This document shows positions 1 to 64,000 of a stretch of DNA of 64,000 nt, one piece after another. The translations under genes were made by a program, and so were the position numbers. Location: contig NZ_JAPJDC010000001.1 in NCBI RefSeq assembly GCF_026241855.1, forward strand, positions 1,178,001-1,242,000, given 5' to 3'. Every line of letters starts with the position of its first letter. The stretch's first letter is position 1. This DNA is from Curtobacterium flaccumfaciens pv. betae (GTDB lineage: Bacteria > Actinomycetota > Actinomycetes > Actinomycetales > Microbacteriaceae). The notes beneath the pieces were generated by a model. The model was not told where the DNA came from, did no database searches, and worked only from the letters and a program-made list of their open reading frames with translations.

Positions 1-1
1 G

Positions 2-532
2 AGCGGCGCGAACGTGCTCGTCGGCACCTCCGGCTGGTCGCTCGACCGGCTCGCCAAGCTCCGCACCGGGCTGCAGGAACGCCCGGACCAGGGGGTGCTC
101 GTGGTCCCGAACTTCTCGATCGGCTCCGTGCTCGGCACGCACCTGGCGACGATCGCGGCCCCGTGGTTCCCCGCCGCCGAGATCGTCGAGACCCACCACG
201 CCGGCAAGATCGACTCGCCCTCGGGCACCGCGGTGCGCACCGCCGAGCTGATGGCCGACGCGCGGCGCGAGGTCGGTCCCGTGGACGCCCCGCACGTCGA
301 CCAGCGCGCCCGCGGCCAGCAGGTCGCCAGCGTGCCCATCCACTCGCTCCGGCTCCCCGGGGTGAAGGCCGTGCAGGACGTGGTGCTGAGCGGCCCCGGC
401 GAGACGCTGACGATCCGGCACGACACCAACGACGACGTCGCCTACGTCGCGGGCATCCGTGCGGCGCTGGCGAACGTGGTGTCGGCGCGGGGCCTCACCG
501 TGGGCCTCGGCAGCGTCCTCGGGATCGGCTGA
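2..532 (+). CDS. dapB: 4-hydroxy-tetrahydrodipicolinate reductase (partial, 5' end missing)
   Basis: Cytoplasmic NAD(P)H-dependent reductase of the diaminopimelate/lysine pathway. Only the C-terminal 176 residues are in the window; the N-terminal Rossmann half lies upstream. Visible family features are the GSVLGTHLA stretch and the signature E-T-H-H-x-x-K-x-D-S-P-S-G-T-A, which holds the catalytic His pair and Lys, followed by the R-L-P-G-V and I-R-H-D segments typical of the C-terminal domain. The frame is open from the first base and stops with TGA at 530-532. A small membrane-protein gene follows 6 bases later, and dapA and dapF of the same pathway are also in this window. Confidence 0.97.
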   Translation, partial: SGANVLVGTSGWSLDRLAKLRTGLQERPDQGVLVVPNFSIGSVLGTHLATIAAPWFPAAEIVETHHAGKIDSPSGTAVRTAELMADARREVGPVDAPHVDQRARGQQVASVPIHSLRLPGVKAVQDVVLSGPGETLTIRHDTNDDVAYVAGIRAALANVVSARGLTVGLGSVLGIG

Positions 533-538
533 GGCGTC

Positions 539-1012
539 ATGGGTCGGATGGAGCGGGCCGGACGCACGATCCGCTCGCCGTTCTGGGGTGCGGCGCTGAT
601 GGCGGTGCTGCTCGCCCTGTACATCGTGCTCGTCGGGCAGCGCGCCGTGGCCTTCATCGCCACCGGGATCCCGATCGGCATCGGCATCGGCGTCGCGCTG
701 TTCGTCGTCGCCGCGATCGGGGCGCTCCTGCTCGTGCTCGAGTTCCGCTTCGGCATCCGCATCACCCGGCTCGGCGCACGGCTCGAGGCCGAGGGCGGCA
801 CCCCGGACGACGTCGTCCCGGTGCGGGCGTCGGGCCGGCCGATCCGCGACGCCGCCGACGAGCTGTTCCCGCGGTACCGCGACGCGGTCGAGCAGGACCC
901 CGCCGACTGGCGTGGCTGGTACCGGCTCGGCGTGGTCTACGACGCCGCCGGTGACCGCAAGCGTGCACGATCGGCGATGCGCACAGCCCTGGCGCGCGCC
1001 GCCGACCGCTGA
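539..1012 (+). CDS. Hypothetical membrane protein with TPR-like tail
   Basis: I do not recognise a named family. The 157-residue product has two hydrophobic helices (about residues 16-34 and 40-66, the second rich in Ile/Gly/Val), then a charged cytoplasmic tail. The last 40 residues contain D-P-x-D-W-x-G-W-Y-R-L-G-x-x-Y-D-x-A-G-D, which reads like one tetratricopeptide repeat. The gene starts 6 bases after the dapB stop, so it is probably in the same transcript. ATG at 548 is an alternative start. Function is unknown; a membrane-tethered protein-interaction role is only inference. Confidence 0.8.
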   Translation: MGRMERAGRTIRSPFWGAALMAVLLALYIVLVGQRAVAFIATGIPIGIGIGVALFVVAAIGALLLVLEFRFGIRITRLGARLEAEGGTPDDVVPVRASGRPIRDAADELFPRYRDAVEQDPADWRGWYRLGVVYDAAGDRKRARSAMRTALARAADR

Positions 1013-1030
1013 CCCCGGGCCGGAGGCGGA

Positions 1031-1945
1031 TCAGAAGACGGCGTCGATGGCGTCCGCCGCCTGCGTGTACCGGAACGTGTAGCCGGACTCGAGCAGCTTC
1101 GTCGGGACCATCCGCTGGCTCGACAGGAGCATGTCGTCGGCGGCGTCCCGCAGCGCCAGGCGCAGGGCGAACTCGGGGATCCGGAAGAGGTACGGGCGGT
1201 GCAGGACCTCGGCGACGTGCTTCGTGATGCGGTCGGCGACGACGGGCTCAGGACCCGCCAGGTTCACCGGGCCGGAGACGTCCGGGGCCGCGGTCGCCAG
1301 GTGCACGATCGCGCCCACCTCGTCCTCGAGCGCGATCCACGGCCAGTGCTGGCCACCGGTGCCCAGCCGGCTGCCGACGCCGAGCTTGGTCAGCGGGACG
1401 AGCGGCGCGAGCGCACCGCCGCCCTTGCCGATGACGATGCCGGTACGGAGCGTGACGACGCGGACCCCGGCGGGAGCGGCGTTCGCGGCGGCCTCCCACG
1501 CGGTGCAGACGTCGGCGAGGAATCCCGTGCCCGGGGCGGCGTCGTCCTGCAGCACGTCGGCCGGGCGGTCGCCGTACACACCCGAGGCCGAGCCCGACAG
1601 GAACAGGGCCGGGGGAGTGGCGGCGTGCCGCATCGCCTCGACCAGGGTGTCGGTGGCGTCGATGCGCGAGCTGCGGATCTCCCTGCGGTAGGCGTCCGTC
1701 CACGGCAGCTTGCCGATGTTCGCACCGGCCAGGTTGATCACCACGTCGGCGCCGTCGAGGATCGCCGGGTCGAGCGGACGCCGCCCCGGCGCCCAGCGGA
1801 ACTCGGTCGCGGTGCGCGCTTCGCGGCGGACGAGCGTGGTGACGTGGTGCCCCGCCTCGCGCAGGGCGCGGACGAGGGGCGTTCCGATGAACCCGGACGA
1901 GCCGGCCACCAGGATCGAGAGCGGTTGTTCCGTCGTGTCGGGCAT
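1031..1945 (-). CDS. TIGR01777-family NAD(P)-dependent epimerase/oxidoreductase
   Basis: Extended SDR-type nucleotide-sugar-epimerase-like protein of 304 residues, convergent with the dapB-linked gene. The N-terminus carries the Rossmann motif V-A-G-S-S-G-F-I-G; residues [14 protein letters not shown] and the C-terminal DUF1731-like segment ([21 protein letters not shown]) are typical of this family, whose substrate is generally unknown. I chose ATG 1945 over the in-frame ATG at 1963 because a TAGCGT box sits exactly 7 bases upstream on the minus strand, the leaderless spacing seen across this window. It is divergent from thyA; the two -10 boxes are only 12 bases apart. Confidence 0.9.
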
Positions 1946-1952
1946 GCCCGCA

Positions 1953-1958
1953 ACGCTA
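1953..1958 (-). promoter_or_regulatory. Leaderless -10 box (TAGCGT) for the TIGR01777 gene
   Basis: On the minus strand TAGCGT is followed by 7 bases and then ATG 1945, matching the TANNNT-N6/7-start pattern repeated throughout the window. Transcription would start at or next to the start codon. Confidence 0.6.
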
Positions 1959-1970
1959 CTCACACCGACG

Positions 1971-1976
1971 TAGGCT
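1971..1976 (+). promoter_or_regulatory. Leaderless -10 box (TAGGCT) for thyA
   Basis: TAGGCT with a 7-base spacer to GTG 1984. No Shine-Dalgarno sequence is present between the box and the start. It faces the divergent promoter at 1953-1958. Confidence 0.65.
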
Positions 1977-1983
1977 TCTGTGT

Positions 1984-2814
1984 GTGACCGACAGCGAGAC
2001 CGTACAGCCCGACGCCTCCGTCCCGACCCCCTACGAAGACCTGCTCCGCCGGGTCCTGACCGAGGGCTCGCCGAAGGGTGACCGCACCGGCACCGGCACC
2101 CGCAGCCTGTTCGGCGCGCAGCTCCGCTACGACCTGTCGAAGGGGTTCCCCCTCGTCAGCACGAAGCGCGTGCACTTCAAGTCGGTCGCGTACGAGCTCC
2201 TCTGGTTCCTGCGCGGCGAGGGCAACGCGACCTGGCTGCAGGAGCACGGTGTCCGGATCTGGAACGAGTGGGCGGACGCCGACGGCGACCTCGGCCCGGT
2301 GTACGGCGTGCAGTGGCGCTCATGGCCCACCCCCTCGGGTGAGCACGTCGACCAGATCGCCCAGGTCATCGACCAGATCACGACCAACCCGGACAGCCGC
2401 CGGCTCATCGTCTCGGCGTGGAACGTCGCCGACGTGCCGGACATGGCGCTCGCCCCGTGCCACGCGTTCTTCCAGTTCTTCGTCAACGACGGCAAGCTCT
2501 CGTGCCAGCTCTACCAGCGGAGCGCCGACATGTTCCTCGGCGTCCCGTTCAACATCGCCTCGTACGCGCTGCTGACCCACATGATCGCGGCGCAGACCGG
2601 ACTCGAGGTCGGCGACTTCGTCTGGACCGGCGGCGACTGCCACATCTACGACAACCACGTCGAACAGGTCGAGGAGCAGCTGTCCCGCACGGCGTACCCG
2701 ATGCCGACGCTCGAACTCGCACCGCGCGACTCGATCGACGACTACGAGTACGAGGACTTCACCGTCGTCGGCTACGAGCACCACCCGGCGATCAAGGCCG
2801 CGGTCGCCGTCTGA
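1984..2814 (+). CDS. thyA: Thymidylate synthase
   Basis: Converts dUMP and methylenetetrahydrofolate to dTMP and dihydrofolate in the cytoplasm. The 276-residue protein is close to the E. coli length (264) with a short N-terminal extension. The catalytic motif A-P-C-H-A-F-F-Q-F puts the nucleophile at Cys159; the phosphate-binding [10 protein letters not shown] and the Q-R-S-x-D-M-F-L-G-x-P-F-N-I-A-S-Y block are intact. The GTG start is fixed by the leaderless box at 1971. The stop TGA overlaps the ATG of dfrA by one base, so the two are an operon that makes and then recycles dihydrofolate. Confidence 0.98.
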
Positions 2815-3299
2815 TGATCGGCATGGTCTGGGCCCGCTCGACCACCGGTGTCATCGGTGCCGACGGCGGCATGCCCTGGCACGTGCCCGAAGACCTGGCG
2901 CACTTCAAGCAGGTCACCGGCGACGCGACCGTGCTGATGGGCCGACGCACCTGGGAGTCCCTGCCCGAGCGCTTCCGGCCGCTGCCCGGTCGCCGCAACG
3001 TCGTGCTCACCCGGGACACGACGTGGACGGCCGACGGCGCCGAGGTCGTGCACGACCTGCACGCCGCCCTCGACACCGACGAGACCGTCTGGGTCATCGG
3101 CGGCGGCCAGGTGTACGACGCCGCACTCGACGCGGCCGACCACGTCTCCGAGACCCTGATCGACGTCGACGTCGTCGGCGACACCGTCGCACCCACGCTC
3201 GGCGAGGCTGCCGGCTGGACGCTCGCCGACGAGGGCCCCTGGCAGGAGTCCCGCACGGGCACCCGCTACCGGTTCCTGGAGTGGCAGCGCCGCGCCTGA
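2814..3299 (+). CDS. dfrA: Dihydrofolate reductase
   Basis: Reduces dihydrofolate with NADPH, regenerating tetrahydrofolate consumed by thymidylate synthase directly upstream. The 161-residue product has the family landmarks: a start I-G-M-V-W-A, the substrate loop G-G-M-P-W-H-V-P-E-D-L-A-H-F, the NADPH motif M-G-R-R-T-W-E-S-L-P and the V-I-G-G-G-Q-V-Y strand-turn. ATG 2814 shares its first base with the last base of the thyA stop, a tight coupling. Chromosomal housekeeping enzyme; nothing suggests a resistance variant. Confidence 0.97.
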   Translation: MIGMVWARSTTGVIGADGGMPWHVPEDLAHFKQVTGDATVLMGRRTWESLPERFRPLPGRRNVVLTRDTTWTADGAEVVHDLHAALDTDETVWVIGGGQVYDAALDAADHVSETLIDVDVVGDTVAPTLGEAAGWTLADEGPWQESRTGTRYRFLEWQRRA

Positions 3300-3411
3300 G
3301 TGCCCGGTGTCGCCGGGCGTGACCGGCGGGACGGACGTGATCCGGGCCTCCCGGCCGCGCCGCAGGCGGTCCACCGTCCACACGGACGGCGGTCCTCGCG
3401 CGCATCCCCGG
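3300..3411. repeat. Intergenic GGGCCTCCCGG-type repeat between dfrA and dapA
   Basis: This gap has no gene. Positions about 3313-3358 align over 46 bases, with 9 mismatches counted by eye, to 22,994-23,039 upstream of priA, and both contain the same CCGGGCCTCCCGGCCG core. The core is the reverse complement of the TGGAGGCCCG motif found at seven other intergenic sites here. Confidence 0.5.
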
Positions 3412-3417
3412 TACGCT
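3412..3417 (+). promoter_or_regulatory. Leaderless -10 box (TACGCT) for dapA
   Basis: TACGCT ends one base before an in-frame GTG at 3419 but exactly 7 bases before GTG 3425. The spacing seen elsewhere in the window therefore favours GTG 3425 as the dapA start. Confidence 0.6.
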
Positions 3418-3424
3418 GGTGCCC

Positions 3425-4402
3425 GTGTCCCCGCGTGAGAATCCCTTCGGTCAGGTCCTCGTCGCCCTCGTGACCCCGTTCACGGCCGACGGCGAGGTCG
3501 ACTGGCCCGGCGTCGAGCAGCACATCGACGACTGCATCACCGCCGGCGCCGACGGCATCGTCGTCACCGGCACGACCGGCGAGACGTCGACGCTGACCGA
3601 CCCGGAGAAGCTCCGTCTGGTCGAGGTCGGCAAGTCCGTCGCCGCCGGCCGCGCGAAGATCATCACGGGCGGTGGCTCGAACGAGACCGCGCACGCGATC
3701 CACCTGTACAAGCAGAGCGAGAAGGCCGGCGCGGACGGCGTGATGATCGTCACGCCGTACTACAACAAGCCGACGCAATCGGGTGTCCTCACCCACTTCC
3801 GGATGATCGCGGACGCCACCGATCTGCCGGTGATCCTGTACGACATCCCGGGCCGCACCGGCATCCCGATCACGTACGACACGATCCTGCGTGCGTCGAA
3901 GCACCCGAACATCCTCGCCGTGAAGGACGCCAAGGGCGACTTCGCCGAGGTCTCGCGGGTGCTGAACAACACCGACCTCATGTACTTCTCCGGCGACGAC
4001 ACGAACGTGCTCCCGCATCTGTCGATCGGCGCCACCGGCCTGATCGGCGTGACCGCGAACATCACGAGCGCGCCGTACCGCACCATCGTCGACGCCGTGA
4101 ACCGGGGCGACCTGGCCACCGCGACGGCCGAGCACAAGCGACTCGAGCCGCTCGTCCGCGCCGTGATGACGCACGTTCCGGGTACCGTGGCCGCGAAGTA
4201 CATCCTGCACGGGCTCGGCCGCATCGGCAGCCCGCGCGTCCGGCTGCCGCTCGTCGGCCCCGAGGACTCCGAGGCGTACGCCATCGAGACCTCCCTCGAA
4301 GCCGTGCGCGACGTGCCCGGCGCCGACTTCTCGAACTTCCGCCCCGACCGCAACGCGGCGGCCGGCGGTGCACTACCGAAGGTGCCAGGCACCACCCGCT
4401 AG
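3425..4402 (+). CDS. dapA: 4-hydroxy-tetrahydrodipicolinate synthase
   Basis: Condenses pyruvate with aspartate semialdehyde, the first committed step to diaminopimelate and lysine. The 325-residue TIM barrel carries A-L-V-T-P-F near the N-terminus, the G-T-T-G-E-T-S-T-L motif, the V-T-P-Y-Y-N-K-P loop, the catalytic tyrosine in L-Y-D-I-P-G-R-T, and the Schiff-base lysine in A-V-K-D-A-K-G-D (Lys167). GTG 3425 is chosen over GTG 3419 by the leaderless box. The RNase J gene follows 49 bases downstream, a common actinobacterial pairing. Confidence 0.97.
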   Translation: MSPRENPFGQVLVALVTPFTADGEVDWPGVEQHIDDCITAGADGIVVTGTTGETSTLTDPEKLRLVEVGKSVAAGRAKIITGGGSNETAHAIHLYKQSEKAGADGVMIVTPYYNKPTQSGVLTHFRMIADATDLPVILYDIPGRTGIPITYDTILRASKHPNILAVKDAKGDFAEVSRVLNNTDLMYFSGDDTNVLPHLSIGATGLIGVTANITSAPYRTIVDAVNRGDLATATAEHKRLEPLVRAVMTHVPGTVAAKYILHGLGRIGSPRVRLPLVGPEDSEAYAIETSLEAVRDVPGADFSNFRPDRNAAAGGALPKVPGTTR

Positions 4403-4451
4403 CGAACACCGCGGCGCGCAGCACGCGCGTCGCCCGAATCCGTAGGACCGA

Positions 4452-6128
4452 ATGCCCACACAGATCTCCGAACCGCAGCCGCTCGAAGCCGGCACCCTCC
4501 GCGTCGTCCCCATCGGGGGCCTCGGCGAGATCGGTCGCAACATGACCGTCTACGAGTACGAGGGCAAGCTGCTCATCGTCGACGCTGGCGTGCTGTTCCC
4601 CGAGGAGCACCAGCCCGGTGTCGACCTGATCCTGCCGGACTTCTCGCCGATCCGTGACCGCCTCGACGACGTCCTCGGTGTCGTGCTCACGCACGGCCAC
4701 GAAGACCACATCGGCGCCGTCCCGTACCTGCTCAAGCTCCGCGACGACATCCCGCTGATCGGCTCCACGCTGACCCTCGCGCTGGTCGAGGCGAAGCTCA
4801 AGGAACACCGGATCAAGCCGTACACGCTCGTCGTGGCCGAGGACCAGACCGAGCAGATCGGCCCGTTCCACCTCGAGTTCGTCGCCGTGAACCACTCCAT
4901 CCCGGACGCCCTCGCCGTCGCGATCACGACCCCCGCCGGTCGTGTGCTGCACACGGGTGACTTCAAGATGGACCAGCTCCCGCTGGACGACCGCATCACC
5001 GACCTCCGTGCGTTCGCCCGTCTGGGCGAGGCCGGCGTGGACCTGTTCCTGCCGGACTCCACGAACGCCGACGTGCCGGGCTTCACCGCTCCGGAGCGCG
5101 ACATCGGCCCGGTGCTCGAGAACATCATCATGCGCGCCCGCAAGAAGGTCGTCGTGGCGAGCTTCTCGTCGCACGTGCACCGCGTGCAGCAGGTCCTCGA
5201 CGCCGCCGCGGCCGCGAACCGCAAGGTCGCGTTCATGGGGCGCTCGATGATCCGCAACATGACGATCGCCGCCGACCTCGGGTACCTGCGGGTGCCGGAG
5301 AACGTGCTCATCGACACGAAGAAGGCGAAGAACGTCCCCGACGACCAGATCGTCTACATGTCGACCGGGTCGCAGGGTGAGCCGATGGCCGTCCTGGCCC
5401 GCATGGCGAACCTCGAGCACCAGATCGAGATCGGCGAGGGCGACACCGTCATCCTCGCGTCGTCGCTCATCCCGGGCAACGAGAACGCCGTGTACCGCGT
5501 CATCGACGGGCTGACCAAGCTCGGTGCGAAGGTCGTGCACAAGGGCAACGCGAAGGTGCACGTCTCCGGACACGCCTCCGCTGGCGAGCTGCTCTACTGC
5601 TACAACATCCTGCGGCCGCGCAACGTGCTCCCCGTCCACGGCGAGCACCGCCACCTGTACGCGAACGCCGACCTGGCGATCCAGACGGGTGTCCCGCCGC
5701 GCAACGTGATCCTCGGGCAGGACGGCATCGTCGTCGACCTGAAGGACGGCGTCGCGACGGTCGCCGGTCAGCTCGACATCGGCTACGTCTACGTCGACGG
5801 CTCCACCGTCGGCGAGATCACCGACGCCGACCTGAAGGACCGCCGCGTCCTGGCGGAAGAGGGCTTCATCTCGATCTTCTGCGCGGTGGACTTCACCACC
5901 GGGCAGTGCGTGATCGGCCCGGAGATCCAGTCGCGTGGCTTCGCCGAGGACGACTCGGTGTTCGACGACGTCCGCCCGCAGATCGCCAAGGCGATCTCCG
6001 AGGCTGCCGCGAACGGCACGCGCGACTCGCACGCCTTCGCGCAGGTCGTCCGTCGCACGGTCGGTCGCTGGGTGAACACGAAGCACCGTCGTCGTCCGAT
6101 GATCGTCCCGGTGGTCATCGAGGCGTAG
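4452..6128 (+). CDS. rnj: Ribonuclease J
   Basis: Metallo-beta-lactamase-fold RNase with 5'-3' exo- and endonuclease activity for RNA maturation and decay. The 558-residue length is standard. Visible are G-G-L-G-E-I-G-R-N, the Zn ligands H-G-H-E-D-H (His81, His83, Asp85, His86), the H-T-G-D-F-K motif, the beta-CASP S-G-H-A-S-A-G-E-L and P-V-H-G-E-H-R-H-L blocks, and the C-terminal oligomerisation region. It lies between dapA and ftsK, as in many Actinobacteria. A strong hairpin terminator follows at 6147-6186. Confidence 0.97.
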   Translation: MPTQISEPQPLEAGTLRVVPIGGLGEIGRNMTVYEYEGKLLIVDAGVLFPEEHQPGVDLILPDFSPIRDRLDDVLGVVLTHGHEDHIGAVPYLLKLRDDIPLIGSTLTLALVEAKLKEHRIKPYTLVVAEDQTEQIGPFHLEFVAVNHSIPDALAVAITTPAGRVLHTGDFKMDQLPLDDRITDLRAFARLGEAGVDLFLPDSTNADVPGFTAPERDIGPVLENIIMRARKKVVVASFSSHVHRVQQVLDAAAAANRKVAFMGRSMIRNMTIAADLGYLRVPENVLIDTKKAKNVPDDQIVYMSTGSQGEPMAVLARMANLEHQIEIGEGDTVILASSLIPGNENAVYRVIDGLTKLGAKVVHKGNAKVHVSGHASAGELLYCYNILRPRNVLPVHGEHRHLYANADLAIQTGVPPRNVILGQDGIVVDLKDGVATVAGQLDIGYVYVDGSTVGEITDADLKDRRVLAEEGFISIFCAVDFTTGQCVIGPEIQSRGFAEDDSVFDDVRPQIAKAISEAAANGTRDSHAFAQVVRRTVGRWVNTKHRRRPMIVPVVIEA

Positions 6129-6146
6129 CGTCCGTCCCCGCTCTGG

Positions 6147-6186
6147 AGGCCCGTCCAGCGTCCGTCACGGACGCTGCGGCGGGCCT
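6147..6186 (+). terminator. Rho-independent-type hairpin after rnj
   Basis: The arm AGGCCCG (6147-6153) pairs with CGGGCCT (6180-6186), and inside it AGCGTCCGT pairs with the following CGGACGCT around a 2-base loop. It lies just past the rnj stop and before the ftsK promoter, and contains the TGGAGGCCCG core of the intergenic repeat family. Confidence 0.65.
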
Positions 6187-6211
6187 TCCTGCGTTTGTCC
6201 TGAGCGGGCGT

Positions 6212-6217
6212 TAGGGT
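6212..6217 (+). promoter_or_regulatory. Leaderless -10 box (TAGGGT) for ftsK
   Basis: TAGGGT, 7-base spacer, then ATG 6225. No ribosome-binding site lies in the spacer. Confidence 0.6.
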
Positions 6218-6224
6218 TCTGCCC

Positions 6225-9158
6225 ATGGCCGGAGGCACCAAGTCGACCACGCGCTCGCGCGCGTCCACGTCGTCCCGTGGCAACGGGACGCGCGGTTCGT
6301 CGCGCACCCAGGCCACGACGAAGAAGCTGCCGCAGGCTGCGCCCACGCCGGTGTTCCGCGAGCAGAACCCGCTCGTGACCTTCTGGCTCGCGATGGCGCA
6401 CGGCGTCGGCGCGATGTTCCGGCTGCTCGGCAAGGAGACCCTCGAGAAGGACCAGCGGCGCGACGGGTTCCCGTTCCTGCTGTTCCTGCTGGCCATCGCC
6501 GGCGGGGTCGTCGAGTGGCTCAACCCGACGAACAGCGTCTCCGTCGCACTCGACGCGTACACGTTCGGTGGGCTGTTCGGCCGCCTGGCGTTCGCCCTGC
6601 CCGTCATCATGATCGTGTTCGCCGGGTGGCTGTTCCGGCACCCGGCCTCGGTGCACGACAACACCCGGATCGGCATCGGCCTGGGCATTCTGATCGTGTC
6701 GATCGCCTCGCTCTGCCACGTCTTCGGTGGCCGACCGAGCGCGGCCGACGGCATGCCCGCGCTGGCCGCCGCCGGTGGGGTGCTGGGCTGGGTGGTCATC
6801 GGCTGGCTCGTCACGATCGCGACCGCCTGGGTGGCCGTCCCCGTGGCGATCGTGCTGCTCGTGCTGTCGCTCTTCATCATCACCAAGACGCCGCCGAACA
6901 AGCTCGGGCGACGCCTGCACGAGCTCTACGCCTACCTGTTCGGCGCACCGGCCCCCGCAGCCGAGCCCGAGGCCGACGCCGCCGCTGCGGCGGAGCCCGC
7001 CGCCCGCGCCCGCACGTCGAAGCGCGGCAAGAAGGGCGACGCCGACTTCCAGCTGTTCGACGACCTCGGGTTCGGTGACGAGCAGGCCGCTGCCGACGCC
7101 GAAGCCGGTGGCGACAACGTGCCGTGGTGGCGCCGGAACAAGTCCGGGCGCGAAGAGGACCCGGCGTACGACAGCCCGGTGCTGCCGCCGGCCACCGGGG
7201 TCGCCCCGGCTGCCGCTGCCGTCGCACCAGCTGCGCCCGTCGTGCCCGCTGCCCCCGCCGTGAGCCCGAACGCCGGTGCCGCCGCCGGGCTCGTCGACCT
7301 CACGCCGGCCGAGCCCGCGTCGGTCAACCTCAACGACTCCGTCGAGCAGGACCTGCAGGACGCCGAGCAGGCGCTCCGCGCGTTCGGCACCGACGTCCCC
7401 GCGCGGCCGGAGCCGACGGCCGACATCCGTCCCGCGGTGCCCGAGGTGCTGTCCGAGCCCGAGATCGTCGACGAGCCGGAGGACATCGACGCCGCCGCCG
7501 AGCTGAGTGCGGCCGCCGCCGGTTCCGACGACGATCCGTCGAAGCCCTACCGACTGCCCGCCGCCACGACGCTGAGTTCCGGGACCCCCTCGGTCGCGCG
7601 GAGCCAGGCGAACGACGACATCGTCGCCGCCATCACCGGGGTGCTCACCGAGTTCAAGGTCGACGCGAAGGTCACCGGGTTCTCCCGCGGGCCGACGGTG
7701 ACCCGGTACGAGATCGAGCTCGGCCCCGGCGTCAAGGTCGAGCGCGTCACGGCCCTGTCGAAGAACCTGTCGTACGCGGTCGCCTCGAACGAGGTCCGCA
7801 TCCTGTCGCCGATCCCGGGCAAGAGTGCCATCGGTGTCGAGATCCCGAACACCGACCGCGAGATCGTCTCGCTCGGTGACGTGCTGCGCTCGAACGCCGC
7901 CCGCAAGTCGAAGCACCCGATGACGATCGGCGTCGGCAAGGACGTCGAGGGCGGCTTCGTCGTCGCGAACCTGGCGAAGATGCCGCACCTGCTCGTCGCC
8001 GGCTCCACCGGTTCCGGCAAGTCGGTGTTCATCAACTCGATGATCACGTCGCTGCTGATGCGCGCGAAGCCGTCCGAGGTCCGCATGGTCCTGGTCGACC
8101 CGAAGCGCGTCGAACTCTCCATCTACGCCGGCGTCCCGCACCTCATCACACCCATCATCACGAACCCGAAGAAGGCGGCCGAAGCGCTGCAGTGGGTCGT
8201 GAAGGAGATGGACATGCGGTACGACGACCTGGCGTCGTTCGGGTTCCGCCACGTCGACGACTTCAACAAGGCGATCGAGAACAACGAGATCGTCCTGCCG
8301 GCGGGTAGCGAGCGGAAGCTCAAGCCGTACCCGTACCTGCTCGTCGTCGTCGACGAGCTCGCCGACCTCATGCTCGTGGCGCCGCGTGACGTCGAGGAGT
8401 CGATCGTCCGCATCACCCAGCTCGCCCGTGCCGCCGGCATCCACCTGGTGCTCGCGACGCAGCGCCCCTCGGTCGACGTCATCACCGGCCTGATCAAGGC
8501 GAACGTGCCGTCGCGCATCGCCTTCGCGGTGACGAGCGTCACGGACTCCCGCGTCATCCTCGACCAGCCCGGCGCCGACAAGCTCATCGGTCAGGGCGAC
8601 GCGCTCTTCCTGCCGATGGGCTCGTCGAAGTCGCTCCGCGTGCAGGGTGCCTGGGTGCAGGAGGGCGAGGTCGCCGAGGTCGTCCAGCACGTCACGCGGC
8701 AGGCGCAGCCCGAGTACCGCCAGGACGTCCAGGCCGTGGTCGAGCGCAAGGAGATCGACGCCGACATCGGCGACGACCTCGAACTGCTGCTCGCGGCCGT
8801 CGAGCAGGTCGTGTCGACCCAGTTCGGTTCGACGTCGATGCTGCAGCGGAAGCTCCGCGTCGGCTTCGCCAAGGCCGGTCGTCTGATGGACCTGATGGAG
8901 TCGCGCGACATCGTCGGGCCGTCCGAGGGTTCGAAGGCCCGCGACGTCCTGGTGACCGCCGACCAGCTGCCCGCGGTGCTCGCGAAGCTCCGCGGCGAGG
9001 AGCCGCCCGCCGCGGCCGCTCCGGCAGCGCCGGCCCCGACGCCGTCCGGCGACGGTGACCGCTACGGAGCAGACCCCGTGGGGGACATGACCCGCGGGTA
9101 CGATGAAGTCCACGACGAGCCCGATGAGGACGCGTGGGGACTGACGGGCAGGGAGTGA
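6225..9158 (+). CDS. ftsK: DNA translocase FtsK/SpoIIIE family
   Basis: Septal ATP-driven DNA pump that moves chromosome termini and supports dimer resolution. The 977-residue protein has a basic N-terminal tail, four hydrophobic segments between about residues 85 and 225, an Ala/Pro/Glu-rich linker (about 240-440), then the motor domain: Walker A G-S-T-G-S-G-K-S near residue 592, Walker B in [23 protein letters not shown] and the C-terminal winged-helix gamma domain ([12 protein letters not shown]). ATG 6225 is supported by the leaderless box. pgsA starts immediately after the stop. Confidence 0.96.
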
Positions 9159-9163
9159 CGGCG

Positions 9164-9808
9164 ATGACCGCCTCGGACAGCACGAACACCACGCACGGCG
9201 CACGGTTCCCGTGGCGCGGGCGGCTGCTGCGCAAGGGCCCCGGCCCGGCGTCGACCGCGAACGTCGCGAACATCGTCACGGTGGTGCGCATCTTGATGGC
9301 GCCGCTGTTCTTCGTCCTGCTGCTCGCCGACGCCGGCAACGACGGACCCCTTCGCATCTGGGCCGCGGTCGTCTTCGTCGTGGCGATCGTCACGGACAGC
9401 GCCGACGGCATCATCGCGCGTCGGCAGAACCTGGTCACGGACTTCGGCAAGCTCGTGGACCCGATCGCCGACAAGGTGCTCATCGGTGGTGCGCTCGTCG
9501 CGCTGTCGATCCTGGCCGAGCTGCCCTGGTACGTGACCGTGCTGATCATGGTGCGCGAGATCGGCATCACGGTCTTCCGGTTCGCGGTGCTCTCCGACCG
9601 GGTGATCCCGGCGAGCCGCGGCGGCAAGATCAAGACCGTGCTGCAGGCCGTCGCTCTGACGGCGGCGCTGTTCCCGTGGTGGAACCTGGTCGGCGACTGG
9701 GCGCACTGGGTCAACGGCATCCTGATGACGGCCGCGTTCCTGGCAACGATCCTGAGCGGGATCGACTACCTCTGGCAGGCATGGAAGCACAACCGCACGA
9801 TCGCATGA
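9164..9808 (+). CDS. pgsA: CDP-diacylglycerol--glycerol-3-phosphate 3-phosphatidyltransferase
   Basis: Integral membrane enzyme making phosphatidylglycerophosphate, precursor of phosphatidylglycerol and cardiolipin. The CDP-alcohol phosphatidyltransferase signature is complete (D-G-x2-A-R-x8-G-x3-D-x3-D, within D-G-I-I-A-R-R and G-K-L-V-D-P-I-A-D), flanked by several membrane helices. ATG 9164 has AGGGAG about 8 bases upstream; GTG 9155 and ATG 9134 are in-frame alternatives that would overlap ftsK. The 3' end overlaps cinA by 4 bases (ATGA). The order ftsK-pgsA-cinA-clgR resembles the mycobacterial ftsK-pgsA3-clgR locus. Confidence 0.95.
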   Translation: MTASDSTNTTHGARFPWRGRLLRKGPGPASTANVANIVTVVRILMAPLFFVLLLADAGNDGPLRIWAAVVFVVAIVTDSADGIIARRQNLVTDFGKLVDPIADKVLIGGALVALSILAELPWYVTVLIMVREIGITVFRFAVLSDRVIPASRGGKIKTVLQAVALTAALFPWWNLVGDWAHWVNGILMTAAFLATILSGIDYLWQAWKHNRTIA

Positions 9809-10332
9809 CCGGACCCGAGCGCTCGACGCAGGCCGCGCCTCCCGTCCCGGTCGCACCGGGACTCATCGCCGAACTGACGGCGCGGGGCGAGACCCTCGCC
9901 GTGGCGGAGTCGCTGACCGGCGGCCTCGTGGTCGCGACCCTCGTCGACGTGCCGGGCGCGAGTGCCGTCGTCCGCGGTGGCGTCGTGGCCTACGCGACGC
10001 CCGTGAAGCACTCGGTGCTCGGGGTCTCGGCAGAGCTGCTCGAGGCCGAGGGCGCCGTGCACCCCGAGGTCGCCCGGCAGATGGCCGCCGGTGTCCGGAT
10101 CGCGCTGTCCGTCGACGGGGAACCCGCGACGTGGGGGATCAGCACGACCGGCGTCGCCGGCCCGGATCCGCAGGACGGCAAGCCCGTCGGCACCGTGTAC
10201 CTCGGGATCGCCTCCGCCGCGGGGGCAGAGGCCTTCGAACTGCACCTCGACGGTGACCGAGGAGCAATCCGGCACGCCACCGTCTCCGAACTCCTTGCAC
10301 GGATGTCGTCCGAGGTCCGGGGCCGGGAATAG
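9805..10332 (+). CDS. cinA: CinA C-terminal domain protein (nicotinamide-nucleotide amidohydrolase, PncC type)
   Basis: Predicted to deamidate nicotinamide mononucleotide to nicotinate mononucleotide in NAD salvage. The 175-residue protein is the stand-alone CinA C-terminal domain; the N-terminal COG1058 domain of full-length CinA is absent, as is common. Motifs are V-A-E-S-L-T-G-G-L, the G-G-V-V-A-Y-A-T-P-V-K-H-S-V-L-G-V block and T-T-G-V-A-G-P-D. The start overlaps the pgsA stop by 4 bases. About 150 bases separate it from clgR. Confidence 0.94.
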   Translation: MTGPERSTQAAPPVPVAPGLIAELTARGETLAVAESLTGGLVVATLVDVPGASAVVRGGVVAYATPVKHSVLGVSAELLEAEGAVHPEVARQMAAGVRIALSVDGEPATWGISTTGVAGPDPQDGKPVGTVYLGIASAAGAEAFELHLDGDRGAIRHATVSELLARMSSEVRGRE

Positions 10333-10486
10333 GTCCCGTTTCCACTGGGTTACATCTCACGAAATCTCCAGCAGTACGGCAGCCAGCCTGGCTAACATGC
10401 TGCAACCGGCAACGCTATTGTTGCTGAACCCGAACTCGATCCACCGGACCGAGCGGGCGCGGAGACGACAGAGAGGAGGAGTTCTC

Positions 10487-10795
10487 ATGGTTCTCGTTCG
10501 TCAGGAAATCGGCGATGTGCTCCGGGACTTCCGCTTGCAGAAGGGCCGGACCCTCCGTCAGGTCGCGTCCAAGGCCAGTGTCGCGCTCGGGTACCTCAGT
10601 GAGGTCGAGCGCGGGCAGAAGGAAGCCAGCTCGGAGATCCTCGCGTCCGTCGCGGATGCTCTGGACACGCCCATCTCGACCATCATGCGCGAAGTGGGCG
10701 ACCGCCTCGCGATCGTCGAGGGGCTGACCCCCGTCCCCGACACGCTCCCGGACGACCTCGTCGCCGAGTTCGACAACGACCTCGCGGTGCGCTGA
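10487..10795 (+). CDS. clgR: XRE-family activator, ClgR-like
   Basis: Helix-turn-helix regulator of 102 residues; orthologues activate clp protease and other stress genes. The HTH reads R-T-L-R-Q-V-A-S-K-A-S-V-A-L-G-Y-L-S-E-V-E-R-G, highly typical of ClgR, and the position after ftsK-pgsA-cinA matches the mycobacterial arrangement. ATG 10487 has a strong Shine-Dalgarno GAGGAGGA ending 7 bases upstream, unlike its leaderless neighbours, so it has a real 5' leader inside the 154-base gap after cinA. A terminator hairpin follows at 10,809. Assignment to ClgR rests on sequence and synteny; targets are not visible here. Confidence 0.88.
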   Translation: MVLVRQEIGDVLRDFRLQKGRTLRQVASKASVALGYLSEVERGQKEASSEILASVADALDTPISTIMREVGDRLAIVEGLTPVPDTLPDDLVAEFDNDLAVR

Positions 10796-10808
10796 GCGCA
10801 TCGCACCG

Positions 10809-10842
10809 AACGCCCTCGCCGGTCCTTCCCGGCGGGGGCGTT
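10809..10842 (+). terminator. Terminator after clgR
   Basis: AACGCCCTCGCCGG and CCGGCGGGGGCGTT form a stem with one bulge around TCCTTC, followed by a short T-rich stretch. It ends the ftsK-to-clgR group. Confidence 0.7.
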
Positions 10843-10869
10843 CTGCGTTCCGGCCCGCGACCACGCGCC

Positions 10870-10875
10870 TAGGCT
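10870..10875 (+). promoter_or_regulatory. Leaderless -10 box (TAGGCT) for the DUF3046 gene
   Basis: TAGGCT, 6-base spacer, then ATG 10882. Confidence 0.6.
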
Positions 10876-10881
10876 GGTCGG

Positions 10882-11106
10882 ATGCGCGTGAGTGAGTTCT
10901 GGCGAGCCGTCGACCAGGTGTTCGGTGAGGCCTACGGTTCCGTGGTCACCCGTGACGTCGTGCTCGAAGGGCTCGGCGGTCGCTCCGCCGTGGACGCCCT
11001 CGCCGCCGGTGTCGACGCCCGCCGGGTGTGGGACGCCCTGTGCGACTCGCAGGACGTCCCGATGGACCGTCGGCACGGCAAGGGCCTGGCCGAACCCCAG
11101 GACTGA
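10882..11106 (+). CDS. DUF3046 family protein
   Basis: Small 74-residue acidic-basic protein matching the actinobacterial DUF3046 family: M-R-V-S-E-F-W at the start, a V-L-x-x-L-G-G-R-S-A-x-x-A-L core, and V-P-x-x-R-x-H-G-K-G near the end. Its gene usually lies next to recA (Rv2738c in Mycobacterium tuberculosis), as here. Function is unknown. It is leaderless from the box at 10,870. The 272-base gap after it holds the recA control region. Confidence 0.9.
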   Translation: MRVSEFWRAVDQVFGEAYGSVVTRDVVLEGLGGRSAVDALAAGVDARRVWDALCDSQDVPMDRRHGKGLAEPQD

Positions 11107-11130
11107 GCCGGTTCCGCGGGGCCGAGCACC

Positions 11131-11144
11131 CGAAACTGTGTTCG
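11131..11144 (+). promoter_or_regulatory. Imperfect LexA box upstream of recA
   Basis: CGAAACTGTGTTCG matches 12 of 14 positions of the SOS consensus CGAACRNRYGTTYG. A near-identical site (one base different) lies upstream of the LysM gene at 20,143. It begins 24 bases before the perfect box at 11,155. Confidence 0.5.
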
Positions 11145-11154
11145 GCGTGTTGCT

Positions 11155-11168
11155 CGAACGCGTGTTCG
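11155..11168 (+). promoter_or_regulatory. LexA (SOS) box of recA
   Basis: CGAACGCGTGTTCG fits CGAACRNRYGTTYG at every position, extended on both sides to TCGAAC-N4-GTTCGA. It lies 210 bases upstream of recA, and the repressor gene lexA is 8 kb away. Confidence 0.9.
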
Positions 11169-11240
11169 ATCGGTGGTAGCTTCCTCCACAGCGGCGTCGC
11201 CCGGGTGTTCCATCCACAGATCGCGTGACCGTCGGCAGTG

Positions 11241-11263
11241 ATGTCGGTGGCTCGCCATAGGTT
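11241..11263 (+). promoter_or_regulatory. PafBC-type (RecA-NDp) promoter of recA
   Basis: ATGTCGGTG, 8 bases, then TAGGTT matches TTGTCRGTG-N8-TANNNT, the LexA-independent DNA-damage promoter known from mycobacteria, with a single mismatch at the first base. It lies downstream of the LexA boxes, so recA would have two damage-responsive inputs. Confidence 0.7.
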
Positions 11264-11378
11264 GATGGACATCGGGAACAGCCCGAAGCCTTGTCGCAGA
11301 ACCATCGGCCTTGCACCATCGGCCGGCGTGGACGCGACAGCCTACAGGCGGCCGAACACGAGCACGAAGGAGCACCCC

Positions 11379-12436
<1,058 letters not shown>

Positions 12437-12440
<4 letters not shown>

Positions 12441-13351
12441 GCACCGACCACGACGACGACGGCCTCGCACCGGTCACCGACCTGTTCGGTGCGAGGTCGC
12501 GTCGTCGCGCTCCTGTCACGCCGGTGATGCCCGCCATCCCCGAGCCTCCGGTGTCACCGGACGAACCGCGCGACTCCGACGGCTGGGTCCTGCCCGAGTC
12601 CGACGAAGGCCGGGCGGACGAGTTCCCCGCATCGTTCGACGCCGATTCGCCGGTGCCCCTGCACGGTGCCCGGGGGCCGGCAGCGTGGGTGTCGCCCGTG
12701 ATCGGCGACGGCAGCGGGCGCTCGAGCCGTGCGGAGCAGGACGGCTACGACGCCGAGACCGCTGACGCCACCACCGCGTCGGTGTTCTCCATCGCCGGCG
12801 GCGAGGAGATCGACCCGGCCGACGCACCGCGTCCGCTCGACGAACAGCGGGCGGATGCCGAACGGATCAGCCTGCGCGCGCTCGGCCGCAAGGGCGTGAG
12901 CGAGTCCGAGATGCGGACCCTGCTGCTGCAGCAGGACCTCGACCCCGACGTGGTCGAGTACGAGATCGAACGGTTGACCCGTGTCGGGCTCCTCGACGAC
13001 GTCGCCCTCGCCACCGACCTGGTGGATCGACTGCACGCCCGCAAGGGCCTCGGTCGACAGGGTGTCGTGACGGAGCTCCGTCGCCGGGGCATCGACCAGG
13101 TGGCGATCGACACGGCGCTCGACGAAGCCGCCGACGACGAGGACGACGAGTTCCTCCGTGCGCAGGAACTCGCCGACAAGCGGGCGCCGCAGATGCGCGG
13201 GCTCGACCGCGCCACTGCGGAACGCCGGCTGTCCGGCTTCCTGATGCGCAAGGGCTACAGCTCCGGCGTCGTCCGGATCGCTGTGGCACGTGCCCTCGAC
13301 GGTGGCGGAAAGCGACCGCAACCCGGCCGCGGGACCGTCCGGTTCGAGTAG
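12437..13351 (+). CDS. recX: Regulatory protein RecX with long acidic N-terminal extension
   Basis: RecX binds RecA filaments and limits their growth. The RecX three-helix repeats occupy about residues 140-300 ([35 protein letters not shown]). The first 140 residues are a low-complexity, Asp/Glu/Pro-rich segment absent from short RecX proteins such as E. coli (166 residues). GTG 12437 overlaps the recA TGA by 4 bases, so expression is coupled and should follow the SOS response. Confidence 0.93.
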
Positions 13352-13362
13352 TCGCTCCGACC

Positions 13363-13368
13363 TACACT
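13363..13368 (+). promoter_or_regulatory. -10 box (TACACT) for miaB
   Basis: TACACT followed by 9 bases to ATG 13378, giving a predicted 5' leader of only 2-3 bases. It lies just after the recX stop. Confidence 0.45.
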
Positions 13369-13377
13369 GGAACGACC

Positions 13378-14874
13378 ATGGCCACCGTCGAAGCGCGCCC
13401 CCGCACCTACGAAGTCCGCACCTACGGGTGCCAGATGAACGTGCACGACTCCGAGCGGTTGAGCGGCTCGTTGCAGGCCGCGGGCTACACCGCGGCGGAC
13501 GGTGCGCAGGCCGACGTCGTCGTCATCAACACCTGCGCGGTGCGCGAGAACGCGGACAACCGTCTCTACGGCAACCTCGGGCAGCTCGCGGGGATCAAGC
13601 GCGAGCACCCCGGCATGCAGATCGCCGTCGGCGGGTGCCTGGCGCAGAAGGACAAGAACGTCATCCTCGAGAAGGCGCCGTGGGTCGACGTCGTCTTCGG
13701 CACGCACAACATGGGGTCCCTGCCGACCCTGCTCGAACGCGCACGGCACAACGACGAGGCGCAGATCGAGATCCTCGAGGCACTCGACGTCTTCCCGTCG
13801 ACGCTGCCCACCAAGCGCGACTCGACGCACAGCGGCTGGGTCTCGATCTCGGTCGGCTGCAACAACACCTGCACGTTCTGCATCGTCCCCTCGCTCCGCG
13901 GCAAGGAGAAGGACCGCCGACCCGGTGACGTCCTGGCCGAGATCCAGGCGCTCGTCGATGACGGCGCGATCGAGGTCACGCTGCTCGGGCAGAACGTGAA
14001 CTCCTACGGGGTCGAGTTCGGCGACCGACAGGCGTTCGGCAAGCTGCTGCGGGCCACCGGCACCATCGAGGGGCTCGAGCGCGTCCGCTTCACGAGCCCG
14101 CACCCGGCGGCCTTCACCGACGACGTCATCGACGCGATGGCCGAGACCCCGAACGTGATGCCCCAGCTGCACATGCCGCTGCAGTCGGGTTCCGACCGGG
14201 TGCTCAAGGCGATGCGCCGGAGCTACCGCAGCGAGCGGTTCCTCGGCATCCTCGACCGCGTCCGCGCGAAGATCCCGAACGCGGCGATCTCCACCGACAT
14301 CATCGTCGGGTTCCCCGGTGAGACCGACGCCGACTTCGAGGACACCCTGCGCGTCGTCGAGCAGGCGCGGTTCGCCTCGGCGTTCACGTTCCAGTACTCG
14401 ATCCGCCCGGGCACGCCGGCGGCGACGATGGACGACCAGCTGCCGAAGCACATCGTGCAGGAGCGCTACGAGCGACTCGTCGCCCTGCAGGAACGCATCA
14501 CCGCGGAAGAGAACGCGCTGCAGGTCGGCCGGAGTGTCGAGGTGCTCGTCGCCTCCGGTGAGGGCCGCAAGGACGACGCCACCCGCCGGCTCTCCGGTCG
14601 CGCGGAGGACTCCCGGCTCGTGCACTTCACCGTGCCCTCCGGGTCCGAGGTCCCGCGCCCGGGCGACGTGGTCACCGTGGACATCACCCGCGCTGCACCG
14701 CACTTCCTGCTCGCCGACGACGACGCTCCGCTGCGCATCCGACGCACCCGGGCCGGTGACGCCTGGGACCGCGCGCAGGCCGAGAGCTGCGGCGTGCCCA
14801 CGCCCGCTGCCGCCGCCGGCGACGGGCCCCGTCCGGTCTCGCTCGGGCTGCCCACGCTCCGTGTCGGGCGCTGA
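13378..14874 (+). CDS. miaB: tRNA-2-methylthio-N6-dimethylallyladenosine synthase
   Basis: Radical-SAM methylthiotransferase acting on i6A37 of tRNAs reading UNN codons. In order: the UPF0004 domain with Cys18, Cys53 and Cys87 as ligands of the auxiliary cluster, the radical-SAM motif C-N-N-T-C-T-F-C (Cys161, Cys165, Cys168), and a C-terminal TRAM domain. Length 498 with a short Pro/Ala tail is normal for Actinobacteria. The next gene, miaA, makes its substrate and starts 14 bases before the miaB stop, so the two tRNA-modifying steps are coupled. Confidence 0.98.
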
Positions 14875-15826
14875 CCTGCCGCCCGCCGGTGCCACTGCGG
14901 CTGCCACTGCCGACCTGATCGCGGTGGTCGGGGCGACGGGCACCGGGAAGTCCGACCTCGGCATCGCGATCGCGGAGCGCCTGCGTGCTGCCGGCCGCCC
15001 CGCGGAGATCATCAACGCGGACGCCATGCAGCTGTACCGGGGCATGGACATCGGTACCGCGAAGCTCCCGCCGGCCGAACGGCGCGGCATCCCGCACCAC
15101 GAGCTCGACGTGCTCGACGTCACCGACGAGGCGAGCGTCGCCGCGTACCAGGTCGCCGCCCGTGCCGACGTCGACCGGATCCAGGCCGACGGCGGCGTGG
15201 CCGTCCTCGTCGGCGGCAGCGGCCTCTACGTCTCCGCGGTGCTGTTCGACCTGGCGTTCCCGGGTACCGACCCCGCGCTCCGTGCGCAACTCGAGCGCGA
15301 GCACGAGGAGCTCGGTCCGGGCATCCTGCTCGAGCGACTCCGCGCCCTCGACCCGTCGGCCGCCGCGACGATCGACGCACGCAACCCACGGCGGTTGATC
15401 CGAGCACTCGAGATCGCGAGTAGATCCGAGGTCGTGACCCCGAGCCTCCCGGCCGCGCCCCGCGCCTGGCGACCGTCCCGGATCCTGCACCTGCGGCGTG
15501 ACCGCGAGCAGCTCGTGTCGGCGCTGCACGAGCGGGCCGCGCGGATGTTCGAGGCCGGACTCGTCGACGAGGTCGCGGCGCTCCGCGAGCAGGGACTCGA
15601 GCAGGGCAGGACCGCGCGGGGCGCCATCGGGTACTCGCAGGCGCTCGAGGTGCTCGCCGGCACGTCGACCCGCGAGCAGGCGGTCGAGGCGACCGGCATC
15701 GCGACCCGGAAGTACGCCCGGCGGCAGGTGTCGTGGTTCCGCCGGTACGCCGAGGCCGAGACGCTCGACGTCACGGGGGCGGACCGCGGCGACCTGTCGG
15801 AACTGGCCCGTAGGATCGTGCCGTGA
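14861..15826 (+). CDS. miaA: tRNA dimethylallyltransferase
   Basis: Adds dimethylallyl from DMAPP to A37 of tRNA, giving the substrate for MiaB. The 321-residue protein has P-loop G-A-T-G-T-G-K-S (24-31), the [18 protein letters not shown] motif, H-H-x-L-D-V-L-D, V-G-G-S-G-L-Y and the C-terminal R-K-Y-A-R-R-Q-x-x-W-F-R-R-Y block. The start is GTG 14861 inside the end of miaB; no other in-frame start lies between this and the P-loop. The stop overlaps dapF by 4 bases. Confidence 0.96.
15811..15816 (+). promoter_or_regulatory. Internal leaderless -10 box (TAGGAT) for dapF
   Basis: TAGGAT inside the 3' end of miaA, 6-base spacer, then GTG 15823. It would let dapF be made independently of miaB-miaA. 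Confidence 0.5.
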
Positions 15827-16713
15827 CCGAGCTGCACTTCACCAAGGGCCAGGGGACCGGCAACGACTTCGTCCTGTTCGCCGACCCCGACGCCACCGTC
15901 GACCTGACCCCCGAGCGGATCCGCGCCATCGCAGACCGACGCTTCGGCGTGGGCGGCGACGGCGTGATCCGGGCGGTGCGGTCCGAGGCGATCCCCGAGG
16001 GGCGTGCGCTCGTGGCCGTCGAGCCCGAGGCGACCTGGTTCATGGACTACCACAACGCCGACGGCACGGTCGCGGAGATGTGCGGCAACGGCATCCGCGT
16101 GTTCGCCCGGTACCTGACCGAGTCCGGCCTGGTCGAGCTCGCTCCCGGCGAGACGCTCACCGTCGGCAGCCGCAAGGGGCTGGTCGACATCCAGCGCACC
16201 ACGAACGGGTTCGCCGCCGACCTCGGCCGCTGGGGCCTGGGCATCGAGGGCGGTGGTTCCGACGACGTGCTCGTGCGGGCCAAGAACCTCGACGGGGCGC
16301 GGCCCGGCATCGGCATCGACGTGGGCAACCCGCACGTGGTCGTCGCCGTCGAGACCGAGGACGAACTGGCCGACCTCGACCTGACCTTCCTGCCGGTGCT
16401 CGACCCGGCACCGGAGCACGGTGCGAACGTCGAGTTCGTGCTGCCCGGCGACCCCCTCATCAAGGACGGCGTCGGCGAGATCACGATGCGGGTGCACGAG
16501 CGGGGGAGCGGTGAGACGCTCTCGTGCGGCACCGGGGCCGTCGCGGCAGCCCTCGCCACGCGCTACTGGGTCGGTGCGGGGGCGCCGGACACCTGGCGCG
16601 TGCGAGTGCCGGGCGGGCTGCTGACGGTGCGGATGACGGCGACCGAGGACGGCGAGCACGTGTCGCTGTCCGGGCCCGCCGAACTCGTGTTCTCGGGCGA
16701 CCTGACGGTCTGA
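15823..16713 (+). CDS. dapF: Diaminopimelate epimerase
   Basis: Converts LL- to meso-diaminopimelate for peptidoglycan and lysine, with a two-cysteine acid/base mechanism. Both catalytic cysteines are present: Cys87 in M-C-G-N-G-I-R-V and Cys235 in L-S-C-G-T-G-A-V-A. The N-terminal K-G-Q-G-T-G-N-D-F motif and the second-half G-N-P-H motif are intact; length 296 is normal. It overlaps miaA by 4 bases and also has its own leaderless box. A repeat-rich convergent gap follows. Confidence 0.98.
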
Positions 16714-16751
16714 CGCGGGCGCGGGCGCGGGCGCGGCGCGGCGCGGCGCGG
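16714..16751. repeat. GCGGGC/GCGGC simple-sequence run
   Basis: Immediately after the dapF stop, about 38 bases consist of GCGGGC and shorter GCGGC units in tandem. Extreme G+C; probably a slippage-prone tract. Confidence 0.6.
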
Positions 16752-16786
16752 TGCGCGGGCGCGCTTCGCCCCGCTGCGCTTCGTGG

Positions 16787-16829
16787 GCAGAAATGGTCGG
16801 GTGCCCAGCGGCGACCCGACCATTTCTGC
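16787..16829. terminator. 16-bp perfect hairpin between convergent dapF and methyltransferase genes
   Basis: GCAGAAATGGTCGGGT (16,787-16,802) is repeated as its exact reverse complement at 16,814-16,829 around an 11-base loop. It sits between convergent genes and could stop transcription from both sides, although no T-tract follows, so it could equally be a mobile palindromic repeat. Confidence 0.55.
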
Positions 16830-16842
16830 TCACGATGTGCGC

Positions 16843-16896
16843 GCTCGCGCTACGCGCTGCGCTCGCGCTACGCGCTGCGCTCGCGCTACGCGCTGC
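16843..16896. repeat. Three perfect tandem 18-bp repeats
   Basis: The unit GCTCGCGCTACGCGCTGC occurs at 16,843-16,860, 16,861-16,878 and 16,879-16,896 without mismatch, followed by shortened units that run into the methyltransferase stop codon at 16,905-16,907. Confidence 0.85.
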
Positions 16897-16904
16897 GCTA
16901 CGCG

Positions 16905-17516
16905 CTACGCGCTGCGGCGAACCCGGATGATGCGGAAGCCCTTGGCCGTCGACTCGCGGGTGACGGAGAACCCCTCACCGAGCGCACCGACGAGCCACTT
17001 CTGCAGCGAGTCGCCCCCGAGGTCCTTCGACACGACGAGCCAGGCGTCGCCCCCGACCTCGAGTCGGGGCAGCCACGTCAGCAGGATCTGGTGCAGCTCG
17101 TCCTTGCCGACACGGATCGGCGGGTTCGACCAGATCGTGCGGAAGCGCAGGTCGGCCGGGACGTCGTCGGGCAGCGCGATCGTGACGTTCGACGCACCGG
17201 CAGCAGCCGCGTTGGCGCGCGCGAGCCCGAGCACCCGCTCGTTGACGTCGACGCCCCACACGTGGGCGTCGGGGGACTGCAGGGCCATGGTGATCGCGAT
17301 CGGGCCCCAGCCGCAGCCGATGTCGAGCAGGGCACCGTCGGCAGCCGGTGCCGGCACCGAACCGAGCAGGACCTTCGTGCCTCGGTCGACGCCGTCGGGG
17401 CTGAAGACCCCAGCCGCGGTCGACAGGGTGAGGGGCTGACCGGCGAGCGTGACGTGCACCTGGCGCGGCCGGAGTTCGCTCTCGGGGGTGGCCGAGAAGT
17501 AGTGGTCGTTCGCCAT
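16905..17516 (-). CDS. RsmC/RlmG-like class I methyltransferase
   Basis: SAM-dependent methyltransferase of 203 residues, the single-domain form related to 16S rRNA guanine-N2 methyltransferases. Visible are the N-terminal H-Y-F-S-A-T-P segment, motif I L-D-I-G-C-G-W-G-P-I, the acidic V-D-V-N-E-R motif II, and the N6/N2-type catalytic S-N-P-P-I. The exact RNA target cannot be read from sequence. It is convergent with dapF and divergent from hflX. The stop codon lies within the tandem-repeat tract, so the last residues may vary between strains. Confidence 0.9.
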   Translation of the reverse strand: MANDHYFSATPESELRPRQVHVTLAGQPLTLSTAAGVFSPDGVDRGTKVLLGSVPAPAADGALLDIGCGWGPIAITMALQSPDAHVWGVDVNERVLGLARANAAAAGASNVTIALPDDVPADLRFRTIWSNPPIRVGKDELHQILLTWLPRLEVGGDAWLVVSKDLGGDSLQKWLVGALGEGFSVTRESTAKGFRIIRVRRSA

Positions 17517-17562
17517 GGATGAACCGTACCGGCAACCGAGTGTGTCGAAGGGCGTCCGGAGG

Positions 17563-17568
17563 TAGCCT
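17563..17568 (+). promoter_or_regulatory. -10 box (TAGCCT) for hflX
   Basis: TAGCCT followed by 9 bases to ATG 17578, giving a very short leader. It excludes the in-frame GTG at 17,569, which directly abuts the box. Confidence 0.45.
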
Positions 17569-17577
17569 GTGCACAGG

Positions 17578-19119
17578 ATGACGGATACCCATCAGCAGAA
17601 CCACCAGACCAACGACGACAGCGCAGACGGTGTCGTCGAGAGGGTGTTGCGCAACGCAGACCACCGCGCAGCATCGTCCATCTTCGCACCCGCCCAGGCC
17701 ATCCAGACGCAGTCGGTCGACGACCGCAGCTGGACCGGCGACGGCGACCAGTACGACCGTGAGGACCGTGCGGCGTTGCGCCGTGTCGCCGGCCTCTCCA
17801 CCGAACTCGAGGACGTCACCGAGGTCGAGTACCGCCAGCTGCGGCTCGAGCAGGTCGTCCTCATCGGCGTGTACCCCCAGGGCGACGCGCAGGACGCCGA
17901 GAACTCCCTGCGCGAGCTGTCCGCCCTGGCCGAGACGGCCGGCGCGGTCGTGCTCGACGGGCTCCTGCAGCGCCGGCCCCACCCGGACGCCTCGACCTAC
18001 CTCGGCAAGGGCAAGGCCGAGGAACTCGCGATGATCGTGAAGGCCACCGGCGCCGACACCGTGATCGCGGACACCGAGCTCGCTCCCTCGCAGCGCCGTG
18101 CGCTCGAGGACGTCGTGAAGGTCAAGGTGATCGACCGCACGGCCGTGATCCTCGACATCTTCAGCCAGCACGCCAAGAGCCGCGAGGGCAAGGCGCAGGT
18201 CGAACTCGCCCAGCTCGAGTACCTGCTGCCGCGACTGCGTGGTTGGGGTGACTCGATGTCCCGGCAGGCCGGTGGCCAGGTCTCCGGCGGTGCGGGCATG
18301 GGTTCGCGTGGCCCCGGTGAGACCAAGATCGAGCTGGACCGCCGACGCATCCACACCCGGATGGCCAAGCTCCGCCGCCAGATCGCCGGGTTCCGCCCCG
18401 CGCGCGAGGCCAAGCGTGCCGAGCGCAACCGCAACGAGGTCCCCAGTGTCGCGATCGCGGGCTACACCAACGCCGGCAAGTCCTCGCTGCTCAACCGGCT
18501 GACGAGCGCGGGCGTGCTGGTGCAGAACCAGCTGTTCGCGACGCTGGACGCCACGGTCCGCCGGACCGAGAGCACCAAGGGTCGTGAGTACACGTTCGCC
18601 GACACCGTCGGCTTCGTGCGCAACCTGCCGCACCAGCTCGTCGAGGCCTTCCGCTCCACCCTCGAAGAGGTCGGCGACGCCGACGTCATCGTGCACGTGG
18701 TCGACGGCTCGCACCCCGACCCCGGGGCGCAGCTGTCCACCGTGCGCGAGGTCATCGGCGACGTCGGTGCGGGTGACATCCCGGAGATCGTCGTCTTCAA
18801 CAAGGCCGACCTGATCGACGACGCGCAGCGCCTCGTGCTCATCGGACTCGTGCCGGACGCGGTGTTCGTGTCGGCACGCACCGGCGAGGGCATCCCGGAG
18901 CTCCTCAGCGTCATCGAGGATCGCCTGCCCGAGCCCGACGTCGACCTGACGATCGTGGTGCCGTACGACCGCGGCGACCTGGTGTCGTCGCTGCACGACA
19001 CCGGTTCGGTCGAGTCCGTCGACTACGTCGAGGACGGCACGCGCCTGCGGGTGCGCGTCTTCCAGCGGCAGGTCGCCGAGCTCGAGCCCTACGTGGTCAC
19101 GCCGGTCCCGACGGTCTGA
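17578..19119 (+). CDS. hflX: GTPase HflX
   Basis: Ribosome-associated GTPase that splits or rescues stalled 70S ribosomes under stress. The 513-residue protein has the HflX N-terminal domain (G-V-Y-P-Q-G-D-A, G-K-G-K-A-E-E-L, the Gly-rich G-S-R-G-P-G-E-T-K-I-E-L-D), a coiled linker, then the G domain: G1 G-Y-T-N-A-G-K-S-S-L-L-N, G2 F-A-T-L-D-A-T-V, G3 D-T-V-G-F-V, G4 N-K-A-D. The N-terminal 60 residues are polar and probably disordered. It is convergent with lexA across a shared hairpin terminator. Confidence 0.96.
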   Translation: MTDTHQQNHQTNDDSADGVVERVLRNADHRAASSIFAPAQAIQTQSVDDRSWTGDGDQYDREDRAALRRVAGLSTELEDVTEVEYRQLRLEQVVLIGVYPQGDAQDAENSLRELSALAETAGAVVLDGLLQRRPHPDASTYLGKGKAEELAMIVKATGADTVIADTELAPSQRRALEDVVKVKVIDRTAVILDIFSQHAKSREGKAQVELAQLEYLLPRLRGWGDSMSRQAGGQVSGGAGMGSRGPGETKIELDRRRIHTRMAKLRRQIAGFRPAREAKRAERNRNEVPSVAIAGYTNAGKSSLLNRLTSAGVLVQNQLFATLDATVRRTESTKGREYTFADTVGFVRNLPHQLVEAFRSTLEEVGDADVIVHVVDGSHPDPGAQLSTVREVIGDVGAGDIPEIVVFNKADLIDDAQRLVLIGLVPDAVFVSARTGEGIPELLSVIEDRLPEPDVDLTIVVPYDRGDLVSSLHDTGSVESVDYVEDGTRLRVRVFQRQVAELEPYVVTPVPTV

Positions 19120-19219
19120 CGCTCGGCTCCGGCGGGCGCTGGAGAGCGCTGCCGCGCGGCCTGGAGGCCCGTCACGGGTAAGCCGGACGCCGTCGCCTCA
19201 CCGAGACGCCCCGCAACAC

Positions 19220-19251
19220 ACGAAACGCCGCCGAATCCGGCGGCGTTTCGT
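19220..19251. terminator. Bidirectional terminator between hflX and lexA
   Basis: ACGAAACGCCGCCG (19,220-19,233) and its reverse complement (19,238-19,251) form a 14-bp perfect stem with the tetraloop AATC, with A-rich and T-rich edges suited to stopping transcription from either side. Confidence 0.8.
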
Positions 19252-19318
19252 CATGCAGGGGGCGTCGTACGGTGACGACGGCGTCTCGCGTCGGTGCAGC
19301 GCGGGTCGCGGGCCGTGG

Positions 19319-19963
19319 TCAGAGGGAGCGGAGGACCGCGACGACCTTGCCGAGGACCGAGGCCGCGTCGCCGAGGATCGGCTCGAAGGCGGAGTTGCGC
19401 GGCAGCAGCCACGTGTGACCGTCGCGCTGGCGGAAGACCTTGACCGTCGCCTCTTCGTCGAGCATGGCCGCGACGATGTCACCGTTCTCGGCGGTCTGCT
19501 GCGACCGGACGACGACCCAGTCGCCGTCGCAGATCGCGGCGTCGATCATCGACTCACCGACGACCTTGAGCATGAAGAGCTCGCCGGTGCCGACGAGCTG
19601 TCGGGGGAGCGGGATGATCTCGTCGACGTGCTGCTCGGCGGTGATCGGGACACCGGCGGCGATCCGGCCGACGAGCGGCACGAGCGTGGTGGCGTCGATG
19701 TCCGGGCCGCCGACGTCGGACGACGGCTCGTCGACCAGGACCTCGAGCGCACGCGGACGGTTCGGGTCGCGCCGGATCCAGCCCCCGAGCTCGAGCTGGC
19801 CGAGCTGGTGGGAGACGCTGGAGAGCGAGGAGAGCCCGGCGGCGTCGCCGATCTCGCGCATGCTCGGCGGGTAGCCCCGCGAAGCGATCGACGCACGGAT
19901 CGCGTCGAAGATCGCCTGCTGCTTCGGCGTCAGCGGCTTCTGGCCCCGCAGTTCGTCCACCAC
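19319..19963 (-). CDS. lexA: SOS repressor LexA
   Basis: Represses DNA-damage genes and self-cleaves when RecA filaments form. The 214-residue protein has the N-terminal winged helix ([18 protein letters not shown]), the Ala103-Gly104 cleavage bond in R-I-A-A-G-V-P, and the catalytic Ser138 (V-V-G-E-S-M-I) and Lys175 (A-T-V-K-V). The start is taken as GTG 19963, with a second GTG directly after it. Two SOS boxes lie between it and the divergent LysM gene, implying autoregulation. Confidence 0.98.
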
Positions 19964-20070
19964 GTCGTCTCGCTTTCGTCGGTGCCGGTCCGGCCGCGGC
20001 GGGAATGTCGGTGGTCCCCGTCAGGCTTGTCCCAGTCGATCGAAACAGTATCCGACCAGCCAGGGTCGGA

Positions 20071-20084
20071 CAAACACCTGTTCG
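20071..20084 (-). promoter_or_regulatory. LexA (SOS) box in the lexA-LysM intergenic region
   Basis: Read on the minus strand, CGAACAGGTGTTTG matches CGAACRNRYGTTYG at all 14 positions. It lies about 110 bases upstream of lexA. Confidence 0.85.
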
Positions 20085-20142
20085 AGCGTGTCGCAAGAAA
20101 ACCCCGCAGAAATCCCCTCCAGGACTTGTGCGTCGTCTGATT

Positions 20143-20156
20143 CGAAACTATGTTCG
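20143..20156 (+). promoter_or_regulatory. Second, imperfect LexA box upstream of the LysM gene
   Basis: CGAAACTATGTTCG matches 12 of 14 consensus positions and differs by one base from the imperfect box upstream of recA at 11,131. It is 43 bases upstream of the LysM start. Confidence 0.6.
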
Positions 20157-20198
20157 GTACACGACTTCGGTTCCACCGAACGGGAAGGCAAGAACGAC

Positions 20199-20576
20199 AT
20201 GAGCACCATCGCCATCGCTGACATCCAGCGCACCGCGGCGCCCGCCGTGCGTACCCGCCTGCGTCTGACGCGTCGCGGCCGCATCGTCTTCACGACGCTC
20301 GCCGCGCTCCCGCTCCTCATCGTCGTCGCGCTCGGCGTGCTGAACGGTGGGCAGGCCTCCGCCGGTGACGCCACCGCCGGCGGCGCCCGCACCCAGTTCG
20401 AGACCGTGACGATCCAGCCGGGCGAGACGCTCTGGCAGCTGGCCGAGCAGACGGCCCCCGACTCGGACCCGCGCGACTTCGTGCAGGACGTCGTGAGCCT
20501 CAACGCGCTCGACGGCTCCGCGCTGCAGGCCGGCGAAGAGATCTCCATCCCCACCAAGTACACCGACGGCGAGTAG
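20199..20576 (+). CDS. LysM-domain membrane protein next to lexA (SOS cell-division inhibitor type)
   Basis: A 125-residue protein with a basic N-terminus, one membrane helix (about residues 28-50) and an extracytoplasmic LysM domain (about 68-120: V-T-I-Q-P-G-E-T-L-W-Q-L-A to L-Q-A-G-E-E-I-S-I-P). Divergent LysM genes beside lexA are a known theme: YneA in Bacillus, Rv2719c (ChiZ) in Mycobacterium, DivS in Corynebacterium; those delay division after DNA damage. By position, architecture and SOS boxes this is probably the functional counterpart, though no hydrolase domain is present. ATG 20199 is preceded by GGGAAGG. Confidence 0.85.
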   Translation: MSTIAIADIQRTAAPAVRTRLRLTRRGRIVFTTLAALPLLIVVALGVLNGGQASAGDATAGGARTQFETVTIQPGETLWQLAEQTAPDSDPRDFVQDVVSLNALDGSALQAGEEISIPTKYTDGE

Positions 20577-20628
20577 TCACTCGGGCAGCGCCGTCCGGAC
20601 GGCTGGTCGTGGCACGGTGACAGCGGCC

Positions 20629-20634
20629 TACGAT
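20629..20634 (+). promoter_or_regulatory. Leaderless -10 box (TACGAT) for hisC
   Basis: TACGAT, 6-base spacer, then GTG 20641. It defines the GTG start rather than the upstream in-frame GTG at 20,617. Confidence 0.65.
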
Positions 20635-20640
20635 GGATCG

Positions 20641-21747
20641 GTGGCATTCACGCTCGAAGACCTCCCGATCCGAGACGACCTGCGCGGGCAGAGCCCCTAC
20701 GGCGCCCCGCAGAAGCACGTCCGTGTGCAGCTCAACGTCAACGAGAACACGCATCCCGTTCCGGACGACGTCGCTGCCGACATCGTCGAGTCGATCCGGC
20801 AGGCCCTGCTGACGGTCAACCGGTACCCGGACCGCGAGTTCACCGAGCTCCGGCAGTCACTCGCCGACTACCTCGGGCACGACCTGACCGCCGAGCAGCT
20901 CTGGGCGGCGAACGGGTCCAACGAGGTGTTGCAGCAGCTCCTCCAGGCGTTCGGCGGGCCCGGTCGCTCGGTGCTCGGGTTCCCGCCCACCTACTCGATG
21001 CACTCGATCCTCGCGTCGGGCACCGGCACCACGTGGATCCCGGCCCAGCGGAACGACGAGTTCCGCATCTCGCCCGAGACCGTCGTGGCGGCCATCCGTG
21101 CGCACCAGCCGGACATCGTGTTTCTGTGCGGGCCGAACAACCCGACGGGCACGCCGCTCGAGATCGAGACGATCGCGGCCGCCTACGACGCGACGGATGG
21201 CATCGTGATGGTGGACGAGGCGTACGCCGAGTTCATGCCGTCCGACGCTCCGAGTGCCCTCACGCTGCTGCCCGGTCGCGAGCGCCTCGTGGTCTCCCGC
21301 ACGATGAGCAAGGCGTTCGCGTTCGCCGGTGCCCGGGTCGGGTACATGGCCGCGCACCCCGCCGTCGTCGACGCCGTCCGGCTGGTCCGGCTGCCCTACC
21401 ACCTGTCCGCGCTGACCCAGGCGGCGGCGATCGCGGCACTCCGGCACGCCCCCGAGATGCTGGCGATGGTCGATGACATCAAGGGGCAGCGCGACCGCAT
21501 GGTCACCGAGCTCCAGGCCATGGGGTACCGCACCTACGAGACCTGGTCGAACTTCGTCCTGTTCGGTGGTGTGGCCGACCCGCACGCCGCGTTCGAAGCG
21601 CTGCTCGAGCGTGACGTCATCGTGCGCGACCTCGGGATCCCGAACCACCTGCGGGTGAGTGCGGGGACCGAGGCCGAGACGACCGCGTTCCTCGACGCCA
21701 TGCGGCAGGTCGCCGCCGAGCAGCCGCCGGTTAGGGTTGAGGCATGA
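20641..21747 (+). CDS. hisC: Histidinol-phosphate aminotransferase
   Basis: PLP-dependent transaminase of histidine synthesis. The 368-residue fold-type I enzyme has the PLP lysine at Lys224 in S-R-T-M-S-K-A-F, the G-P-N-N-P-T-G motif, the V-D-E-A-Y aspartate motif and the terminal R-V-S-A-G arginine. It starts the group hisC-hisB-hisH-priA, with 4-base overlaps between the first three. No hisD, hisG, hisF or hisI is in the window. Confidence 0.96.
21732..21737 (+). promoter_or_regulatory. Internal leaderless -10 box (TAGGGT) for hisB
   Basis: TAGGGT inside the end of hisC, 6-base spacer, then ATG 21744; a possible internal promoter of the his operon. Confidence 0.5.
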
Positions 21748-22346
21748 CCGCCCGCACCGCCTCGATCAGCCGTTCGACGAGCGAATCGAGTGTCGAACTC
21801 GAGCTCGACCTGGACGGCACCGGGACCTCGTCGATCTCGACCTCCGTCCCGTTCTTCGACCACATGCTGACCGCGTTCAGCAAGCACTCCCTGATCGACC
21901 TGCGCGTGCGCTCCACGGGTGACACCGACATCGACGTGCACCACACGGTCGAGGACACCGGGATCGTGCTCGGACAGGCGATCAAGCAGGCCCTCGGCGA
22001 CCGCTCCGGCATCGGCCGCTACGGCGACGCCCTCGTGCCGCTCGACGAAGCGCTGGCCCAGGCCGTCGTCGACGTCTCCGGGCGCCCGTTCCTGGTGCAC
22101 TCCGGCGAGCCCGCGGGCTTCGAGTTCCACCGCATCGGTGGCCACTTCACCGGCTCGATGGTCCGCCACGTGTTCGAGGCGATCACGTTCAACGCCGGCA
22201 TCACCGTCCACGTCCGCGTGCTCGAGGGCCGCGACCCCCACCACATCGCCGAAGCCGAGTTCAAGGCGTTCGCCCGAGCCATGCGCAAGGCGGTCGAACT
22301 GGACCCGCGCGTCGACGGCATCCCCTCGACGAAGGGCGCCCTGTGA
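21744..22346 (+). CDS. hisB: Imidazoleglycerol-phosphate dehydratase
   Basis: Mn-dependent dehydratase of histidine synthesis, monofunctional form of 200 residues. The duplicated metal-binding pattern is visible: F-F-D-H-M-L, D-x-x-V-H-H-T-V-E-D, then G-G-H-F-T-G-S-M-V and [11 protein letters not shown]. The start overlaps hisC by 4 bases and the stop overlaps hisH by 4, so translation is coupled on both sides. Confidence 0.98.
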
Positions 22347-22981
22347 CCGCCGCCAAGCCGAACGTCGTCGTCCTCGACTACGGGTCAGGCAACGTCCACT
22401 CCGCCGCCAAGGCGCTCGAGCGCGCCGGGGCCGAGGTCACCCTGACCTCCGACAAGCAGGCGGCGCTCAAGGCCGACGGCCTGCTCGTCCCCGGTGTCGG
22501 GGCGTTCGCCGCCGTGATCGACCAGCTCGAGGGCGTGCAGGGTGGCGAGATCGTCGACCACCGTCTGGCCGGCGGGCGACCCGTGCTCGGCATCTGCGTC
22601 GGCATGCAGGTCCTGTTCTCGCGCGGCATCGAGCGTGGTGCCGACGTCGAAGGGCTCGGTCAGTGGCCCGGCACCGTGCAGGAGATCCAGGCCGAAGTGC
22701 TGCCGCACATGGGCTGGAACACCGTGCAGGCCCCCGAGGACTCCGTGCTGTTCGACGGGCTGCACGACGAACGCTTCTACTTCGTGCACTCCTACGGGGT
22801 GACCGACTTCCCGCTCGAGGCGTACGGGCCGTTCCGTGCGCCCCGTCTGACGTGGGCCGAGCACGGGCAGCCGTTCATCGCCGCGGTCGAGAACGGACCG
22901 CTCACCGCCACGCAGTTCCACCCCGAGAAGTCCGGCGAGCCGGGCATCCGCCTGCTCTCCAACTGGGTGCGTTCGCTCTGA
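22343..22981 (+). CDS. hisH: Imidazole glycerol phosphate synthase, glutaminase subunit
   Basis: Class I glutamine amidotransferase that feeds ammonia to HisF. The 212-residue protein has the nucleophile Cys85 in G-I-C-V-G-M-Q and the His-Glu pair in F-H-P-E-K-S-G. The N-terminal V-V-L-D-Y-G-S-G-N and V-P-G-V-G-A-F motifs are typical. GTG 22343 overlaps hisB. A 97-base gap with a palindromic repeat separates it from priA. Confidence 0.97.
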
Positions 22982-22991
22982 ACCCGGCCAT

Positions 22992-23043
22992 TGCCGGGCG
23001 CGACGGCCGTGCCGAACGCGCACCGGGCCTCCCGGCCGTCCGC
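22992..23043. repeat. Intergenic repeat with core GGGCCTCCCGG between hisH and priA
   Basis: This stretch aligns with the dfrA-dapA gap (near 3313-3358), sharing CCGGGCCTCCCGGCCG exactly. GACGGCCG (23,002-23,009) and CGGCCGTC (23,033-23,040) can also pair, so it may form a weak hairpin. Confidence 0.5.
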
Positions 23044-23078
23044 AACCCCTTCTCCACCGCAACGAAACCGACAGGACC

Positions 23079-23825
23079 ATGACCGACCTCACCGACACCC
23101 CGCCCCTCGTCCTGCTGCCGGCGGTCGACGTCGTCGACGGACAGGCCGTGCGACTCACCCAGGGCGAGGCGGGGAGCGAGACCGGCTACGGCGACCCCGT
23201 CGCCGCTGCCCGGACCTGGCGTGACCAGGGCGCCGAGTGGATCCACCTCGTCGACCTCGACGCGGCGTTCGGCCGTGGCGACAACCGCCGGGTGATCGCG
23301 CACGCCGTCCGCGAGGTCGAGGGCGTCTCCGTCGAGCTGTCCGGCGGCATCCGTGACGACGCCTCGCTCGAAGCGGCACTGGCGACCGGTGCGGCACGCG
23401 TGAACCTCGGGACCGCGGCGCTCGAGAACCCCGACTGGGCCGCCCGTGTGATCGGTGAGTACGGCGAGCAGATCGCCGTCGGGCTGGACGTCCGCGGCAC
23501 CACGCTCTCGAGCCGCGGCTGGACCGAGGACGCCGGTGACCTGTGGGAGGTGCTCGACCGGCTGGAAGCCGCCGGTTGTGCCCGCTACGTGGTGACCGAC
23601 GTCACCAAGGACGGCACGCTGCAGGGGCCGAACGTCCAACTGCTCCGCCAGGTGTGCGACCGGACCGACCAGCCCGTGGTGGCCTCGGGCGGGATCTCCA
23701 CGCTCGACGACCTCCGTGCGCTCCGCGAACTCGTGCCGTACGGGCTCGAGGGCGCGATCATCGGCAAGGCGCTGTACTCCGGGGCGTTCACGCTGCCGGC
23801 CGCACTCGACATCGCCTCCGAGTAA
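23079..23825 (+). CDS. priA: Phosphoribosyl isomerase A (bifunctional HisA/TrpF type)
   Basis: TIM-barrel isomerase converting ProFAR to PRFAR in histidine synthesis; in Actinobacteria the same enzyme usually also performs the TrpF step of tryptophan synthesis. The 248-residue protein has the catalytic aspartates in L-P-A-V-D-V-V-D-G and V-T-D-V-T-K-D-G-T, and the PriA-type loop [12 protein letters not shown]. The bifunctional call follows from the loop and lineage; whether a separate trpF exists elsewhere cannot be seen. The SseB-like gene starts 4 bases after its stop. Confidence 0.93.
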
Positions 23826-23829
23826 CGCC

Positions 23830-24645
23830 GTGGCGGGCATCTCGAACGGCCGTGGCACCGGGCCCGACGCCGACGACGCGCACACCCCCGGCGGGGCCGC
23901 GGACTCGGCGGGCTTCTCGTGGGAAGGCCGCACGTTCGACCACCACGACACCGCGTTCGCCGACGACGACGGACTCGCCGACCCCGCGGTGGTCGCCGCG
24001 ATCGGTGCGCTCGCCGGGGGTGCCTCCCAGGCGGCGATCGTCGAGTCGCTCCGCACCGCCCGCCTGCTCATCCCACTCATCGCCGAGGCCGGCGACGTGG
24101 GGGAGACCGACGAGGGCAAGCTCGTCGACAAGACCCAGGAACTCTCGATCGTGACGGTCGCCGGTCCGGACGGTCGCAGCGTCATGCCGGCGTTCACCTC
24201 GGTCGACGCCATGCACGCGTGGGACCCGGACGCGCGTCCGGTGCCGGTGGAGTCCCGCCGTGTGGCGATGGCCGCTGCGAGCGAGGACACCCAGCTCGTC
24301 GTGCTCGACCCGAAGTCGCCGACCGAGTTCGTGCTGCGTCGTCCGGCGGTGTGGGCGCTCGGGCAGGACCTGCCGTGGGCCCCGTGCTTCGAGGACCCCG
24401 AGGTGGCCCGCGCCTTCGCCGCCTCGGTCGAGGGTGAGTCGAGCGTCGCCCGTGTCGAACTCGCGCCGGGCGACCCGGTCGGCCGGTTCGCCGGGCCGGA
24501 GCTGACGGTGGGCCTGGCACTGCACCCGGGGCTCGACCGAGAGCAGGTCGGCGAGCTCGTCGGTCGGCTGCAGCAGCGGTGGTCGACGGACCCCGTGATC
24601 GCCGAGCGGGTCGACAGCATGCGCGTCGCCCTGCGCGCTGCCTGA
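23830..24645 (+). CDS. SseB-family N-terminal domain protein
   Basis: A 271-residue soluble protein. Residues about 45-175 look like the SseB N-terminal domain (a repeated A-R-L-L-I-P-L-I then V-T-V-A-G-P-D-G-R-S-V-M-P-A-F-T-S-V-D-A-M); the C-terminal third is less conserved and contains L-A-L-H-P-G-L-D. In Actinobacteria this family is often found between his and translation genes, with unknown function. GTG 23830 lies 5 bases after the priA stop, so co-transcription is likely. Confidence 0.8.
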   Translation: MAGISNGRGTGPDADDAHTPGGAADSAGFSWEGRTFDHHDTAFADDDGLADPAVVAAIGALAGGASQAAIVESLRTARLLIPLIAEAGDVGETDEGKLVDKTQELSIVTVAGPDGRSVMPAFTSVDAMHAWDPDARPVPVESRRVAMAAASEDTQLVVLDPKSPTEFVLRRPAVWALGQDLPWAPCFEDPEVARAFAASVEGESSVARVELAPGDPVGRFAGPELTVGLALHPGLDREQVGELVGRLQQRWSTDPVIAERVDSMRVALRAA

Positions 24646-24748
24646 CGAGCAGCAGCAACAGCGCAGCAGCAGCGACCGTGGCCAGGCTGCCAGCCAGCAG
24701 CGCAGCGCTCGCGCGGCGGTGCGACCCGGCCCAGCCCGAGGTCGCCGG

Positions 24749-24754
24749 TACGAT
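24749..24754 (+). promoter_or_regulatory. Leaderless -10 box (TACGAT) for parA
   Basis: TACGAT, 6-base spacer, then GTG 24761. The 115-base gap before it holds only GCAGCA-rich sequence. Confidence 0.65.
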
Positions 24755-24760
24755 GACGGG

Positions 24761-25636
24761 GTGAGCCCGAACCCGACGACCAACCCCACCGGCGCGACCA
24801 CCCACGGTCCGACGGGGCGTCCCGTCCGGGACTTCCCCGTGCCCGAGGAGCTCGACAGCACCGGACCCGCCCGCATCATCGCGCTCTGCAACCAGAAGGG
24901 CGGCGTGGGCAAGACCACGACGGCCATCAACCTGGGCGCCGCGCTCGCCGAGTACGGCCGCAAGGTCCTGGCCGTCGACTTCGACCCGCAGGGCGCGCTG
25001 TCCGCCGGCCTCGGGGTCCGGACCCACGACATCCACACCGTGTACGACCTGCTGATGGGTGCCGTGAAGGACCCGAACCAGGTCATCCAGCCGACGAACA
25101 CCCCCGGCCTCGACGTCATCCCGGCGAACATCGACCTGTCCGCGGCCGAGGTGCACCTGGTCAACGAGGTCGCCCGCGAGCAGATCCTGGCAAGCGTGCT
25201 GCGCAAGGTCGCGAACGACTACGACGTGATCCTGGTCGACTGCCAGCCGTCGCTCGGCCTGCTCACCGTGAACGCCCTGACCGCGGCGCACGGCGTGCTC
25301 ATCCCGCTCGAGTGCGAGTTCTTCGCGCTCCGCGGTGTCGCCCTGCTCATCGAGACGATCGACAAGGTGCGCGACCGCCTCAACCCGGCGCTCAAGCTCG
25401 ACGGCATCCTGGCGACCATGTACGACTCGCGCACGCTGCACTCCCGCGAGGTCATGGAGCGGGTCGTCGACACCTTTGACGACCGCGTGCTCGACACCGT
25501 CATCGGCCGCACCGTGAAGTTCCCGGACGCCACGGTGTCCGCACGTCCGATCACGCAGACCGCGCCGGACCACCCTGCCGCCCACGCCTACCGGCAGCTC
25601 GCACGAGAGCTCGTCCAGCGTGGCGCCGTCGCCTGA
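24761..25636 (+). CDS. ParA-family ATPase linked to scpAB
   Basis: Deviant-Walker ATPase of 291 residues with K-G-G-V-G-K-T-T at 46-53, the D-F-D-P-Q-G switch and V-D-C-Q-P-S-L-G-L-L. It belongs to the ParA type found upstream of scpA-scpB in Actinobacteria, distinct from the origin-proximal ParA of parAB; a role in chromosome organisation with condensin is inferred from position. GTG 24761 is set by the leaderless box; an in-frame ATG at 24,719 is upstream of that box. It overlaps scpA by 17 bases. Confidence 0.93.
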   Translation: MSPNPTTNPTGATTHGPTGRPVRDFPVPEELDSTGPARIIALCNQKGGVGKTTTAINLGAALAEYGRKVLAVDFDPQGALSAGLGVRTHDIHTVYDLLMGAVKDPNQVIQPTNTPGLDVIPANIDLSAAEVHLVNEVAREQILASVLRKVANDYDVILVDCQPSLGLLTVNALTAAHGVLIPLECEFFALRGVALLIETIDKVRDRLNPALKLDGILATMYDSRTLHSREVMERVVDTFDDRVLDTVIGRTVKFPDATVSARPITQTAPDHPAAHAYRQLARELVQRGAVA

Positions 25637-26423
25637 CGCGGGGTTCCGGGTCCGGCTCGCCAACTTCGACGGACCGTTCGACCTCCTGCTCTCGCTCATC
25701 ACGAAGCACGAGCTCGACATCACCGAGGTGTCGCTCGGTGCCGTGACCGGGGAGTTCATCCAGTACGTCCGGCAGGCCGAGTCCGCCGACGAGCTCGACG
25801 AGGCCAGCGAGTTCCTGGTCGTCGCGGCGACCCTGCTCGACCTGAAGATCGTCGGGCTGTTGCCCCAGGGTGAGCTCGTGGACGCCGAGGACGTCGCCCT
25901 GCTCGAGGCTCGCGACCTGCTGTTCGCCCGACTGCTGCAGTACCGGGCGTTCAAGCAGGCCGCCGACTGGTTCGGGGAGCGCTGGGGCGTCGAGTCGCGC
26001 CGGCACGTCCGCAGCGTCCGGCTCGAGGAGCGGTTCCGTGCGCGGACGCCGGAACTCGTCTGGACCCTGTCGGTGCAGGACTTCGCAGCACTGGCCGCGC
26101 TGGCCTTCGCCCCGCGGGAGATCCCGACCGTCGGCCTCGACCACCTGCACGCCCCGCTCATCAGCATCCGCGAACAGGCCGCGATCGTCGTCTCGATCCT
26201 CCGCACCCGTGATGGTGAGGGCGTCTCGTTCCGTGAACTGGTCGCGGGCGTCGACCAGACGGGTATCGTGGTGGCTCGCTTCCTCGCGATCCTCGAGCTG
26301 TACCGGAACGCGTCGATCTCGTTCGAGCAGCTCGAGCCGCTCGGGGAGCTGACACTGCGGTGGACCGCCGAGGACTGGTCCGACGAGAGCCTCGCGAACC
26401 TGGGAGCCGACTATGACGGATGA
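25620..26423 (+). CDS. scpA: Segregation and condensation protein A
   Basis: Kleisin subunit of the SMC-ScpAB condensin. The 267-residue protein has the N-terminal F-x-G-P-F-D-L-L-L-S-L-I kleisin helix motif, the L-V-V-A-A-T-L-L-D-L-K-I segment and the C-terminal winged helix that contacts the SMC head (V-S-F-R-E-L-V, V-A-R-F-L-A-I-L-E-L-Y). GTG 25620 overlaps parA by 17 bases, and the stop overlaps scpB by 11. Confidence 0.95.
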   Translation: MAPSPDAGFRVRLANFDGPFDLLLSLITKHELDITEVSLGAVTGEFIQYVRQAESADELDEASEFLVVAATLLDLKIVGLLPQGELVDAEDVALLEARDLLFARLLQYRAFKQAADWFGERWGVESRRHVRSVRLEERFRARTPELVWTLSVQDFAALAALAFAPREIPTVGLDHLHAPLISIREQAAIVVSILRTRDGEGVSFRELVAGVDQTGIVVARFLAILELYRNASISFEQLEPLGELTLRWTAEDWSDESLANLGADYDG

Positions 26424-27102
26424 CGTGCACGACACGTCCAGCGCCGAACCCGGCGGCGCCGACGAGATGGCCGACGCCCGCGCGATCGAGCACGAGATCC
26501 ACGAGCGCACCGCATCGCAGGCCCACCCGACCATCCCCATCGACCGCCAGCTCGAGGCCATCCTGATGATCGCCGACCAGCCGCAGTCGCTCGTCGCCCT
26601 CGGCGCTGCGGTCGGTTCGCCCGTCCCCGCCGTCCGCCAGGCGATCGACCGCCTGGTCGCCGACTTCGACGGCGTCGACGGCACGATCCGCCGCGGCTTC
26701 GAGCTCCGCGAGGTCGGTGGCGGCTGGCGCTTCTACGTCCGCGCCGACCTGGACCCCGTGGTCGAGCAGTTCGTCGAGGCCGAGCGCCCCTCGCGGCTGT
26801 CGCAGGCCGCGCTCGAGACCCTGGCGGTCGTCGCCTACAAGCAGCCGATCACCCGCTCGCAGATCGCTGCGATCCGCGCCGTCAACGTCGACGGCGTCGT
26901 CCGAACCCTGGTGGCACGCGGCCTCATCGAGGAGTCGTTCACCGACGCCGAGACCGGCGCCATCAACTACGTCACGTCCGACCTGCTCCTGCAGCAGCTC
27001 GGCATCAACTCGCTCGACGAGCTGCCGCTCATCTCGCCCCTCCTGGACGACGGTGCGGACGGCTTCGAGCAGAACGAAGGGATCCCCGATGGCAGGGTTT
27101 GA
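26413..27102 (+). CDS. scpB: Segregation and condensation protein B
   Basis: Winged-helix dimer that binds ScpA in the condensin complex. The 229-residue protein has two winged-helix domains: I-D-R-Q-L-E-A-I-L-M-I-A at the start of the first, and L-S-Q-A-A-L-E-T-L-A-V-V-A-Y-K-Q-P-I-T-R opening the second, followed by the typical R-A-V-N-V-D-G-V-V-R-T-L. It overlaps scpA by 11 and rluB by 14 bases, so parA to rluB is one tightly packed operon. Confidence 0.96.
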   Translation: MTDDVHDTSSAEPGGADEMADARAIEHEIHERTASQAHPTIPIDRQLEAILMIADQPQSLVALGAAVGSPVPAVRQAIDRLVADFDGVDGTIRRGFELREVGGGWRFYVRADLDPVVEQFVEAERPSRLSQAALETLAVVAYKQPITRSQIAAIRAVNVDGVVRTLVARGLIEESFTDAETGAINYVTSDLLLQQLGINSLDELPLISPLLDDGADGFEQNEGIPDGRV

Positions 27103-29170
27103 CGACCGGGGGCGCGGCGCGCCCCGAGACCGAGACGACCGCAACGGACGCTCAGGAGGCCCGGATCGCTCCGGCCGCCCGACCGGCGGACGCGGCGGGG
27201 CCGGTTCCAGTGCCGGTGGCCGCTCCGGCGGGTACGGTCGCGACGACCGCGGGGGCGCACGCCCGCCGCGTGACGACGACCGCCGTGGCGGGTACCCGTC
27301 GCGTGACGACCGTGGCGGCGACCGCGGCGGGTACCGCGGGGCCTCGGCTCCGCGTGACGACCGTGGTGGCTACCGGGGTCGCGACGACCGTTCCGGTGGT
27401 GGAGACCGTGGTGGCTACCGCGGCAACTCCGCTCCGCGTGACGACCGTGGTGGCTACCGGGGTCGTGACGACCGTGGGGCTTCCGCGCCGCGCGACGACC
27501 GCGGTGGCGACCGTGGCGGCTACCGCGGCAACTCGGCTCCGCGTGACGACCGTGGCGGTTACCGGGGTCGCGATGACCGATCCGGTGGCGGCGACCGTGG
27601 TGGCTACCGCGGCAACTCCGCTCCGCGTGACGACCGCGGTGGGTACCGCGGCCGTGACGACCGTGGGGCTTCGGCTCCGCGTGACGACCGTGGTGGCTAC
27701 CGGGGCCGCGACGACCGCGGGACCTCCGCTCCGCGCGACGACCGTGGTGGGTACCGCGGCCGTGACGACCGTGGGGCTTCGGCTCCGCGCGATGACCGTG
27801 GTGGGTACCGCGGCCGTGACGACCGTGGTGCTTCGGCTCCGCGCGACGACCGTGGCGGCTACCGGGGTCGCGATGACCGATCCGGTGCCGGCGACCGTGG
27901 TGGCTACCGCGGCAACTCCGCTCCGCGTGACGACCGCGGTGGGTACCGCGGCCGTGACGACCGCACCTCGGCCCCGCGCGACGACCGTGGTGGCTACCGC
28001 GGCCGTGACGACCGAAACTCCGCCCCGCGGGACGACCGTGGTGGCTACCGGGGCCGTGACGACCGTGGTGCTTCGGCCCCGCGCGACGACCGCGGTGGGT
28101 ACCGCGGCCGCGACGACCGTGGCAGCTCCGCGCCGCGTGATGACCGCCGCACCCCGGACGTCCAGCAGAGCCGCGTCTGGCACAACGGCCGCCGCTACGT
28201 CGGCGGCACCACGAGTGTGCGCAACAGCGACCGCACCACGCCGAAGCCGAGCGGGCAGCGCGACGACCGGGGCAACCCGGCCGAGGGCACGCCCGAGCGG
28301 CCGATCATCGAGGACTGGGACGCGGCGGACGGAACGGCGCCTGCCGGGGCCGAGCTGGGCCTCCAGGCAGAGGGTGAGCGCCTGCAGAAGGTGATCGCCG
28401 CTGCCGGCGTGGCATCCCGCCGGGTCGCGGAGAACCTGATCGTCGAGGGCCGCGTGACGGTCAACGGCGAGGTCGTGGACGCCCTCGGGCGTCGCGTCGA
28501 CCCCGAGAAGGACGCGATCAGCGTCGACGGCGTGCCGGTGCAGATCGACTCGTCGCGGCGCTACATCGTGCTGAACAAGCCGACCGGTGTCGTCTCGAGC
28601 CTGCAGGACGAGCGCGGCCGCCGCGACCTGACGGAGTTCGTGGACCGCTACGAGGAGCGCCTGTTCAACGTCGGCCGTCTCGACACCGAGACCTCCGGGC
28701 TGCTCGTCCTGACGAACGACGGCGACCTGGCACACGTGCTGGCGCACCCGTCGTTCGGCGTGCAGAAGACGTACATCGCGAAGGTCCACGGCAACGTGAA
28801 CCCCGCCGTGGTGCAGCGCCTGACCGAGGGCGTCGAGCTCGAGGACGGTCCGATCAAGGCCGACAAGGTGCGGTTGCTCGAGTCCTCGCGGGGTGAGTCG
28901 CTCGTCGAGATCACGCTGCACTCCGGCCGCAACCGCATCGTCCGTCGCATGCTCGAGGCCGTCGACCACCCGGTCCTCGAACTCGTCCGCCGGTCGTTCG
29001 GACCGCTGCACCTGGGCAGCCTGCCTCCCGGCAAGATGCGCGAGCTCGGCACGGTCGAGGTGGGCAAGCTGCTCAGCACCGTCCGTGACGCGAAGCCGTC
29101 CGCTCGTGACGACCGCGACGTCGCCCTCGACCAGGACGACGACGAGTACGAGGACGAGTCGGCGGACTGA
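27089..29170 (+). CDS. rluB: RsuA/RluB-family pseudouridine synthase with large RGG-type repeat domain
   Basis: Ribosomal RNA pseudouridine synthase. The C-terminal half is standard: S4 domain from about residue 430 (G-E-R-L-Q-K-V-I), then the catalytic domain with Asp532 in G-R-L-D-T-E-T-S-G-L-L, and R-N-R-I-V-R-R-M. The first 350 residues are extraordinary: twelve copies of R-D-D-R-G-G-Y-R-G-R-D-D-R joined by SAP-type linkers. Such RGG/RDD tracts bind RNA and are disordered in other proteins, so extra rRNA binding or condensate formation is plausible but inferred. The ATG lies inside scpB, after GAAGGG. Confidence 0.95.
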   Translation: MAGFDDRGRGAPRDRDDRNGRSGGPDRSGRPTGGRGGAGSSAGGRSGGYGRDDRGGARPPRDDDRRGGYPSRDDRGGDRGGYRGASAPRDDRGGYRGRDDRSGGGDRGGYRGNSAPRDDRGGYRGRDDRGASAPRDDRGGDRGGYRGNSAPRDDRGGYRGRDDRSGGGDRGGYRGNSAPRDDRGGYRGRDDRGASAPRDDRGGYRGRDDRGTSAPRDDRGGYRGRDDRGASAPRDDRGGYRGRDDRGASAPRDDRGGYRGRDDRSGAGDRGGYRGNSAPRDDRGGYRGRDDRTSAPRDDRGGYRGRDDRNSAPRDDRGGYRGRDDRGASAPRDDRGGYRGRDDRGSSAPRDDRRTPDVQQSRVWHNGRRYVGGTTSVRNSDRTTPKPSGQRDDRGNPAEGTPERPIIEDWDAADGTAPAGAELGLQAEGERLQKVIAAAGVASRRVAENLIVEGRVTVNGEVVDALGRRVDPEKDAISVDGVPVQIDSSRRYIVLNKPTGVVSSLQDERGRRDLTEFVDRYEERLFNVGRLDTETSGLLVLTNDGDLAHVLAHPSFGVQKTYIAKVHGNVNPAVVQRLTEGVELEDGPIKADKVRLLESSRGESLVEITLHSGRNRIVRRMLEAVDHPVLELVRRSFGPLHLGSLPPGKMRELGTVEVGKLLSTVRDAKPSARDDRDVALDQDDDEYEDESAD
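27330..28146 (+). repeat. Tandem coding repeats in rluB (units of about 51, 54 and 84 bp)
   Basis: The DNA repeats with the protein: twelve GACGACCGTGGTGGCTACCG-like blocks differ mostly at third codon positions, separated by linkers encoding GASAP, GTSAP, NSAP, TSAP or a longer SGGGDRGGYRGNSAP. Copies differ enough at silent sites to show selection on the protein, but are similar enough for recombination to change copy number. Confidence 0.9.
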
Positions 29171-29181
29171 TCGACCCCGAC

Positions 29182-29207
29182 GCTCGGGCATCGACCGATG
29201 CCCGAGC
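29182..29207 (+). terminator. Terminator after rluB
   Basis: GCTCGGGCATCG and its exact reverse complement form a 12-bp stem with a 2-base loop, 11 bases past the rluB stop and just before the tyrA promoter. Confidence 0.75.
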
Positions 29208-29216
29208 CTCGATCGG

Positions 29217-29222
29217 TAGGCT
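29217..29222 (+). promoter_or_regulatory. Leaderless -10 box (TAGGCT) for tyrA
   Basis: TAGGCT, 6-base spacer, then GTG 29229. Confidence 0.65.
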
Positions 29223-29228
29223 TGCCCG

Positions 29229-30341
29229 GTGACCGACGTGACCCCGACCGACATCGACCGCCGTCTGCGCGGCCCGGTCCGGGTCGTCGGTGCCGGGTTG
29301 CTCGGCGCCTCGATCGGTCTGGCCCTGCGCGAGAAGGGTGTGGACGTCGTCCTCGACGACGTCTCGCCCGCCGCGCTGGCGCTCGCCGTGGACTACGGCG
29401 CCGGGCGTCGACCGGCCGCCGGCGACCAGCCGGAGCTCGTCGTCGTCGCGGTACCGCCGGACGTCGTCGCGACCGTGGTGGAGCGCGAGCTCGCCGCCCA
29501 CCCCGACGCCGTGGTGACCGACGTCGCCAGCGTGAAGTCCGGGCCGCTCGCTGCCCTGGTGGCGGCCGGGGCCGACGTCTCCCGCTACATCGGGTCGCAC
29601 CCGATGGCCGGACGCGAGCGCAGCGGTCCGACCGCCGCCCGCGCCGACCTGTTCGTCGGTCGTCCGTGGGTGATCGCCGGGCACGACGGCATCACGTACC
29701 AGCGTGCCGCGGTGGTCGAGGACCTCGCGCTCGACGTCGGTGCCACCGTCGTGCCGATGGACCCGGAGTCGCACGACCTCGCCGTCGCGTACGTCTCGCA
29801 CGCGCCGCAGCTCGTGTCGACGCTGATGGCCTCGCGCCTGCGGGACGCCCCCGACGGGTCGCTCGGCCTGGCCGGCGGCGGCGTGCGCGACGTCACCCGG
29901 ATCGCCGCGAGCGACCCGGGGCTCTGGGTGCAGATCATCGGGGCGAACGCCGGGCACATCCGGCCGGTGCTCACCGACCTGCGCGACGACCTGTCCCGTG
30001 TGATCGACGCGCTCGGCGACCCGGACGGTGCCGGATCGCCGCGCACCATCGCCGAGACGATCGCCGACGGCAACCGCGGGGTCGAACGGCTCCCCGGCAA
30101 GCACGGCACCACCAAGCGCTTCGCCCAGGTGGTCGTCCTGGTCGACGACACCCCCGGGCAGATCGCCGCACTCCTGACGTTCATCGGGGAGATCGGCATC
30201 AACCTCGAGGACATGCGCCTCGAGCACTCACCGGGCGCACAGATCGGCATCGTCGAGGTGTCGGTGCTGCCCGAGCAGGAACAGCGACTCGTCGAGGAAC
30301 TCGAGGGGCGCGGATGGAGGATCGCAGCAGCATGGGCCTGA
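29229..30341 (+). CDS. tyrA: Prephenate dehydrogenase
   Basis: NAD(P)-dependent oxidative decarboxylation of prephenate in tyrosine synthesis. The 370-residue protein has the Rossmann motif [12 protein letters not shown], the substrate histidine motifs I-G-S-H-P-M-A-G and Y-V-S-H-A-P-Q, and a C-terminal ACT domain ([12 protein letters not shown]) likely to give tyrosine feedback control. GTG 29229 is leaderless. cmk starts 10 bases before the stop. Confidence 0.95.
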
Positions 30342-31234
30342 ACGACGACACGAACGACTCCGGCGTGATCAGTGGACGCGCTCCGGCCGGTGGGACCGAC
30401 GGGCCCGACTCCGGCTTGCCGACGCCGACCCCGACTCCTGGCGACGGGGCACGCGGCGGTGCTGAGGGTGGCCCCCTCGGTGGTCCGGCCGGCGGCCTCG
30501 GCGAACCCGGCGGGGAGCCCGGTTCGACCAGCGCCCCGATGCCGTCCGGCCTGGCCGACGGCGCCTACGTGGCGAAGATCGTCATCGCGGTCGACGGCCC
30601 CGCCGGCAGCGGCAAGTCGAGCGTCTCCCGCGCGGCCGCCCGCGCCCTGGGCTACGGCTACCAGGACACCGGCGCCGCCTACCGTGCACTCGCGTGGCAC
30701 GCCCTGCAGCAGCGGGTCGACCTCGACGACGCCGCGGCGATCCTGGCGAGCTGGGACACCTTCGACTACGCCATCGGCACCGACCCCGACGACTACTACG
30801 TCAAGGTGGGGGAGACCGACGTGACCGAGGCCATCCGCACCCCCGACGTCACCGGCGCGGTCGCCCACATCGCGAAGCTCCCGGACGTCCGGAAGCGCCT
30901 GGTCCAGCTGTTCCGGAACGTGATGCGGAAGACCGACGCCCCGGGCATCATCACCGAGGGCCGGGACATCACCACGGTCGTCGCACCCGATGCCGAGGTC
31001 CGGATCCTGCTGACGGCCGACGAGTCCGTTAGAATGGCCCGACGCTCGGCAGAGGTCACGACCCAGTCGGCCGCCGAGACCTCCGCAGCACTCGCTCGTC
31101 GCGACGCGGCGGACGCGAAGGTCGTCGACTTCATGAACGCCGCCGACGGCGTCACGACGCTCGACTCCACCGACCTCGACTTCGACCAGACCGTGCAGGC
31201 GGTCGTCGACCTGGCCCGTGCGGCCACGCACTGA
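30332..31234 (+). CDS. cmk: Cytidylate kinase with long N-terminal extension
   Basis: Phosphorylates CMP and dCMP. The kinase core begins near residue 85 with [15 protein letters not shown], then [10 protein letters not shown] and I-T-E-G-R-D-I. About 85 residues rich in Gly, Pro and Thr precede it, giving 300 residues against 227 in E. coli. ATG 30332 has GGAGG upstream; ATG 30314 and an internal ATG near 30,540 are alternatives, and the last would remove most of the extension. It overlaps tyrA by 10 bases. Confidence 0.94.
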
Positions 31235-31297
31235 CGCAGACCGGACCGCCTCGGCGGGCCGATCACGCACTGACGCAGACCGGACCGCCTCGGCGGG
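31226..31297 (+). repeat. 33-bp direct repeat, period 39, across the cmk stop
   Basis: The sequence from 31,226 to 31,258 is repeated exactly at 31,265-31,297. The first copy contains the cmk stop codon. This looks like a recent tandem duplication of 39 bases. Confidence 0.9.
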
Positions 31298-31379
31298 ACG
31301 GTCCACCACGGCCGGACCCCCGGCCCGGCCGGCAACGGCCACCGACACCGCGGCCCCGGCCGCTCGCGAGGAACCCAAG

Positions 31380-32900
31380 ATGGCTCAGCTGGACAACCCG
31401 GACAACGACGACTTCCCCCAGTACGACGACGCCCTCGGCGAGCGGCTCGCCGGACTCGACGAGGCCGAGGCCGAGCAGCGCGCGACCGCGCTCCGCGCCG
31501 GGCTCGAGGAGTACGACCTCGAGGACGAAGACCTCGCCCTGCTCGAGGCCGGTCAGGTCGGCGAGGACGGCGTCCACTACCTGCCCGCCTACCCGGTGCT
31601 CGCGATCGTCGGCCGCCCGAACGTCGGCAAGTCCGCGCTCGTGAACCGCATCCTCGGTCGTCGTGAGGCCGTCGTGCAGGACGTCCCCGGCGTCACCCGC
31701 GACCGTGTCAGCTACAAGGCCGACTGGAACGACAAGCGCTTCACCCTCGTCGACACCGGCGGATGGGAGCCCGGCGCCGAGGGCATCAACGCCTCGGTCG
31801 CCGCACAGGCCGAGGTCGCGATCGACCTCGCCGACGCCGTGCTGTTCGTCGTGGACGTCACGGTCGGGATCACCGCCACCGACGAGCACGTCGTCAAGAT
31901 GCTCCGCGGCACCGACCGCCCCGTCATCGTCGTCGCGAACAAGGCCGACGACGAGCGCCGTGAACTCGACGCCTACGAACTCTGGAACCTGGGGCTCGGC
32001 GAGCCGCACCCGGTGTCGGCCCTGCACGGCCGCGGCGTCGCGGACCTGCTCGACCTGATCATCAAGACGCTGCCCGACACCTCGGCCGTCGCCAAGCAGG
32101 AGGTCGGCGGCCCCCGCCGCGTGGCCATCCTCGGCCGCCCGAACGTCGGCAAGAGCTCGCTGCTCAACAAGGCCGCCGGTGAAGAGCGGGTCGTCGTGAA
32201 CGACATCGCCGGCACCACCCGCGACCCGGTGGACGAGCAGATCGAGCTCGGCGGCAAGGTGTGGCGCTTCGTCGACACCGCCGGCATCCGCAAGCGCGTC
32301 CACATGCAGCAGGGCGCCGACTTCTACGCCTCGCTCCGCACCACCGCCGCGCTCGAGAAGGCCGAGGTCGCCGTCGTCGTCCTCGACGTCACCGAGCCGG
32401 TGTCCGTGCAGGACCTCCGCATCATCGACCTCGTCCTCGAGTCCGGCCGTGCCCTCGTGCTGGCCTACAACAAGTGGGACCTGCTCGACGACGAGCGACG
32501 CCGTTACCTGGAGCGCGAGATCGAGCAGGACCTGGCGCACGTCGCCTGGGCCCCGCGCGTGAACATCTCGGCCCGCACCGGCCGTCACCTCGAGAAGCTC
32601 GTGCCGGCACTCGAGACCGCCCTCGAGTCGTGGGACACCCGCATCCCGACCGGCAAGGTCAACGCCTTCATCGCCGAGCTCGTGCAGGAACACCCCCACC
32701 CCGTGCGCGGCGGCAAGCAGCCCCGCATCCTGTTCGGGACCCAGGCGTCGAGCCAGCCGCCGACCTTCGTGCTCTTCACGTCGGCGTTCCTCGACCCGCA
32801 GTACCGACGCTTCATCACGCGTCGCCTCCGCGAGGTCTGGGGATTCTCCGGCACGCCGATCAACGTCAACATGCGGGTGCGCGAGCGCCGGAAGCGCTGA
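31380..32900 (+). CDS. der: GTPase Der (EngA)
   Basis: Essential ribosome-assembly GTPase with two tandem G domains. First G1 G-R-P-N-V-G-K-S-A at 78-85 and G3 D-T-G-G-W; second G1 G-R-P-N-V-G-K-S-S at 252-259, G3 D-T-A-G-I-R and G4 N-K-W-D; then the C-terminal KH-like domain. The 506-residue form has an acidic 70-residue N-terminal tail, usual in Actinobacteria. ATG 31380 has GAGGAA 6 bases upstream; the frame is open further upstream to 31,218 but lacks a better start. Confidence 0.97.
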
Positions 32901-32916
32901 GTCCTCCCACCCGTCA

Positions 32917-32954
32917 CGCAGAACGCGCCCCGATCCGTCGGGGCGCGTTCTGCG
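32917..32954 (+). terminator. Strong terminator after der
   Basis: A 17-bp perfect stem (32,917-32,933 with 32,938-32,954, ending in CGCGCCCCGA/TCGGGGCGCG) closes on the tetraloop TCCG, followed by TTCTGCGTTCG. Confidence 0.85.
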
Positions 32955-33022
32955 TTCTGCGTTCGCGCTCGGCCTGGAGGCCCGCGGCCGGTCCGGCACG
33001 CCCGTGCGGCATCATTGGGGGC

Positions 33023-33649
33023 GTGCGTACCGGGCCGTGGGCAGCGGACCGACGTCGGCTCGCCCTGGCGGGCGTCCTCGTCGGTGTGGTCGTCGTGGGT
33101 TCGGTGTCCCTCTGGACGATCTCGCACACGTCCGACGACGGCGACACGGTCACCCGTGCCGACCCCGTGCCCTCCGAGCCGGCGCAGTCGCCCGACGTCC
33201 GACTGCCGCCGTCCAACGGCCTCGAGGAACCGATCGAGCCCGAACCCGTCCGTCCGGTCGACGGCTCGCCCATCGACCCGTGGTGGCGCCGCGTCCCGCC
33301 GGTGTCCGGTGACATCGTCGGCATCGGGGCTGCGGCCTCCGGGCACGTCCGGATCGCCGCGAACACGAGTGACGAGACCCTCGCGGTGGAGATCGACCAC
33401 CTGGAGACCGGCGGGGACGGCCCCGTCGACGTCGTGCTGTCTGCGGGGACGGTGCGCGGTGGTTCGAAGCCGGTATGGACGCCGGCCGGGGAGTCCTACG
33501 ACCTGTTCCAGGCCGCGGGGGTCGAACAGGGACTGACCGTCGTGCTCAGCGATCCGTGGTCACTGCCCGACGAGGTCCGTTCCCTGGTCCTGCTCGACGC
33601 CGGCACCGGCACCGTGCTGGGCGGCGCGGCACTCGTCCCGTCGGACTGA
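33023..33649 (+). CDS. Hypothetical membrane-anchored extracytoplasmic protein
   Basis: I do not recognise the family. The 208-residue product has one N-terminal membrane helix (about residues 13-34), a Pro/Glu-rich spacer (about 45-85) and a beta-rich exported domain (H-V-R-I-A-A-N-T-S-D-E-T-L-A-V-E-I, then V-L-L-D-A-G-T-G-T). GTG 33023 is preceded at 7 bases by CATCAT, one base from the leaderless TANNNT pattern. The context after the der terminator suggests an independent gene. Confidence 0.7.
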   Translation: MRTGPWAADRRRLALAGVLVGVVVVGSVSLWTISHTSDDGDTVTRADPVPSEPAQSPDVRLPPSNGLEEPIEPEPVRPVDGSPIDPWWRRVPPVSGDIVGIGAAASGHVRIAANTSDETLAVEIDHLETGGDGPVDVVLSAGTVRGGSKPVWTPAGESYDLFQAAGVEQGLTVVLSDPWSLPDEVRSLVLLDAGTGTVLGGAALVPSD

Positions 33650-33703
33650 GCGGGGCGCACTGGCCGACGCCGGGGCCGTGCCGTGCTGTGTTGAACCGAC
33701 GCC

Positions 33704-33744
33704 GGACGACACTGTCGTGGTCGTCCGACGTCGACAGTGTCGTT
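33704..33744. repeat. 41-bp intergenic repeat, copy 1 (palindromic)
   Basis: Contains a perfect inverted repeat: ACGACACTGTCG (33,706-33,717) and CGACAGTGTCGT (33,732-33,743) around a 14-base loop. Aligned without gaps it matches copies 2 and 3 beyond the next gene at about 30 of 41 positions. Confidence 0.7.
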
Positions 33745-33808
33745 CCGCATCGGTGCTCGTGGCTGTGCCGCGTCCGCTGCCGCCGCCGGGATGGGGCACG
33801 ATGTACTG

Positions 33809-34330
33809 GTGACGCAGCAGAACGACGGACTCGGTGTGCTCGCCGACCGCGTGTGGTGCCGTCTGCGGCTCGACCGGTTGGCCGGAGGCCGGCAGTCCGG
33901 GTACGTGATCCGCGAGGACATGCTCGGACACCCCGACACCGTCCGCTCGTTCCGGTGGATCCGGTGGCTGCTCGTCGCCGAGACCGTCGTGGGACTCACC
34001 GCCATCGTGGTCGCCGTGCTGCTGACCCGCGCGGGGGAGTCCCTGTCGTGGGCGGTGTGGTTCCGGTCCACCGTGGTGCTGCTCATCACCCTGACGCTCT
34101 ACGTGTTCGCCTGGCGGGCGCAGCTCGGGTACTACTGGGCGTACCAGCGGCTGCGGTTGTTCAGCCGGATCTTCCCGATCGTGACGCTGATCGTCGCGGC
34201 GATCCCCGGGCTCTACCCGTTCTGGATGGTCATCGAGCAGATCCTGTTCTCGGTGCTCATGGTCGGCATCGGCGACGTGCTGACGAGCGACCACATGCGG
34301 GCGACGTTCCCGAAGCCCGCGCGACGGTAG
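33809..34330 (+). CDS. Hypothetical multi-pass membrane protein
   Basis: A 173-residue product with four likely membrane helices (about residues 52-72, 81-101, 117-140 and 143-158) and aromatic-rich loops (A-W-R-A-Q-L-G-Y-Y-W-A-Y). No domain recognised. The frame also allows ATG 33791; GTG 33809 is chosen as the start closest to typical membrane-protein N-termini here, with low certainty. The gene is bracketed by copies of a 41-bp repeat, one before and two after. Confidence 0.7.
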   Translation: MTQQNDGLGVLADRVWCRLRLDRLAGGRQSGYVIREDMLGHPDTVRSFRWIRWLLVAETVVGLTAIVVAVLLTRAGESLSWAVWFRSTVVLLITLTLYVFAWRAQLGYYWAYQRLRLFSRIFPIVTLIVAAIPGLYPFWMVIEQILFSVLMVGIGDVLTSDHMRATFPKPARR

Positions 34331-34356
34331 GGCTCCGGTGGGCGGGTACCGACGCC

Positions 34357-34397
34357 GAGCGACGATGTCGGTGTCGTACGACGTCGGTGGTGTCGCT
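34357..34397. repeat. 41-bp intergenic repeat, copy 2
   Basis: Begins GAGCGACGATGTCGGTGTCG and continues through the palindromic centre TCGTACGA. It is 73 bases upstream of copy 3, from which it differs at about two positions. Confidence 0.75.
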
Positions 34398-34429
34398 TCT
34401 TGCGGGCGCGGGTTGTTGCGCACGCTCGG

Positions 34430-34470
34430 GAGCGACGATGTCGGTGTCGTACGACGTCGGTGATGTCGTT
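34430..34470. repeat. 41-bp intergenic repeat, copy 3
   Basis: Nearly identical to copy 2 and in the same orientation. Together with copy 2 it fills most of the 240-base gap between the membrane-protein gene and recQ; no gene is visible in this gap. Confidence 0.75.
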
Positions 34471-34570
34471 CGGCGTCGACGCTCGCGCGGGCGGACCGGC
34501 ACCACGACAGAACACGAGTCGATCGACACGTGGACTGTCGCAAAACAGGTGCAGGGGCGGCGCGACCGGG

Positions 34571-36727
34571 CTACGCGACCGTGGCCAGGGCGAACGGGAG
34601 CACGGCGGAGGCCCCGGCGCGCCGGAGCTCCCGGCCGGCCACGGTCATCGTCCACCGGCTGTCGACCAGGTCGTCGACGAGCAGCACCGGGCCCTCGTGC
34701 GCCTGCAGTGCTGCGGCGAGCGACGGATCGACCACGAAGGTGTCCCACACGCCGGACAGACGGTAGGCGCTGTTCGTCGCACCGTCGCCGCGGGGGGTCC
34801 CGCCAGCGCGGCCGAGCGTGCCGAGGAACTGCAGCCGCCCGATCGTGGACAGCGCCTGGGCGAGGGACCCCACGAGCTCGGGCCGTGACCGCGAGGACAT
34901 CGCCACGACACCGGTCGGCCGGGTCTCCCACGGCCAGTCCTTGAGCGCCCGGACACAGCCGTCGACGAGCTCGCGCGAGATCGGGGCATCGGGGGTGGAC
35001 GTCGAGAACAGCGCACGCAGGGGACCGCCCCAGCCGAGGTCGGTCAGACGGGCCACCGCACGGCCGGACTGCACGAGCTCGTCCGCGCCGATCTTGCCCC
35101 GCACCGAGACCCCGAGCGACGACATCCCCGAGGGCCACTGGGCACGCGGGGCGATCTCGACGCCGACCTTGTCGAGCGCGGCCGCCGCTCCGGACGAGTC
35201 GGTGTCGGACACGGCGGTCGGGAACCACGCCCCGGCGCAGTTGTCGCACCGGCCGCAGGGCTCGGCCGAGGGGTCGTCGAGGTCCTGCTGCAGCAGCTGC
35301 ATGCGGCAGGCCGAGGTCGACTCGTAGTCGAGCATCGACGCTGCCTCGGCAGCACGGGCCGCTGCGACCCGCTCGTACCGGGGTGCGTCGTACTCCCACG
35401 GCTGCCCGGTCGACACCCAGCCGCCGGTGACGCGTCGGACGGCGCCGTCGACGTCGAGCACCTTGAGCAGGAGTTCGAGGGTGGAACGCTTGATGTCGAC
35501 CAGGCCCTCGAGCGCCACGGTCGACATCGCGGTGTCGGTGGACAGGGCGCCGAGCACGGCGGCGGCTCGGGCCTCGGTCGGCATCGAGGCGCTGGCGAAG
35601 TACTGCCAGATCTCGCGGTCCTCACGCCCGGGCAGGAGCAGGACGTCGGCGTTGTCGGTCGCACGACCCGCACGACCGATCTGCTGGTAGTAGGCGACGG
35701 GCGACGAAGGAGCCCCGACGTGCACGACGAAGCCGAGGTCGGGCTTGTCGAACCCCATGCCGAGCGCGCTCGTGGCGACCAGGGCCTTCAGCTCGTTGCC
35801 CTTGAGCTGCTGTTCGAGCTGTTCGCGCTCGTCGGTGTCGGTGCGCCCCGTGTAGGCACGGACGGCGTACCCGTTGTCGCGCAGCAGCCGTGCGATGTCC
35901 TCGGCCGCCGAGACGGTCAGCGTGTAGATGATGCCGCTGCCGGGCAGGTCGCCGAGGTGCGCGAGGAGCCAGCCGAGCCGCTGCCGGGCATCGGGCAGCG
36001 TCAGGACGCCGAGGCGCAGGGACTTGCGAGCCAGGGACCCGCGGATGGTGAACACCGGGTCGGCCGGACCGGCGGTGAGCTGTTCGGCGACGTCCTCGAC
36101 CACGCGCTCGTTCGCCGTCGCGGTGGTGGCCAGGACGGGGACGCCGTGGGGGAGCGACCGGATGAGCTCGGCCAGTCGGCGGTAGTCCGGCCGGAAGTCG
36201 TGGCCCCAGTCCGAGATGCAGTGCGCTTCGTCGACCACGAGCATGCCCATCCGGGCGATCAGGGTCGGCATCTGCTCGTCGCGGAACTTCGGGTTGTTCA
36301 GGCGCTCGGGGGAGACGAGGAGCACGTCGACCTCGTCACGGGCGAGGGCGGCCTGGGTCTCGCCCCACTCGTGGGCGTTCGCGGAGTTGATCGACACCGC
36401 ACGGACACCGGCCCGCGCGGCAGCGGCGACCTGGTCGCGCATCAGGGCGAGCAGCGGCGACACCAGGACGGTCGGGCCGCCCCCGCGTCGGCGCAGCAGC
36501 AGCGTCGCGAGGAAGTACACCGCGGACTTGCCCCACCCGGTGCGCTGCACGACCAGAGCGCGCTGCCGGTGCTCGACCAGCGCCGAGATCGCCTCGAGCT
36601 GGCCGGGGTGGAACACCGCGTCGGGGCGCCCCGTGAGCGCAGCGAGCGCCTGCTGCGCCTCGGCGGCGATGTCCGCAGAGGGGGAGACGGAAGACGACGC
36701 GGTGGACCCGACACCAAGACCAGACAT
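34571..36727 (-). CDS. recQ: RecQ-family ATP-dependent DNA helicase fused to a phosphoribosyltransferase-like domain
   Basis: 3'-5' DNA helicase for repair. The 718-residue protein has Walker A in Q-R-T-G-W-G-K-S (61-68), the D-E-A-H-C-I-S-D-W-G-H-D-F-R-P-D motif (Asp166), helicase motif VI Q-I-G-R-A-G-R, and the RecQ zinc-binding cysteines around 473-495 (C-x-n-C-G-R-C-D-N-C). The C-terminus ends with V-L-L-V-D-D-L-V-D-S-R-W-T, a PRPP-binding-like motif, suggesting a fused PRTase or ComF-like domain, known from some actinobacterial RecQ proteins; its activity is unproven. Confidence 0.93.
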   Translation of the reverse strand: MSGLGVGSTASSSVSPSADIAAEAQQALAALTGRPDAVFHPGQLEAISALVEHRQRALVVQRTGWGKSAVYFLATLLLRRRGGGPTVLVSPLLALMRDQVAAAARAGVRAVSINSANAHEWGETQAALARDEVDVLLVSPERLNNPKFRDEQMPTLIARMGMLVVDEAHCISDWGHDFRPDYRRLAELIRSLPHGVPVLATTATANERVVEDVAEQLTAGPADPVFTIRGSLARKSLRLGVLTLPDARQRLGWLLAHLGDLPGSGIIYTLTVSAAEDIARLLRDNGYAVRAYTGRTDTDEREQLEQQLKGNELKALVATSALGMGFDKPDLGFVVHVGAPSSPVAYYQQIGRAGRATDNADVLLLPGREDREIWQYFASASMPTEARAAAVLGALSTDTAMSTVALEGLVDIKRSTLELLLKVLDVDGAVRRVTGGWVSTGQPWEYDAPRYERVAAARAAEAASMLDYESTSACRMQLLQQDLDDPSAEPCGRCDNCAGAWFPTAVSDTDSSGAAAALDKVGVEIAPRAQWPSGMSSLGVSVRGKIGADELVQSGRAVARLTDLGWGGPLRALFSTSTPDAPISRELVDGCVRALKDWPWETRPTGVVAMSSRSRPELVGSLAQALSTIGRLQFLGTLGRAGGTPRGDGATNSAYRLSGVWDTFVVDPSLAAALQAHEGPVLLVDDLVDSRWTMTVAGRELRRAGASAVLPFALATVA

Positions 36728-36802
36728 GCCCCCATGCTGTCAGCACCGACCGACGAAACCCGACCCGAGCCTCCTATCTGTGGACAACTCGACGGGGCGC
36801 GC

Positions 36803-38278
36803 TTACTGGTACGTGACCAACGACGGCGTCGGCTGCACGTCCTGCATGGTCTGCGCGGGCGTCAGCATGGGCGTGTCCTCGTCGTAGAAGTTCTTCCAGC
36901 CCCAGTGCAGCCCCTCCGGCGCGCCCTGGTGCAGTGCCTTCCACGTCGCCTGCTTGTCCGGCTGCGACCCCTGCCCGTCGACGTGCACGAGCATGTCGAG
37001 CTCCGGGTGGGTCTGCAGTGCGGAGCGGTCCTGGATCATCGACAGCCGGAACTGGTGCAGCACCAGGGCCTTCGGCGGCAGCCCCTCCTTCTGCACCAGC
37101 GCAGCCAGCCACGAGGAGACCTCGTTCACCTCGGACGCCGAGACGCTGCCGATCTGCTGCAGGGGCACCTGGTCCTTCGTCAGCCGCCACTCCGGGTCGA
37201 GCGCCAGCCACACGCCCGGCCTCTTCAGCAGCGACTCGTACTTCTTGGCCTGCGACAGGAAGTCCGACCGCCCGGGCTGCAGGTCGATGATGACCGGCAT
37301 GTCCGCCTCGTGCGCGGCGTCGACGTAGGGCTCGAGCGTCGACACCGGCAGCTCCGTCGAGTAGTCGCCGTCGGCTCCGGCGTCCCCGGCGGCGACGGTC
37401 GCGATGACCTCCATCGCGGGCGTCACGAGCTCGTCGGACTCGGCCCGGTACGGCTTCGCGACCTGCTCGGCGCGCTGCACGGTCTGCTTCGGCCCCTGCT
37501 CGCCGAGCACGCCCAGCGCCGGCGCCCCGGGAGCCCCGTACAGCGCGACGTACCGGTGCCCGTCGAACGGCCGCTGGCCGCCGTTCCGCAGCTGGAACCC
37601 ACCCTTGGCAGCCCGGACCGTCCACTCCGGGTCCGGCAGCGCGTCGAACGCCGCGCCGACCAGGACGGTCGGGTGCTTCGCCCGCTCGTGCAGCGCCGTC
37701 ACCACGTCGGGTGCGGCAGCCGGGTCGGTCACGCCCTCCGGCATGGTCACGACGCGGGCGCCGGCGGCCTTCGCGGTCGCCACGGCGGCAGCGTCCGCAC
37801 TCGCGTCCGCCACCACCACCGTCGCCTGCCGGGAGGCCCGGGTCGACTCCGGCGCGTCACCGCCGTCCGTCGCCTGCCGCTGTTCGACGTCCGTGTCGAC
37901 CGACACGTCGCCCTCGGCCTGGTACCAGTCGGCACCGAGCCGGTCGAGCTCGCGGGCGACGGCAGCGCTCGTGTTCTCGGCCGTCAGCAGCACCGGGACG
38001 TGGGCGCTCGCCGCAGCCTTCGCCGCACCACGGATCCCGTCGGTGTCGCCGGCCCGGGCGACGACCGCTCCGGGAGCACTCGCGAACAGGGCCTTGCTGA
38101 CGCGGACGGACCGGGCGGCGGCGTCCGAGGCGTCGGCCACCGAGACGGTGTCGGCCGAGGCCTTCGCCAGGGTCGGGCGGCTCGTGTCCGGTCCGCTCGA
38201 CGTGCACCCGGCGGCTCCGAGCAGCAGCCCGGAGACCGCGATCGCGAACAGGAAGCGAGGGGTGGAACGAGAACGCAT
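36803..38278 (-). CDS. Predicted secreted lipoprotein
   Basis: A 491-residue exported protein: basic start, hydrophobic stretch and the lipobox L-G-A-A-G-C with Cys25 as the lipid-modified residue. The mature part contains repeated Rossmann-like strands (V-V-V-A-D-A-S-A-D-A-A-A-V-A-T-A-K) like cell-wall-binding repeat proteins, then a C-terminal domain with V-I-I-D-L-Q-P-G and L-A-L-D-P-E-W-R. I do not know its substrate. ATG 38278 is supported by TATGGT at 6 bases on the minus strand. Longer upstream frames lack support. Confidence 0.85.
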   Translation of the reverse strand: MRSRSTPRFLFAIAVSGLLLGAAGCTSSGPDTSRPTLAKASADTVSVADASDAAARSVRVSKALFASAPGAVVARAGDTDGIRGAAKAAASAHVPVLLTAENTSAAVARELDRLGADWYQAEGDVSVDTDVEQRQATDGGDAPESTRASRQATVVVADASADAAAVATAKAAGARVVTMPEGVTDPAAAPDVVTALHERAKHPTVLVGAAFDALPDPEWTVRAAKGGFQLRNGGQRPFDGHRYVALYGAPGAPALGVLGEQGPKQTVQRAEQVAKPYRAESDELVTPAMEVIATVAAGDAGADGDYSTELPVSTLEPYVDAAHEADMPVIIDLQPGRSDFLSQAKKYESLLKRPGVWLALDPEWRLTKDQVPLQQIGSVSASEVNEVSSWLAALVQKEGLPPKALVLHQFRLSMIQDRSALQTHPELDMLVHVDGQGSQPDKQATWKALHQGAPEGLHWGWKNFYDEDTPMLTPAQTMQDVQPTPSLVTYQ

Positions 38279-38284
38279 CGAGCC

Positions 38285-38290
38285 ACCATA
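38285..38290 (-). promoter_or_regulatory. Leaderless -10 box (TATGGT) for the lipoprotein gene
   Basis: On the minus strand TATGGT, 6-base spacer GGCTCG, then ATG 38278. Confidence 0.6.
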
Positions 38291-38348
38291 CGAGCCAGAC
38301 GGAGAGGTCCCTGGGAATCCGACGGGTGTCGTCTCGTAGAAGGGAGGC

Positions 38349-39179
38349 ATGCCCCACCACCCCGACGACCGCCCGCTCATCGGACCGGTCCGGTCGCCCG
38401 AGGTGCACTGCATGACGCTGAACGTGCGTCGCCGCGTGCCGCGACAGCCGACCCACCCGGACGCCTGGGATCGTCGCCGCGACGCCGTGCTCGCGCTCGT
38501 CACGTCCGAAGCGCCCACCGTCCTCGCCGTCCAGGAGGCCCTGCCCACGCAGGCAGACGACCTGAGGTCCGGCCTCGGGGCGGGTTGGGAGCCCGTCCTG
38601 GCCGGGCGGGGAACGCGCGGCGGTGGCGAACAGGTCGGCCTGTTCCTCGACCGTTCCCGCCTCGACGTCGTCGAGCGCCGCACCTGGGCACTCTCCCGCA
38701 CACCCCACCGCTCCGGCTCGCGGTCGTGGGCCACGTCCTTCCCCCGGCACGCCGTCGGAGCCGTCGTCGACGACCGCGCGACCGGCGTCAGGTTCCTGGC
38801 GATCGCCACCCACCTCGACGTCGCCTCGTCGTGGGCCCGGCTGCGGTCCGCCGAACTGCTCGGCCGGATCGTCCGGCAGCGCGGCCTGCCCGCCGTGGTC
38901 ATGGCCGACTGGAACAGCCCCGCCGGTTCCGCACCTTGGCGAGCCCTGGCGGAGGCGGGGGTCGAGGACAGCTGGGGGCGGGCCTCCAGGCAGGTGGGTG
39001 AGCCCTACGGGACGTACCCGCACTACGGGAGTCCGCGCGTCGGTGGCCGGCGGATCGACGGGGTGCTCGTGACGTCTGAAGCACAGGTGGACCGCGTCGC
39101 GGTCGACGTGCGGCGGCCGGGCGGCGTGTGGCCGTCCGACCACGCCGCCGTGCACGCGGTCGTGCGGTGGGCGTCGTGA
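38349..39179 (+). CDS. Endonuclease/exonuclease/phosphatase-family protein
   Basis: DNase I-fold hydrolase of 276 residues; substrates in this family range from DNA to phospholipids. Metal and catalytic residues are visible: M-T-L-N-V-R at the start of the fold, V-Q-E-A (metal-binding Glu), T-H-L-D, M-A-D-W-N-S-P (catalytic Asp and Asn) and S-D-H-A-A-V (terminal Asp-His pair). No signal peptide, so cytoplasmic. ATG 38349 has GGGAGG close upstream. It overlaps the next gene by 4 bases. Confidence 0.9.
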   Translation: MPHHPDDRPLIGPVRSPEVHCMTLNVRRRVPRQPTHPDAWDRRRDAVLALVTSEAPTVLAVQEALPTQADDLRSGLGAGWEPVLAGRGTRGGGEQVGLFLDRSRLDVVERRTWALSRTPHRSGSRSWATSFPRHAVGAVVDDRATGVRFLAIATHLDVASSWARLRSAELLGRIVRQRGLPAVVMADWNSPAGSAPWRALAEAGVEDSWGRASRQVGEPYGTYPHYGSPRVGGRRIDGVLVTSEAQVDRVAVDVRRPGGVWPSDHAAVHAVVRWAS

Positions 39180-39757
39180 TCCGCACGCTCGGACCGACGT
39201 TCCTGCGGCCGCGGTTCCTGGCGGCCGACGTGGTGCGGGCGCTGACGCTCGTGAGCGTCGTCGTGGCGAGTGTCGGGTGGGGCGGGACGGCGTTCCCGGT
39301 CATGGCGCTGGCGCTGCTCGGCGTCGTGGTGCCGCGGATGCTCGGGCTGCGGCCGGCCTTCGACGTGGCGGTGTGCGTGCTCGTGCTCCTCGCCGGGTGG
39401 TCGAGCGTGCTCGAGTGGTACACGACCGTCTTCCTGTGGGACAAGTTCATGCACGTCGTGCTGACGGGGCTGCTCGCGGCGGTGCTCTACGTCATCGGTG
39501 CCGATCTGCGGGCGGTACCCGCCCCGCACGCCGAGCGCCGGGTGGTCGTCGCGGTGCTCGCGCTGTGTGCGGGACTCGCGGTCGGGGCGGTCTGGGAGAT
39601 GGGGGAGTGGCTCGGGCACAACTTCGTCGACTCGAAGATCTTCGTCGGGTACGACGACACGATCGGGGACCTGGCGGCCGACGGGTCCGGCGGGTTGCTC
39701 GTCGGGCTCGGGTTGCCGTGGTTGGCGGCGCGGCGCGAGGTGGTGCGGCCGGGCTGA
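39176..39757 (+). CDS. Multi-pass membrane protein, possibly DUF2238/YjdF-like
   Basis: A 193-residue product with five or six membrane helices. The segments F-L-W-D-K-F-M-H-V-V-L-T-G and V-W-E-M-G-E-W-L-G-H-N-F with G-Y-D-D-T-I-G-D-L-A-A-D resemble the DUF2238 (YjdF) family, which has no known function; I hold this with moderate certainty. GTG 39176 overlaps the stop of the EEP gene by 4 bases, so the two are coupled. Confidence 0.75.
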   Translation: MIRTLGPTFLRPRFLAADVVRALTLVSVVVASVGWGGTAFPVMALALLGVVVPRMLGLRPAFDVAVCVLVLLAGWSSVLEWYTTVFLWDKFMHVVLTGLLAAVLYVIGADLRAVPAPHAERRVVVAVLALCAGLAVGAVWEMGEWLGHNFVDSKIFVGYDDTIGDLAADGSGGLLVGLGLPWLAARREVVRPG

Positions 39758-39818
39758 GCGTGTCGTTCGGGTCGCGTTGCTCCGACTCGCCGTGGCACGG
39801 AGGGGGTCTGACGTCCGC

Positions 39819-39824
39819 TATGCT
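39819..39824 (+). promoter_or_regulatory. -10 box (TATGCT) upstream of tRNA-Pro
   Basis: TATGCT lies about 70 bases before the tRNA; no clear -35 match. The only promoter-like hexamer in the 137-base gap. Confidence 0.4.
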
Positions 39825-39894
39825 GGACCGGTCGCTCGCGCTCCGGTCGGACGCGGGCGAGGATCCTCCGGGGTCCTGAGTTCTCCGGAACTCG

Positions 39895-39968
<74 letters not shown>

Positions 39969-39973
39969 CCGAA

Positions 39974-40007
39974 AAGCCCCGATAGGACCGAGGTTCTATC
40001 GGGGCTT
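39974..40007 (+). terminator. Terminator of tRNA-Pro
   Basis: AAGCCCCGATAG (39,974-39,985) pairs perfectly with CTATCGGGGCTT (39,996-40,007) around a 10-base loop. It could also stop transcription of the minus-strand genes that follow. Confidence 0.8.
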
Positions 40008-40062
40008 CGTCGGTCGTCTCAGAATCGAACCCTCGTAGTCCCCTCCTGATGAGTCGGGCAAC

Positions 40063-40839
40063 TCATGCAGGGTGGAGCAGATGACGTTCTTCGACGTAGC
40101 GCTCGCCGGGTCTGAGGATCGAAAAAAGATCGTCTTCTTGATGTGCTTTGTCTTCTGCCACGAGGGCGTGCAGCGTGCGCCGTAAGTTGGCGCGCATTCC
40201 TGGCCTGACCCATGAGCGAAGCTTGCTGAAGGAAGCGCCTTCCGTGCCCGCGCGGTAGAGCAGAACCAAGCAGTACTCCCCTGCGCGTAGATCGCGCAGA
40301 ACCCGAGGGAATCCGTTGACCTCCTGAACGGCCGGGACCTCCCTGGTCACGAGTCGGTCGATGGTGCGCTGTGCTTCGTCCGGGCCGACGGAGTGATACA
40401 CGCGCATGAACTCCGCGAGCACCCAGCTCATCAAGCCGACGATGAGAGTGGCGTCCATCAGGTTCGGGTCAATGTCGGCTCCGAGGTGCGCCACATCACG
40501 GTCGTTTCTGATGGTGTAGATGATCTGGAGCGCCCGGGGGATGTGCTTGCGCACGCTTGCATCACCTGAGCCGTTGAGAAGTGTCAGTAAGAGCTGGTCA
40601 ACCTTCGGCAGGGTCTTCCCTACCGGCGTGTACTTGCCACCAGGCTGCGTGGCCCACTGCAGTATGCGAAAGGCCGCTTCTGCGAATCGGGCACCCTCCA
40701 CGGCGTTGGGACGGTGGTCGCCGAGGTAAAAACGCCTCTTTGACTCGAAGAACCCGTTCATCAGTTCATCCACGAGCTCGGTTGGCACACCGCTTCTGAT
40801 GAATCCGTCGGTGACGGCTGAGAGGTCGGCGGCACTCAC
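40063..40839 (-). CDS. Uncharacterised protein with possible HEPN-like core (island gene 2)
   Basis: A 258-residue protein of lower G+C than its surroundings. The central helical region contains I-R-N-D-R-D-V-A-H-L-G, then D-A-T-L-I-V-G-L-M-S-W-V-L-A-E-F-M-R-V-Y-H; R-N-x-R-x3-H is the kind of motif seen in HEPN RNases and Abi_C-type abortive-infection proteins. The last 90 residues look like a winged helix ending in L-R-P-G-E-R-Y-V-E-E. GTG 40839 overlaps the partner's stop as GTGA, so the partner is translated first. A defence or toxin role is inference. Confidence 0.8.
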   Translation of the reverse strand: MSAADLSAVTDGFIRSGVPTELVDELMNGFFESKRRFYLGDHRPNAVEGARFAEAAFRILQWATQPGGKYTPVGKTLPKVDQLLLTLLNGSGDASVRKHIPRALQIIYTIRNDRDVAHLGADIDPNLMDATLIVGLMSWVLAEFMRVYHSVGPDEAQRTIDRLVTREVPAVQEVNGFPRVLRDLRAGEYCLVLLYRAGTEGASFSKLRSWVRPGMRANLRRTLHALVAEDKAHQEDDLFSILRPGERYVEERHLLHPA

Positions 40840-41360
40840 GCGGCAGAGACTCCGAGGGTGACCAGGTAGTCCAACCCGGCCTTGGCGACCTTGAATCGGC
40901 TGCCAACCTTGAAGGCGCGCTTCGCGGCGAGGTTGTTCTTCATCGACTGAGATGCGTTCGACAGCTTGACCCCTTGCTCGATCAGGAGCTTGTGCGCCTC
41001 GTTGGTGGAGAAGGTGCCGTCGGGGGTGGTCTTCGCGTGGTAGTAGCCGGCGAGCAAGATCTGGTCAGTCCCCGACTTGCTAGAGAGCGAGTGAAGTACT
41101 TGACCGAAAGGCTCGTCGACGGGGGAGGAAGCTCCACCTGCCGTCGTCCCGAAGTTTCCCGTCAAGTTGCCTGAACTGGCGGCGGCGGTGGCAGCGGGCA
41201 CAGTGTCCACGACCGTGGGACCCTGCTCGATCAGGCGCGAAAGCAGCGCGGCGATAGACTCAGCGTACTGTGACACGAAGTCTTGGTGGCCGTCGACTTC
41301 CAGTTCTCCGGTTGCAAGGCTGATGCGGATGCGTCCCTGCGGTTCTGAGTTCGCGGTCAT
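40836..41360 (-). CDS. Uncharacterised protein with C-terminal winged helix (island gene 1)
   Basis: A 174-residue protein, first gene of the island operon. The N-terminal 45 residues read I-R-I-S-L-A-T-G-E-L-E-V-D-G-H-Q-D-F-V, a small beta domain I associate with uncharacterised defence-type proteins. A Ser/Ala/Gly-rich linker (about 55-85) follows, then a winged-helix-like C-terminus (L-S-N-A-S-Q-S-M-K-N-N-L to Y-L-V-T-L). ATG 41360 is preceded by the strong SD GGAGGAGA and a full sigma-70-like promoter. Function unknown; it could be a DNA-binding or antitoxin-like partner of the next gene. Confidence 0.8.
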   Translation of the reverse strand: MTANSEPQGRIRISLATGELEVDGHQDFVSQYAESIAALLSRLIEQGPTVVDTVPAATAAASSGNLTGNFGTTAGGASSPVDEPFGQVLHSLSSKSGTDQILLAGYYHAKTTPDGTFSTNEAHKLLIEQGVKLSNASQSMKNNLAAKRAFKVGSRFKVAKAGLDYLVTLGVSAA

Positions 41361-41409
41361 GGTCTCTCCTCCGGGTGAAGTTGGTAGCTGGGTCTACGCC
41401 AGCATCATC

Positions 41410-41438
41410 AGCATGATTCGCACTGACGAGCTTGTCAA
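41410..41438 (-). promoter_or_regulatory. Promoter of the two-gene island operon
   Basis: On the minus strand a perfect -35 TTGACA (41,438-41,433), 17-base spacer, and CATGCT (41,415-41,410). The transcript would have a leader of about 45 bases with a strong SD, unlike the leaderless core genes. Confidence 0.7.
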
Positions 41439-41439
41439 G

Positions 41440-41623
41440 ACCGAGTGTGAGCCAGTTTGCTCGCGTTTCTCCGCTTCTGTTGGGCTTTATCCGCATGCGG
41501 CGTAGTCATCAGTGAGGCGTGATGTTCAGCGCAAGTATTTGTATGCAGTAGGCGCTACTTCGCGTAAAAGGCTTCTGATCTGGGGTTTATCAGGTTGCAG
41601 TAGCAAGTGATCGCGGTCTATAC
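41440..41623. other. AT-richer non-coding stretch at the island edge
   Basis: No gene is visible. The stretch is unusually AT-rich for this window (for example TATTTGTATGCAGTAGG and TATACCTAGTACAAATC). I looked for a copy of the tRNA-Pro 3' end as an attachment site and found none. Confidence 0.5.
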
Positions 41624-42234
41624 CTAGTACAAATCACCGATGGATGACCGAGGTACGACGACGGACTGTAGGGCTACCTGCTCAGTGCTGCTTGCGGCCC
41701 GCGCAGGCGCAAGCGCCGTGGGCAAGAAGGCTTCCCAGCGGCCCTCGACGTCGACCTGAGCGCTCGGGGGCGCGAGCCCGGTCCTTCCCACCACGTGCAT
41801 CGAGGCGGTGTGATCGGGATGGATGAGAGCCCGGATGTGTCGGACGTCGACCGAACGCAACCACATCACGACGGTTGATGTTGCCTCTACGGCGAGCCCT
41901 CGACCCTGTTCTTCTGACGTGACCAGCCAGGCGAGGTCTGCCTCGAGGCCGTCCTCCTTGCGTCCGAGGGTGGCTTGCCCGAATCCGATCGCGGGTCCGC
42001 CGCAGGCAGGGCGGACGATTCAGTTCGGCCAACCCGCGTGCCGTCCTCAGACTGGCCCTGGGATTGGCGGCGGTACCGTGCGCCCAGTTCGTCCAGGGTT
42101 GGTGGCTCGCCGCCAGTGAACCGGTAGAGCTCTGTTGGAGCCAGGGCGGTCAGCATCTCGGCTGCGTGGTCAACGGCAAGCGGTTCCAGGGCGAGACGAT
42201 CCGAATCCAGGGGATCAGCCTGTGGCCACGACAT
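41624..42234 (-). pseudogene. GNAT acetyltransferase pseudogene
   Basis: The N-terminal part reads L-D-S-D-R-L-A-L-E-P-L-A-V-D-H-A-A-E-M in one minus frame. The rest of a GNAT fold is in another frame: I-V-R-P-A-C-G-G-P-A-I-G-F-G-Q-A-T-L, then L-V-T-S-E-E-Q-G-R-G-L-A-V-E-A-T (acetyl-CoA pyrophosphate loop) and I-H-P-D-H-T-A-S. Between them there is a frameshift near 42,032-42,040 and a TGA at 42,020-42,022 where the family normally has Trp (W-P-N-W-I-V-R). Two lesions make a sequencing error unlikely. The in-frame GTG at 42,264 is an alternative start. Confidence 0.8.
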
Positions 42235-42315
42235 GACCCGAGCCTCGCAGATCGCGAACGGCACGGGGTCTCCCGCAAAACATCCACAGTGACCACGGCC
42301 TGACTCCGCACCTGC

Positions 42316-42621
42316 TCACGAGAGCGGCTGTCGCCGGATCCACACGGTCACCCCGAGGTGACCGATGCCGGTCGCAGCGAGACAGACCATTCCCCACCCG
42401 ATGACGCTGTGCCCGGTGGCGAGGAAGAAGATCCCGAAGGCGAGGACGAGGGCGACCAGGAGCGCACCGCAGAGGAGTAGCAGCAGGCTGGTCACGGGGC
42501 TGGCGTTCAAGGTGAGCTGCGCGTCACGCACCCAGGCCGGGGTCCGCACACGATTCACGAGGATCGCGACCGTACCCACCAGGACTGCGATGCTCGCTGC
42601 GAGCAGACCTGCTTCAGCCAT
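42316..42621 (-). CDS. Small hypothetical membrane protein
   Basis: A 101-residue protein with three likely membrane helices (about 4-22, 44-69, 75-92) and a basic C-terminus. Family not recognised. ATG 42621 is selected by TACCAT with a 6-base spacer on the minus strand; the longer frame to 42,648 lies upstream of that box. Divergent from the next gene. Confidence 0.65.
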   Translation of the reverse strand: MAEAGLLAASIAVLVGTVAILVNRVRTPAWVRDAQLTLNASPVTSLLLLLCGALLVALVLAFGIFFLATGHSVIGWGMVCLAATGIGHLGVTVWIRRQPLS

Positions 42622-42627
42622 GCCGAG

Positions 42628-42633
42628 ATGGTA
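42628..42633 (-). promoter_or_regulatory. Leaderless -10 box (TACCAT)
   Basis: TACCAT on the minus strand, 6-base spacer CTCGGC, then ATG 42621. Confidence 0.55.
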
Positions 42634-42703
42634 CCGGCGAAGGTGCATGCTTCGGCTGGTCTGCGGCCTCGAACGCCCCGGCTGACGCTGACAAGATGAG
42701 TTC

Positions 42704-43087
42704 GTGCAGATCGAAGAAGTGGACGAGCGGCACTACGGCAGCGAAGGCGAGCGCGACACGTTCGTCGTGCACTTCTTCCATGCTCCGAGGGGCGAGACGG
42801 TTGCGCCCGACTGGGACGCCACGAGTTGGTCGGTCAGTGTGATTCGCGTCACCGACGCGACGTACCGTGCGGCGTTTGCACAGGCCCGGCGGATCGCCGC
42901 TGGCGAGGTGTTGCCGACACTGTTCTCGGTGTCCCTCGAGACCGCGGGGCCGAACGGCCCGGGAATCCTGCGACTGTTCGGGACCGACCTCAACGTGGAG
43001 GGACTCGAGCTCGAGCCCGATTCGCATGCGGCGAAACGGGAGATGTTCGCCGAGTTCTTCAGCCGCGACCGTACTGCGCACGCGTGA
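42704..43087 (+). CDS. Hypothetical protein (LFxVSLETxGPxGPGILRLFG family)
   Basis: An acidic 127-residue soluble protein of no family I know. The N-terminal half is charged; the most distinctive part is L-F-S-V-S-L-E-T-A-G-P-N-G-P-G-I-L-R-L-F-G, then E-P-D-S-H-A-A-K-R-E-M-F-A-E-F-F-S-R-D-R-T. A damaged paralogue is present at 56,205-56,424. GTG 42704 follows CAAGAT with a 6-base spacer, one base off the leaderless pattern. The 50-bp palindrome follows at 43,111. Confidence 0.75.
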   Translation: MQIEEVDERHYGSEGERDTFVVHFFHAPRGETVAPDWDATSWSVSVIRVTDATYRAAFAQARRIAAGEVLPTLFSVSLETAGPNGPGILRLFGTDLNVEGLELEPDSHAAKREMFAEFFSRDRTAHA

Positions 43088-43110
43088 TCGGGGATCTGGA
43101 GCGCAACCGC

Positions 43111-43160
43111 TGACGGACTGGAGGCCCGGTGCCAGCTGGCACCGTGCCTCCAGTCCGTCA
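43111..43160. repeat. 50-bp near-perfect palindrome (intergenic repeat family, best copy)
   Basis: Positions 43,111-43,160 pair end to end with a single C/T mismatch among 25 pairs and no loop, centred on GGTGCCAGCTGGCACC. The right end contains the stop codon of the ABC ATPase gene (TGA at 43,158-43,160, minus strand). Related copies lie near 47,561, 51,763 and 63,400. Confidence 0.9.
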
Positions 43161-43820
43161 CGTGCCGCGCGCGATGAGCTGCTCGTGTTGTAGCTGCAGT
43201 CGACGTCCACATCGCTGTGCAACGCGCTCACTGTGGGTGACGATCACGAACTTGGTTCCCGCTTGCTGCAGCCGATCGAAGAGGGCGAGCACGTCGTCTT
43301 CGGTCGTCTCGTCCAGTGCGCCGGTGGGCTCGTCGGCGAGGACGACGGCAGGGCGCTTCGCGATGGCTCGAGCGATCACGACGCGCTGCGCTTCTCCTCC
43401 TGACAGTCGTCGCGGGCGCTTGCCAGCGAGGTGGCTGATGCCGACCGCCTCGAGAGCCTCATGTGCTCGGTCGGCCGAGTCAGCGCGAGCGGGAACGCCG
43501 AGCCGGACATTGTCGAGCACGCTGCGGTCGCCGAGGAGGCTGTGGTCCTGGGTGACGATGCCGATGTGTCGGAGCCGATGCGCCGCCATCCTGCGTGGGG
43601 TGCACTCGAGCACGTGCCCGTCGTGCTCGTAGGTCCCGCCGAAGTCGGTGTCGAGGCCGGCGAGGATGCGGAGCAGCGTGCTCTTGCCCGACCCGCTGCG
43701 CCCGGTGATGGCTACTGAGCGATCGTCTTCGCGAAGGTCGAAGTCGAGTCGGTCGAACAGTGCTCGGGTCGATCCGTCGGGCTCGGTGATGGTCTTGGAG
43801 ACGTCGCGCAGCACGATCAT
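43158..43820 (-). CDS. ABC transporter ATP-binding protein (MacB/LolD type)
   Basis: Cytoplasmic ATPase, 220 residues, last gene of a three-gene minus-strand operon. Walker A G-R-S-G-S-G-K-S-T (40-48), the Q-loop in I-V-T-Q-D-H-S-L-L-G-D, signature L-S-G-G-E-A-Q-R (139-146), Walker B A-V-V-L-A-D-E-P (158-165) and H-loop V-T-H-S-E-R are complete. ATG 43820 overlaps the permease stop by 4 bases. Sequence and partners resemble ABC proteins encoded beside lactococcin 972-type bacteriocins, which is an inference from memory. Confidence 0.93.
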   Translation of the reverse strand: MIVLRDVSKTITEPDGSTRALFDRLDFDLREDDRSVAITGRSGSGKSTLLRILAGLDTDFGGTYEHDGHVLECTPRRMAAHRLRHIGIVTQDHSLLGDRSVLDNVRLGVPARADSADRAHEALEAVGISHLAGKRPRRLSGGEAQRVVIARAIAKRPAVVLADEPTGALDETTEDDVLALFDRLQQAGTKFVIVTHSERVAQRCGRRLQLQHEQLIARGT

Positions 43821-45109
43821 CGTGGGGTACCTCTTCGGCGTTGGGTGGTCAGTTCGATGCGGACGGCTCGTCGACCGAGTGCGCCGTCTGCCACACACCA
43901 GAGGAGCAGGGCGGTGCCGGCGCCGAGTCGTGCCATCGCACTGTCGTTGGGGAGCAGCGCGCTGGACGTGAGGAACAGCCCGAGCGCGGCGGTGTACTCG
44001 GTCAGGCGGCTTGCGCGGAACAGTCGGTTCGTCGCGTCCGGGCTCCTCCCGAGGAGATGGTGCACCCGCGCCATTGGCGCACGACGGTGATGCAGGAGCC
44101 GGTGGAGGAAGGCCGTGATGATGCCCACGCCCGCGGTGAGGATGATGAGCAGCGCAGTGACGAGCACCAGGTTGTCCTGGATGAGCTGGCGGACGAGGGA
44201 GAGCTGCACGAGGTAGGTCGGTACTCCGAGCAACGTGTACGACCGGAAGCTGGTGTCGTCTCCGATCGCGTCGAGACGCGCGACGACGTCCCCGAAATCG
44301 AGGCTGTGATCGACGGCGAGGTCGGCGTTGAGCACCTGGAACACCAGGCGTCCGAACAGCTCGGGATCCACCCGGTCGAGCGCTGCTCGGTCGAGTCCGG
44401 CGAGTGTCGGCGGGTAGGGCACGATGACGGTGTCGTCGAGGTAGTGGTTGGGCTCACCGCGGAAGTACATGGCACTGTCCGGCTCGAGGAAACCGACGAC
44501 CTCGAGCTCCTGCTCCTGCAGGATGACCGCTCCGGTGAATCGCGCTCCAACCTCGTACACGCCGCGGTACTCGTTGCCGAGCAGCACCGGGATCCGGCCG
44601 GATCCCCAGTCGACAGCGCTCCACTCGATCGGCTTGCCGTCCTGCACGGAGAGCCCCGCGAACTCGTACGCGGTCTCGTTGAGCTGGATTGACTTGATGT
44701 CCTGGACGCTCCGTCCGGACTCGTCCTGGTACTTCCCGTTGAGCGTGTACTCGGTCCCGTAGCCGACGTCGAAACGGTCGTCGCCGCGGAAGTCCTGGAC
44801 GGTCACGGGCTGGTCGTACGAGGAGATGAAGTCGAATCCGGGCTCGTCATCGACGCGGTCGACGAACGAGGCGACGTCGTCGAGCGCGTGCTGGTCTCGC
44901 CGGATCGCTTCGAAAGCGTCCGGGCCGAGATCGTCGACCACGGTGTAGAGGTCGACGTCGGCATCAGCGGACAGGCCCTGGGCCACGGCCTGCGAGGTGG
45001 ACTGGGTGAACGACGCCACGTTGTACCAGCAGAGTGCGAGCAGCACGAGCAGGACGATCTTGGCGACGATGATCGTCCAGTTGGACCGGAGGTCGTTCAG
45101 CAGTTCCAT
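43817..45109 (-). CDS. FtsX/MacB-type ABC permease, large half
   Basis: A 430-residue membrane protein: one N-terminal helix (about 11-30), a large extracytoplasmic domain (about 35-300), then three helices near the C-terminus (L-V-L-V-T-A-L-L-I-I-L-T-A-G-V-G, then L-G-L-F-L-T-S-S-A-L-L and A-R-L-G-A-G-T-A-L-L-L-W). This 1+3 layout is the MacB/FtsX topology of mechanotransmission transporters, which do not pump substrate through the membrane directly. It overlaps the ATPase by 4 and the second permease by 13 bases. Confidence 0.88.
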   Translation of the reverse strand: MELLNDLRSNWTIIVAKIVLLVLLALCWYNVASFTQSTSQAVAQGLSADADVDLYTVVDDLGPDAFEAIRRDQHALDDVASFVDRVDDEPGFDFISSYDQPVTVQDFRGDDRFDVGYGTEYTLNGKYQDESGRSVQDIKSIQLNETAYEFAGLSVQDGKPIEWSAVDWGSGRIPVLLGNEYRGVYEVGARFTGAVILQEQELEVVGFLEPDSAMYFRGEPNHYLDDTVIVPYPPTLAGLDRAALDRVDPELFGRLVFQVLNADLAVDHSLDFGDVVARLDAIGDDTSFRSYTLLGVPTYLVQLSLVRQLIQDNLVLVTALLIILTAGVGIITAFLHRLLHHRRAPMARVHHLLGRSPDATNRLFRASRLTEYTAALGLFLTSSALLPNDSAMARLGAGTALLLWCVADGALGRRAVRIELTTQRRRGTPR

Positions 45110-46002
45110 CGTCGGGTTCCCTGCAAGAACGAAGCGACGGACACGGCAAGCACGACGGTTCCGACCGCGACGACTGCGGTGGTGACGTCGAGGTCGAGGA
45201 TGGTGGTCTGCCTCACGACTGCCGCGCCCGCGAGCGCTGTCGTACAGGCGGCGGTGCCGATCACAGCGACTCTGGCGGCCGCGCTGCGAAGGGAGTTCAG
45301 CGGTCGGATCCCGGTGGTGAAGCGGACGGCGGCAGCGCGGAGTTCCCATCGTCCAGCTTGCAGCCCGGCGACCACGGCGATGAGCACGACGACGAGGGAG
45401 CCGAGCGCGACCAGGATGGGCGACACGGCGTCGACGTTCGTCCTGCGGTTCGTGCCGTCGTCGATGATCTCGACGCTCCTGCCGGGGAACTGTGCGCGGT
45501 AGTGGTGGGCGCTGCTCGGGCCGTCGAGGAGCAGTCGTTGTGGTGATGCCGAGAACCGGGTCGGATCAGCGAGGACCACATCGTCGGACAGCAGGCTGTC
45601 GGCCCGGATGCCGAGTCGCCCCACCACGTTGTACGGCTTGCCTTCGACGGCGATGTCATCGCCGCGGAGGGCAACGTCAGCGCCGGCGAGGGCTTCGCCG
45701 GGGTGCCCGGTCAGTGCGTGGCCGTCGTGCAGTGGGACGTCTGTCCACTGTCCGGACAGGACCACGACGGAGCGGACGTCACCGTCCAGACCCACGAACA
45801 CCTTCGTCCCCGGTTCGAACGCGCTCCGAGCACGCATGAGTTCGTCGATCGTCGCGGTCACCCACGCGCTCTGGCCGGAGCGAAGATCGTTGCCCTCCGC
45901 GGCAACGACACGTCGGCGAGCGTCGAACACCCCGATCAAGACCGTCAACAGCATTGCCAGCAGGAGCAGGCCTGCGATTGCTGTGATCTGTTGCTTCGTC
46001 AC
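45097..46002 (-). CDS. FtsX/MacB-type ABC permease, small half
   Basis: A 301-residue membrane protein with the same 1+3 topology: N-terminal helix I-A-G-L-L-L-L-A-M-L-L-T-V-L, an extracytoplasmic domain (about 30-195), then three helices (L-V-V-V-L-I-A-V-V-A-G-L, I-G-T-A-A-C-T-T-A-L-A-G, V-A-V-G-T-V-V-L-A-V-S-V-A). It pairs naturally with the 430-residue protein as a heterodimeric permease. GTG 46002 has AGGAG 5 bases upstream. A strong hairpin directly precedes the SD. Confidence 0.82.
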   Translation of the reverse strand: MTKQQITAIAGLLLLAMLLTVLIGVFDARRRVVAAEGNDLRSGQSAWVTATIDELMRARSAFEPGTKVFVGLDGDVRSVVVLSGQWTDVPLHDGHALTGHPGEALAGADVALRGDDIAVEGKPYNVVGRLGIRADSLLSDDVVLADPTRFSASPQRLLLDGPSSAHHYRAQFPGRSVEIIDDGTNRRTNVDAVSPILVALGSLVVVLIAVVAGLQAGRWELRAAAVRFTTGIRPLNSLRSAAARVAVIGTAACTTALAGAAVVRQTTILDLDVTTAVVAVGTVVLAVSVASFLQGTRRWNC

Positions 46003-46019
46003 GTCTTCTCCTCACGGCA

Positions 46020-46054
46020 GCAGCGGGTGCGAGCCGTCGGCTCGCACCCGCTGC
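46020..46054 (-). terminator. Hairpin attenuator between the peptide gene and the ABC operon
   Basis: A 16-bp perfect stem (GCAGCGGGTGCGAGCC with its reverse complement, 46,020-46,035 and 46,039-46,054) with a 3-base loop, just upstream of the SD of the ABC operon. As in bacteriocin operons it could allow high peptide transcription with limited read-through. Confidence 0.65.
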
Positions 46055-46120
46055 GATGTGTCCCAGAGTCAGCGATGATCCTGCTGCCGCGCTCGAGCCG
46101 AGCACTGCTGTAGTCCTCGT

Positions 46121-46217
46121 GTACAGCCGTTAACATGTCAGACCGGGAGCTCGTTGTCGAGGAAGCGTGTCGTCAGCGGCGACCGAGCTGCGAGCGCAGG
46201 ACGGAGCGGTGTCCGTT
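46121..46217. repeat. 97-bp direct repeat, copy 1
   Basis: Matches copy 2 (46,471-46,567) at 90 of 97 positions. It contains the last 14 codons and stop of the peptide gene, and a promoter-like sequence pointing at the ABC operon. Confidence 0.95.
46132..46160 (-). promoter_or_regulatory. Promoter-like sequence in repeat copy 1 (ABC operon)
   Basis: On the minus strand TCGACA (46,160-46,155), 17-base spacer, CATGTT (46,137-46,132), overlapping a GTTAAC palindrome. It would give the ABC genes their own transcript in addition to read-through from the peptide gene. Confidence 0.5.
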
Positions 46218-46445
46218 GATCGTCTTCCGCTCCGATGCACCGCGGTGGTTCACCGCGAACACCGTCATCTCGGTCTCTGCACCATCGACGGTTCCGGTGC
46301 TTTCCGACCATCCGCCGACGACTCCCTGGCTCCCGGTCTCGCCCTGCGCATGCGCGGGGATCGCGCCGAGGAACACTGTCCCGCCCACGGCTACTGCGGC
46401 GAAGCCCGCAGCAACTCGCCGAGTCCGCTGACCGATCCTGTTCAT
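46173..46445 (-). CDS. Small secreted peptide precursor (bacteriocin-like candidate)
   Basis: A 90-residue precursor with a classic signal peptide: R-T-R-R basic start, hydrophobic core A-A-G-F-A-A-V-A-V-G-G-T-V-F-L-G-A and cleavage after A-H-A (residue 33). The predicted mature peptide has 57 residues, Gly/Ser-rich at first (G-V-V-G-G-W-S-E-S-T-G), basic at the end (N-G-H-R-S-V-L-R-S-Q-L-G-R-R), and no cysteine. ATG 46445 has AAGGGG upstream. It lies between two 97-bp repeats and upstream of a two-permease ABC transporter. A toxin or signal role is inference. Confidence 0.7.
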   Translation of the reverse strand: MNRIGQRTRRVAAGFAAVAVGGTVFLGAIPAHAQGETGSQGVVGGWSESTGTVDGAETEMTVFAVNHRGASERKTINGHRSVLRSQLGRR

Positions 46446-46470
46446 CAATTGCCCCTTCTCGAATACTGAC

Positions 46471-46567
46471 GTACAACCGTTAACATGTCAGACCGGGAGC
46501 TCCTTGTCGAGGAAGTGTGTCATCAGTAGCGACCGAGCTGCGAGCGCGGGACGGAGCGGTGTCCGTT
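46471..46567. repeat. 97-bp direct repeat, copy 2 (3' stub of a second peptide gene)
   Basis: On the minus strand it still encodes N-G-H-R-S-V-P-R-S-Q-L-G-R-Y followed by TGA, in the frame equivalent to the end of the peptide gene. It looks like the tail of a deleted paralogue. Confidence 0.9.
46482..46510 (-). promoter_or_regulatory. Promoter-like sequence in repeat copy 2 (peptide gene)
   Basis: TCGACA (46,510-46,505), 17-base spacer, CATGTT (46,487-46,482) on the minus strand, ending about 36 bases before the peptide ATG. Identical hexamers and spacing to copy 1. Confidence 0.55.
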
Positions 46568-46573
46568 TAGGAT
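46568..46573 (+). promoter_or_regulatory. Leaderless -10 box (TAGGAT) ahead of the XRE regulator
   Basis: TAGGAT, 6-base spacer, then ATG 46580, which opens an 11-codon frame rather than the regulator gene itself. It starts directly after repeat copy 2. Confidence 0.5.
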
Positions 46574-46579
46574 CGGCGC

Positions 46580-46615
46580 ATGGTCGGATCTCACTGCCGG
46601 CACGGGTCCCCTTGA
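46580..46615 (+). other. Possible 11-codon leader reading frame
   Basis: ATG 46580 begins M-V-G-S-H-C-R-H-G-S-P and stops with TGA at 46,613-46,615, overlapping the TTG start of the XRE gene as TTGA. It may couple or regulate translation of the regulator. A single-base frameshift joining the two frames is the alternative. Confidence 0.35.
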
Positions 46616-47451
46616 CGGCCAACGCCTCGCTGCTCGGCAGCTACCTCCGTGCGCGACGAGCGGCGCTCAGCCCGTCCGATGTCGGCCTTCCCGCGGACAA
46701 CCGACGCCGCGTCCAGGGCCTCCGCCGGACCGAGGTCGCGCAGCTCGCCGGCATCAGCACGGAGTACTACGTGCGGCTGGAGCAGGGCCGGGAGCACGTG
46801 CCCTCGGCCCAGGTGATCGCGGCCCTGGCACGCGCCCTGCGACTGGACGCCGACGGCGCGGCGTACCTCAGGAGCGTGGCGGAACCTGCACCGGCACCGG
46901 CTGCCACGGCGCGCGGCCGGCAGCCGAGCGGCGACGAACTCCGACGGCTCGTGCGCCGTTGGGACGGCACCCCGGTCTTCGTCGCCGATCGGAACCTCGA
47001 CATCGTCGCGTCGAACGCACTGTGCGAAGCGATCGGCGGCGGCGTCCTCAGCCGTGGGCAGAACCGGATCGAGTACGTGTTCTCCGAGGCCTGCCGCGCG
47101 AAGTACCCGGTCGAGGAATGGCGTGCACGGGCCGCGCAGATCGTCGCCGTCTTCCGGCTCAGCGCCGACCCCGGCGACGACCGGATGCGCGAGGTGCTCA
47201 GGGGGCTGATGACGCGCTCTGCCGAGTTCGCGGACCTCTGGGAACGGCACGACGTGGCGATCCTGACCAACGGCACGTTCGTCCAGGACGTGCCGCCGTT
47301 CGGGCGGCTCGACTTCGAGTGGGAGCTCCTCGTCGTCCCGGGGACGGACGGACTGACGATCACGCCACTGTTCCCCTCCTCGCCCGAGAGTGTTGCAGCG
47401 GTCGCGTTCCTCCAGGCGCAGACGCAGGTGACTCCTCCGTCGCCATCCTGA
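46612..47451 (+). CDS. XRE-family regulator with MmyB-like ligand-binding domain
   Basis: A 279-residue regulator: N-terminal HTH (L-R-R-T-E-V-A-Q-L-A-G-I-S-T-E-Y-Y-V-R-L-E-Q-G-R), then the PAS-like MmyB ligand-binding domain (P-V-F-V-A-D-R-N-L-D-I-V-A-S-N-A-L). Relatives often regulate an adjacent redox or small-molecule gene. The start is uncertain: TTG 46612 is the only in-frame start close to the conserved L-L-G-S-Y-L-R-A-R-R. Divergent from the peptide gene, so a role in its control is plausible. Confidence 0.85.
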   Translation: MTANASLLGSYLRARRAALSPSDVGLPADNRRRVQGLRRTEVAQLAGISTEYYVRLEQGREHVPSAQVIAALARALRLDADGAAYLRSVAEPAPAPAATARGRQPSGDELRRLVRRWDGTPVFVADRNLDIVASNALCEAIGGGVLSRGQNRIEYVFSEACRAKYPVEEWRARAAQIVAVFRLSADPGDDRMREVLRGLMTRSAEFADLWERHDVAILTNGTFVQDVPPFGRLDFEWELLVVPGTDGLTITPLFPSSPESVAAVAFLQAQTQVTPPSPS

Positions 47452-47560
47452 CGTCGATCAACGGCAGAGCGGACGCGGCCCACGCGAGCGAGCGGGTGAT
47501 GCCCGCCGCCGCAGCCGCAGCCGCATCGCGGTCCGGCGATTGGGGATCTGCAGCGCGACC

Positions 47561-47650
47561 ACGGACGGACGGGAGGCCCGGTGCCAGCTGGCCACGTCCC
47601 TCCAGGCACGGCCGTCACCCCGCTGGCGCGGTGCGCCGGTACCGGCTGGT
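47561..47650. repeat. Long intergenic repeat, left flank of the GH31 gene
   Basis: A copy of the palindromic family (core GGCCCGGTGCCAGCTGG) followed by CGTCACCCCGCTG and GCGCCGGTACCGGCTGGT. The same compound structure in the same orientation recurs at 51,763-51,848 beyond the GH31 gene. Confidence 0.8.
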
Positions 47651-47704
47651 GGGGCCCACCTCCCGTCCGTCATCCGCCCGTGACGGGTGACCGCTCAGGC
47701 GGGC

Positions 47705-50700
47705 TCAGGCACGCGCGCGGCGGCGCCGGCTCCGCAGCGTCCACACGAGTCCACCGGCCGCGAGCAGTGCCGCCGCCAACAGCCCGAGGGGGAGCAGGTT
47801 CGCGCCCGTCCAGGCCAGTGCGCCGCCCGGGGCGCTGCCCGCATCCGCGCCGCCGTTGCCCGGCGCTGCCGCGCCCGGTGCACCGGATCCGCTGTCACCC
47901 GGCGTCGGAGCGCCGCTGCCCGGCGTGCCCGCACCCGGCGACGTGGTCGGCACCGGAGCAGCCGCAGCCACCACGGTGAAAGCAGCCCGAGCCAGGGCCA
48001 CACCGTCGACCGACGCGGTGACGGTCACCCGACCGGACGCGGTGCCCGGCACCCGCAGGTCGGTCGAGAACGCACCACTCGCGTCGGTGTGCGCGGTGGC
48101 ACCACCGATGCGTGGCGCGGTCGCCAGAGCCACGTCGGTGTCCGCCGGGAACCCGGCGCCGGTCACGGTCTGCGTGTCGCCCGCGTCCACCCGAGGCGAC
48201 TCGACCCGCAGGACCGGGGTCGCCGCGGCCTTGCTGCTGAAGGCGACGACCGTGCGCTTCGTCACGGACCGTTCGTCGACCGGCACGCTGATGGTGCGCG
48301 TGGTGGCGTCGTAGGTCCAGGCGGTGTCCGCGATCACCCGGTCGTCGATGGTGACGGTGCGGGGGCGGTCAGCGTTCGTGAACGTCGCCGTCCACGAGCG
48401 GTCCCGCACCTGGCCGGCGAAGGAACCGTCGGCGGGGGCGATGGCGAGCGAGCCGCCGGTCGCCTGCTGCGTGTAGCGGACGGCGGTGGAGGCGCTGCCC
48501 GCCGCGGCCTTCGCGGACGCTGTCGCCGTGGTCATCGCGCTCGACTTCGCGGCGCCGTTCGCAGCGCTGTCCTCGCCGGCGTCTTCGTGCAGGTCGAACG
48601 AACCGTTCGCTCCGGTCGCCACCGTCAGGGTGACGGCGTCGAGCGGTGCGGCGTCGTTCCCGACCTGCTCCGAGCGGGTGGGGACGATGCCGCCGCTCTT
48701 CACGAACACCGGCATGCTGTTCAGGTCGGTCGTCACGTCGGCGGTGGTGCCTCCGGCGTGCGTCTCACCGGTGAACCAGTCGGTCCACGAGCTGCCGGCC
48801 GGGAACCAGACGGAGCGGGTCGCCTTGCCGGAGTCGTCGTTCGCGGTGGTGACCGGGGCGACGAGCACGTCCGGGCCGTACAGGTACTCCGAGCCGGCCT
48901 GGGCGTAGGACTCCTGCGCCTCGGGGTACTGCAGGTAGAGCGGCTGCAGGATCGGGGTGCCCGTCTCGGTCGCCTGGGCGGCGAGCGTGTAGGTCAGGGG
49001 GACCAGGGCCTCGCGGAGGTTCAGGAACCGCTTCGCCGACGCCTCGGCAGCGGCCGGGTACTGCCACGGCAGTCGGTCGCTGTGGTTGCTGTGCAGACGG
49101 TCGATCGGCTGGAAGGTGCCGAGCTGCACCCAGCGGGCGTAGAGGTCCTCGGGCAGCTGGGTCGTGCCCTCCTCGGCGCCCTCGATGCCGTACTGCGCAC
49201 CGTTGTGGCCACCGATGTCGTGGCTGACCGAGGCCAGGCCGGTCGCGGCGGACTCACCGGGGGTGTAGCCGACCTCGGCGAGGAGCATGTCCCACGACGA
49301 CGTGGTGTCGCCGGTGAAGTGCACGGTCGTGCGCTTGTCCGCCCACGGGCCGGTCGGGACCGCCTGCGGGTTGCCGTAGCCACCGGCCGTCAGCGAGCCG
49401 TACGCCCGCGAGAACGCGAGCCCCCGGCCGCCGAGCGCCTGGTCCGTGTACTTCGCGTACTGCTGGTTGATGAACGCGTCGGGGGTGACGCCGTTCGCGG
49501 AGTACTTCGAGTTCTCGCTGCAGCACCAGTCGAGCCACCACATGTCGACGCCCTTCGGCTGCAGCGAGGTGTGCAGGTCGAAGTAGGCCTTCAGCTGGTC
49601 GGGGTCGGACCAGTCGAACAGGTACCGGTCGCCGTCGCCCTTGGTGAGCTTGCCCTTCGCGGTGGCCTGGGCCTTCGCGAACTGCGGGTCCTGGCTCGAG
49701 ATCGACGGGTGGATGTTGAGGGTGTTGTGGATGCCCTCGGCGTGCCAGTCGGCGAGCAGACTGGTCATGTCCGGGATCCGGGACGGGTCGACCGACCAGC
49801 CGTTCCACTTGCTGTCGCCCTGGTTGGTAGGGCTGCCGATCTTGTAGTCGGTGTCGATCGCCATGACGTCGACGGGGACGTCCTCGTCGTCGATCTGCTT
49901 CGCGATCGCCAGGTAGTCGGCCTGCGAGCGGTCGTAGTACTCGGAGTACCAGACGCCGTACGCCCAGCGGGGGAGCAGCTTCGTCGGACCGGTCAGGACG
50001 GCGAGCTCCTGCAGGGCGTGACGGTAGTCGCTGCCGTACCCGAAGACGTAGCCGTCCTGGTAGCGCTCGCCGCCGTGGTCGCCGGCGGGGGTGACGGTGT
50101 CGGTCGCCTGGTCGTACAGCGCCGAGGCGCTGTCGTCGAGGAGCGACCAGCCGTCCTGGTAGAGCAGACCCGGGTTCGTCTTCACCGATCCGTTGGCGGT
50201 GTCGAGGTCGCGTCGGTACCCGCCGAGCGGTGCATGTGCGGCGAGGACCGGCGACGCGGTGTCGACCACGGCGACGGTGTCGAAGTTCACGTTGCAGTTG
50301 TCCGCCACGGTCGGGCACCCGATCACGACGTCGTTCGTGCCAGCGGCCAGGTGCACCGGCACGGTGGCGGTGTTCCAGTAGTCCCAGCCGCTCGTCTTCG
50401 GGAGCGGCGCAGTGGTCGACTGCTGACCGGTCGGGGCCGCGGTGAGCGTCGGCGCCCCGGCGGAGCCGTTGGCGTAGCGGACCTGCAGGGCGTAGTCGCC
50501 CGCGGCCGGCACCCCGGTGACGTGGGTCGTCAGCTGCGCCCCGGCACGCTCGAACCCGGCGACGAAGCCGTCCCCGGCGAAGCCGTTGTGGTTCGTGGCG
50601 GTCGTCGCCGGAGCGGTGCGTGCCGAGTCCTCGGCCTGGCACACGGTGCCGAACGCGCAGTCCTCGCCGGTGATCGTGGTCGACGGTGCCGGGTAGGCGG

Positions 50701-51550
50701 CGCCGGTGCGGACCAGGGCCAGGCTGTCGACGTTCACCCGGCCGGAGTCGTCCGCGGTGCGTTCGATGCGCACGCGGTGCTCGCCCGCCGTCAGGTCGAG
50801 CGTCGTGGCAGCGGTGGTCTTCCAGTCGTCCCAGTTCGCGCCGGGTGCGAGCCGGATCGTCTTCGCGGCACCGCCGTCGACCCTCACGCTGAGGGTGCGG
50901 GTGGCGACCTGGCCGTCGCCGCCCTGCGAGTTCGCGTAGCGCAGGGCGAGGTCGTACGAGCCGGCACGTGCCGCCGTGGTCGTGAAGGTCATCGCGTTGC
51001 CGACGGACTCGAAGCCCGCGGCGAACCCGGCCCCGGTGAAGCCCGCGTGGTCCGTCGCGAGGGACAGGCCGGTGAGCCCGAGCGTCTCGGCCTCGCAGAG
51101 CGACCCGATCGTGCACGAGGGGGTCGGCGTCGACACCCACGGCGTGCCGGTGACCCGCTGCCCGGACGCCGTGGTCACTGTGGTCTGCAGAGTGTCCTGC
51201 GTGAAGGCCCCCGAGCCCTCCTTGTACCGGACGGTCATCGCGCCCGTGTCGAGGGTCAGCCAGCCGTCCCGCTCGGTCTTCGTGAACGTCGTGGGTGCGA
51301 AGTCGTCGCGGCCGATGACGTTGAAGGTGCTGCCGTCGGTGAACTGCGAGTCACCCGCGTACTCGGTGCGGATCAGGGTGGGGGAGAGCACCTCGAACCG
51401 GGCCTGGCCCGAGACGACGGTGCGGTCGGCTGCGGGGTCCGCGGCGGCAGGGATCGCGGCGATCCCGAGCATGCCGAGGGCGGTCGCAGCGACGATGCCC
51501 GACGACAGCGCACGGCGCAGCCCTCGGGATCGGAAGGAGATGGGGCGCAA
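47705..51550 (-). CDS. Secreted GH31-family glycoside hydrolase with CBM-like inserts and LAWTG anchor
   Basis: Large exported alpha-glycosidase of 1,281 residues. Signal peptide (cleavage near A-A-A-D, residue 37), an N-terminal GH31 beta-domain interrupted by two CBM35-like modules (about 155-290 and 300-430), a TIM barrel with nucleophile Asp674 in W-W-L-D-W and acid/base Asp748 in T-G-D-T-T-S-S-W, distal beta domains, a Gly/Ala/Pro stalk and L-A-W-T-G, a membrane helix and an R-R-R-R tail for sortase anchoring. TTG 51550 is chosen for its GAGGAG 7 bases upstream. Alpha-glucoside or alpha-xyloside activity is inferred. Confidence 0.9.
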   Translation of the reverse strand: MRPISFRSRGLRRALSSGIVAATALGMLGIAAIPAAADPAADRTVVSGQARFEVLSPTLIRTEYAGDSQFTDGSTFNVIGRDDFAPTTFTKTERDGWLTLDTGAMTVRYKEGSGAFTQDTLQTTVTTASGQRVTGTPWVSTPTPSCTIGSLCEAETLGLTGLSLATDHAGFTGAGFAAGFESVGNAMTFTTTAARAGSYDLALRYANSQGGDGQVATRTLSVRVDGGAAKTIRLAPGANWDDWKTTAATTLDLTAGEHRVRIERTADDSGRVNVDSLALVRTGAAYPAPSTTITGEDCAFGTVCQAEDSARTAPATTATNHNGFAGDGFVAGFERAGAQLTTHVTGVPAAGDYALQVRYANGSAGAPTLTAAPTGQQSTTAPLPKTSGWDYWNTATVPVHLAAGTNDVVIGCPTVADNCNVNFDTVAVVDTASPVLAAHAPLGGYRRDLDTANGSVKTNPGLLYQDGWSLLDDSASALYDQATDTVTPAGDHGGERYQDGYVFGYGSDYRHALQELAVLTGPTKLLPRWAYGVWYSEYYDRSQADYLAIAKQIDDEDVPVDVMAIDTDYKIGSPTNQGDSKWNGWSVDPSRIPDMTSLLADWHAEGIHNTLNIHPSISSQDPQFAKAQATAKGKLTKGDGDRYLFDWSDPDQLKAYFDLHTSLQPKGVDMWWLDWCCSENSKYSANGVTPDAFINQQYAKYTDQALGGRGLAFSRAYGSLTAGGYGNPQAVPTGPWADKRTTVHFTGDTTSSWDMLLAEVGYTPGESAATGLASVSHDIGGHNGAQYGIEGAEEGTTQLPEDLYARWVQLGTFQPIDRLHSNHSDRLPWQYPAAAEASAKRFLNLREALVPLTYTLAAQATETGTPILQPLYLQYPEAQESYAQAGSEYLYGPDVLVAPVTTANDDSGKATRSVWFPAGSSWTDWFTGETHAGGTTADVTTDLNSMPVFVKSGGIVPTRSEQVGNDAAPLDAVTLTVATGANGSFDLHEDAGEDSAANGAAKSSAMTTATASAKAAAGSASTAVRYTQQATGGSLAIAPADGSFAGQVRDRSWTATFTNADRPRTVTIDDRVIADTAWTYDATTRTISVPVDERSVTKRTVVAFSSKAAATPVLRVESPRVDAGDTQTVTGAGFPADTDVALATAPRIGGATAHTDASGAFSTDLRVPGTASGRVTVTASVDGVALARAAFTVVAAAAPVPTTSPGAGTPGSGAPTPGDSGSGAPGAAAPGNGGADAGSAPGGALAWTGANLLPLGLLAAALLAAGGLVWTLRSRRRRARA

Positions 51551-51628
51551 GTGGGTGCTCCTCGTGGACGTCGTCGTCCATCGGGCCGTGCAACGGCCGT
51601 GACCAGCGGGCCGTCCCTGCGGCGGCCC

Positions 51629-51646
51629 GTTTACAACGCTGTAAAC
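51629..51646. promoter_or_regulatory. LacI-type operator upstream of the GH31 gene
   Basis: GTTTACA-ACGC-TGTAAAC is an 18-bp inverted repeat of the form bound by LacI-family sugar repressors. On the minus strand it overlaps a TATGGT -10 hexamer (51,650-51,645). No LacI gene is in the window. Confidence 0.75.
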
Positions 51647-51762
51647 CATACGACCAGGACGGCTTCCGAGGAAGGGGCAGCCGGGGGTCGGCGCGTTTCG
51701 CGGCGTGCGCCGCTCCGGTGAGCGGCGTGGTCGCGTCGTGCGCGGCCGTGGGCTCGAGCCGC

Positions 51763-51848
51763 TGACGGACTGGAGGCCCGGTGCCAGCTGGCGCCGTGCC
51801 TCCAGTCGTCCGTCACCCCGCTGACGCGGGGCGCCGGTACCGGCTGGT
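51763..51848. repeat. Long intergenic repeat, right flank of the GH31 gene
   Basis: Palindromic family copy (51,763-51,815) followed by the same 38-base tail as on the left flank. The 329-base gap upstream of the GH31 start holds this repeat, the LacI-type operator and no gene. Confidence 0.85.
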
Positions 51849-51879
51849 CATGTCGAGAAGCCGCGACTCCGCGTCGGTG

Positions 51880-53685
51880 TCACTCGGTGTGACGACGCCG
51901 GCGACGCAGCACCAGGGTCCCGGCACCGGCCATCAGGAGCAGTGTCGCGAGCAACGCCGGTCCGACAGGCGACTCCGCTCCGGTCGCGGCCAGCGTTCCC
52001 GTCGCCGTCGCCGGGGTCGTCGGTGTGCCGGCACCCTGGGTCGCCGGTGTCACGGTCGGGGTCGGCGCGGGCTCCGCGGTGGGCGTCGCGGTCGGTTCTG
52101 GCGTGGCTGCAGCGATCAGCGGGCTCTCGGTCATCGCCGTGCCGGTCAGGCAGTGCTTGAGCTCGGTCTCCTTCACCCAGTGCGACCCTGCGGCGACTGC
52201 ACGGCAACCGGAGGCGAACGCGATCTCCCGCTCGTTGTAGAGCATGCGCACGAGCGGCGTGTAGGTCGCTCCGGTAGCGGGGTCGATGCCCGCTCGCGAC
52301 ACGACGTCCCACTGCACGTTCGCCGCCATCGGCGTCACCTCGGAGCCTCGCCACGGGTTGGTGGCGTCGTCGTAGACGTCGGCATCCGATGCCGGAGCAG
52401 CGTTGTCGGGCGCGGCGACGGTGGAACCCGGCAGACGCAGCAGCGCTGCGAACGGGATGATCGTCTCGGCGTGCGCGAAGCGGAAGGTCGCGACCACGTC
52501 ACCACCAGCGACGCGGGCGTCGATCGTGGCGAAGAAGTCGTCGAGCAGGGGCTCGGCGATCGAGTAGGTCTCGTCGTGCCCAGCGAGGCTCGGGCCCTTC
52601 TCGTAGAAGTCCTCGGCGTCGAGCAGGTACGCGAACCACTCGGCATCCGCCGGCCGGCCAGCGAAGTACTGGGCGAAGTCGAACGCGTGCGGAGCGACGT
52701 TCTCCTGTTGCATGTCCGCCGCGATGATGTACAGGTTGTACAGCGACATCGCCGCGTCGACGGTGCTCTTGATCGACTTCTTCGGATCGCCGCAGGCATC
52801 GGGATCGGCCTTCGTGTCGGCACCGGGCGCACACGCTACCGCGCCGCCCTTGGAACCATCGGCGGTGTTGTACCAGGTGTGTGCCTTGTCCGTGCCGATC
52901 GCGGCGATGAACCCGGGCGTGAAGATGCCGGAGAGCAGGTCCTGCGCCGCCTCGACCGAGCGCGGCTTCGCCTCGATGTACTGCAAGGCTGCGGCGATCG
53001 TGCCGCCGTCACCGGTCTGCGCGGCGACGTAGTCCTCGTACGCCTGGGCGCGCTGGCGCTCGGGCGACCCTTCGGCCTTCTCGGTGCCGTCCGGGTTCTC
53101 GACGTCGTGGAAGTAGAGCAGATCAGGCCGCGGTTCGAGCTTGACGCCCGCGGCCCCGAAGCCCCGCAAGAAGTTCTCGCCCGACTCCGTGGCGCGAGAC
53201 TCACCCGACGTCTCGGCGACCACTCGCCCGCCCGTCTTCGCCGCAGCTGCGAACAGCTGCTTGTTGCGCTGCGCGGCTCGCGCTCCGATGCCCTGGTGCT
53301 GGGCGGCACCCTGACCGGTGAGCATGCCGTAGCCGTTCGCGACGTTCGCCGCGGTGATGGCATCGAGGTTCGCGGAGAACTCCTTCCCGATCTCCGGCGT
53401 CAGGAACCCGTTCTCGGCCTGCGCGGTCGCGGCGAGACGGTGCAGCAGCGCGTCGTACTTGTACGCGGAGAGCCCCCGGGATCCGTGGCGGGCGACCGAC
53501 TCCGTGGCGACGGGTGCGTAGCCCGTCGGTGCCGGCGAGTAGGCGTCGATGTCCGACTGGCTGGGGGCGATGTACGGCTGCTTGCTGCTGGTGAAGCTGG
53601 CCTCGGCGGCGTGCGCCGGTGCTCCGAGCATCAGCGAGGCGAGGGCAGCGACGGCGATGCAGGACAGCGCGGTGCGGGTGTTCAT
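51880..53685 (-). CDS. Secreted MINPP-type histidine phosphatase (phytase) with LAATG anchor
   Basis: Exported phosphatase of 601 residues. Signal peptide ends at A-P-A-H-A (residue 26). The histidine acid phosphatase motif is A-R-H-G-S-R-G (Arg66-His67-Gly68) and the proton donor is H-A-E (His405-Ala-Glu407); HAE rather than HD points to the multiple inositol-polyphosphate phosphatase group, which hydrolyses phytate. A Pro/Thr-rich stalk leads to L-A-A-T-G, a helix and R-R-R-R-R, a sortase E-type anchor. Start ATG has GGAGGA upstream. It would release phosphate from plant inositol phosphates at the cell surface. Confidence 0.9.
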   Translation of the reverse strand: MNTRTALSCIAVAALASLMLGAPAHAAEASFTSSKQPYIAPSQSDIDAYSPAPTGYAPVATESVARHGSRGLSAYKYDALLHRLAATAQAENGFLTPEIGKEFSANLDAITAANVANGYGMLTGQGAAQHQGIGARAAQRNKQLFAAAAKTGGRVVAETSGESRATESGENFLRGFGAAGVKLEPRPDLLYFHDVENPDGTEKAEGSPERQRAQAYEDYVAAQTGDGGTIAAALQYIEAKPRSVEAAQDLLSGIFTPGFIAAIGTDKAHTWYNTADGSKGGAVACAPGADTKADPDACGDPKKSIKSTVDAAMSLYNLYIIAADMQQENVAPHAFDFAQYFAGRPADAEWFAYLLDAEDFYEKGPSLAGHDETYSIAEPLLDDFFATIDARVAGGDVVATFRFAHAETIIPFAALLRLPGSTVAAPDNAAPASDADVYDDATNPWRGSEVTPMAANVQWDVVSRAGIDPATGATYTPLVRMLYNEREIAFASGCRAVAAGSHWVKETELKHCLTGTAMTESPLIAAATPEPTATPTAEPAPTPTVTPATQGAGTPTTPATATGTLAATGAESPVGPALLATLLLMAGAGTLVLRRRRRHTE

Positions 53686-53813
53686 GGGTCCTCCGGTATC
53701 GGGACCCTCGGGCGGCGGTCCGACAAGCAGAGGTAGCGGCAGCGGGTGAACAGCCCTTGACCTGGGGGTGACCGGACGGTGCTGCCGGGCACGGCGGCGC
53801 GCGTGGGACCTGC

Positions 53814-53999
53814 CTAGCGGTGCCCGGATCGTCGGGTCAGCTTCGAGCTGACGACGCCGTAGAGCAGCCAGGCGACGACCACGACGAGTGCGACCGTGCC
53901 GTACATCGCCGGCAGGGCGCCCTGCACCAAGAACGGCACGAGCAAGAGACTGACCAGGCCGAGGACGGCCAAGGTGATCTTGTAGCTGCGAGGAGACAT
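53814..53999 (-). CDS. Small hypothetical membrane protein
   Basis: A 61-residue protein with two membrane helices (I-T-L-A-V-L-G-L-V-S-L-L-L-V-P-F-L and T-V-A-L-V-V-V-V-A-W-L-L) and a basic tail. ATG 53999 is preceded by GGAAGG. No family recognised. Confidence 0.65.
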   Translation of the reverse strand: MSPRSYKITLAVLGLVSLLLVPFLVQGALPAMYGTVALVVVVAWLLYGVVSSKLTRRSGHR

Positions 54000-54088
54000 C
54001 AGACCTTCCTTCCTTGCACTGGCTGGCGCCCTTGTCGAGGACGAACGGGTTCCACCCCGAGAGCGGGGTTCCGGAGAGCCCGTACCCA

Positions 54089-55072
54089 TCATCGGATGGT
54101 GACGACGAGCTTGCCTGACCGGGTCCCGTCCTCCATGTCGCGGTGGGCCTGCACGATCCCCTCGAGCGGGTACACCTTCGCGATCGGGACCTGCACGGTG
54201 CCGGCTGCGACGGTGTCGAGGAACGCCTGCAGCACCGATGCCGGCAGGTCGCTCGCTTCGCCGGAGTACGCGGTGAGGCGCACCCCGTTGGGGATCACCG
54301 CCATCGGGTAGAAGTCGGGGATGGTCCAGACGTCGGAGAGCATCCCGCTGAACGACACGGTGCCGTGGACGGCTGTCGCCCGGAGCGTGTCGGGCAGCGT
54401 GTCGGTGCCGATCAACTCGACCGCTCCGTTGACGCCGTCCGGCACGATTCGACGGACCGTCTCGGCGATCCTGCCCGAGTCCACCACGACGTGGTCCGCA
54501 CCAGTGGTGTGCAGTCGCTCCGTGCGGTCCGGGTTGCGAGTGGTGGCAATGACGGTCATGCCCTGCTGCTTCGCCAGCACGATGCACGCCAGGCCGATCG
54601 ACGACGTGCCACCGCGGATCAGGATCGTGTCGCCCCGGCGGGCACCGACGCCCACGGTGAGCGAACCGTGTGCGGTCTGCAGCATCTCGGGGACGGCGCC
54701 GAGCAGGGACCAGTCGAGGCTGCTCCGGAACGGCACGACGCTGCTGGCCGGAACGACGGTGTACTCGGCGTAGCCCCCGTCGAAGTCGCGACCCATCCCG
54801 CCCATCAGCCCGGCCACTTGGGTACCGGCGGGGAACTCTCCACCTGGGGCTGCCTCCACGGTCCCGACGGCTTCGATCCCGGGCACCCGTGGGAAGGTCC
54901 CGAAATGGCCCATGCCGCGGCGGAAGTGCAGCTCGGACCGGTTGAGCCCGAACGCTTCCACACGGATCAGCACCTGGCCCGGGCCTGGGATCGGGATCGG
55001 CAGCTCACGGAGGTGCAACACGTCGGGGCCACCGGGTGCGTCGATCACGACGGCCCGCATGGTCGCCGTCAT
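54089..55072 (-). CDS. Zinc-independent quinone oxidoreductase (MDR family)
   Basis: NADPH-dependent quinone or enone reductase, 327 residues. It has the GroES-like start (A-P-G-G-P-D-V-L-H-L-R-E-L-P), G-L-N-R-S-E-L-H, and the nucleotide fold I-R-G-G-T-S-S-I-G-L-A with V-I-A-T-T-R-N-P, and lacks the zinc cysteines of alcohol dehydrogenases. ATG 55072 overlaps the stop of the MarR gene by 4 bases, with GGAGG upstream. The regulator is translated first in this two-gene operon, so the enzyme is probably induced by a compound sensed by MarR. Confidence 0.9.
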   Translation of the reverse strand: MTATMRAVVIDAPGGPDVLHLRELPIPIPGPGQVLIRVEAFGLNRSELHFRRGMGHFGTFPRVPGIEAVGTVEAAPGGEFPAGTQVAGLMGGMGRDFDGGYAEYTVVPASSVVPFRSSLDWSLLGAVPEMLQTAHGSLTVGVGARRGDTILIRGGTSSIGLACIVLAKQQGMTVIATTRNPDRTERLHTTGADHVVVDSGRIAETVRRIVPDGVNGAVELIGTDTLPDTLRATAVHGTVSFSGMLSDVWTIPDFYPMAVIPNGVRLTAYSGEASDLPASVLQAFLDTVAAGTVQVPIAKVYPLEGIVQAHRDMEDGTRSGKLVVTIR

Positions 55073-55563
55073 CGCCTTGCCTCCAACGTCGACTGCAGGC
55101 GCTCGAGTGCCGCGATGCCGTCTGCGATCGCCGTGGCATCGGCATCCGAGAGCACGGCGTCCAGCGCTTGGTCGAACCGCTCGTCCGCGAGGGCGAAGGC
55201 GTCTCTCCCCTGGGGTGAGAGCACACTGCGGACACTGCGCCGATCGTCCGGGTCCGTCGAACGCTCGAGGAAACCATCGGCGGCGAGCCGGTCGAGCAAG
55301 CGACTGGCTGCAGCGATCGACGTCCCGACGCCGGTCGCGACGTCCTGCACCCGGGCGCCCGATGGGGCCGCCTGGACGATCCGCAACACTTCCAGTCGGG
55401 CCAGGCTCAGCACACCCTCGCCCCGCATCCGCTTCTCGACCGCGTTCCACACGTCGGTCTCGTGCCGCACCAGCGCGGCGAAGTACTCGTGCAGACGCGC
55501 CGCTCGCCCGGTCCGGTCATCCGCGGCGTCGATTCCAGGGAGGGGGGCGAGTTCCGTGCTCAT
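55069..55563 (-). CDS. MarR-family transcriptional regulator
   Basis: A 164-residue winged-helix regulator: A-R-L-E-V-L-R-I-V-Q before the recognition region V-Q-D-V-A-T-G-V-G-T-S-I-A-A-A-S-R-L-L-D-R-L, and the wing D-P-D-D-R-R-S-V-R. It is divergent from the SnoaL-like gene across 44 bases containing a palindromic operator, and co-transcribed with the quinone reductase. Likely an autorepressor released by an electrophile or quinone; the ligand is unknown. Confidence 0.92.
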   Translation of the reverse strand: MSTELAPLPGIDAADDRTGRAARLHEYFAALVRHETDVWNAVEKRMRGEGVLSLARLEVLRIVQAAPSGARVQDVATGVGTSIAAASRLLDRLAADGFLERSTDPDDRRSVRSVLSPQGRDAFALADERFDQALDAVLSDADATAIADGIAALERLQSTLEARR

Positions 55564-55581
55564 GCTTCGACTCTACGGCAT

Positions 55582-55601
55582 CTACTTGCTATGTAAAGTA
55601 G
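55582..55601. promoter_or_regulatory. Putative MarR operator
   Basis: CTACTT-N8-AAGTAG, a 20-bp inverted repeat between the divergent MarR and SnoaL-like genes, overlapping a TAAAGT -10 box (55,594-55,599) that lies 8 bases before ATG 55608. Confidence 0.65.
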
Positions 55602-55607
55602 TTGCCC

Positions 55608-56030
55608 ATGACCACAGACACACGCCTCTCGTTCCTGCGATTCGTCGACTTCATCAACAGCGCCGACCCGTCCATCGGTGAGACGGTCATCGCACCGGAG
55701 GCGGCGTTCTTGACGCCGTTCTCGCCCGAGCCGCTGCGCGGGCTGCCGGGGTACCTGCAAATCCTGACGATCATGCGGGGCGCGTTCTCTGACATCCAGT
55801 GGAGCATCGACCGGATCGTCGTCGAGGGCGACACGGTCGCAGCACGTTTCGAACTCCGCGGCACGCACGACGGCGAGTTCCTCGGTGTCCCCGCTACGGG
55901 GAGGACGGTGGTCGCGAACGCGAGCAACTTCTACCGTTTCGACGAGGGACTGATCGTCGACGAGGTCGGTCAGCCGGACGTGCTCAGCATCCTCGGGCAG
56001 ATCGGGGCGCTCCCGCCGGCACTCGGCTGA
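55608..56030 (+). CDS. SnoaL-like/ester cyclase-type protein (NTF2 fold)
   Basis: A 140-residue protein of the SnoaL/NTF2 superfamily: F-V-D-F-I-N-S start, L-R-G-L-P-G-Y-L-Q-I-L, and the core V-V-E-G-D-T-V-A-A-R-F-E-L-R-G-T-H-D-G-E-F-L-G-V-P-A-T-G-R. Members isomerise or hydrolyse small molecules, often polyketides or aromatics; the substrate is unknown. It shares the operator region with the divergent MarR gene. Confidence 0.85.
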   Translation: MTTDTRLSFLRFVDFINSADPSIGETVIAPEAAFLTPFSPEPLRGLPGYLQILTIMRGAFSDIQWSIDRIVVEGDTVAARFELRGTHDGEFLGVPATGRTVVANASNFYRFDEGLIVDEVGQPDVLSILGQIGALPPALG

Positions 56031-56070
56031 ACGGTCACCGTTGAACGCCCTCGAGAGCCCACCCGTTGTC

Positions 56071-56143
56071 GCAGATGCGCATCGGGGGAGTGAGCGACCT
56101 GGAACCGTGGATGCTGCTCGGGTTCGGCGAGGACATGCGCTGA
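56071..56143 (+). pseudogene. 3' remnant of an SMI1/KNR4-like gene
   Basis: Only the last codons remain: S-D-L-E-P-W-M-L-L-G-F-G-E-D-M-R then TGA, matching the end of the intact gene at 62,791-63,354 (H-D-L-E-P-W-T-L-L-A-F-G-E-D-V-P). No upstream part is present. Confidence 0.65.
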
Positions 56144-56204
56144 TCGCTACGGTGATGCGCGCTCAGCCTCGGGCGGCAGCGGCGTCCGTTGGCAAGGTGC
56201 ATGG

Positions 56205-56424
56205 ATGCAGACCGAGGACGATTGGCAGATCGCCACCCGAGCTCCGTCACCGACGCTGTTCGCGGTGTCACTCGAGACCAGCGGGCCGAGTGGCCCGGGG
56301 ATCCTGCGGCTGTTCGGCCCAGACCTCAACACAAAAGGGCAGCGAGCTCGAACCTGGCTCGCTCGCGGCGAAACGAAAGGAGTTCGCCGAGTTCTCCAGT
56401 CGAGACCGCACCGAGGTCGAGTGA
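56205..56424 (+). pseudogene. Truncated, frameshifted paralogue of the 42,704 gene
   Basis: The first part reads L-F-A-V-S-L-E-T-S-G-P-S-G-P-G-I-L-R-L-F-G, nearly identical to the intact protein at 42,704-43,087. An extra base near 56,336-56,340 shifts the frame; the rest (S-E-L-E-P-G-S-L-A-A-K-R) continues in the next frame to TGA. The N-terminal half is missing. Confidence 0.75.
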
Positions 56425-56561
56425 TCGGGCGTGACCCGCGGTCGTCGTCGAGGAGGTCCGGAGCGCAGCCGGCGACGGACCGGGGTGGCCGCCACATCCG
56501 GGCACGGACGTCACTTCGCCAGCGCGCGCGGATCGCGGAGAGTCGAGAGTTAGATGGACGC

Positions 56562-56789
56562 ATGTTCCCTCGCATTCCGCCTCGTGTGTTCGGCCTTGCG
56601 TTCGGCCTCGGGGCTCTGGTCGCGGGGCTCGTGATGGCGCTCCTCGGTGCGGGCGTCCAGTACGTCGGGCTCGTGGCCGGAGGGCTGGTCATCGCGACGA
56701 TGGGGTTGCTGGCTGCGAGCGTCGGAGCGATCGGCTTCGCACTCCACGGGTCTGCCCGTTCCGAGCGTGACCGGACGAAGCGAACCTGA
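56562..56789 (+). CDS. Small hypothetical membrane protein
   Basis: A 75-residue product with two Gly/Ala/Val-rich helices (V-F-G-L-A-F-G-L-G-A-L-V-A-G and V-G-L-V-A-G-G-L-V-I-A-T-M-G) and a charged tail. ATG 56562 follows TTAGAT at 6 bases, a weak fit to the leaderless pattern. No known family. The 179 bases after it hold nothing I can identify. Confidence 0.55.
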   Translation: MFPRIPPRVFGLAFGLGALVAGLVMALLGAGVQYVGLVAGGLVIATMGLLAASVGAIGFALHGSARSERDRTKRT

Positions 56790-56968
56790 GTCGCTGGCAG
56801 GCTCGTTCGGCGGTTGATCCGTTACCGAACGGCGATCGTCCTGAGTGGTGAGCACATCGCCACGACGACGGCGCCGGTGAACAAGGCAGTTCGCACGACG
56901 CGTCCCTGTCCTGGTGGCCGATCGGCCAACGAGACCCCCGGTGGTCGGCCGGGCAACCGCGATGGCGT

Positions 56969-57451
56969 CTATCCGCGGAGCCGGTCCGCGGCGTCCGACG
57001 CGGCATCGACCATGCGGCGGATGAACGCGGCGTGGTGCTCGAGCTCCGCTGCAGGTACCTGTTGCAGGGCGGCAGCGATCTCGGCGGTCGACCGCTCCGT
57101 GAACGCCCGCGCGCGTTCCCGTGCCGCCGGTGTCGGACGGAGCGTCACCCGGCGCCGGTCGGTGTGCTCGCGGCTGCGTGTGAGCAGGCCCGCCGCTTCC
57201 AAGCGGTTCAGCAGCACCGTCACGGAGCCGGAGGTCATACCGATCCTCTGCCCGAGTCGTGCCGGCGACAGCGGGTCCCCGGACGAGTCGGCCCAGAGCA
57301 CCTGTCCGAGGGCGTTCGCATCCGTGGTCGGCAGGTCGAGCCACGAGGACATCAGCTGGTTGAGTTCGGCGAACGCCACGGCCCACGTCTGGAGCGCTTC
57401 CATCGCCTCGACCTGGGGTGCGTTCCACTCCATCTCGAACACGTCGTCCAT
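56969..57451 (-). CDS. MarR-family transcriptional regulator
   Basis: A 160-residue MarR protein: recognition region L-G-Q-R-I-G-M-T-S-G-S-V-T-V-L-L-N-R-L-E and wing R-E-H-T-D-R-R-R-V. It is divergent from the FAD monooxygenase, with an inverted repeat between them, so the usual arrangement of a repressor beside the catabolic or detoxifying gene it controls is likely. Confidence 0.92.
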   Translation of the reverse strand: MDDVFEMEWNAPQVEAMEALQTWAVAFAELNQLMSSWLDLPTTDANALGQVLWADSSGDPLSPARLGQRIGMTSGSVTVLLNRLEAAGLLTRSREHTDRRRVTLRPTPAARERARAFTERSTAEIAAALQQVPAAELEHHAAFIRRMVDAASDAADRLRG

Positions 57452-57458
57452 CAGATTC

Positions 57459-57487
57459 CTTTACTGTGTAGTATCTTTATTGTAAAG
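57459..57487. promoter_or_regulatory. Putative MarR operator
   Basis: CTTTAC (57,459-57,464) and GTAAAG (57,482-57,487) are reverse complements separated by 17 bases. The site overlaps TATTGT, the best -10 candidate for the monooxygenase gene. Confidence 0.55.
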
Positions 57488-57506
57488 CTCACAACGGAGG
57501 AACACC

Positions 57507-58697
57507 ATGGCAAACCGCACCGCTGTCATCTCAGGAGCCAGTATTGCTGGCCTCTCGACCGCCTACTGGCTCCGACGGACCGGATGGGACGTGACCGTCA
57601 TCGAACGCGCCGCTGCGTTCCGTGACGGCGGACAGAACGTCGACGTCCGAGGCGTCGCGCGCGACGTGCTTCGCAAGATGGGCTTGTTCGACGCCGTGAA
57701 GGCACGGAACACCACCGAGACGGGCACCGTCCTCGTCGACGGGCGCGGGGCCGTCACTGCCGAACTCCCCTCCGACGGGGCTGGCGGTGCGACCGCGGAA
57801 CTCGAGATCCTGCGCGGCGACCTCGCTCGGACGATCCTCGACAGCCTGCCGGCCGGCGTCTCCTTCATCTACGGGGACACCGTGTCGGACGTCGCCGACG
57901 ACGCTGCGGGAGTCACCGTGACGACCGCGAAGGGGCAGTGCCTGAGCGCGGACCTGTTCGTCATCGCCGAGGGTGTGCGGTCCCGGACTCGTGGCATGGT
58001 CTTCGATGAGGACGACGTCGACCAGCGTGACCTCGACGTCACCATGGTGTTCGGGACCATCCCGCGGACCGACGGCGATGACGACCGTTGGCGGTGGCAC
58101 AACGCCGTTCGCGGACGCCAAGTCCACCTGCGACCCGACCCGTACGGCACCACCCGCGCGATCCTCGCCTACTCTCCCGGGGACGACGTCATCGGCCTGA
58201 CTCGTGAGCAGACACTCGCGGCGGTGCGGCGCAGGTACGACGGAGTCGGGTGGGAGGCGCCGCGGGTCCTGGACGCGCTCGACACGTCCCCGGACGTCTA
58301 CATCGACCAGCTCCAGCAGATCCGGATGCGGACCTGGCACCGCGGCCACGTCGTGATGGCCGGTGACGCCGGATGGTGCGTCACGCCGATGGGTGGCGGC
58401 GGTGCCTCACTCGCGCTCACCGCCGGGTACGTCCTGGCCGCAGAGCTCGCAGACGCGACGAAGGACCAGGCGGCAGCGCTGACTGCTTACGAGACATGGA
58501 TGCGCCCGCTGGTCGATGATGTGCAGGACCTCCCTCGTGGGCTCAAGGCTCTGGCGTACCCGCAGTCCCGACTCGCGCTCGCGCTCCGCGGGCTCCTGAA
58601 CAAGGTGTTGATGTCACGGCCGCTCCGACCTGTCGCCATGAAGCTCACCCAGGTCGCCGAGACCGATCGCGAGTTGCCGGTCCTCCTCGATCGCTGA
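57507..58697 (+). CDS. FAD-dependent monooxygenase (PHBH/aromatic hydroxylase group)
   Basis: A 396-residue flavoprotein. N-terminal FAD motif I-S-G-A-S-I-A-G-L-S-T-A-Y-W-L, then R-G-D-L-A-R-T-I-L for NADPH and FAD contact, and the second FAD motif A-G-D-A-G-W-C-V-T-P-M-G-G-G-G-A-S-L near residue 285. Members hydroxylate or epoxidise aromatic compounds, including tetracyclines; the substrate cannot be read here. ATG 57507 has GGAGG 6 bases upstream. Confidence 0.92.
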   Translation: MANRTAVISGASIAGLSTAYWLRRTGWDVTVIERAAAFRDGGQNVDVRGVARDVLRKMGLFDAVKARNTTETGTVLVDGRGAVTAELPSDGAGGATAELEILRGDLARTILDSLPAGVSFIYGDTVSDVADDAAGVTVTTAKGQCLSADLFVIAEGVRSRTRGMVFDEDDVDQRDLDVTMVFGTIPRTDGDDDRWRWHNAVRGRQVHLRPDPYGTTRAILAYSPGDDVIGLTREQTLAAVRRRYDGVGWEAPRVLDALDTSPDVYIDQLQQIRMRTWHRGHVVMAGDAGWCVTPMGGGGASLALTAGYVLAAELADATKDQAAALTAYETWMRPLVDDVQDLPRGLKALAYPQSRLALALRGLLNKVLMSRPLRPVAMKLTQVAETDRELPVLLDR

Positions 58698-58754
58698 GTC
58701 CTCAGCGCGGGACGGGGCGCGCTCACCGCGCGTGACGTGCGGCAAGCTGGGAGC

Positions 58755-59093
58755 ATGTCCGACACAGCCTCAGGGACCGTCCACTTCCACCAGAAGCACC
58801 ACGAAGCGATCATCAGCGGCGAGAAGGTCACCACCGTCCGGTGGAACGAGTCTGTGCAGGTCGGCGCGGCGACGTTCGTCTTCGACGATCACCCGACCGC
58901 CGAACCAGTGGCTGGCACGATCACCGCCGTGCACCGGTACCGGCTCGACACCCTCACGGCAGAACAGGCGCATCAGCCGCCGGAGACGGACATGCGGCGC
59001 TTCGGCCAGCAGCTCCGTGAGAACTACTACCCCGAGATGCCGGACGATGCGATCGTCGAGGTGGCCGAACTCACGACCAGGCCGTCCCGGTAG
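58755..59093 (+). CDS. ASCH-domain protein
   Basis: A 112-residue protein with an ASCH-type fold (PUA-like): F-H-Q-K-H-H-E-A-I-I-S-G-E-K-V-T-T-V-R, then V-A-G-T-I-T-A-V-H-R-Y. ASCH proteins bind RNA or hydrolyse modified nucleosides such as N4-acetylcytidine; the role here is unknown. ATG 58755 follows CAAGCT with a 6-base spacer, one mismatch from the leaderless box. Confidence 0.8.
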   Translation: MSDTASGTVHFHQKHHEAIISGEKVTTVRWNESVQVGAATFVFDDHPTAEPVAGTITAVHRYRLDTLTAEQAHQPPETDMRRFGQQLRENYYPEMPDDAIVEVAELTTRPSR

Positions 59094-59126
59094 TCGGTCG
59101 CCTGTCGCGCGCGAGCGCCGCCGTCG

Positions 59127-59561
59127 TCATCGATCTCGGGCGTCACCGTCGCCGTCGAAGACCTGCCGGTTGCCGGCCATCACCTGCTGGTGTTCCCGTA
59201 CCCAGTCGGCGAGGGCGAGCGCCACGTACTGCAGCGACCGTCCGAGGTTGGTGAGCTCGTACTCGACGCGGGGCGGCACCTCGGCGTGGACCGTCCGCGA
59301 GACGAGCCCGTCGCGCTCGAGTGCGCGCAGCGTCACGGTCAGCATTCGGCGTGAGATGCCGGGGATGACCTCGGAGAGCTCGGTGAACCGCCGCCGCTCG
59401 TCGCCGAGCACCCCGATCACCAACAGCGTCCACTTGTCGCCCATCCGGGACAGCAGCGACCGGAAGAGTTCCGGGTCCTCGCTCGTGCACAGCTCGGCCA
59501 TCGTGGGCATCGACTGGTGGAGCCGGGCCTGCAACGTCTCCAGCGCGGTCTGGTCCGGCAT
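59127..59561 (-). CDS. HxlR-family transcriptional regulator
   Basis: A 144-residue winged-helix regulator of HxlR/YodB type: L-L-S-R-M-G-D-K-W-T-L-L-V-I-G-V-L, then R-R-F-T-E-L-S-E-V-I-P-G-I-S-R-R-M-L and V-E-Y-E-L-T-N-L-G-R-S-L. It is divergent from the azoreductase-like gene, like the Bacillus YodB-AzoR1 pair that senses quinones. Cys in E-L-C-T-S-E-D may be the sensor, by analogy only. Start ATG 59561. Confidence 0.92.
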   Translation of the reverse strand: MPDQTALETLQARLHQSMPTMAELCTSEDPELFRSLLSRMGDKWTLLVIGVLGDERRRFTELSEVIPGISRRMLTVTLRALERDGLVSRTVHAEVPPRVEYELTNLGRSLQYVALALADWVREHQQVMAGNRQVFDGDGDARDR

Positions 59562-59573
59562 GGTGTCTCCCGT

Positions 59574-59590
59574 GGTTACTGCCGGGTAAC
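59574..59590. promoter_or_regulatory. HxlR operator 1 (GGTTAC-N6-GTAAC)
   Basis: GGTTAC followed by 6 bases and GTAAC, close to the HxlR gene start. A further half-site GGTAAC lies near 59,605. Confidence 0.6.
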
Positions 59591-59627
59591 AGGGGATCGT
59601 TTGCGGTAACGGGAACCCGGCGGGCAG

Positions 59628-59644
59628 GGTTACCCATCGTAACC
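59628..59644. promoter_or_regulatory. HxlR operator 2 (GGTTAC-N5-GTAACC)
   Basis: A perfect 17-bp inverted repeat about 40 bases before the azoreductase start. With operator 1 it makes the 124-base divergent region a likely site for autoregulation and repression of the oxidoreductase. Confidence 0.7.
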
Positions 59645-59685
59645 GAAGCCCGGGTCGTCGACCCGGGAACGATCGAAGGAGTGTC

Positions 59686-60339
59686 ATGACCCTGTTCCGC
59701 CTGGACGCCAGCATCCGCACCGACGGCTCCACCAGCCGAGCACTCGGCGACATCGTCGAGACCGAGTGGAGTGCCGTGCATGCGGGCTCCGAGGTGACCC
59801 GCCGTCACGTCGGCACCGATCCCGTGCCCGCCGACAGCTGGGCGAACGCCGTCGCCGCCTCCGCGACGCCCGAGTTCGAGCGCACGGCGGCCCAGGTCGC
59901 CGCGGTCGCCCTGGCCGCCGAGCTGACCGACGAGCTCGCCGATGCCGACGCGCTGCTGTTCGCCGTGCCGCTCTACAACTTCGGCGTCTCGCAGCACTTC
60001 AAGTCCTACGTCGACCTCGTCCTGACCGACCCGCGGATGGCACCCGGCGCCGTGCCCGCGACCGCGGGCAAGCCGGCCGTCCTCGTGACGGTGCAGGGCG
60101 GCAACTACTCCGCCGGCACACCCAGGGAGGGCTGGGACCACGCCACGGCTTGGATGCGCCGCATCCTGGAGGACGTCTGGCAGCTCGACCTCGACGTGGT
60201 GACGCGTGAGTTCACGCTCGTCGGGGTGAACCCCGCCCTCGACCAGTTCACGGAGCTGGCCGACGAGCTGCGGGTCCGTGCCGAAGAGCAGGCAGCACGA
60301 CACGGCCGCACGCTGGCGGCCGTGCCGAAGGCTGCGTGA
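59686..60339 (+). CDS. FMN-dependent NADH-azoreductase-like oxidoreductase
   Basis: Flavodoxin-fold quinone/azo reductase, 217 residues: start L-D-A-S-I-R-T-D-G-S-T-S-R (phosphate loop), F-A-V-P-L-Y-N-F-G-V-S-Q (flavin contact) and V-Q-G-G-N-Y-S. It carries out two-electron quinone reduction that avoids radicals. ATG 59686 has GGAG upstream. Control by the divergent HxlR gene is strongly suggested by the operators. Confidence 0.9.
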   Translation: MTLFRLDASIRTDGSTSRALGDIVETEWSAVHAGSEVTRRHVGTDPVPADSWANAVAASATPEFERTAAQVAAVALAAELTDELADADALLFAVPLYNFGVSQHFKSYVDLVLTDPRMAPGAVPATAGKPAVLVTVQGGNYSAGTPREGWDHATAWMRRILEDVWQLDLDVVTREFTLVGVNPALDQFTELADELRVRAEEQAARHGRTLAAVPKAA

Positions 60340-60348
60340 AGCCGGCTC

Positions 60349-61059
60349 CTACGACGCGAGCATCTGCGCCACCACGGCGTACAGCTCCTCGGGGCGGCCG
60401 GCGAGCATCTGCTTGATCAACGCGGTCTGCTCGTCGACGACGACCTCGTAGTCGTCGCGCTCGACCCCGTCCAGGGTCGCGCGCGCCACGTCCGCCGGGT
60501 CGGTCTTGGCCATCGAGATCCCCGCGGTCATGTCGGTGTCGGCCACTCCGAGGTGCACGGACATCACCGTGGTTCCTTGGCCGGCCAGCTCGTGACGCAA
60601 CGCGTTGCCCATGTTCCACAGGGCGGCCTTCGACACCGCGTAGGCGGAGGCTCCGGGCATCGCGAGCCACGAGGCACCCGAGGCGATGTTCACGATGCCC
60701 CCACCGCCGTTCGCCGCCAGGACCGGCGCGAACGCACGGATCACGGACAGGGTGCCCCAGACGTTCGTGTCCATGTCGGCGTGCGCTGCGTCCAGATCGC
60801 CCAGCAGGGTCGCCGTGGTCGCGATCCCGGCGTTGTTGACCAGGAGATCGACGTCGGCGGCGACCGCGGCGGCCGCTGCGACCGACGCGGGGGAGGTGAT
60901 GTCGAGGGCGAGGCGCTCGACGCCCTCGAGGTCGATCAGTTCGGGGCGTCGGGCGGTGGCGTAGACCTTCGCCCCGCGTGCGATCAGCTGCGCGGCGAGG
61001 TGGCGACCGATACCGCGGTTCGTGCCGGTGACGAGGGCAGTGGCTCCAGAGAGGTTCAT
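60349..61059 (-). CDS. Short-chain dehydrogenase/reductase
   Basis: Classical SDR of 236 residues: T-G-T-N-R-G-I-G (11-18), N-N-A-G-I-A, catalytic Ser in I-A-S-G-A-S and Tyr140-x3-Lys144 in Y-A-V-S-K. Substrate unknown. The gene ends 9 bases from the azoreductase stop, convergent. It is divergent from a MerR gene across a dyad, so MerR-type control is likely. Confidence 0.93.
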   Translation of the reverse strand: MNLSGATALVTGTNRGIGRHLAAQLIARGAKVYATARRPELIDLEGVERLALDITSPASVAAAAAVAADVDLLVNNAGIATTATLLGDLDAAHADMDTNVWGTLSVIRAFAPVLAANGGGGIVNIASGASWLAMPGASAYAVSKAALWNMGNALRHELAGQGTTVMSVHLGVADTDMTAGISMAKTDPADVARATLDGVERDDYEVVVDEQTALIKQMLAGRPEELYAVVAQMLAS

Positions 61060-61075
61060 GCCGCTACGGTAGAAC

Positions 61076-61091
61076 CTGACGTTGACGTGAG
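61076..61091. promoter_or_regulatory. Putative MerR operator
   Basis: CTGACG-TTGA-CGTGAG is a 16-bp dyad with one mismatched pair, lying between the divergent SDR and MerR genes. Confidence 0.5.
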
Positions 61092-61114
61092 AATCAAGCC
61101 CGAGGGACAGAACG

Positions 61115-61510
61115 ATGCGGATCGGTGAACTCGCAGAACGGGCCGGCGTCAGCGTCCGGTCGCTGCGGTACTACGAGGAACAGGGCCTCCTCGAGTCCGA
61201 GCGGACCACGGGCGGACACCGGGAGTACCGCGAGCCCGATGTCGCGCGGGTGCGCTTCATGCAGATGCTCTACGCGGCGGGCATGCCGAGTCGTCGGATC
61301 GTCGAGATCCTGCCCTTCCTCGACACCGGGGTCGCGACGCGGACGATGCTCGACCACTTCGACGAGGAGAGCGATCGCATCCGACGCCAGATCGAGGCCC
61401 TCGGTGCCACCCACGACCGCCTCGCGCGGCTCCGCGACATCGCGGCGGAGTCCGTCGCGGGGCGGCCGCCGGAGGAGTGCCGCTCGTCGGCGAACGCCGC
61501 CGCCGCCTGA
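61115..61510 (+). CDS. MerR-family transcriptional regulator
   Basis: A 131-residue regulator: N-terminal M-R-I-G-E-L-A-E-R-A-G-V-S-V-R-S-L-R-Y-Y-E-E-Q-G-L-L, R-x-Y, then a dimerisation coiled coil. No metal-binding cysteine cluster is seen; one Cys near the end (P-P-E-E-C-R). Probably senses an organic stressor and controls the divergent SDR gene. Confidence 0.93.
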   Translation: MRIGELAERAGVSVRSLRYYEEQGLLESERTTGGHREYREPDVARVRFMQMLYAAGMPSRRIVEILPFLDTGVATRTMLDHFDEESDRIRRQIEALGATHDRLARLRDIAAESVAGRPPEECRSSANAAAA

Positions 61511-61520
61511 GCAACGCGGT

Positions 61521-61910
61521 CTAGCCGGCGGCGGCGGGCCTGCTGAACAGGTTGACGACGTTGCCGTCCGGGTCGCGGACCAGTGCGGAGCGGTTGCCCC
61601 ACGGCATCGTGGTCGGTTCGAGGACGACGTCGTCGCTGCTGAGCTGCAGTCCGGCGAACTCGCCGTCGACGTCGGCGACCTCGAACTCGATGAGCACGGA
61701 ACGGTTCGTCGCGGGCGTCAGCGCGCCGCCGAGCATGGCGACCGTGGCGGTGCTGGCGATCGCGAGGGTCCCACCCGTGCCGCTGAACTGCGCGAAGACC
61801 GGTGCGGGGCGCTCGGCCGGCTGGCGGGTGATCCGCTCGTAGAAGGCGACCATGCCTTCGAGGTCGTCGGTGATGATGCGGACGGATGCGAACGACATGG
61901 GGTTCCTCAC
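61521..61910 (-). CDS. VOC-superfamily (glyoxalase-like) protein
   Basis: A 129-residue vicinal-oxygen-chelate fold protein: F-A-S-V-R-I-I-T-D-D-L-E-G-M-V-A-F-Y-E-R start and the end W-G-N-R-S-A-L-V-R-D-P-D-G-N-V-V-N-L-F. Members include glyoxalases, dioxygenases and antibiotic-binding proteins; which one cannot be told. Convergent with the MerR gene. The WYL regulator lies upstream on the same strand. Confidence 0.88.
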   Translation of the reverse strand: MRNPMSFASVRIITDDLEGMVAFYERITRQPAERPAPVFAQFSGTGGTLAIASTATVAMLGGALTPATNRSVLIEFEVADVDGEFAGLQLSSDDVVLEPTTMPWGNRSALVRDPDGNVVNLFSRPAAAG

Positions 61911-61994
61911 GGTGGTGCTGCTGACTCGGAGCGACCAGCATCTCCGGCCGTCGCGACACCGTCCTGTCGGTGTTTCCGGAAACCGACGGCGCAG

Positions 61995-62690
61995 CTACTC
62001 GTCGAGGACCGGCCGGAGTCGTCCGTACTGGATCGCGAGGTCCTCGGATCGCAGGACGCGCTGCGCGGGCCGCTCGTCGGTGACCTCGACGGACAGCATC
62101 CGGTCGCCCCGGAACGCCCGCACCCCGTCGCGCATCCGGCACCAGGCGATCAGGTACCACTGACCGTCCTTCCCGATCGACCCCAGCGGTTCGACGTCCC
62201 GGACGGACTCCGCTCCGTCGGCGTCCCGGTACCGGAGTCGCACGACTCGATCCGCGCGCAGGGCCGCCGCGAACTCGGCCGGGACGACCGTGTCCTCGTC
62301 GTCCTCCAGGAAGTGCACCCGGGAGGCCAGCGCGCTGGCTCGTGCGGCATCGCCGGCGGGCATCACCGCGAGCGTCTTCCTGGCCGCGGTGTGCGCCGCG
62401 TGCCGGAACGGACTGCGCCCCAGCGAGCCGAGCCCGATCAGCACCGCGAGGGCTTCATCCGGCGTGAAGCCCGCCGGACCGAGCGTCGCGGACGCGTCGA
62501 TGACGTACCCACCCGTCCGGCCGGGCTCCGCCCAGATGGGCACACCCGACTGCTGCAACGCGGAGATGTCCCGTTCGATGGTCCGGACCGACACCTCGAA
62601 CCGCTCCGCGAGACGTCGCGCGCTCCGCGGTTGCGGGGAGGCGGCGCGCAACTCCTCCACGAGGCCGTAGAGCCGATCGGTGCGATTCAC
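61995..62690 (-). CDS. HTH-WYL-domain transcriptional regulator
   Basis: A 231-residue YafY-type regulator: N-terminal winged helix (R-L-A-E-R-F-E-V-S-V-R-T-I-E-R-D-I-S-A-L), then the WYL ligand-binding domain (G-Q-W-Y-L-I-A-W-C-R-M-R-D). It lacks the duplicated WYL layout of the PafBC pair, so it is not the likely partner of the recA promoter. It is 84 bases upstream of the VOC gene on the same strand and may control it. Confidence 0.88.
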   Translation of the reverse strand: MNRTDRLYGLVEELRAASPQPRSARRLAERFEVSVRTIERDISALQQSGVPIWAEPGRTGGYVIDASATLGPAGFTPDEALAVLIGLGSLGRSPFRHAAHTAARKTLAVMPAGDAARASALASRVHFLEDDEDTVVPAEFAAALRADRVVRLRYRDADGAESVRDVEPLGSIGKDGQWYLIAWCRMRDGVRAFRGDRMLSVEVTDERPAQRVLRSEDLAIQYGRLRPVLDE

Positions 62691-62778
62691 CTGGCCATCC
62701 TCGCTGCCGTGCCGAGGGTTCCGTCAGATCCACGCCGTCTCGTCTGCCACGTGCTCGTGGGGCTCGCATCCGTCCGCC

Positions 62779-62784
62779 TAGGCT
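62779..62784 (+). promoter_or_regulatory. Leaderless -10 box (TAGGCT) for the SMI1/KNR4-like gene
   Basis: TAGGCT, 6-base spacer, then GTG 62791. Confidence 0.6.
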
Positions 62785-62790
62785 GCGGGG

Positions 62791-63354
62791 GTGTCTGCAG
62801 CCCTGACCGTCGAACTCCTCCGGACGTTCGGCGTTGCGATCGAACGCGGGTTGTCCGAACGGGAACTGGCCCGGGCCGAGCGTCGGTACGGCGTCCGGTT
62901 CGGCGCGGACCACCGAGCCCTGCTTTCCCTCGCAGTGCCGAGCGGGGACGGCTGGTTCGACTGGCGCGCTCGGAACGACGAACGGCTGCGACGGGCGATC
63001 CGGTGGCCGGTCGAGGGTGTCCTGTTCGACGTCCGTCACGACGCCTTCTGGCCCGGGTCGTGGGGCGAGCGACCCAGCGATGAGTCGCAGCGTCTCGAGG
63101 TGGCCGAGCGGCACCTGCTGCAGTGGCCGCAGCTGGTGCCGTTGTACTCGCACCGCTACCTGCCTGCCGCGCCGGTCGGCAGCAGGGCGCCCGTCTTCTC
63201 GGTGTACCAGACGGACGTGGTCATCTACGGCGATGATCTCGTCGACTACGTCAAGCGGGAGTTCCGGCCGGATCGTACCGAGCGGGAGACCAGCGTCGGG
63301 ATGCACGACCTGGAGCCGTGGACGCTGCTCGCCTTCGGCGAGGACGTCCCCTGA
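62791..63354 (+). CDS. SMI1/KNR4-like protein
   Basis: A 187-residue soluble protein resembling the SUKH/SMI1-KNR4 fold: L-S-E-R-E-L-A-R-A-E-R-R-Y-G-V-R-F-G-A-D-H-R-A-L-L, W-P-Q-L-V-P-L-Y-S-H-R-Y-L-P and P-V-F-S-V-Y-Q-T-D-V-V-I-Y-G-D-D-L-V-D-Y-V. Many bacterial SUKH proteins are immunity proteins for polymorphic toxins; no toxin gene is adjacent, so it may be an orphan. A 3' fragment of a second copy lies at 56,071. Confidence 0.8.
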   Translation: MSAALTVELLRTFGVAIERGLSERELARAERRYGVRFGADHRALLSLAVPSGDGWFDWRARNDERLRRAIRWPVEGVLFDVRHDAFWPGSWGERPSDESQRLEVAERHLLQWPQLVPLYSHRYLPAAPVGSRAPVFSVYQTDVVIYGDDLVDYVKREFRPDRTERETSVGMHDLEPWTLLAFGEDVP

Positions 63355-63399
63355 ACGCAACGAGCGGATCCGGCTGCCGGCGGTTCTGAACGCAACGGC

Positions 63400-63448
63400 T
63401 GACGGACTGGAGGCGCGGTGCCAGCCGGCACCGTGCCTCCCGTCCGTC
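63400..63448. repeat. Palindromic intergenic repeat, copy after the SMI1-like gene
   Basis: Same family as 43,111-43,160, with TGACGGACTGGAGGC, a GGTGCCAGCCGGCACC centre and a slightly degenerate right arm. The gap 63,355-63,593 holds this repeat and the corA start region, no other gene. Confidence 0.8.
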
Positions 63449-63593
63449 CCGGGGTCGCGCCCAGGGCGTGTCAGGACTCCGACAGGAATCCGGCGCGCAG
63501 CGTGAGGGGTCCGTCAGGGAAGCGCTCGCGCCGTCGGCGGTCCGGCATGCTCGGCAGGTTGCCCGCACGCACCACGGAACCAGGAGGACACCG

Positions 63594-64000
63594 GTGGCCC
63601 TCATCGACAACGGCATCTACGTCAACGGAACGCGGACGGACTCGCCCGCGGACCTCGGGCGCACGTACGAAGCGCTCGACGCCGCCGGGAGGGGCGCGAT
63701 GGCCTGGATCGGGCTGTTCCGACCGACCGCCAACGAACTGGCCTCCGTCGCCGACGAGTTCGGGCTGCACCCGCTCGCCGTCGAGGACGCGCACAAGGGG
63801 CACCAGCGGGCGAAGCTCGAGCGGTACGGCGACACCCTGTTCGTGGTGCTGCGACCCGCCTGGTACGACGAGGACGAGGAGACGGTCGAGTTCGGTGAGG
63901 TGCACCTGTTCACCGGGCGCGACTTCGTCGTCACCGTCCGGCAGGCGGAACGGCCGAACCTCGCCGACGTGCGGAAGCGACTCGAAGCCGACCCGGACGC
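63594..64000 (+). CDS. corA: CorA-family magnesium/cobalt transporter (partial, 3' end missing)
   Basis: The first 135 residues of a CorA protein run off the window: I-W-I-type cytoplasmic domain features A-W-I-G-L-F-R-P-T-A-N-E-L-A-S-V-A-D-E-F-G-L-H-P-L-A-V-E-D-A, then R-A-K-L-E-R-Y-G-D-T-L-F-V-V-L-R-P-A and F-T-G-R-D-F-V-V-T-V-R. The two membrane helices and G-M-N pore motif lie beyond the window. GTG 63594 has AGGAGG 6 bases upstream. Confidence 0.9.
   Translation, partial: MALIDNGIYVNGTRTDSPADLGRTYEALDAAGRGAMAWIGLFRPTANELASVADEFGLHPLAVEDAHKGHQRAKLERYGDTLFVVLRPAWYDEDEETVEFGEVHLFTGRDFVVTVRQAERPNLADVRKRLEADPD

Follow-up and report, generated by a model that had tools for sequence, protein, structure and literature searches.

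We propose, with a probability of about 0.64, that the locus described here is derived from a cassette that encodes a Sec-exported bacteriocin and a type VII (LolCDE/MacB-like) ABC self-immunity transporter, and that the strain analysed (Curtobacterium flaccumfaciens pv. betae) would be an immune non-producer. The cassette is genuine: a precursor gene is followed by genes for two half-permeases, p301 and p430, and for an ATPase, in the order precursor-p301-p430-ATPase. Its function is deduced from sequence comparison, according to which killing would be due to the secreted protein and immunity to the three ABC genes (the trio). In the mechanism that we envisage, the Sec pathway would export the precursor, and cleavage after the signal would release an unmodified protein of ~110 residues, which probably works at the surface of rival Gram-positive cells. 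p301 and p430 would pair in the fashion of LolCE on a shared ATPase, and the trio may shield the producer by detaching the protein from its target in the membrane or cell wall.

A disrupted precursor gene beside an intact ABC operon

The features of the locus are listed in Table 1; positions refer to the window, which is the whole 64,000-nucleotide stretch of DNA that was analysed. The three-gene ABC operon that had been predicted was confirmed as ORFs for the ATPase, p430 and p301. The ATPase and p430 genes overlap by 4 bases, and the p430 and p301 genes overlap by 13 bases.

Table 1. Features of the cassette locus in the window.
Feature	Position	Strand	Basis
Inverted repeat with 25-bp arms at the operon end, likely terminator; dispersed element within the window	43111..43160	-	
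ABC ATPase of LolD/FtsE/MacB type, intact	43158..43820	-	ORF and Pfam/NCBIfam scans
p430, intact half-permease (predicted: 1 TM helix, then a large extracytoplasmic domain and C-terminal TM helices)	43817..45109	-	
p301, intact half-permease (predicted: 1 TM helix, then an extracytoplasmic domain and about 3 TM helices)	45097..46002	-	
Perfect 17-bp intercistronic hairpin before p301	46020..46054	-	
Short stretch left from the middle of the precursor gene, located past the stop; 3′ end missing	46063..46120	-	Weak profile match, E 0.004
Inserted 97-nt copy of the upstream region of the precursor gene, across the truncated 3′ end; second copy of TCTGACATGTTAAC	46121..46217	-	
Disrupted precursor gene: Sec signal and first part of the mature protein (78 homologous residues), 12 foreign codons, stop	46173..46445	-	
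Native upstream (promoter-like) region, other repeat copy; conserved in Curtobacterium relatives	46471..46567	-	
XRE/MmyB-type regulator; neighbour, not a regular cassette part	46504..47451	+	

The original prediction, made from this sequence, contained a 90-residue precursor with a clear signal peptide, from which a 57-residue peptide would be exported. The ORF and its Sec-type signal, which ends in AHA, are present, but the ORF is not a natural precursor. It aligns with intact relatives over residues 1-78 only, and its last 12 codons derive from a 97-nt direct repeat, the two copies of which are 93% identical. Moreover, the profile match to the precursor in the whole genome covers positions 1-118 of 147 and reads through one TGA stop. 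Because homology ends at residue 78, the last codons are repeat-derived and the profile match crosses a stop, the alignments indicate that the 57-residue "mature peptide" is a truncation product, that is, the stump of a disrupted gene. The conserved half of the precursor gene has been lost in this strain and the ABC trio is intact. This case is a warning that the reading of a single genome can make a "new peptide" out of a disrupted gene.

In alignments, the upstream repeat copy corresponds to the native 5′ region found in relatives. Local duplication of this region, together with the loss of the 3′ half, has disrupted the precursor gene, and the inserted copy of the promoter-like block now lies nearer to the intact transporter genes. 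We also considered the duplicated block as a genome-wide promoter motif and rejected this idea: TCTGACATGTTAAC (with one mismatch or none) occurs only twice in the 3.78-Mb genome, both times at this locus. The hairpin between the peptide gene and p301 had been missed earlier. The same or a similar hairpin precedes p301 in loci L012, L013, L018 and L022; it is degenerate in L019 and absent from L016 and L020.

Distribution of the cassette and the precursor family

We read 29 loci that carry the trio: the precursor was intact in 20, damaged in 4 and absent from 5. The hosts are Curtobacterium, other Microbacteriaceae and other families of the order, together with Paenibacillus, Priestia and Sarcina plasmids. 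Thus, the co-occurrence of peptide, both permeases and ATPase in other genomes was confirmed. Among 66 Curtobacterium genomes, p430 was found in 11 and the precursor in 9, and all 9 precursor genomes are among the 11 (Fisher p 1.5e-9). In samples of other Microbacteriaceae (398 genomes) and of other families of the order (386 genomes), 6/6 credible and 4/4 strong precursor matches, respectively, adjoin p301-p430-ATPase in the same order. No credible case of a precursor without the trio was found in the genomes searched. Separate tblastn searches with p430 and with the precursor converged on the same Firmicutes plasmids; the Priestia precursor was first found by its position and later by search. 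The Sarcina plasmid p6 (11.3 kb) has six listed genes, two of replication type and the cassette, in a gene table that may be incomplete. Weak precursor matches were left out of these counts: G103 (E 2.6e-4) and G274 (8.1e-4) showed no permease or ATPase match in loci of 3.2-3.3 kb, and G934 and G1033 (about 1e-4) showed no permease in the 11 kb read. A partial p430 match with an adjoining ATPase (G152, E 8e-9), which may be a distant relative, was also left out.

This distribution bears on the idea that the secreted product has a housekeeping role, as an envelope or adhesion protein whose membrane release is managed by the ABC proteins as in LolCDE or FtsEX, with no antagonism. Although the window ATPase scores highest in NCBIfam with LolD (163.5 bits) and FtsE (159.3 bits), both below the equivalog cut-offs, we regard this idea as improbable because the occurrence is patchy (p430 in 11/66 Curtobacterium genomes; the precursor, among 396 genomes of the phylum, only in the strain's own genome), the cassette is carried by plasmids and the precursor alone has been lost repeatedly.

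Intact precursors in relatives have 134-149 residues, of which about 110 form the cysteine-free mature protein. The motifs GGWSE, H-x-G-x-x-E, HYT-x-A, SGR-x-W/Y-G and TYYG-K/R are largely conserved in sequence. The mature protein is strongly basic in most members, with the exception of the Paenibacillus precursor, which is acidic (pI 5.3). Inspection of an alignment of 15 precursors revealed a Sec-type signal, namely an N-terminal basic-hydrophobic stretch with an AxA-type end. The family had no match in Pfam, NCBIfam or PDB scans, which supports the earlier suggestion of a possible new peptide class, and no description of it was found among the matches listed from open-licence PMC papers. 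The AlphaFold model of the precursor (mean pLDDT 36.7) was too poor for use. A phage origin of the precursor was rejected: the L013 precursor had no match among 50,697 phage records, and viral contigs gave 12 pattern stretches, none of which was confirmed.

Loss of the precursor and proposed self-immunity

At 7 loci the trio is intact and the precursor is missing or broken, and the reverse is seen at 1 locus. In a plain sign test this excess is not significant (two-sided p 0.07) and the loci are not independent; a target-size version gives p 5e-6, a value that depends on a simple null. The precursor loss in L017 is separate from that in the window strain, since L017 pairs with the precursor-bearing L018 (bootstrap 100). 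For the ABC genes, dN/dS was 0.10-0.33 in the three pairs that lack an intact precursor, and the remaining three pairs were alike in this. Furthermore, in the precursor-less loci L014 and L017 the conserved upstream block lies directly before p301 at about the usual spacing. Together with the Sec signal on the precursor, these observations argue for self-immunity rather than export. The proposal in the original prediction that the ABC proteins may give self-immunity is thus supported by the genomic pattern.

It had also been stated that the system would be called into question if the trio were regularly found without the peptide. This is partly so, given the five loci that lack the precursor and the four in which it is damaged. 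However, precursor loss is visible in the DNA of several of these loci; therefore, retained immunity fits better than no connection. In L068-L070, three of the five loci that lack the precursor, no trace of a former one is seen, and the trio may therefore serve a different purpose in some cases. Kept genes need not mean immunity, because pneumococci that possess lactococcin 972-like immunity genes without a working peptide are described, in a passage of PMC11796350, as being inhibited by producers, the locus not being switched on. In addition, L019 has an intact precursor and an in-frame stop in p430, which could be an error of the draft assembly; such a stop should be costly if p430 is essential for immunity.

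Two further explanations concern the role of the trio. If the trio were dedicated to the export or maturation of the secreted protein, the strict neighbourhood and gene order of precursor and trio would be accounted for. This role would also suit the NCBIfam name of TIGR03608 (cut-off 254.85 bits), "putative bacteriocin export ABC transporter", which is the model that both scanned Firmicutes ATPases match best, although both scores are below the cut-off (Sarcina, 219.3 bits; Paenibacillus, 223.5 bits). We nevertheless consider an exporter unlikely, because the precursors have their own Sec signal, the trio persists where the precursor is missing or broken, and several members of the MacB superfamily are described as acting on envelope-bound substrates or protecting against envelope-active peptides (PMC5985334, in part). 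The least probable of the readings is one in which the secreted protein serves as a signal or self-ligand, with the ABC proteins as a BceAB-like sensor or transducer that regulates envelope stress or development. According to the same source, BceAB-type MacB homologs join the sensing and detoxification of cell-wall-active peptides. However, no single regulator recurred in the neighbourhoods that we inspected non-systematically, and a 110-residue protein with many invariant residues would be large for a signal.

For the proposed self-immunity transporter, AS-48EFGH/Mr10EFGH offers a likeness as bacteriocin-linked ABC immunity. AS-48H is listed as a MacB homolog (PMC5985334), and transporters of the AS-48EFGH/Mr10EFGH type are reported, in a passage of PMC10598978, to occur also as orphans without a bacteriocin gene. 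Unlike the cassette, these systems serve circular or leaderless peptides and have other gene content; they are likened here by description, not by sequence. We give about even odds to a wider proposal, namely a new class of Sec-exported, unmodified, cysteine-free bacteriocins (~110 residues, GGWSE...HYTxA...SGRxWG...TYYG[KR]) in Actinomycetota, Bacilli and Clostridia with heterodimeric LolCE-type ABC immunity, in which strains would drop the toxin, bring the promoter to the immunity operon and thereby become immune cheaters. A minimal form may be seen on a 5.6-kb plasmid of Terrisporobacter, which carries one p430-type permease but no ATPase. The secreted-protein profile together with three adjacent ABC genes provides a searchable signature for this likely bacteriocin class, and the loci supply natural variants in which the same transporter is accompanied by an intact toxin gene, a broken one or none.

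Relation to lactococcin 972 and type VII transporters

The best reading is that the cassette works like lactococcin 972 yet lies outside the lactococcin 972 family. In both, a Sec precursor that begins in GGxW fashion and contains YY in its end part precedes one or more membrane proteins and an ATPase. As with the 11.3-kb Sarcina plasmid, lactococcin 972 is carried by a plasmid of 11 kb (PMC4055356, in part). The lactococcin 972 system, lcn972-orf2-orf3 of pBL1, has one fused membrane partner of ~650-700 aa with ~7 TM helices, whereas the cassette has two separate half-permeases (301 and 430 aa).

The original prediction had suggested a lactococcin 972 relative in which the membrane partner is split in two, and neither part of this suggestion was upheld. 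PF09683 and TIGR01653 gave no match at E≤10 in the window ORF, 8 intact Curtobacterium precursors and 8 others, and the comparison of the precursor with the lactococcin 972 profile gave a probability of 0.6%. As a positive control, TIGR01653 (cut-off 32.1) gave 40.9 bits for L050 from the same genome. Elsewhere in this genome lies a true lactococcin 972 system, with a fused permease of 675 aa. TIGR01654 had no match in the window and none in G000; the genome's own fused permease misses this model too. Profile comparison of the two half-permeases with fused permeases gave probabilities of 3.1% and 2.3%; the fused set contained five sequences, of which three adjoin true lactococcin 972 genes and two match TIGR01654 below its cut-off. 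With TIGR03608, the window ATPase (147.9 bits) was below the cut-off, as was the lactococcin 972 ATPase of the same genome (190.2 bits). In the ATPase tree, read without the rows Lcn_L054 and oth_L012x (wrong frame), the lactococcin 972 ATPases fall outside the cassette ATPases (support for the lactococcin 972 group, 0.755). Membership of the lactococcin 972 family was rejected: the Sec-type signal agrees, and the precursor, permease and ATPase features do not. A passage of PMC11796350 calls the role of the two ABC-type genes in lactococcin 972 loci unverified; the role of such genes becomes testable in a parallel system by comparison of natural strains.

p301, p430 and the ATPase likely belong to the type VII (LolCDE/MacB-like) ABC superfamily. 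The window ATPase scored 101.4 bits with PF00005. MacB_PCD was found in 1/10 p430 members at E≤1e-3 (1e-8, in one relative) and in 4/10 at E≤10. In the p301 members at E≤1e-3, FtsX was found in 1/10 (1.3e-4) and MacB_PCD in 1/10 (1.7e-4). Type VII family matches at this threshold are thus few (1/10 members for p430, one or two of the 10 for p301), and the Pfam scan gave no FtsX or MacB_PCD match for the window's own p430 and p301. The PDB profile search with p430 gave nothing significant; the best sub-threshold matches were PsdB (0.034), YbbP (0.11) and LolF (0.45). By hydropathy windows, 15/20 permease sequences have one N-terminal segment (two in Priestia) and three or more C-terminal segments, and 5/20 have fewer, including the window's p430 (one and one). 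The AlphaFold model of p430 (mean pLDDT 34.4) was too poor for use. For the idea of a permease split by duplication, comparison of the p301 and p430 profiles gave a probability of 17.5% over 40 columns. Like LolCDE, MacB and FtsEX, the cassette has a separate LolD-like ATPase, and its half-permeases would each consist of a helix at the N-terminus, an extracytoplasmic domain and helices at the C-terminus. The pairing of individual units into a heterodimer, for which LolCE is the example, is described as a known arrangement (PMC5985334, in part). Unlike these systems, the cassette is Gram-positive, has a secreted protein as its usual partner and shows no adaptor gene; sequence similarity is at the superfamily level only.

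The divergent XRE/MmyB-like regulator had been counted as part of the system. Its ORF is confirmed by Pfam matches (MLTR_LBD, 109.8 bits; HTH_31, 44.4 bits), but it is not a regular member: in the DNA available for 26 of the 28 other trio loci, no relative of this gene was found at E≤1e-5. In the remaining two, L013 and L017, a relative with 35% identity is located upstream of the cassette and is co-directional with it, not divergent. Because XRE-type regulators are also multi-copy in the window genome (10 matches, 9 over the cut-off), the regulator was rejected as a cassette part. HTH genes flank the Priestia cassette on both sides, and two Curtobacterium loci have an MmyB-type gene.

The precursor gene in the window

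The original prediction was that the 90-residue ORF upstream of the two half-permease genes (p301 and p430) and the ABC ATPase gene encodes an exported peptide of 57 residues. This peptide is not natural: the ORF is a stump, which tracks intact precursors of relatives over 78 residues and then enters a 97-nt direct repeat. Because the upstream copy of the repeat aligns with the relatives' native 5′ regions, the gene is interrupted by a duplicate of its own upstream region. The inserted copy is followed by a short remnant of the gene middle, then by the intercistronic hairpin; the 3′ end of the precursor gene is gone. The gene p430 is present in 11 of 66 Curtobacterium genomes, and in eight of these 11 the gene 5′ of p301 encodes an intact Sec precursor of 145-148 residues. 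The same species has an intact copy (genome G007, locus L013). Alignment of 15 intact precursors gave 19 invariant columns, and the window ORF is without the conserved C-terminal half.

The genome contains the block TCTGACATGTTAAC at two places only, both in this locus: the native upstream region and the inserted copy. The exact TGACAYGTTAAC was found upstream of five of nine precursor genes checked, including that of the window (it is not at L012, L019, L020 or L021), starting 48-58 positions ahead of the last base of the start codon. The two Curtobacterium loci that lack a precursor have it upstream of p301, with its start at 57-59 positions by the same measure; in the window, the inserted copy starts 141 positions ahead of the last base of the p301 start codon. 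We infer that the TGACAYGTTAAC/TCTGACATGTTAAC block is a promoter. A promoter scan did not find the sigma-70 consensus.

Among the operon products, Pfam and NCBIfam recognised the ATPase alone (PF00005, 101.4 bits); the 90-residue ORF, p301 and p430 matched neither collection. Outside the operon, they also recognised the product of the divergent XRE gene, a regulator of MmyB type. The NCBIfam scores of the ATPase for LolD (163.5 bits), FtsE (159.3 bits) and the lactococcin-972 ABC family (147.9 bits) were all below cut-off.

Coordinates of features, numbered within the window or the named locus
Feature	Place	Coordinates	Strand	Remark
90-residue ORF (precursor stump)	window	46173-46445	minus	
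p301	window	45097-46002	minus	
p430	window	43817-45109	minus	
ABC ATPase	window	43158-43820	minus	
GGAGGCCCGGTGCCAGCTGG hairpin element	window	43120-43151, 47572-47591, 51772-51803, 63409-63440		
p430	L019 (G013)	6517-7809		in-frame stop; precursor gene intact
p301	L038			split over two frames
ATPase	L046			by reading of sequence, short of seven residues beside Walker B
Lactococcin 972 precursor	L050	8012-8404		PF09683 50.1 bits; TIGR01653 40.9 bits
Fused permease, 675 residues	L050	5921-7948		
ATPase	L050	5286-6101		

Distribution of the cassette and comparison with lactococcin 972

The precursor search gave matches in 9 of 66 Curtobacterium genomes, 10 of 398 from Microbacteriaceae and 7 of 386 from the order (two weak matches were dropped from each of the latter two), and 1 of 396 from the phylum, which was the window's own genome. 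As the proposed link of peptide and ABC genes predicts, p301, p430 and the ATPase gene adjoin every credible precursor match in the same order. In Curtobacterium, nine genomes have both precursor and trio, two the trio only, none the precursor only and 55 neither (Fisher p 1.5e-9). In a collection of 72,556 plasmid records, the window p430 matched five (two Paenibacillus polymyxa, two Sarcina and one Priestia), and the L013 precursor matched three of them. The Priestia precursor, missed with this query, was located by position and confirmed with a Paenibacillus query. The six listed genes of Sarcina p6 (11.3 kb) are two of replication type and the four cassette genes; about half of this record is without a listed gene, and its gene table may be incomplete. 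The cassette recurs as a genuine unit in different phyla, and this distribution is a lower bound.

The window's own genome (G000) also has a true lactococcin 972 system at C1:374 kb (G000:C1:374023-374205; locus L050). Its permease is fused, whereas the cassette has two separate half-permeases. Profile comparison of the cassette with lactococcin 972 detected no similarity, the probability being 0.6% for the precursors and 3.1% and 2.3% for the permeases, and the lactococcin 972 ATPases lie apart from the cassette ATPases in a tree (support 0.755). These results rule against membership of lactococcin 972, and the suggestion of a relative with its membrane partner split in two was not borne out. 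Because the precursors of the two systems share a GGxW start and a YY-containing end, they may be very remote kin.

Retention of the ABC genes and proposed working

We compared 29 trio loci (11 from Curtobacterium, 9 from other Microbacteriaceae, 4 from other members of the order and 5 from plasmids, among which the two from Paenibacillus hardly differ). The four order loci were found via the precursor and are therefore uninformative on trios without it. When intact was defined as one open frame spanning most of the profile, the precursor was intact in 20 loci, damaged in four (window; L038 of G377; L087 of G958; L046 of Sarcina p1) and absent in five (L014 of G055; L017 of G047; L068 of G069; L070 of G084; L069 of G213). 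The 20 intact loci favour the predicted link between peptide and trio; the other nine go partly against it, but several show the loss in their DNA, which suits retained immunity better than the lack of any link. ABC genes were damaged in three loci (L019, L038 and L046). The stop in L019 either arose in assembly or means that p430 is not functional at this locus. Seven discordant loci keep the ABC genes with the precursor missing or broken and one is the reverse (two-sided sign test, p 0.07; target-size null, p 5e-6; the loci are non-independent). In a trio tree of nine Curtobacterium loci, L017 groups with the precursor-bearing L018 (bootstrap 100; other nodes 24-93); therefore, its loss is separate from that in the window. 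L014 shows a clean precursor loss, unlike the window lesion. The three ABC genes gave dN/dS values of 0.10-0.33 in each of six pairs compared, whether or not the precursor was intact. L068, L069 and L070, from Microbacteriaceae, have the trio but nothing resembling a precursor gene within the 10 kb read, and may represent orphan immunity or act on another substrate. Retention of ABC genes without the toxin resembles the orphan Mr10EFGH transporters (PMC10598978).

The precursor would be exported by Sec. None of 15 precursors has a cysteine after residue 30, and the approximate mature part is basic in 14 of 15 (calculated pI 9.5-10.7; Paenibacillus 5.3). The trio appears to resemble type VII ABC transporters, for which direct evidence is thin: at E<=1e-3, MacB_PCD matched 1/10 p430 members (1e-8), FtsX and MacB_PCD each matched 1/10 p301 members, and neither matched the window's own p301 or p430. 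In a review (PMC5985334), the four-helix units of this superfamily occur as homodimers, as heterodimers such as LolCE, or fused in pairs as in BceB. The review also covers systems of MacB type that shield cells against envelope-active peptides. Therefore, two halves with one ATPase require no special split; p301 and p430 would adopt the LolCE arrangement. We infer killing, a target and immunity for the cassette; translation of the stump and expression of the trio in the window are putative. The streptococcin B locus of pneumococci offers a partial but cautionary parallel: producers inhibit strains without a working peptide, since these do not switch on their immunity genes (PMC11796350).

The complete 5.6-kb plasmid pTVTCOM3 of Terrisporobacter sp. 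COM shows a smaller arrangement (L095 3102-4776): a 111-residue Sec-type ORF ending VFYGK lies directly 5′ of a relative of p430, which scores 118.8 bits against the p430 profile. ATPase and p301 were neither annotated nor seen among the longer ORFs. As the 111-residue ORF resembles the precursors only weakly (5.2 bits), this pair is a lead only, possibly a two-gene relative with minimal immunity.

Surroundings of the operon

The G+C content of window 40001-46000 is 61-67%, against mostly 68-74% elsewhere in the window, consistent with acquired DNA. Two ORFs without family match lie 3′ of the operon (42316-42648 and 42704-43087), and one or both are also 3′ of the cassette in some Curtobacterium (L013; partly L012 and L014). 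A dispersed hairpin element around GGAGGCCCGGTGCCAGCTGG gave seven matches against 0.01 expected. Since it stands on either side of the stretch formed by the operon and the XRE gene, and some relatives have similar copies next to the cassette, it may be a terminator and recombination site.
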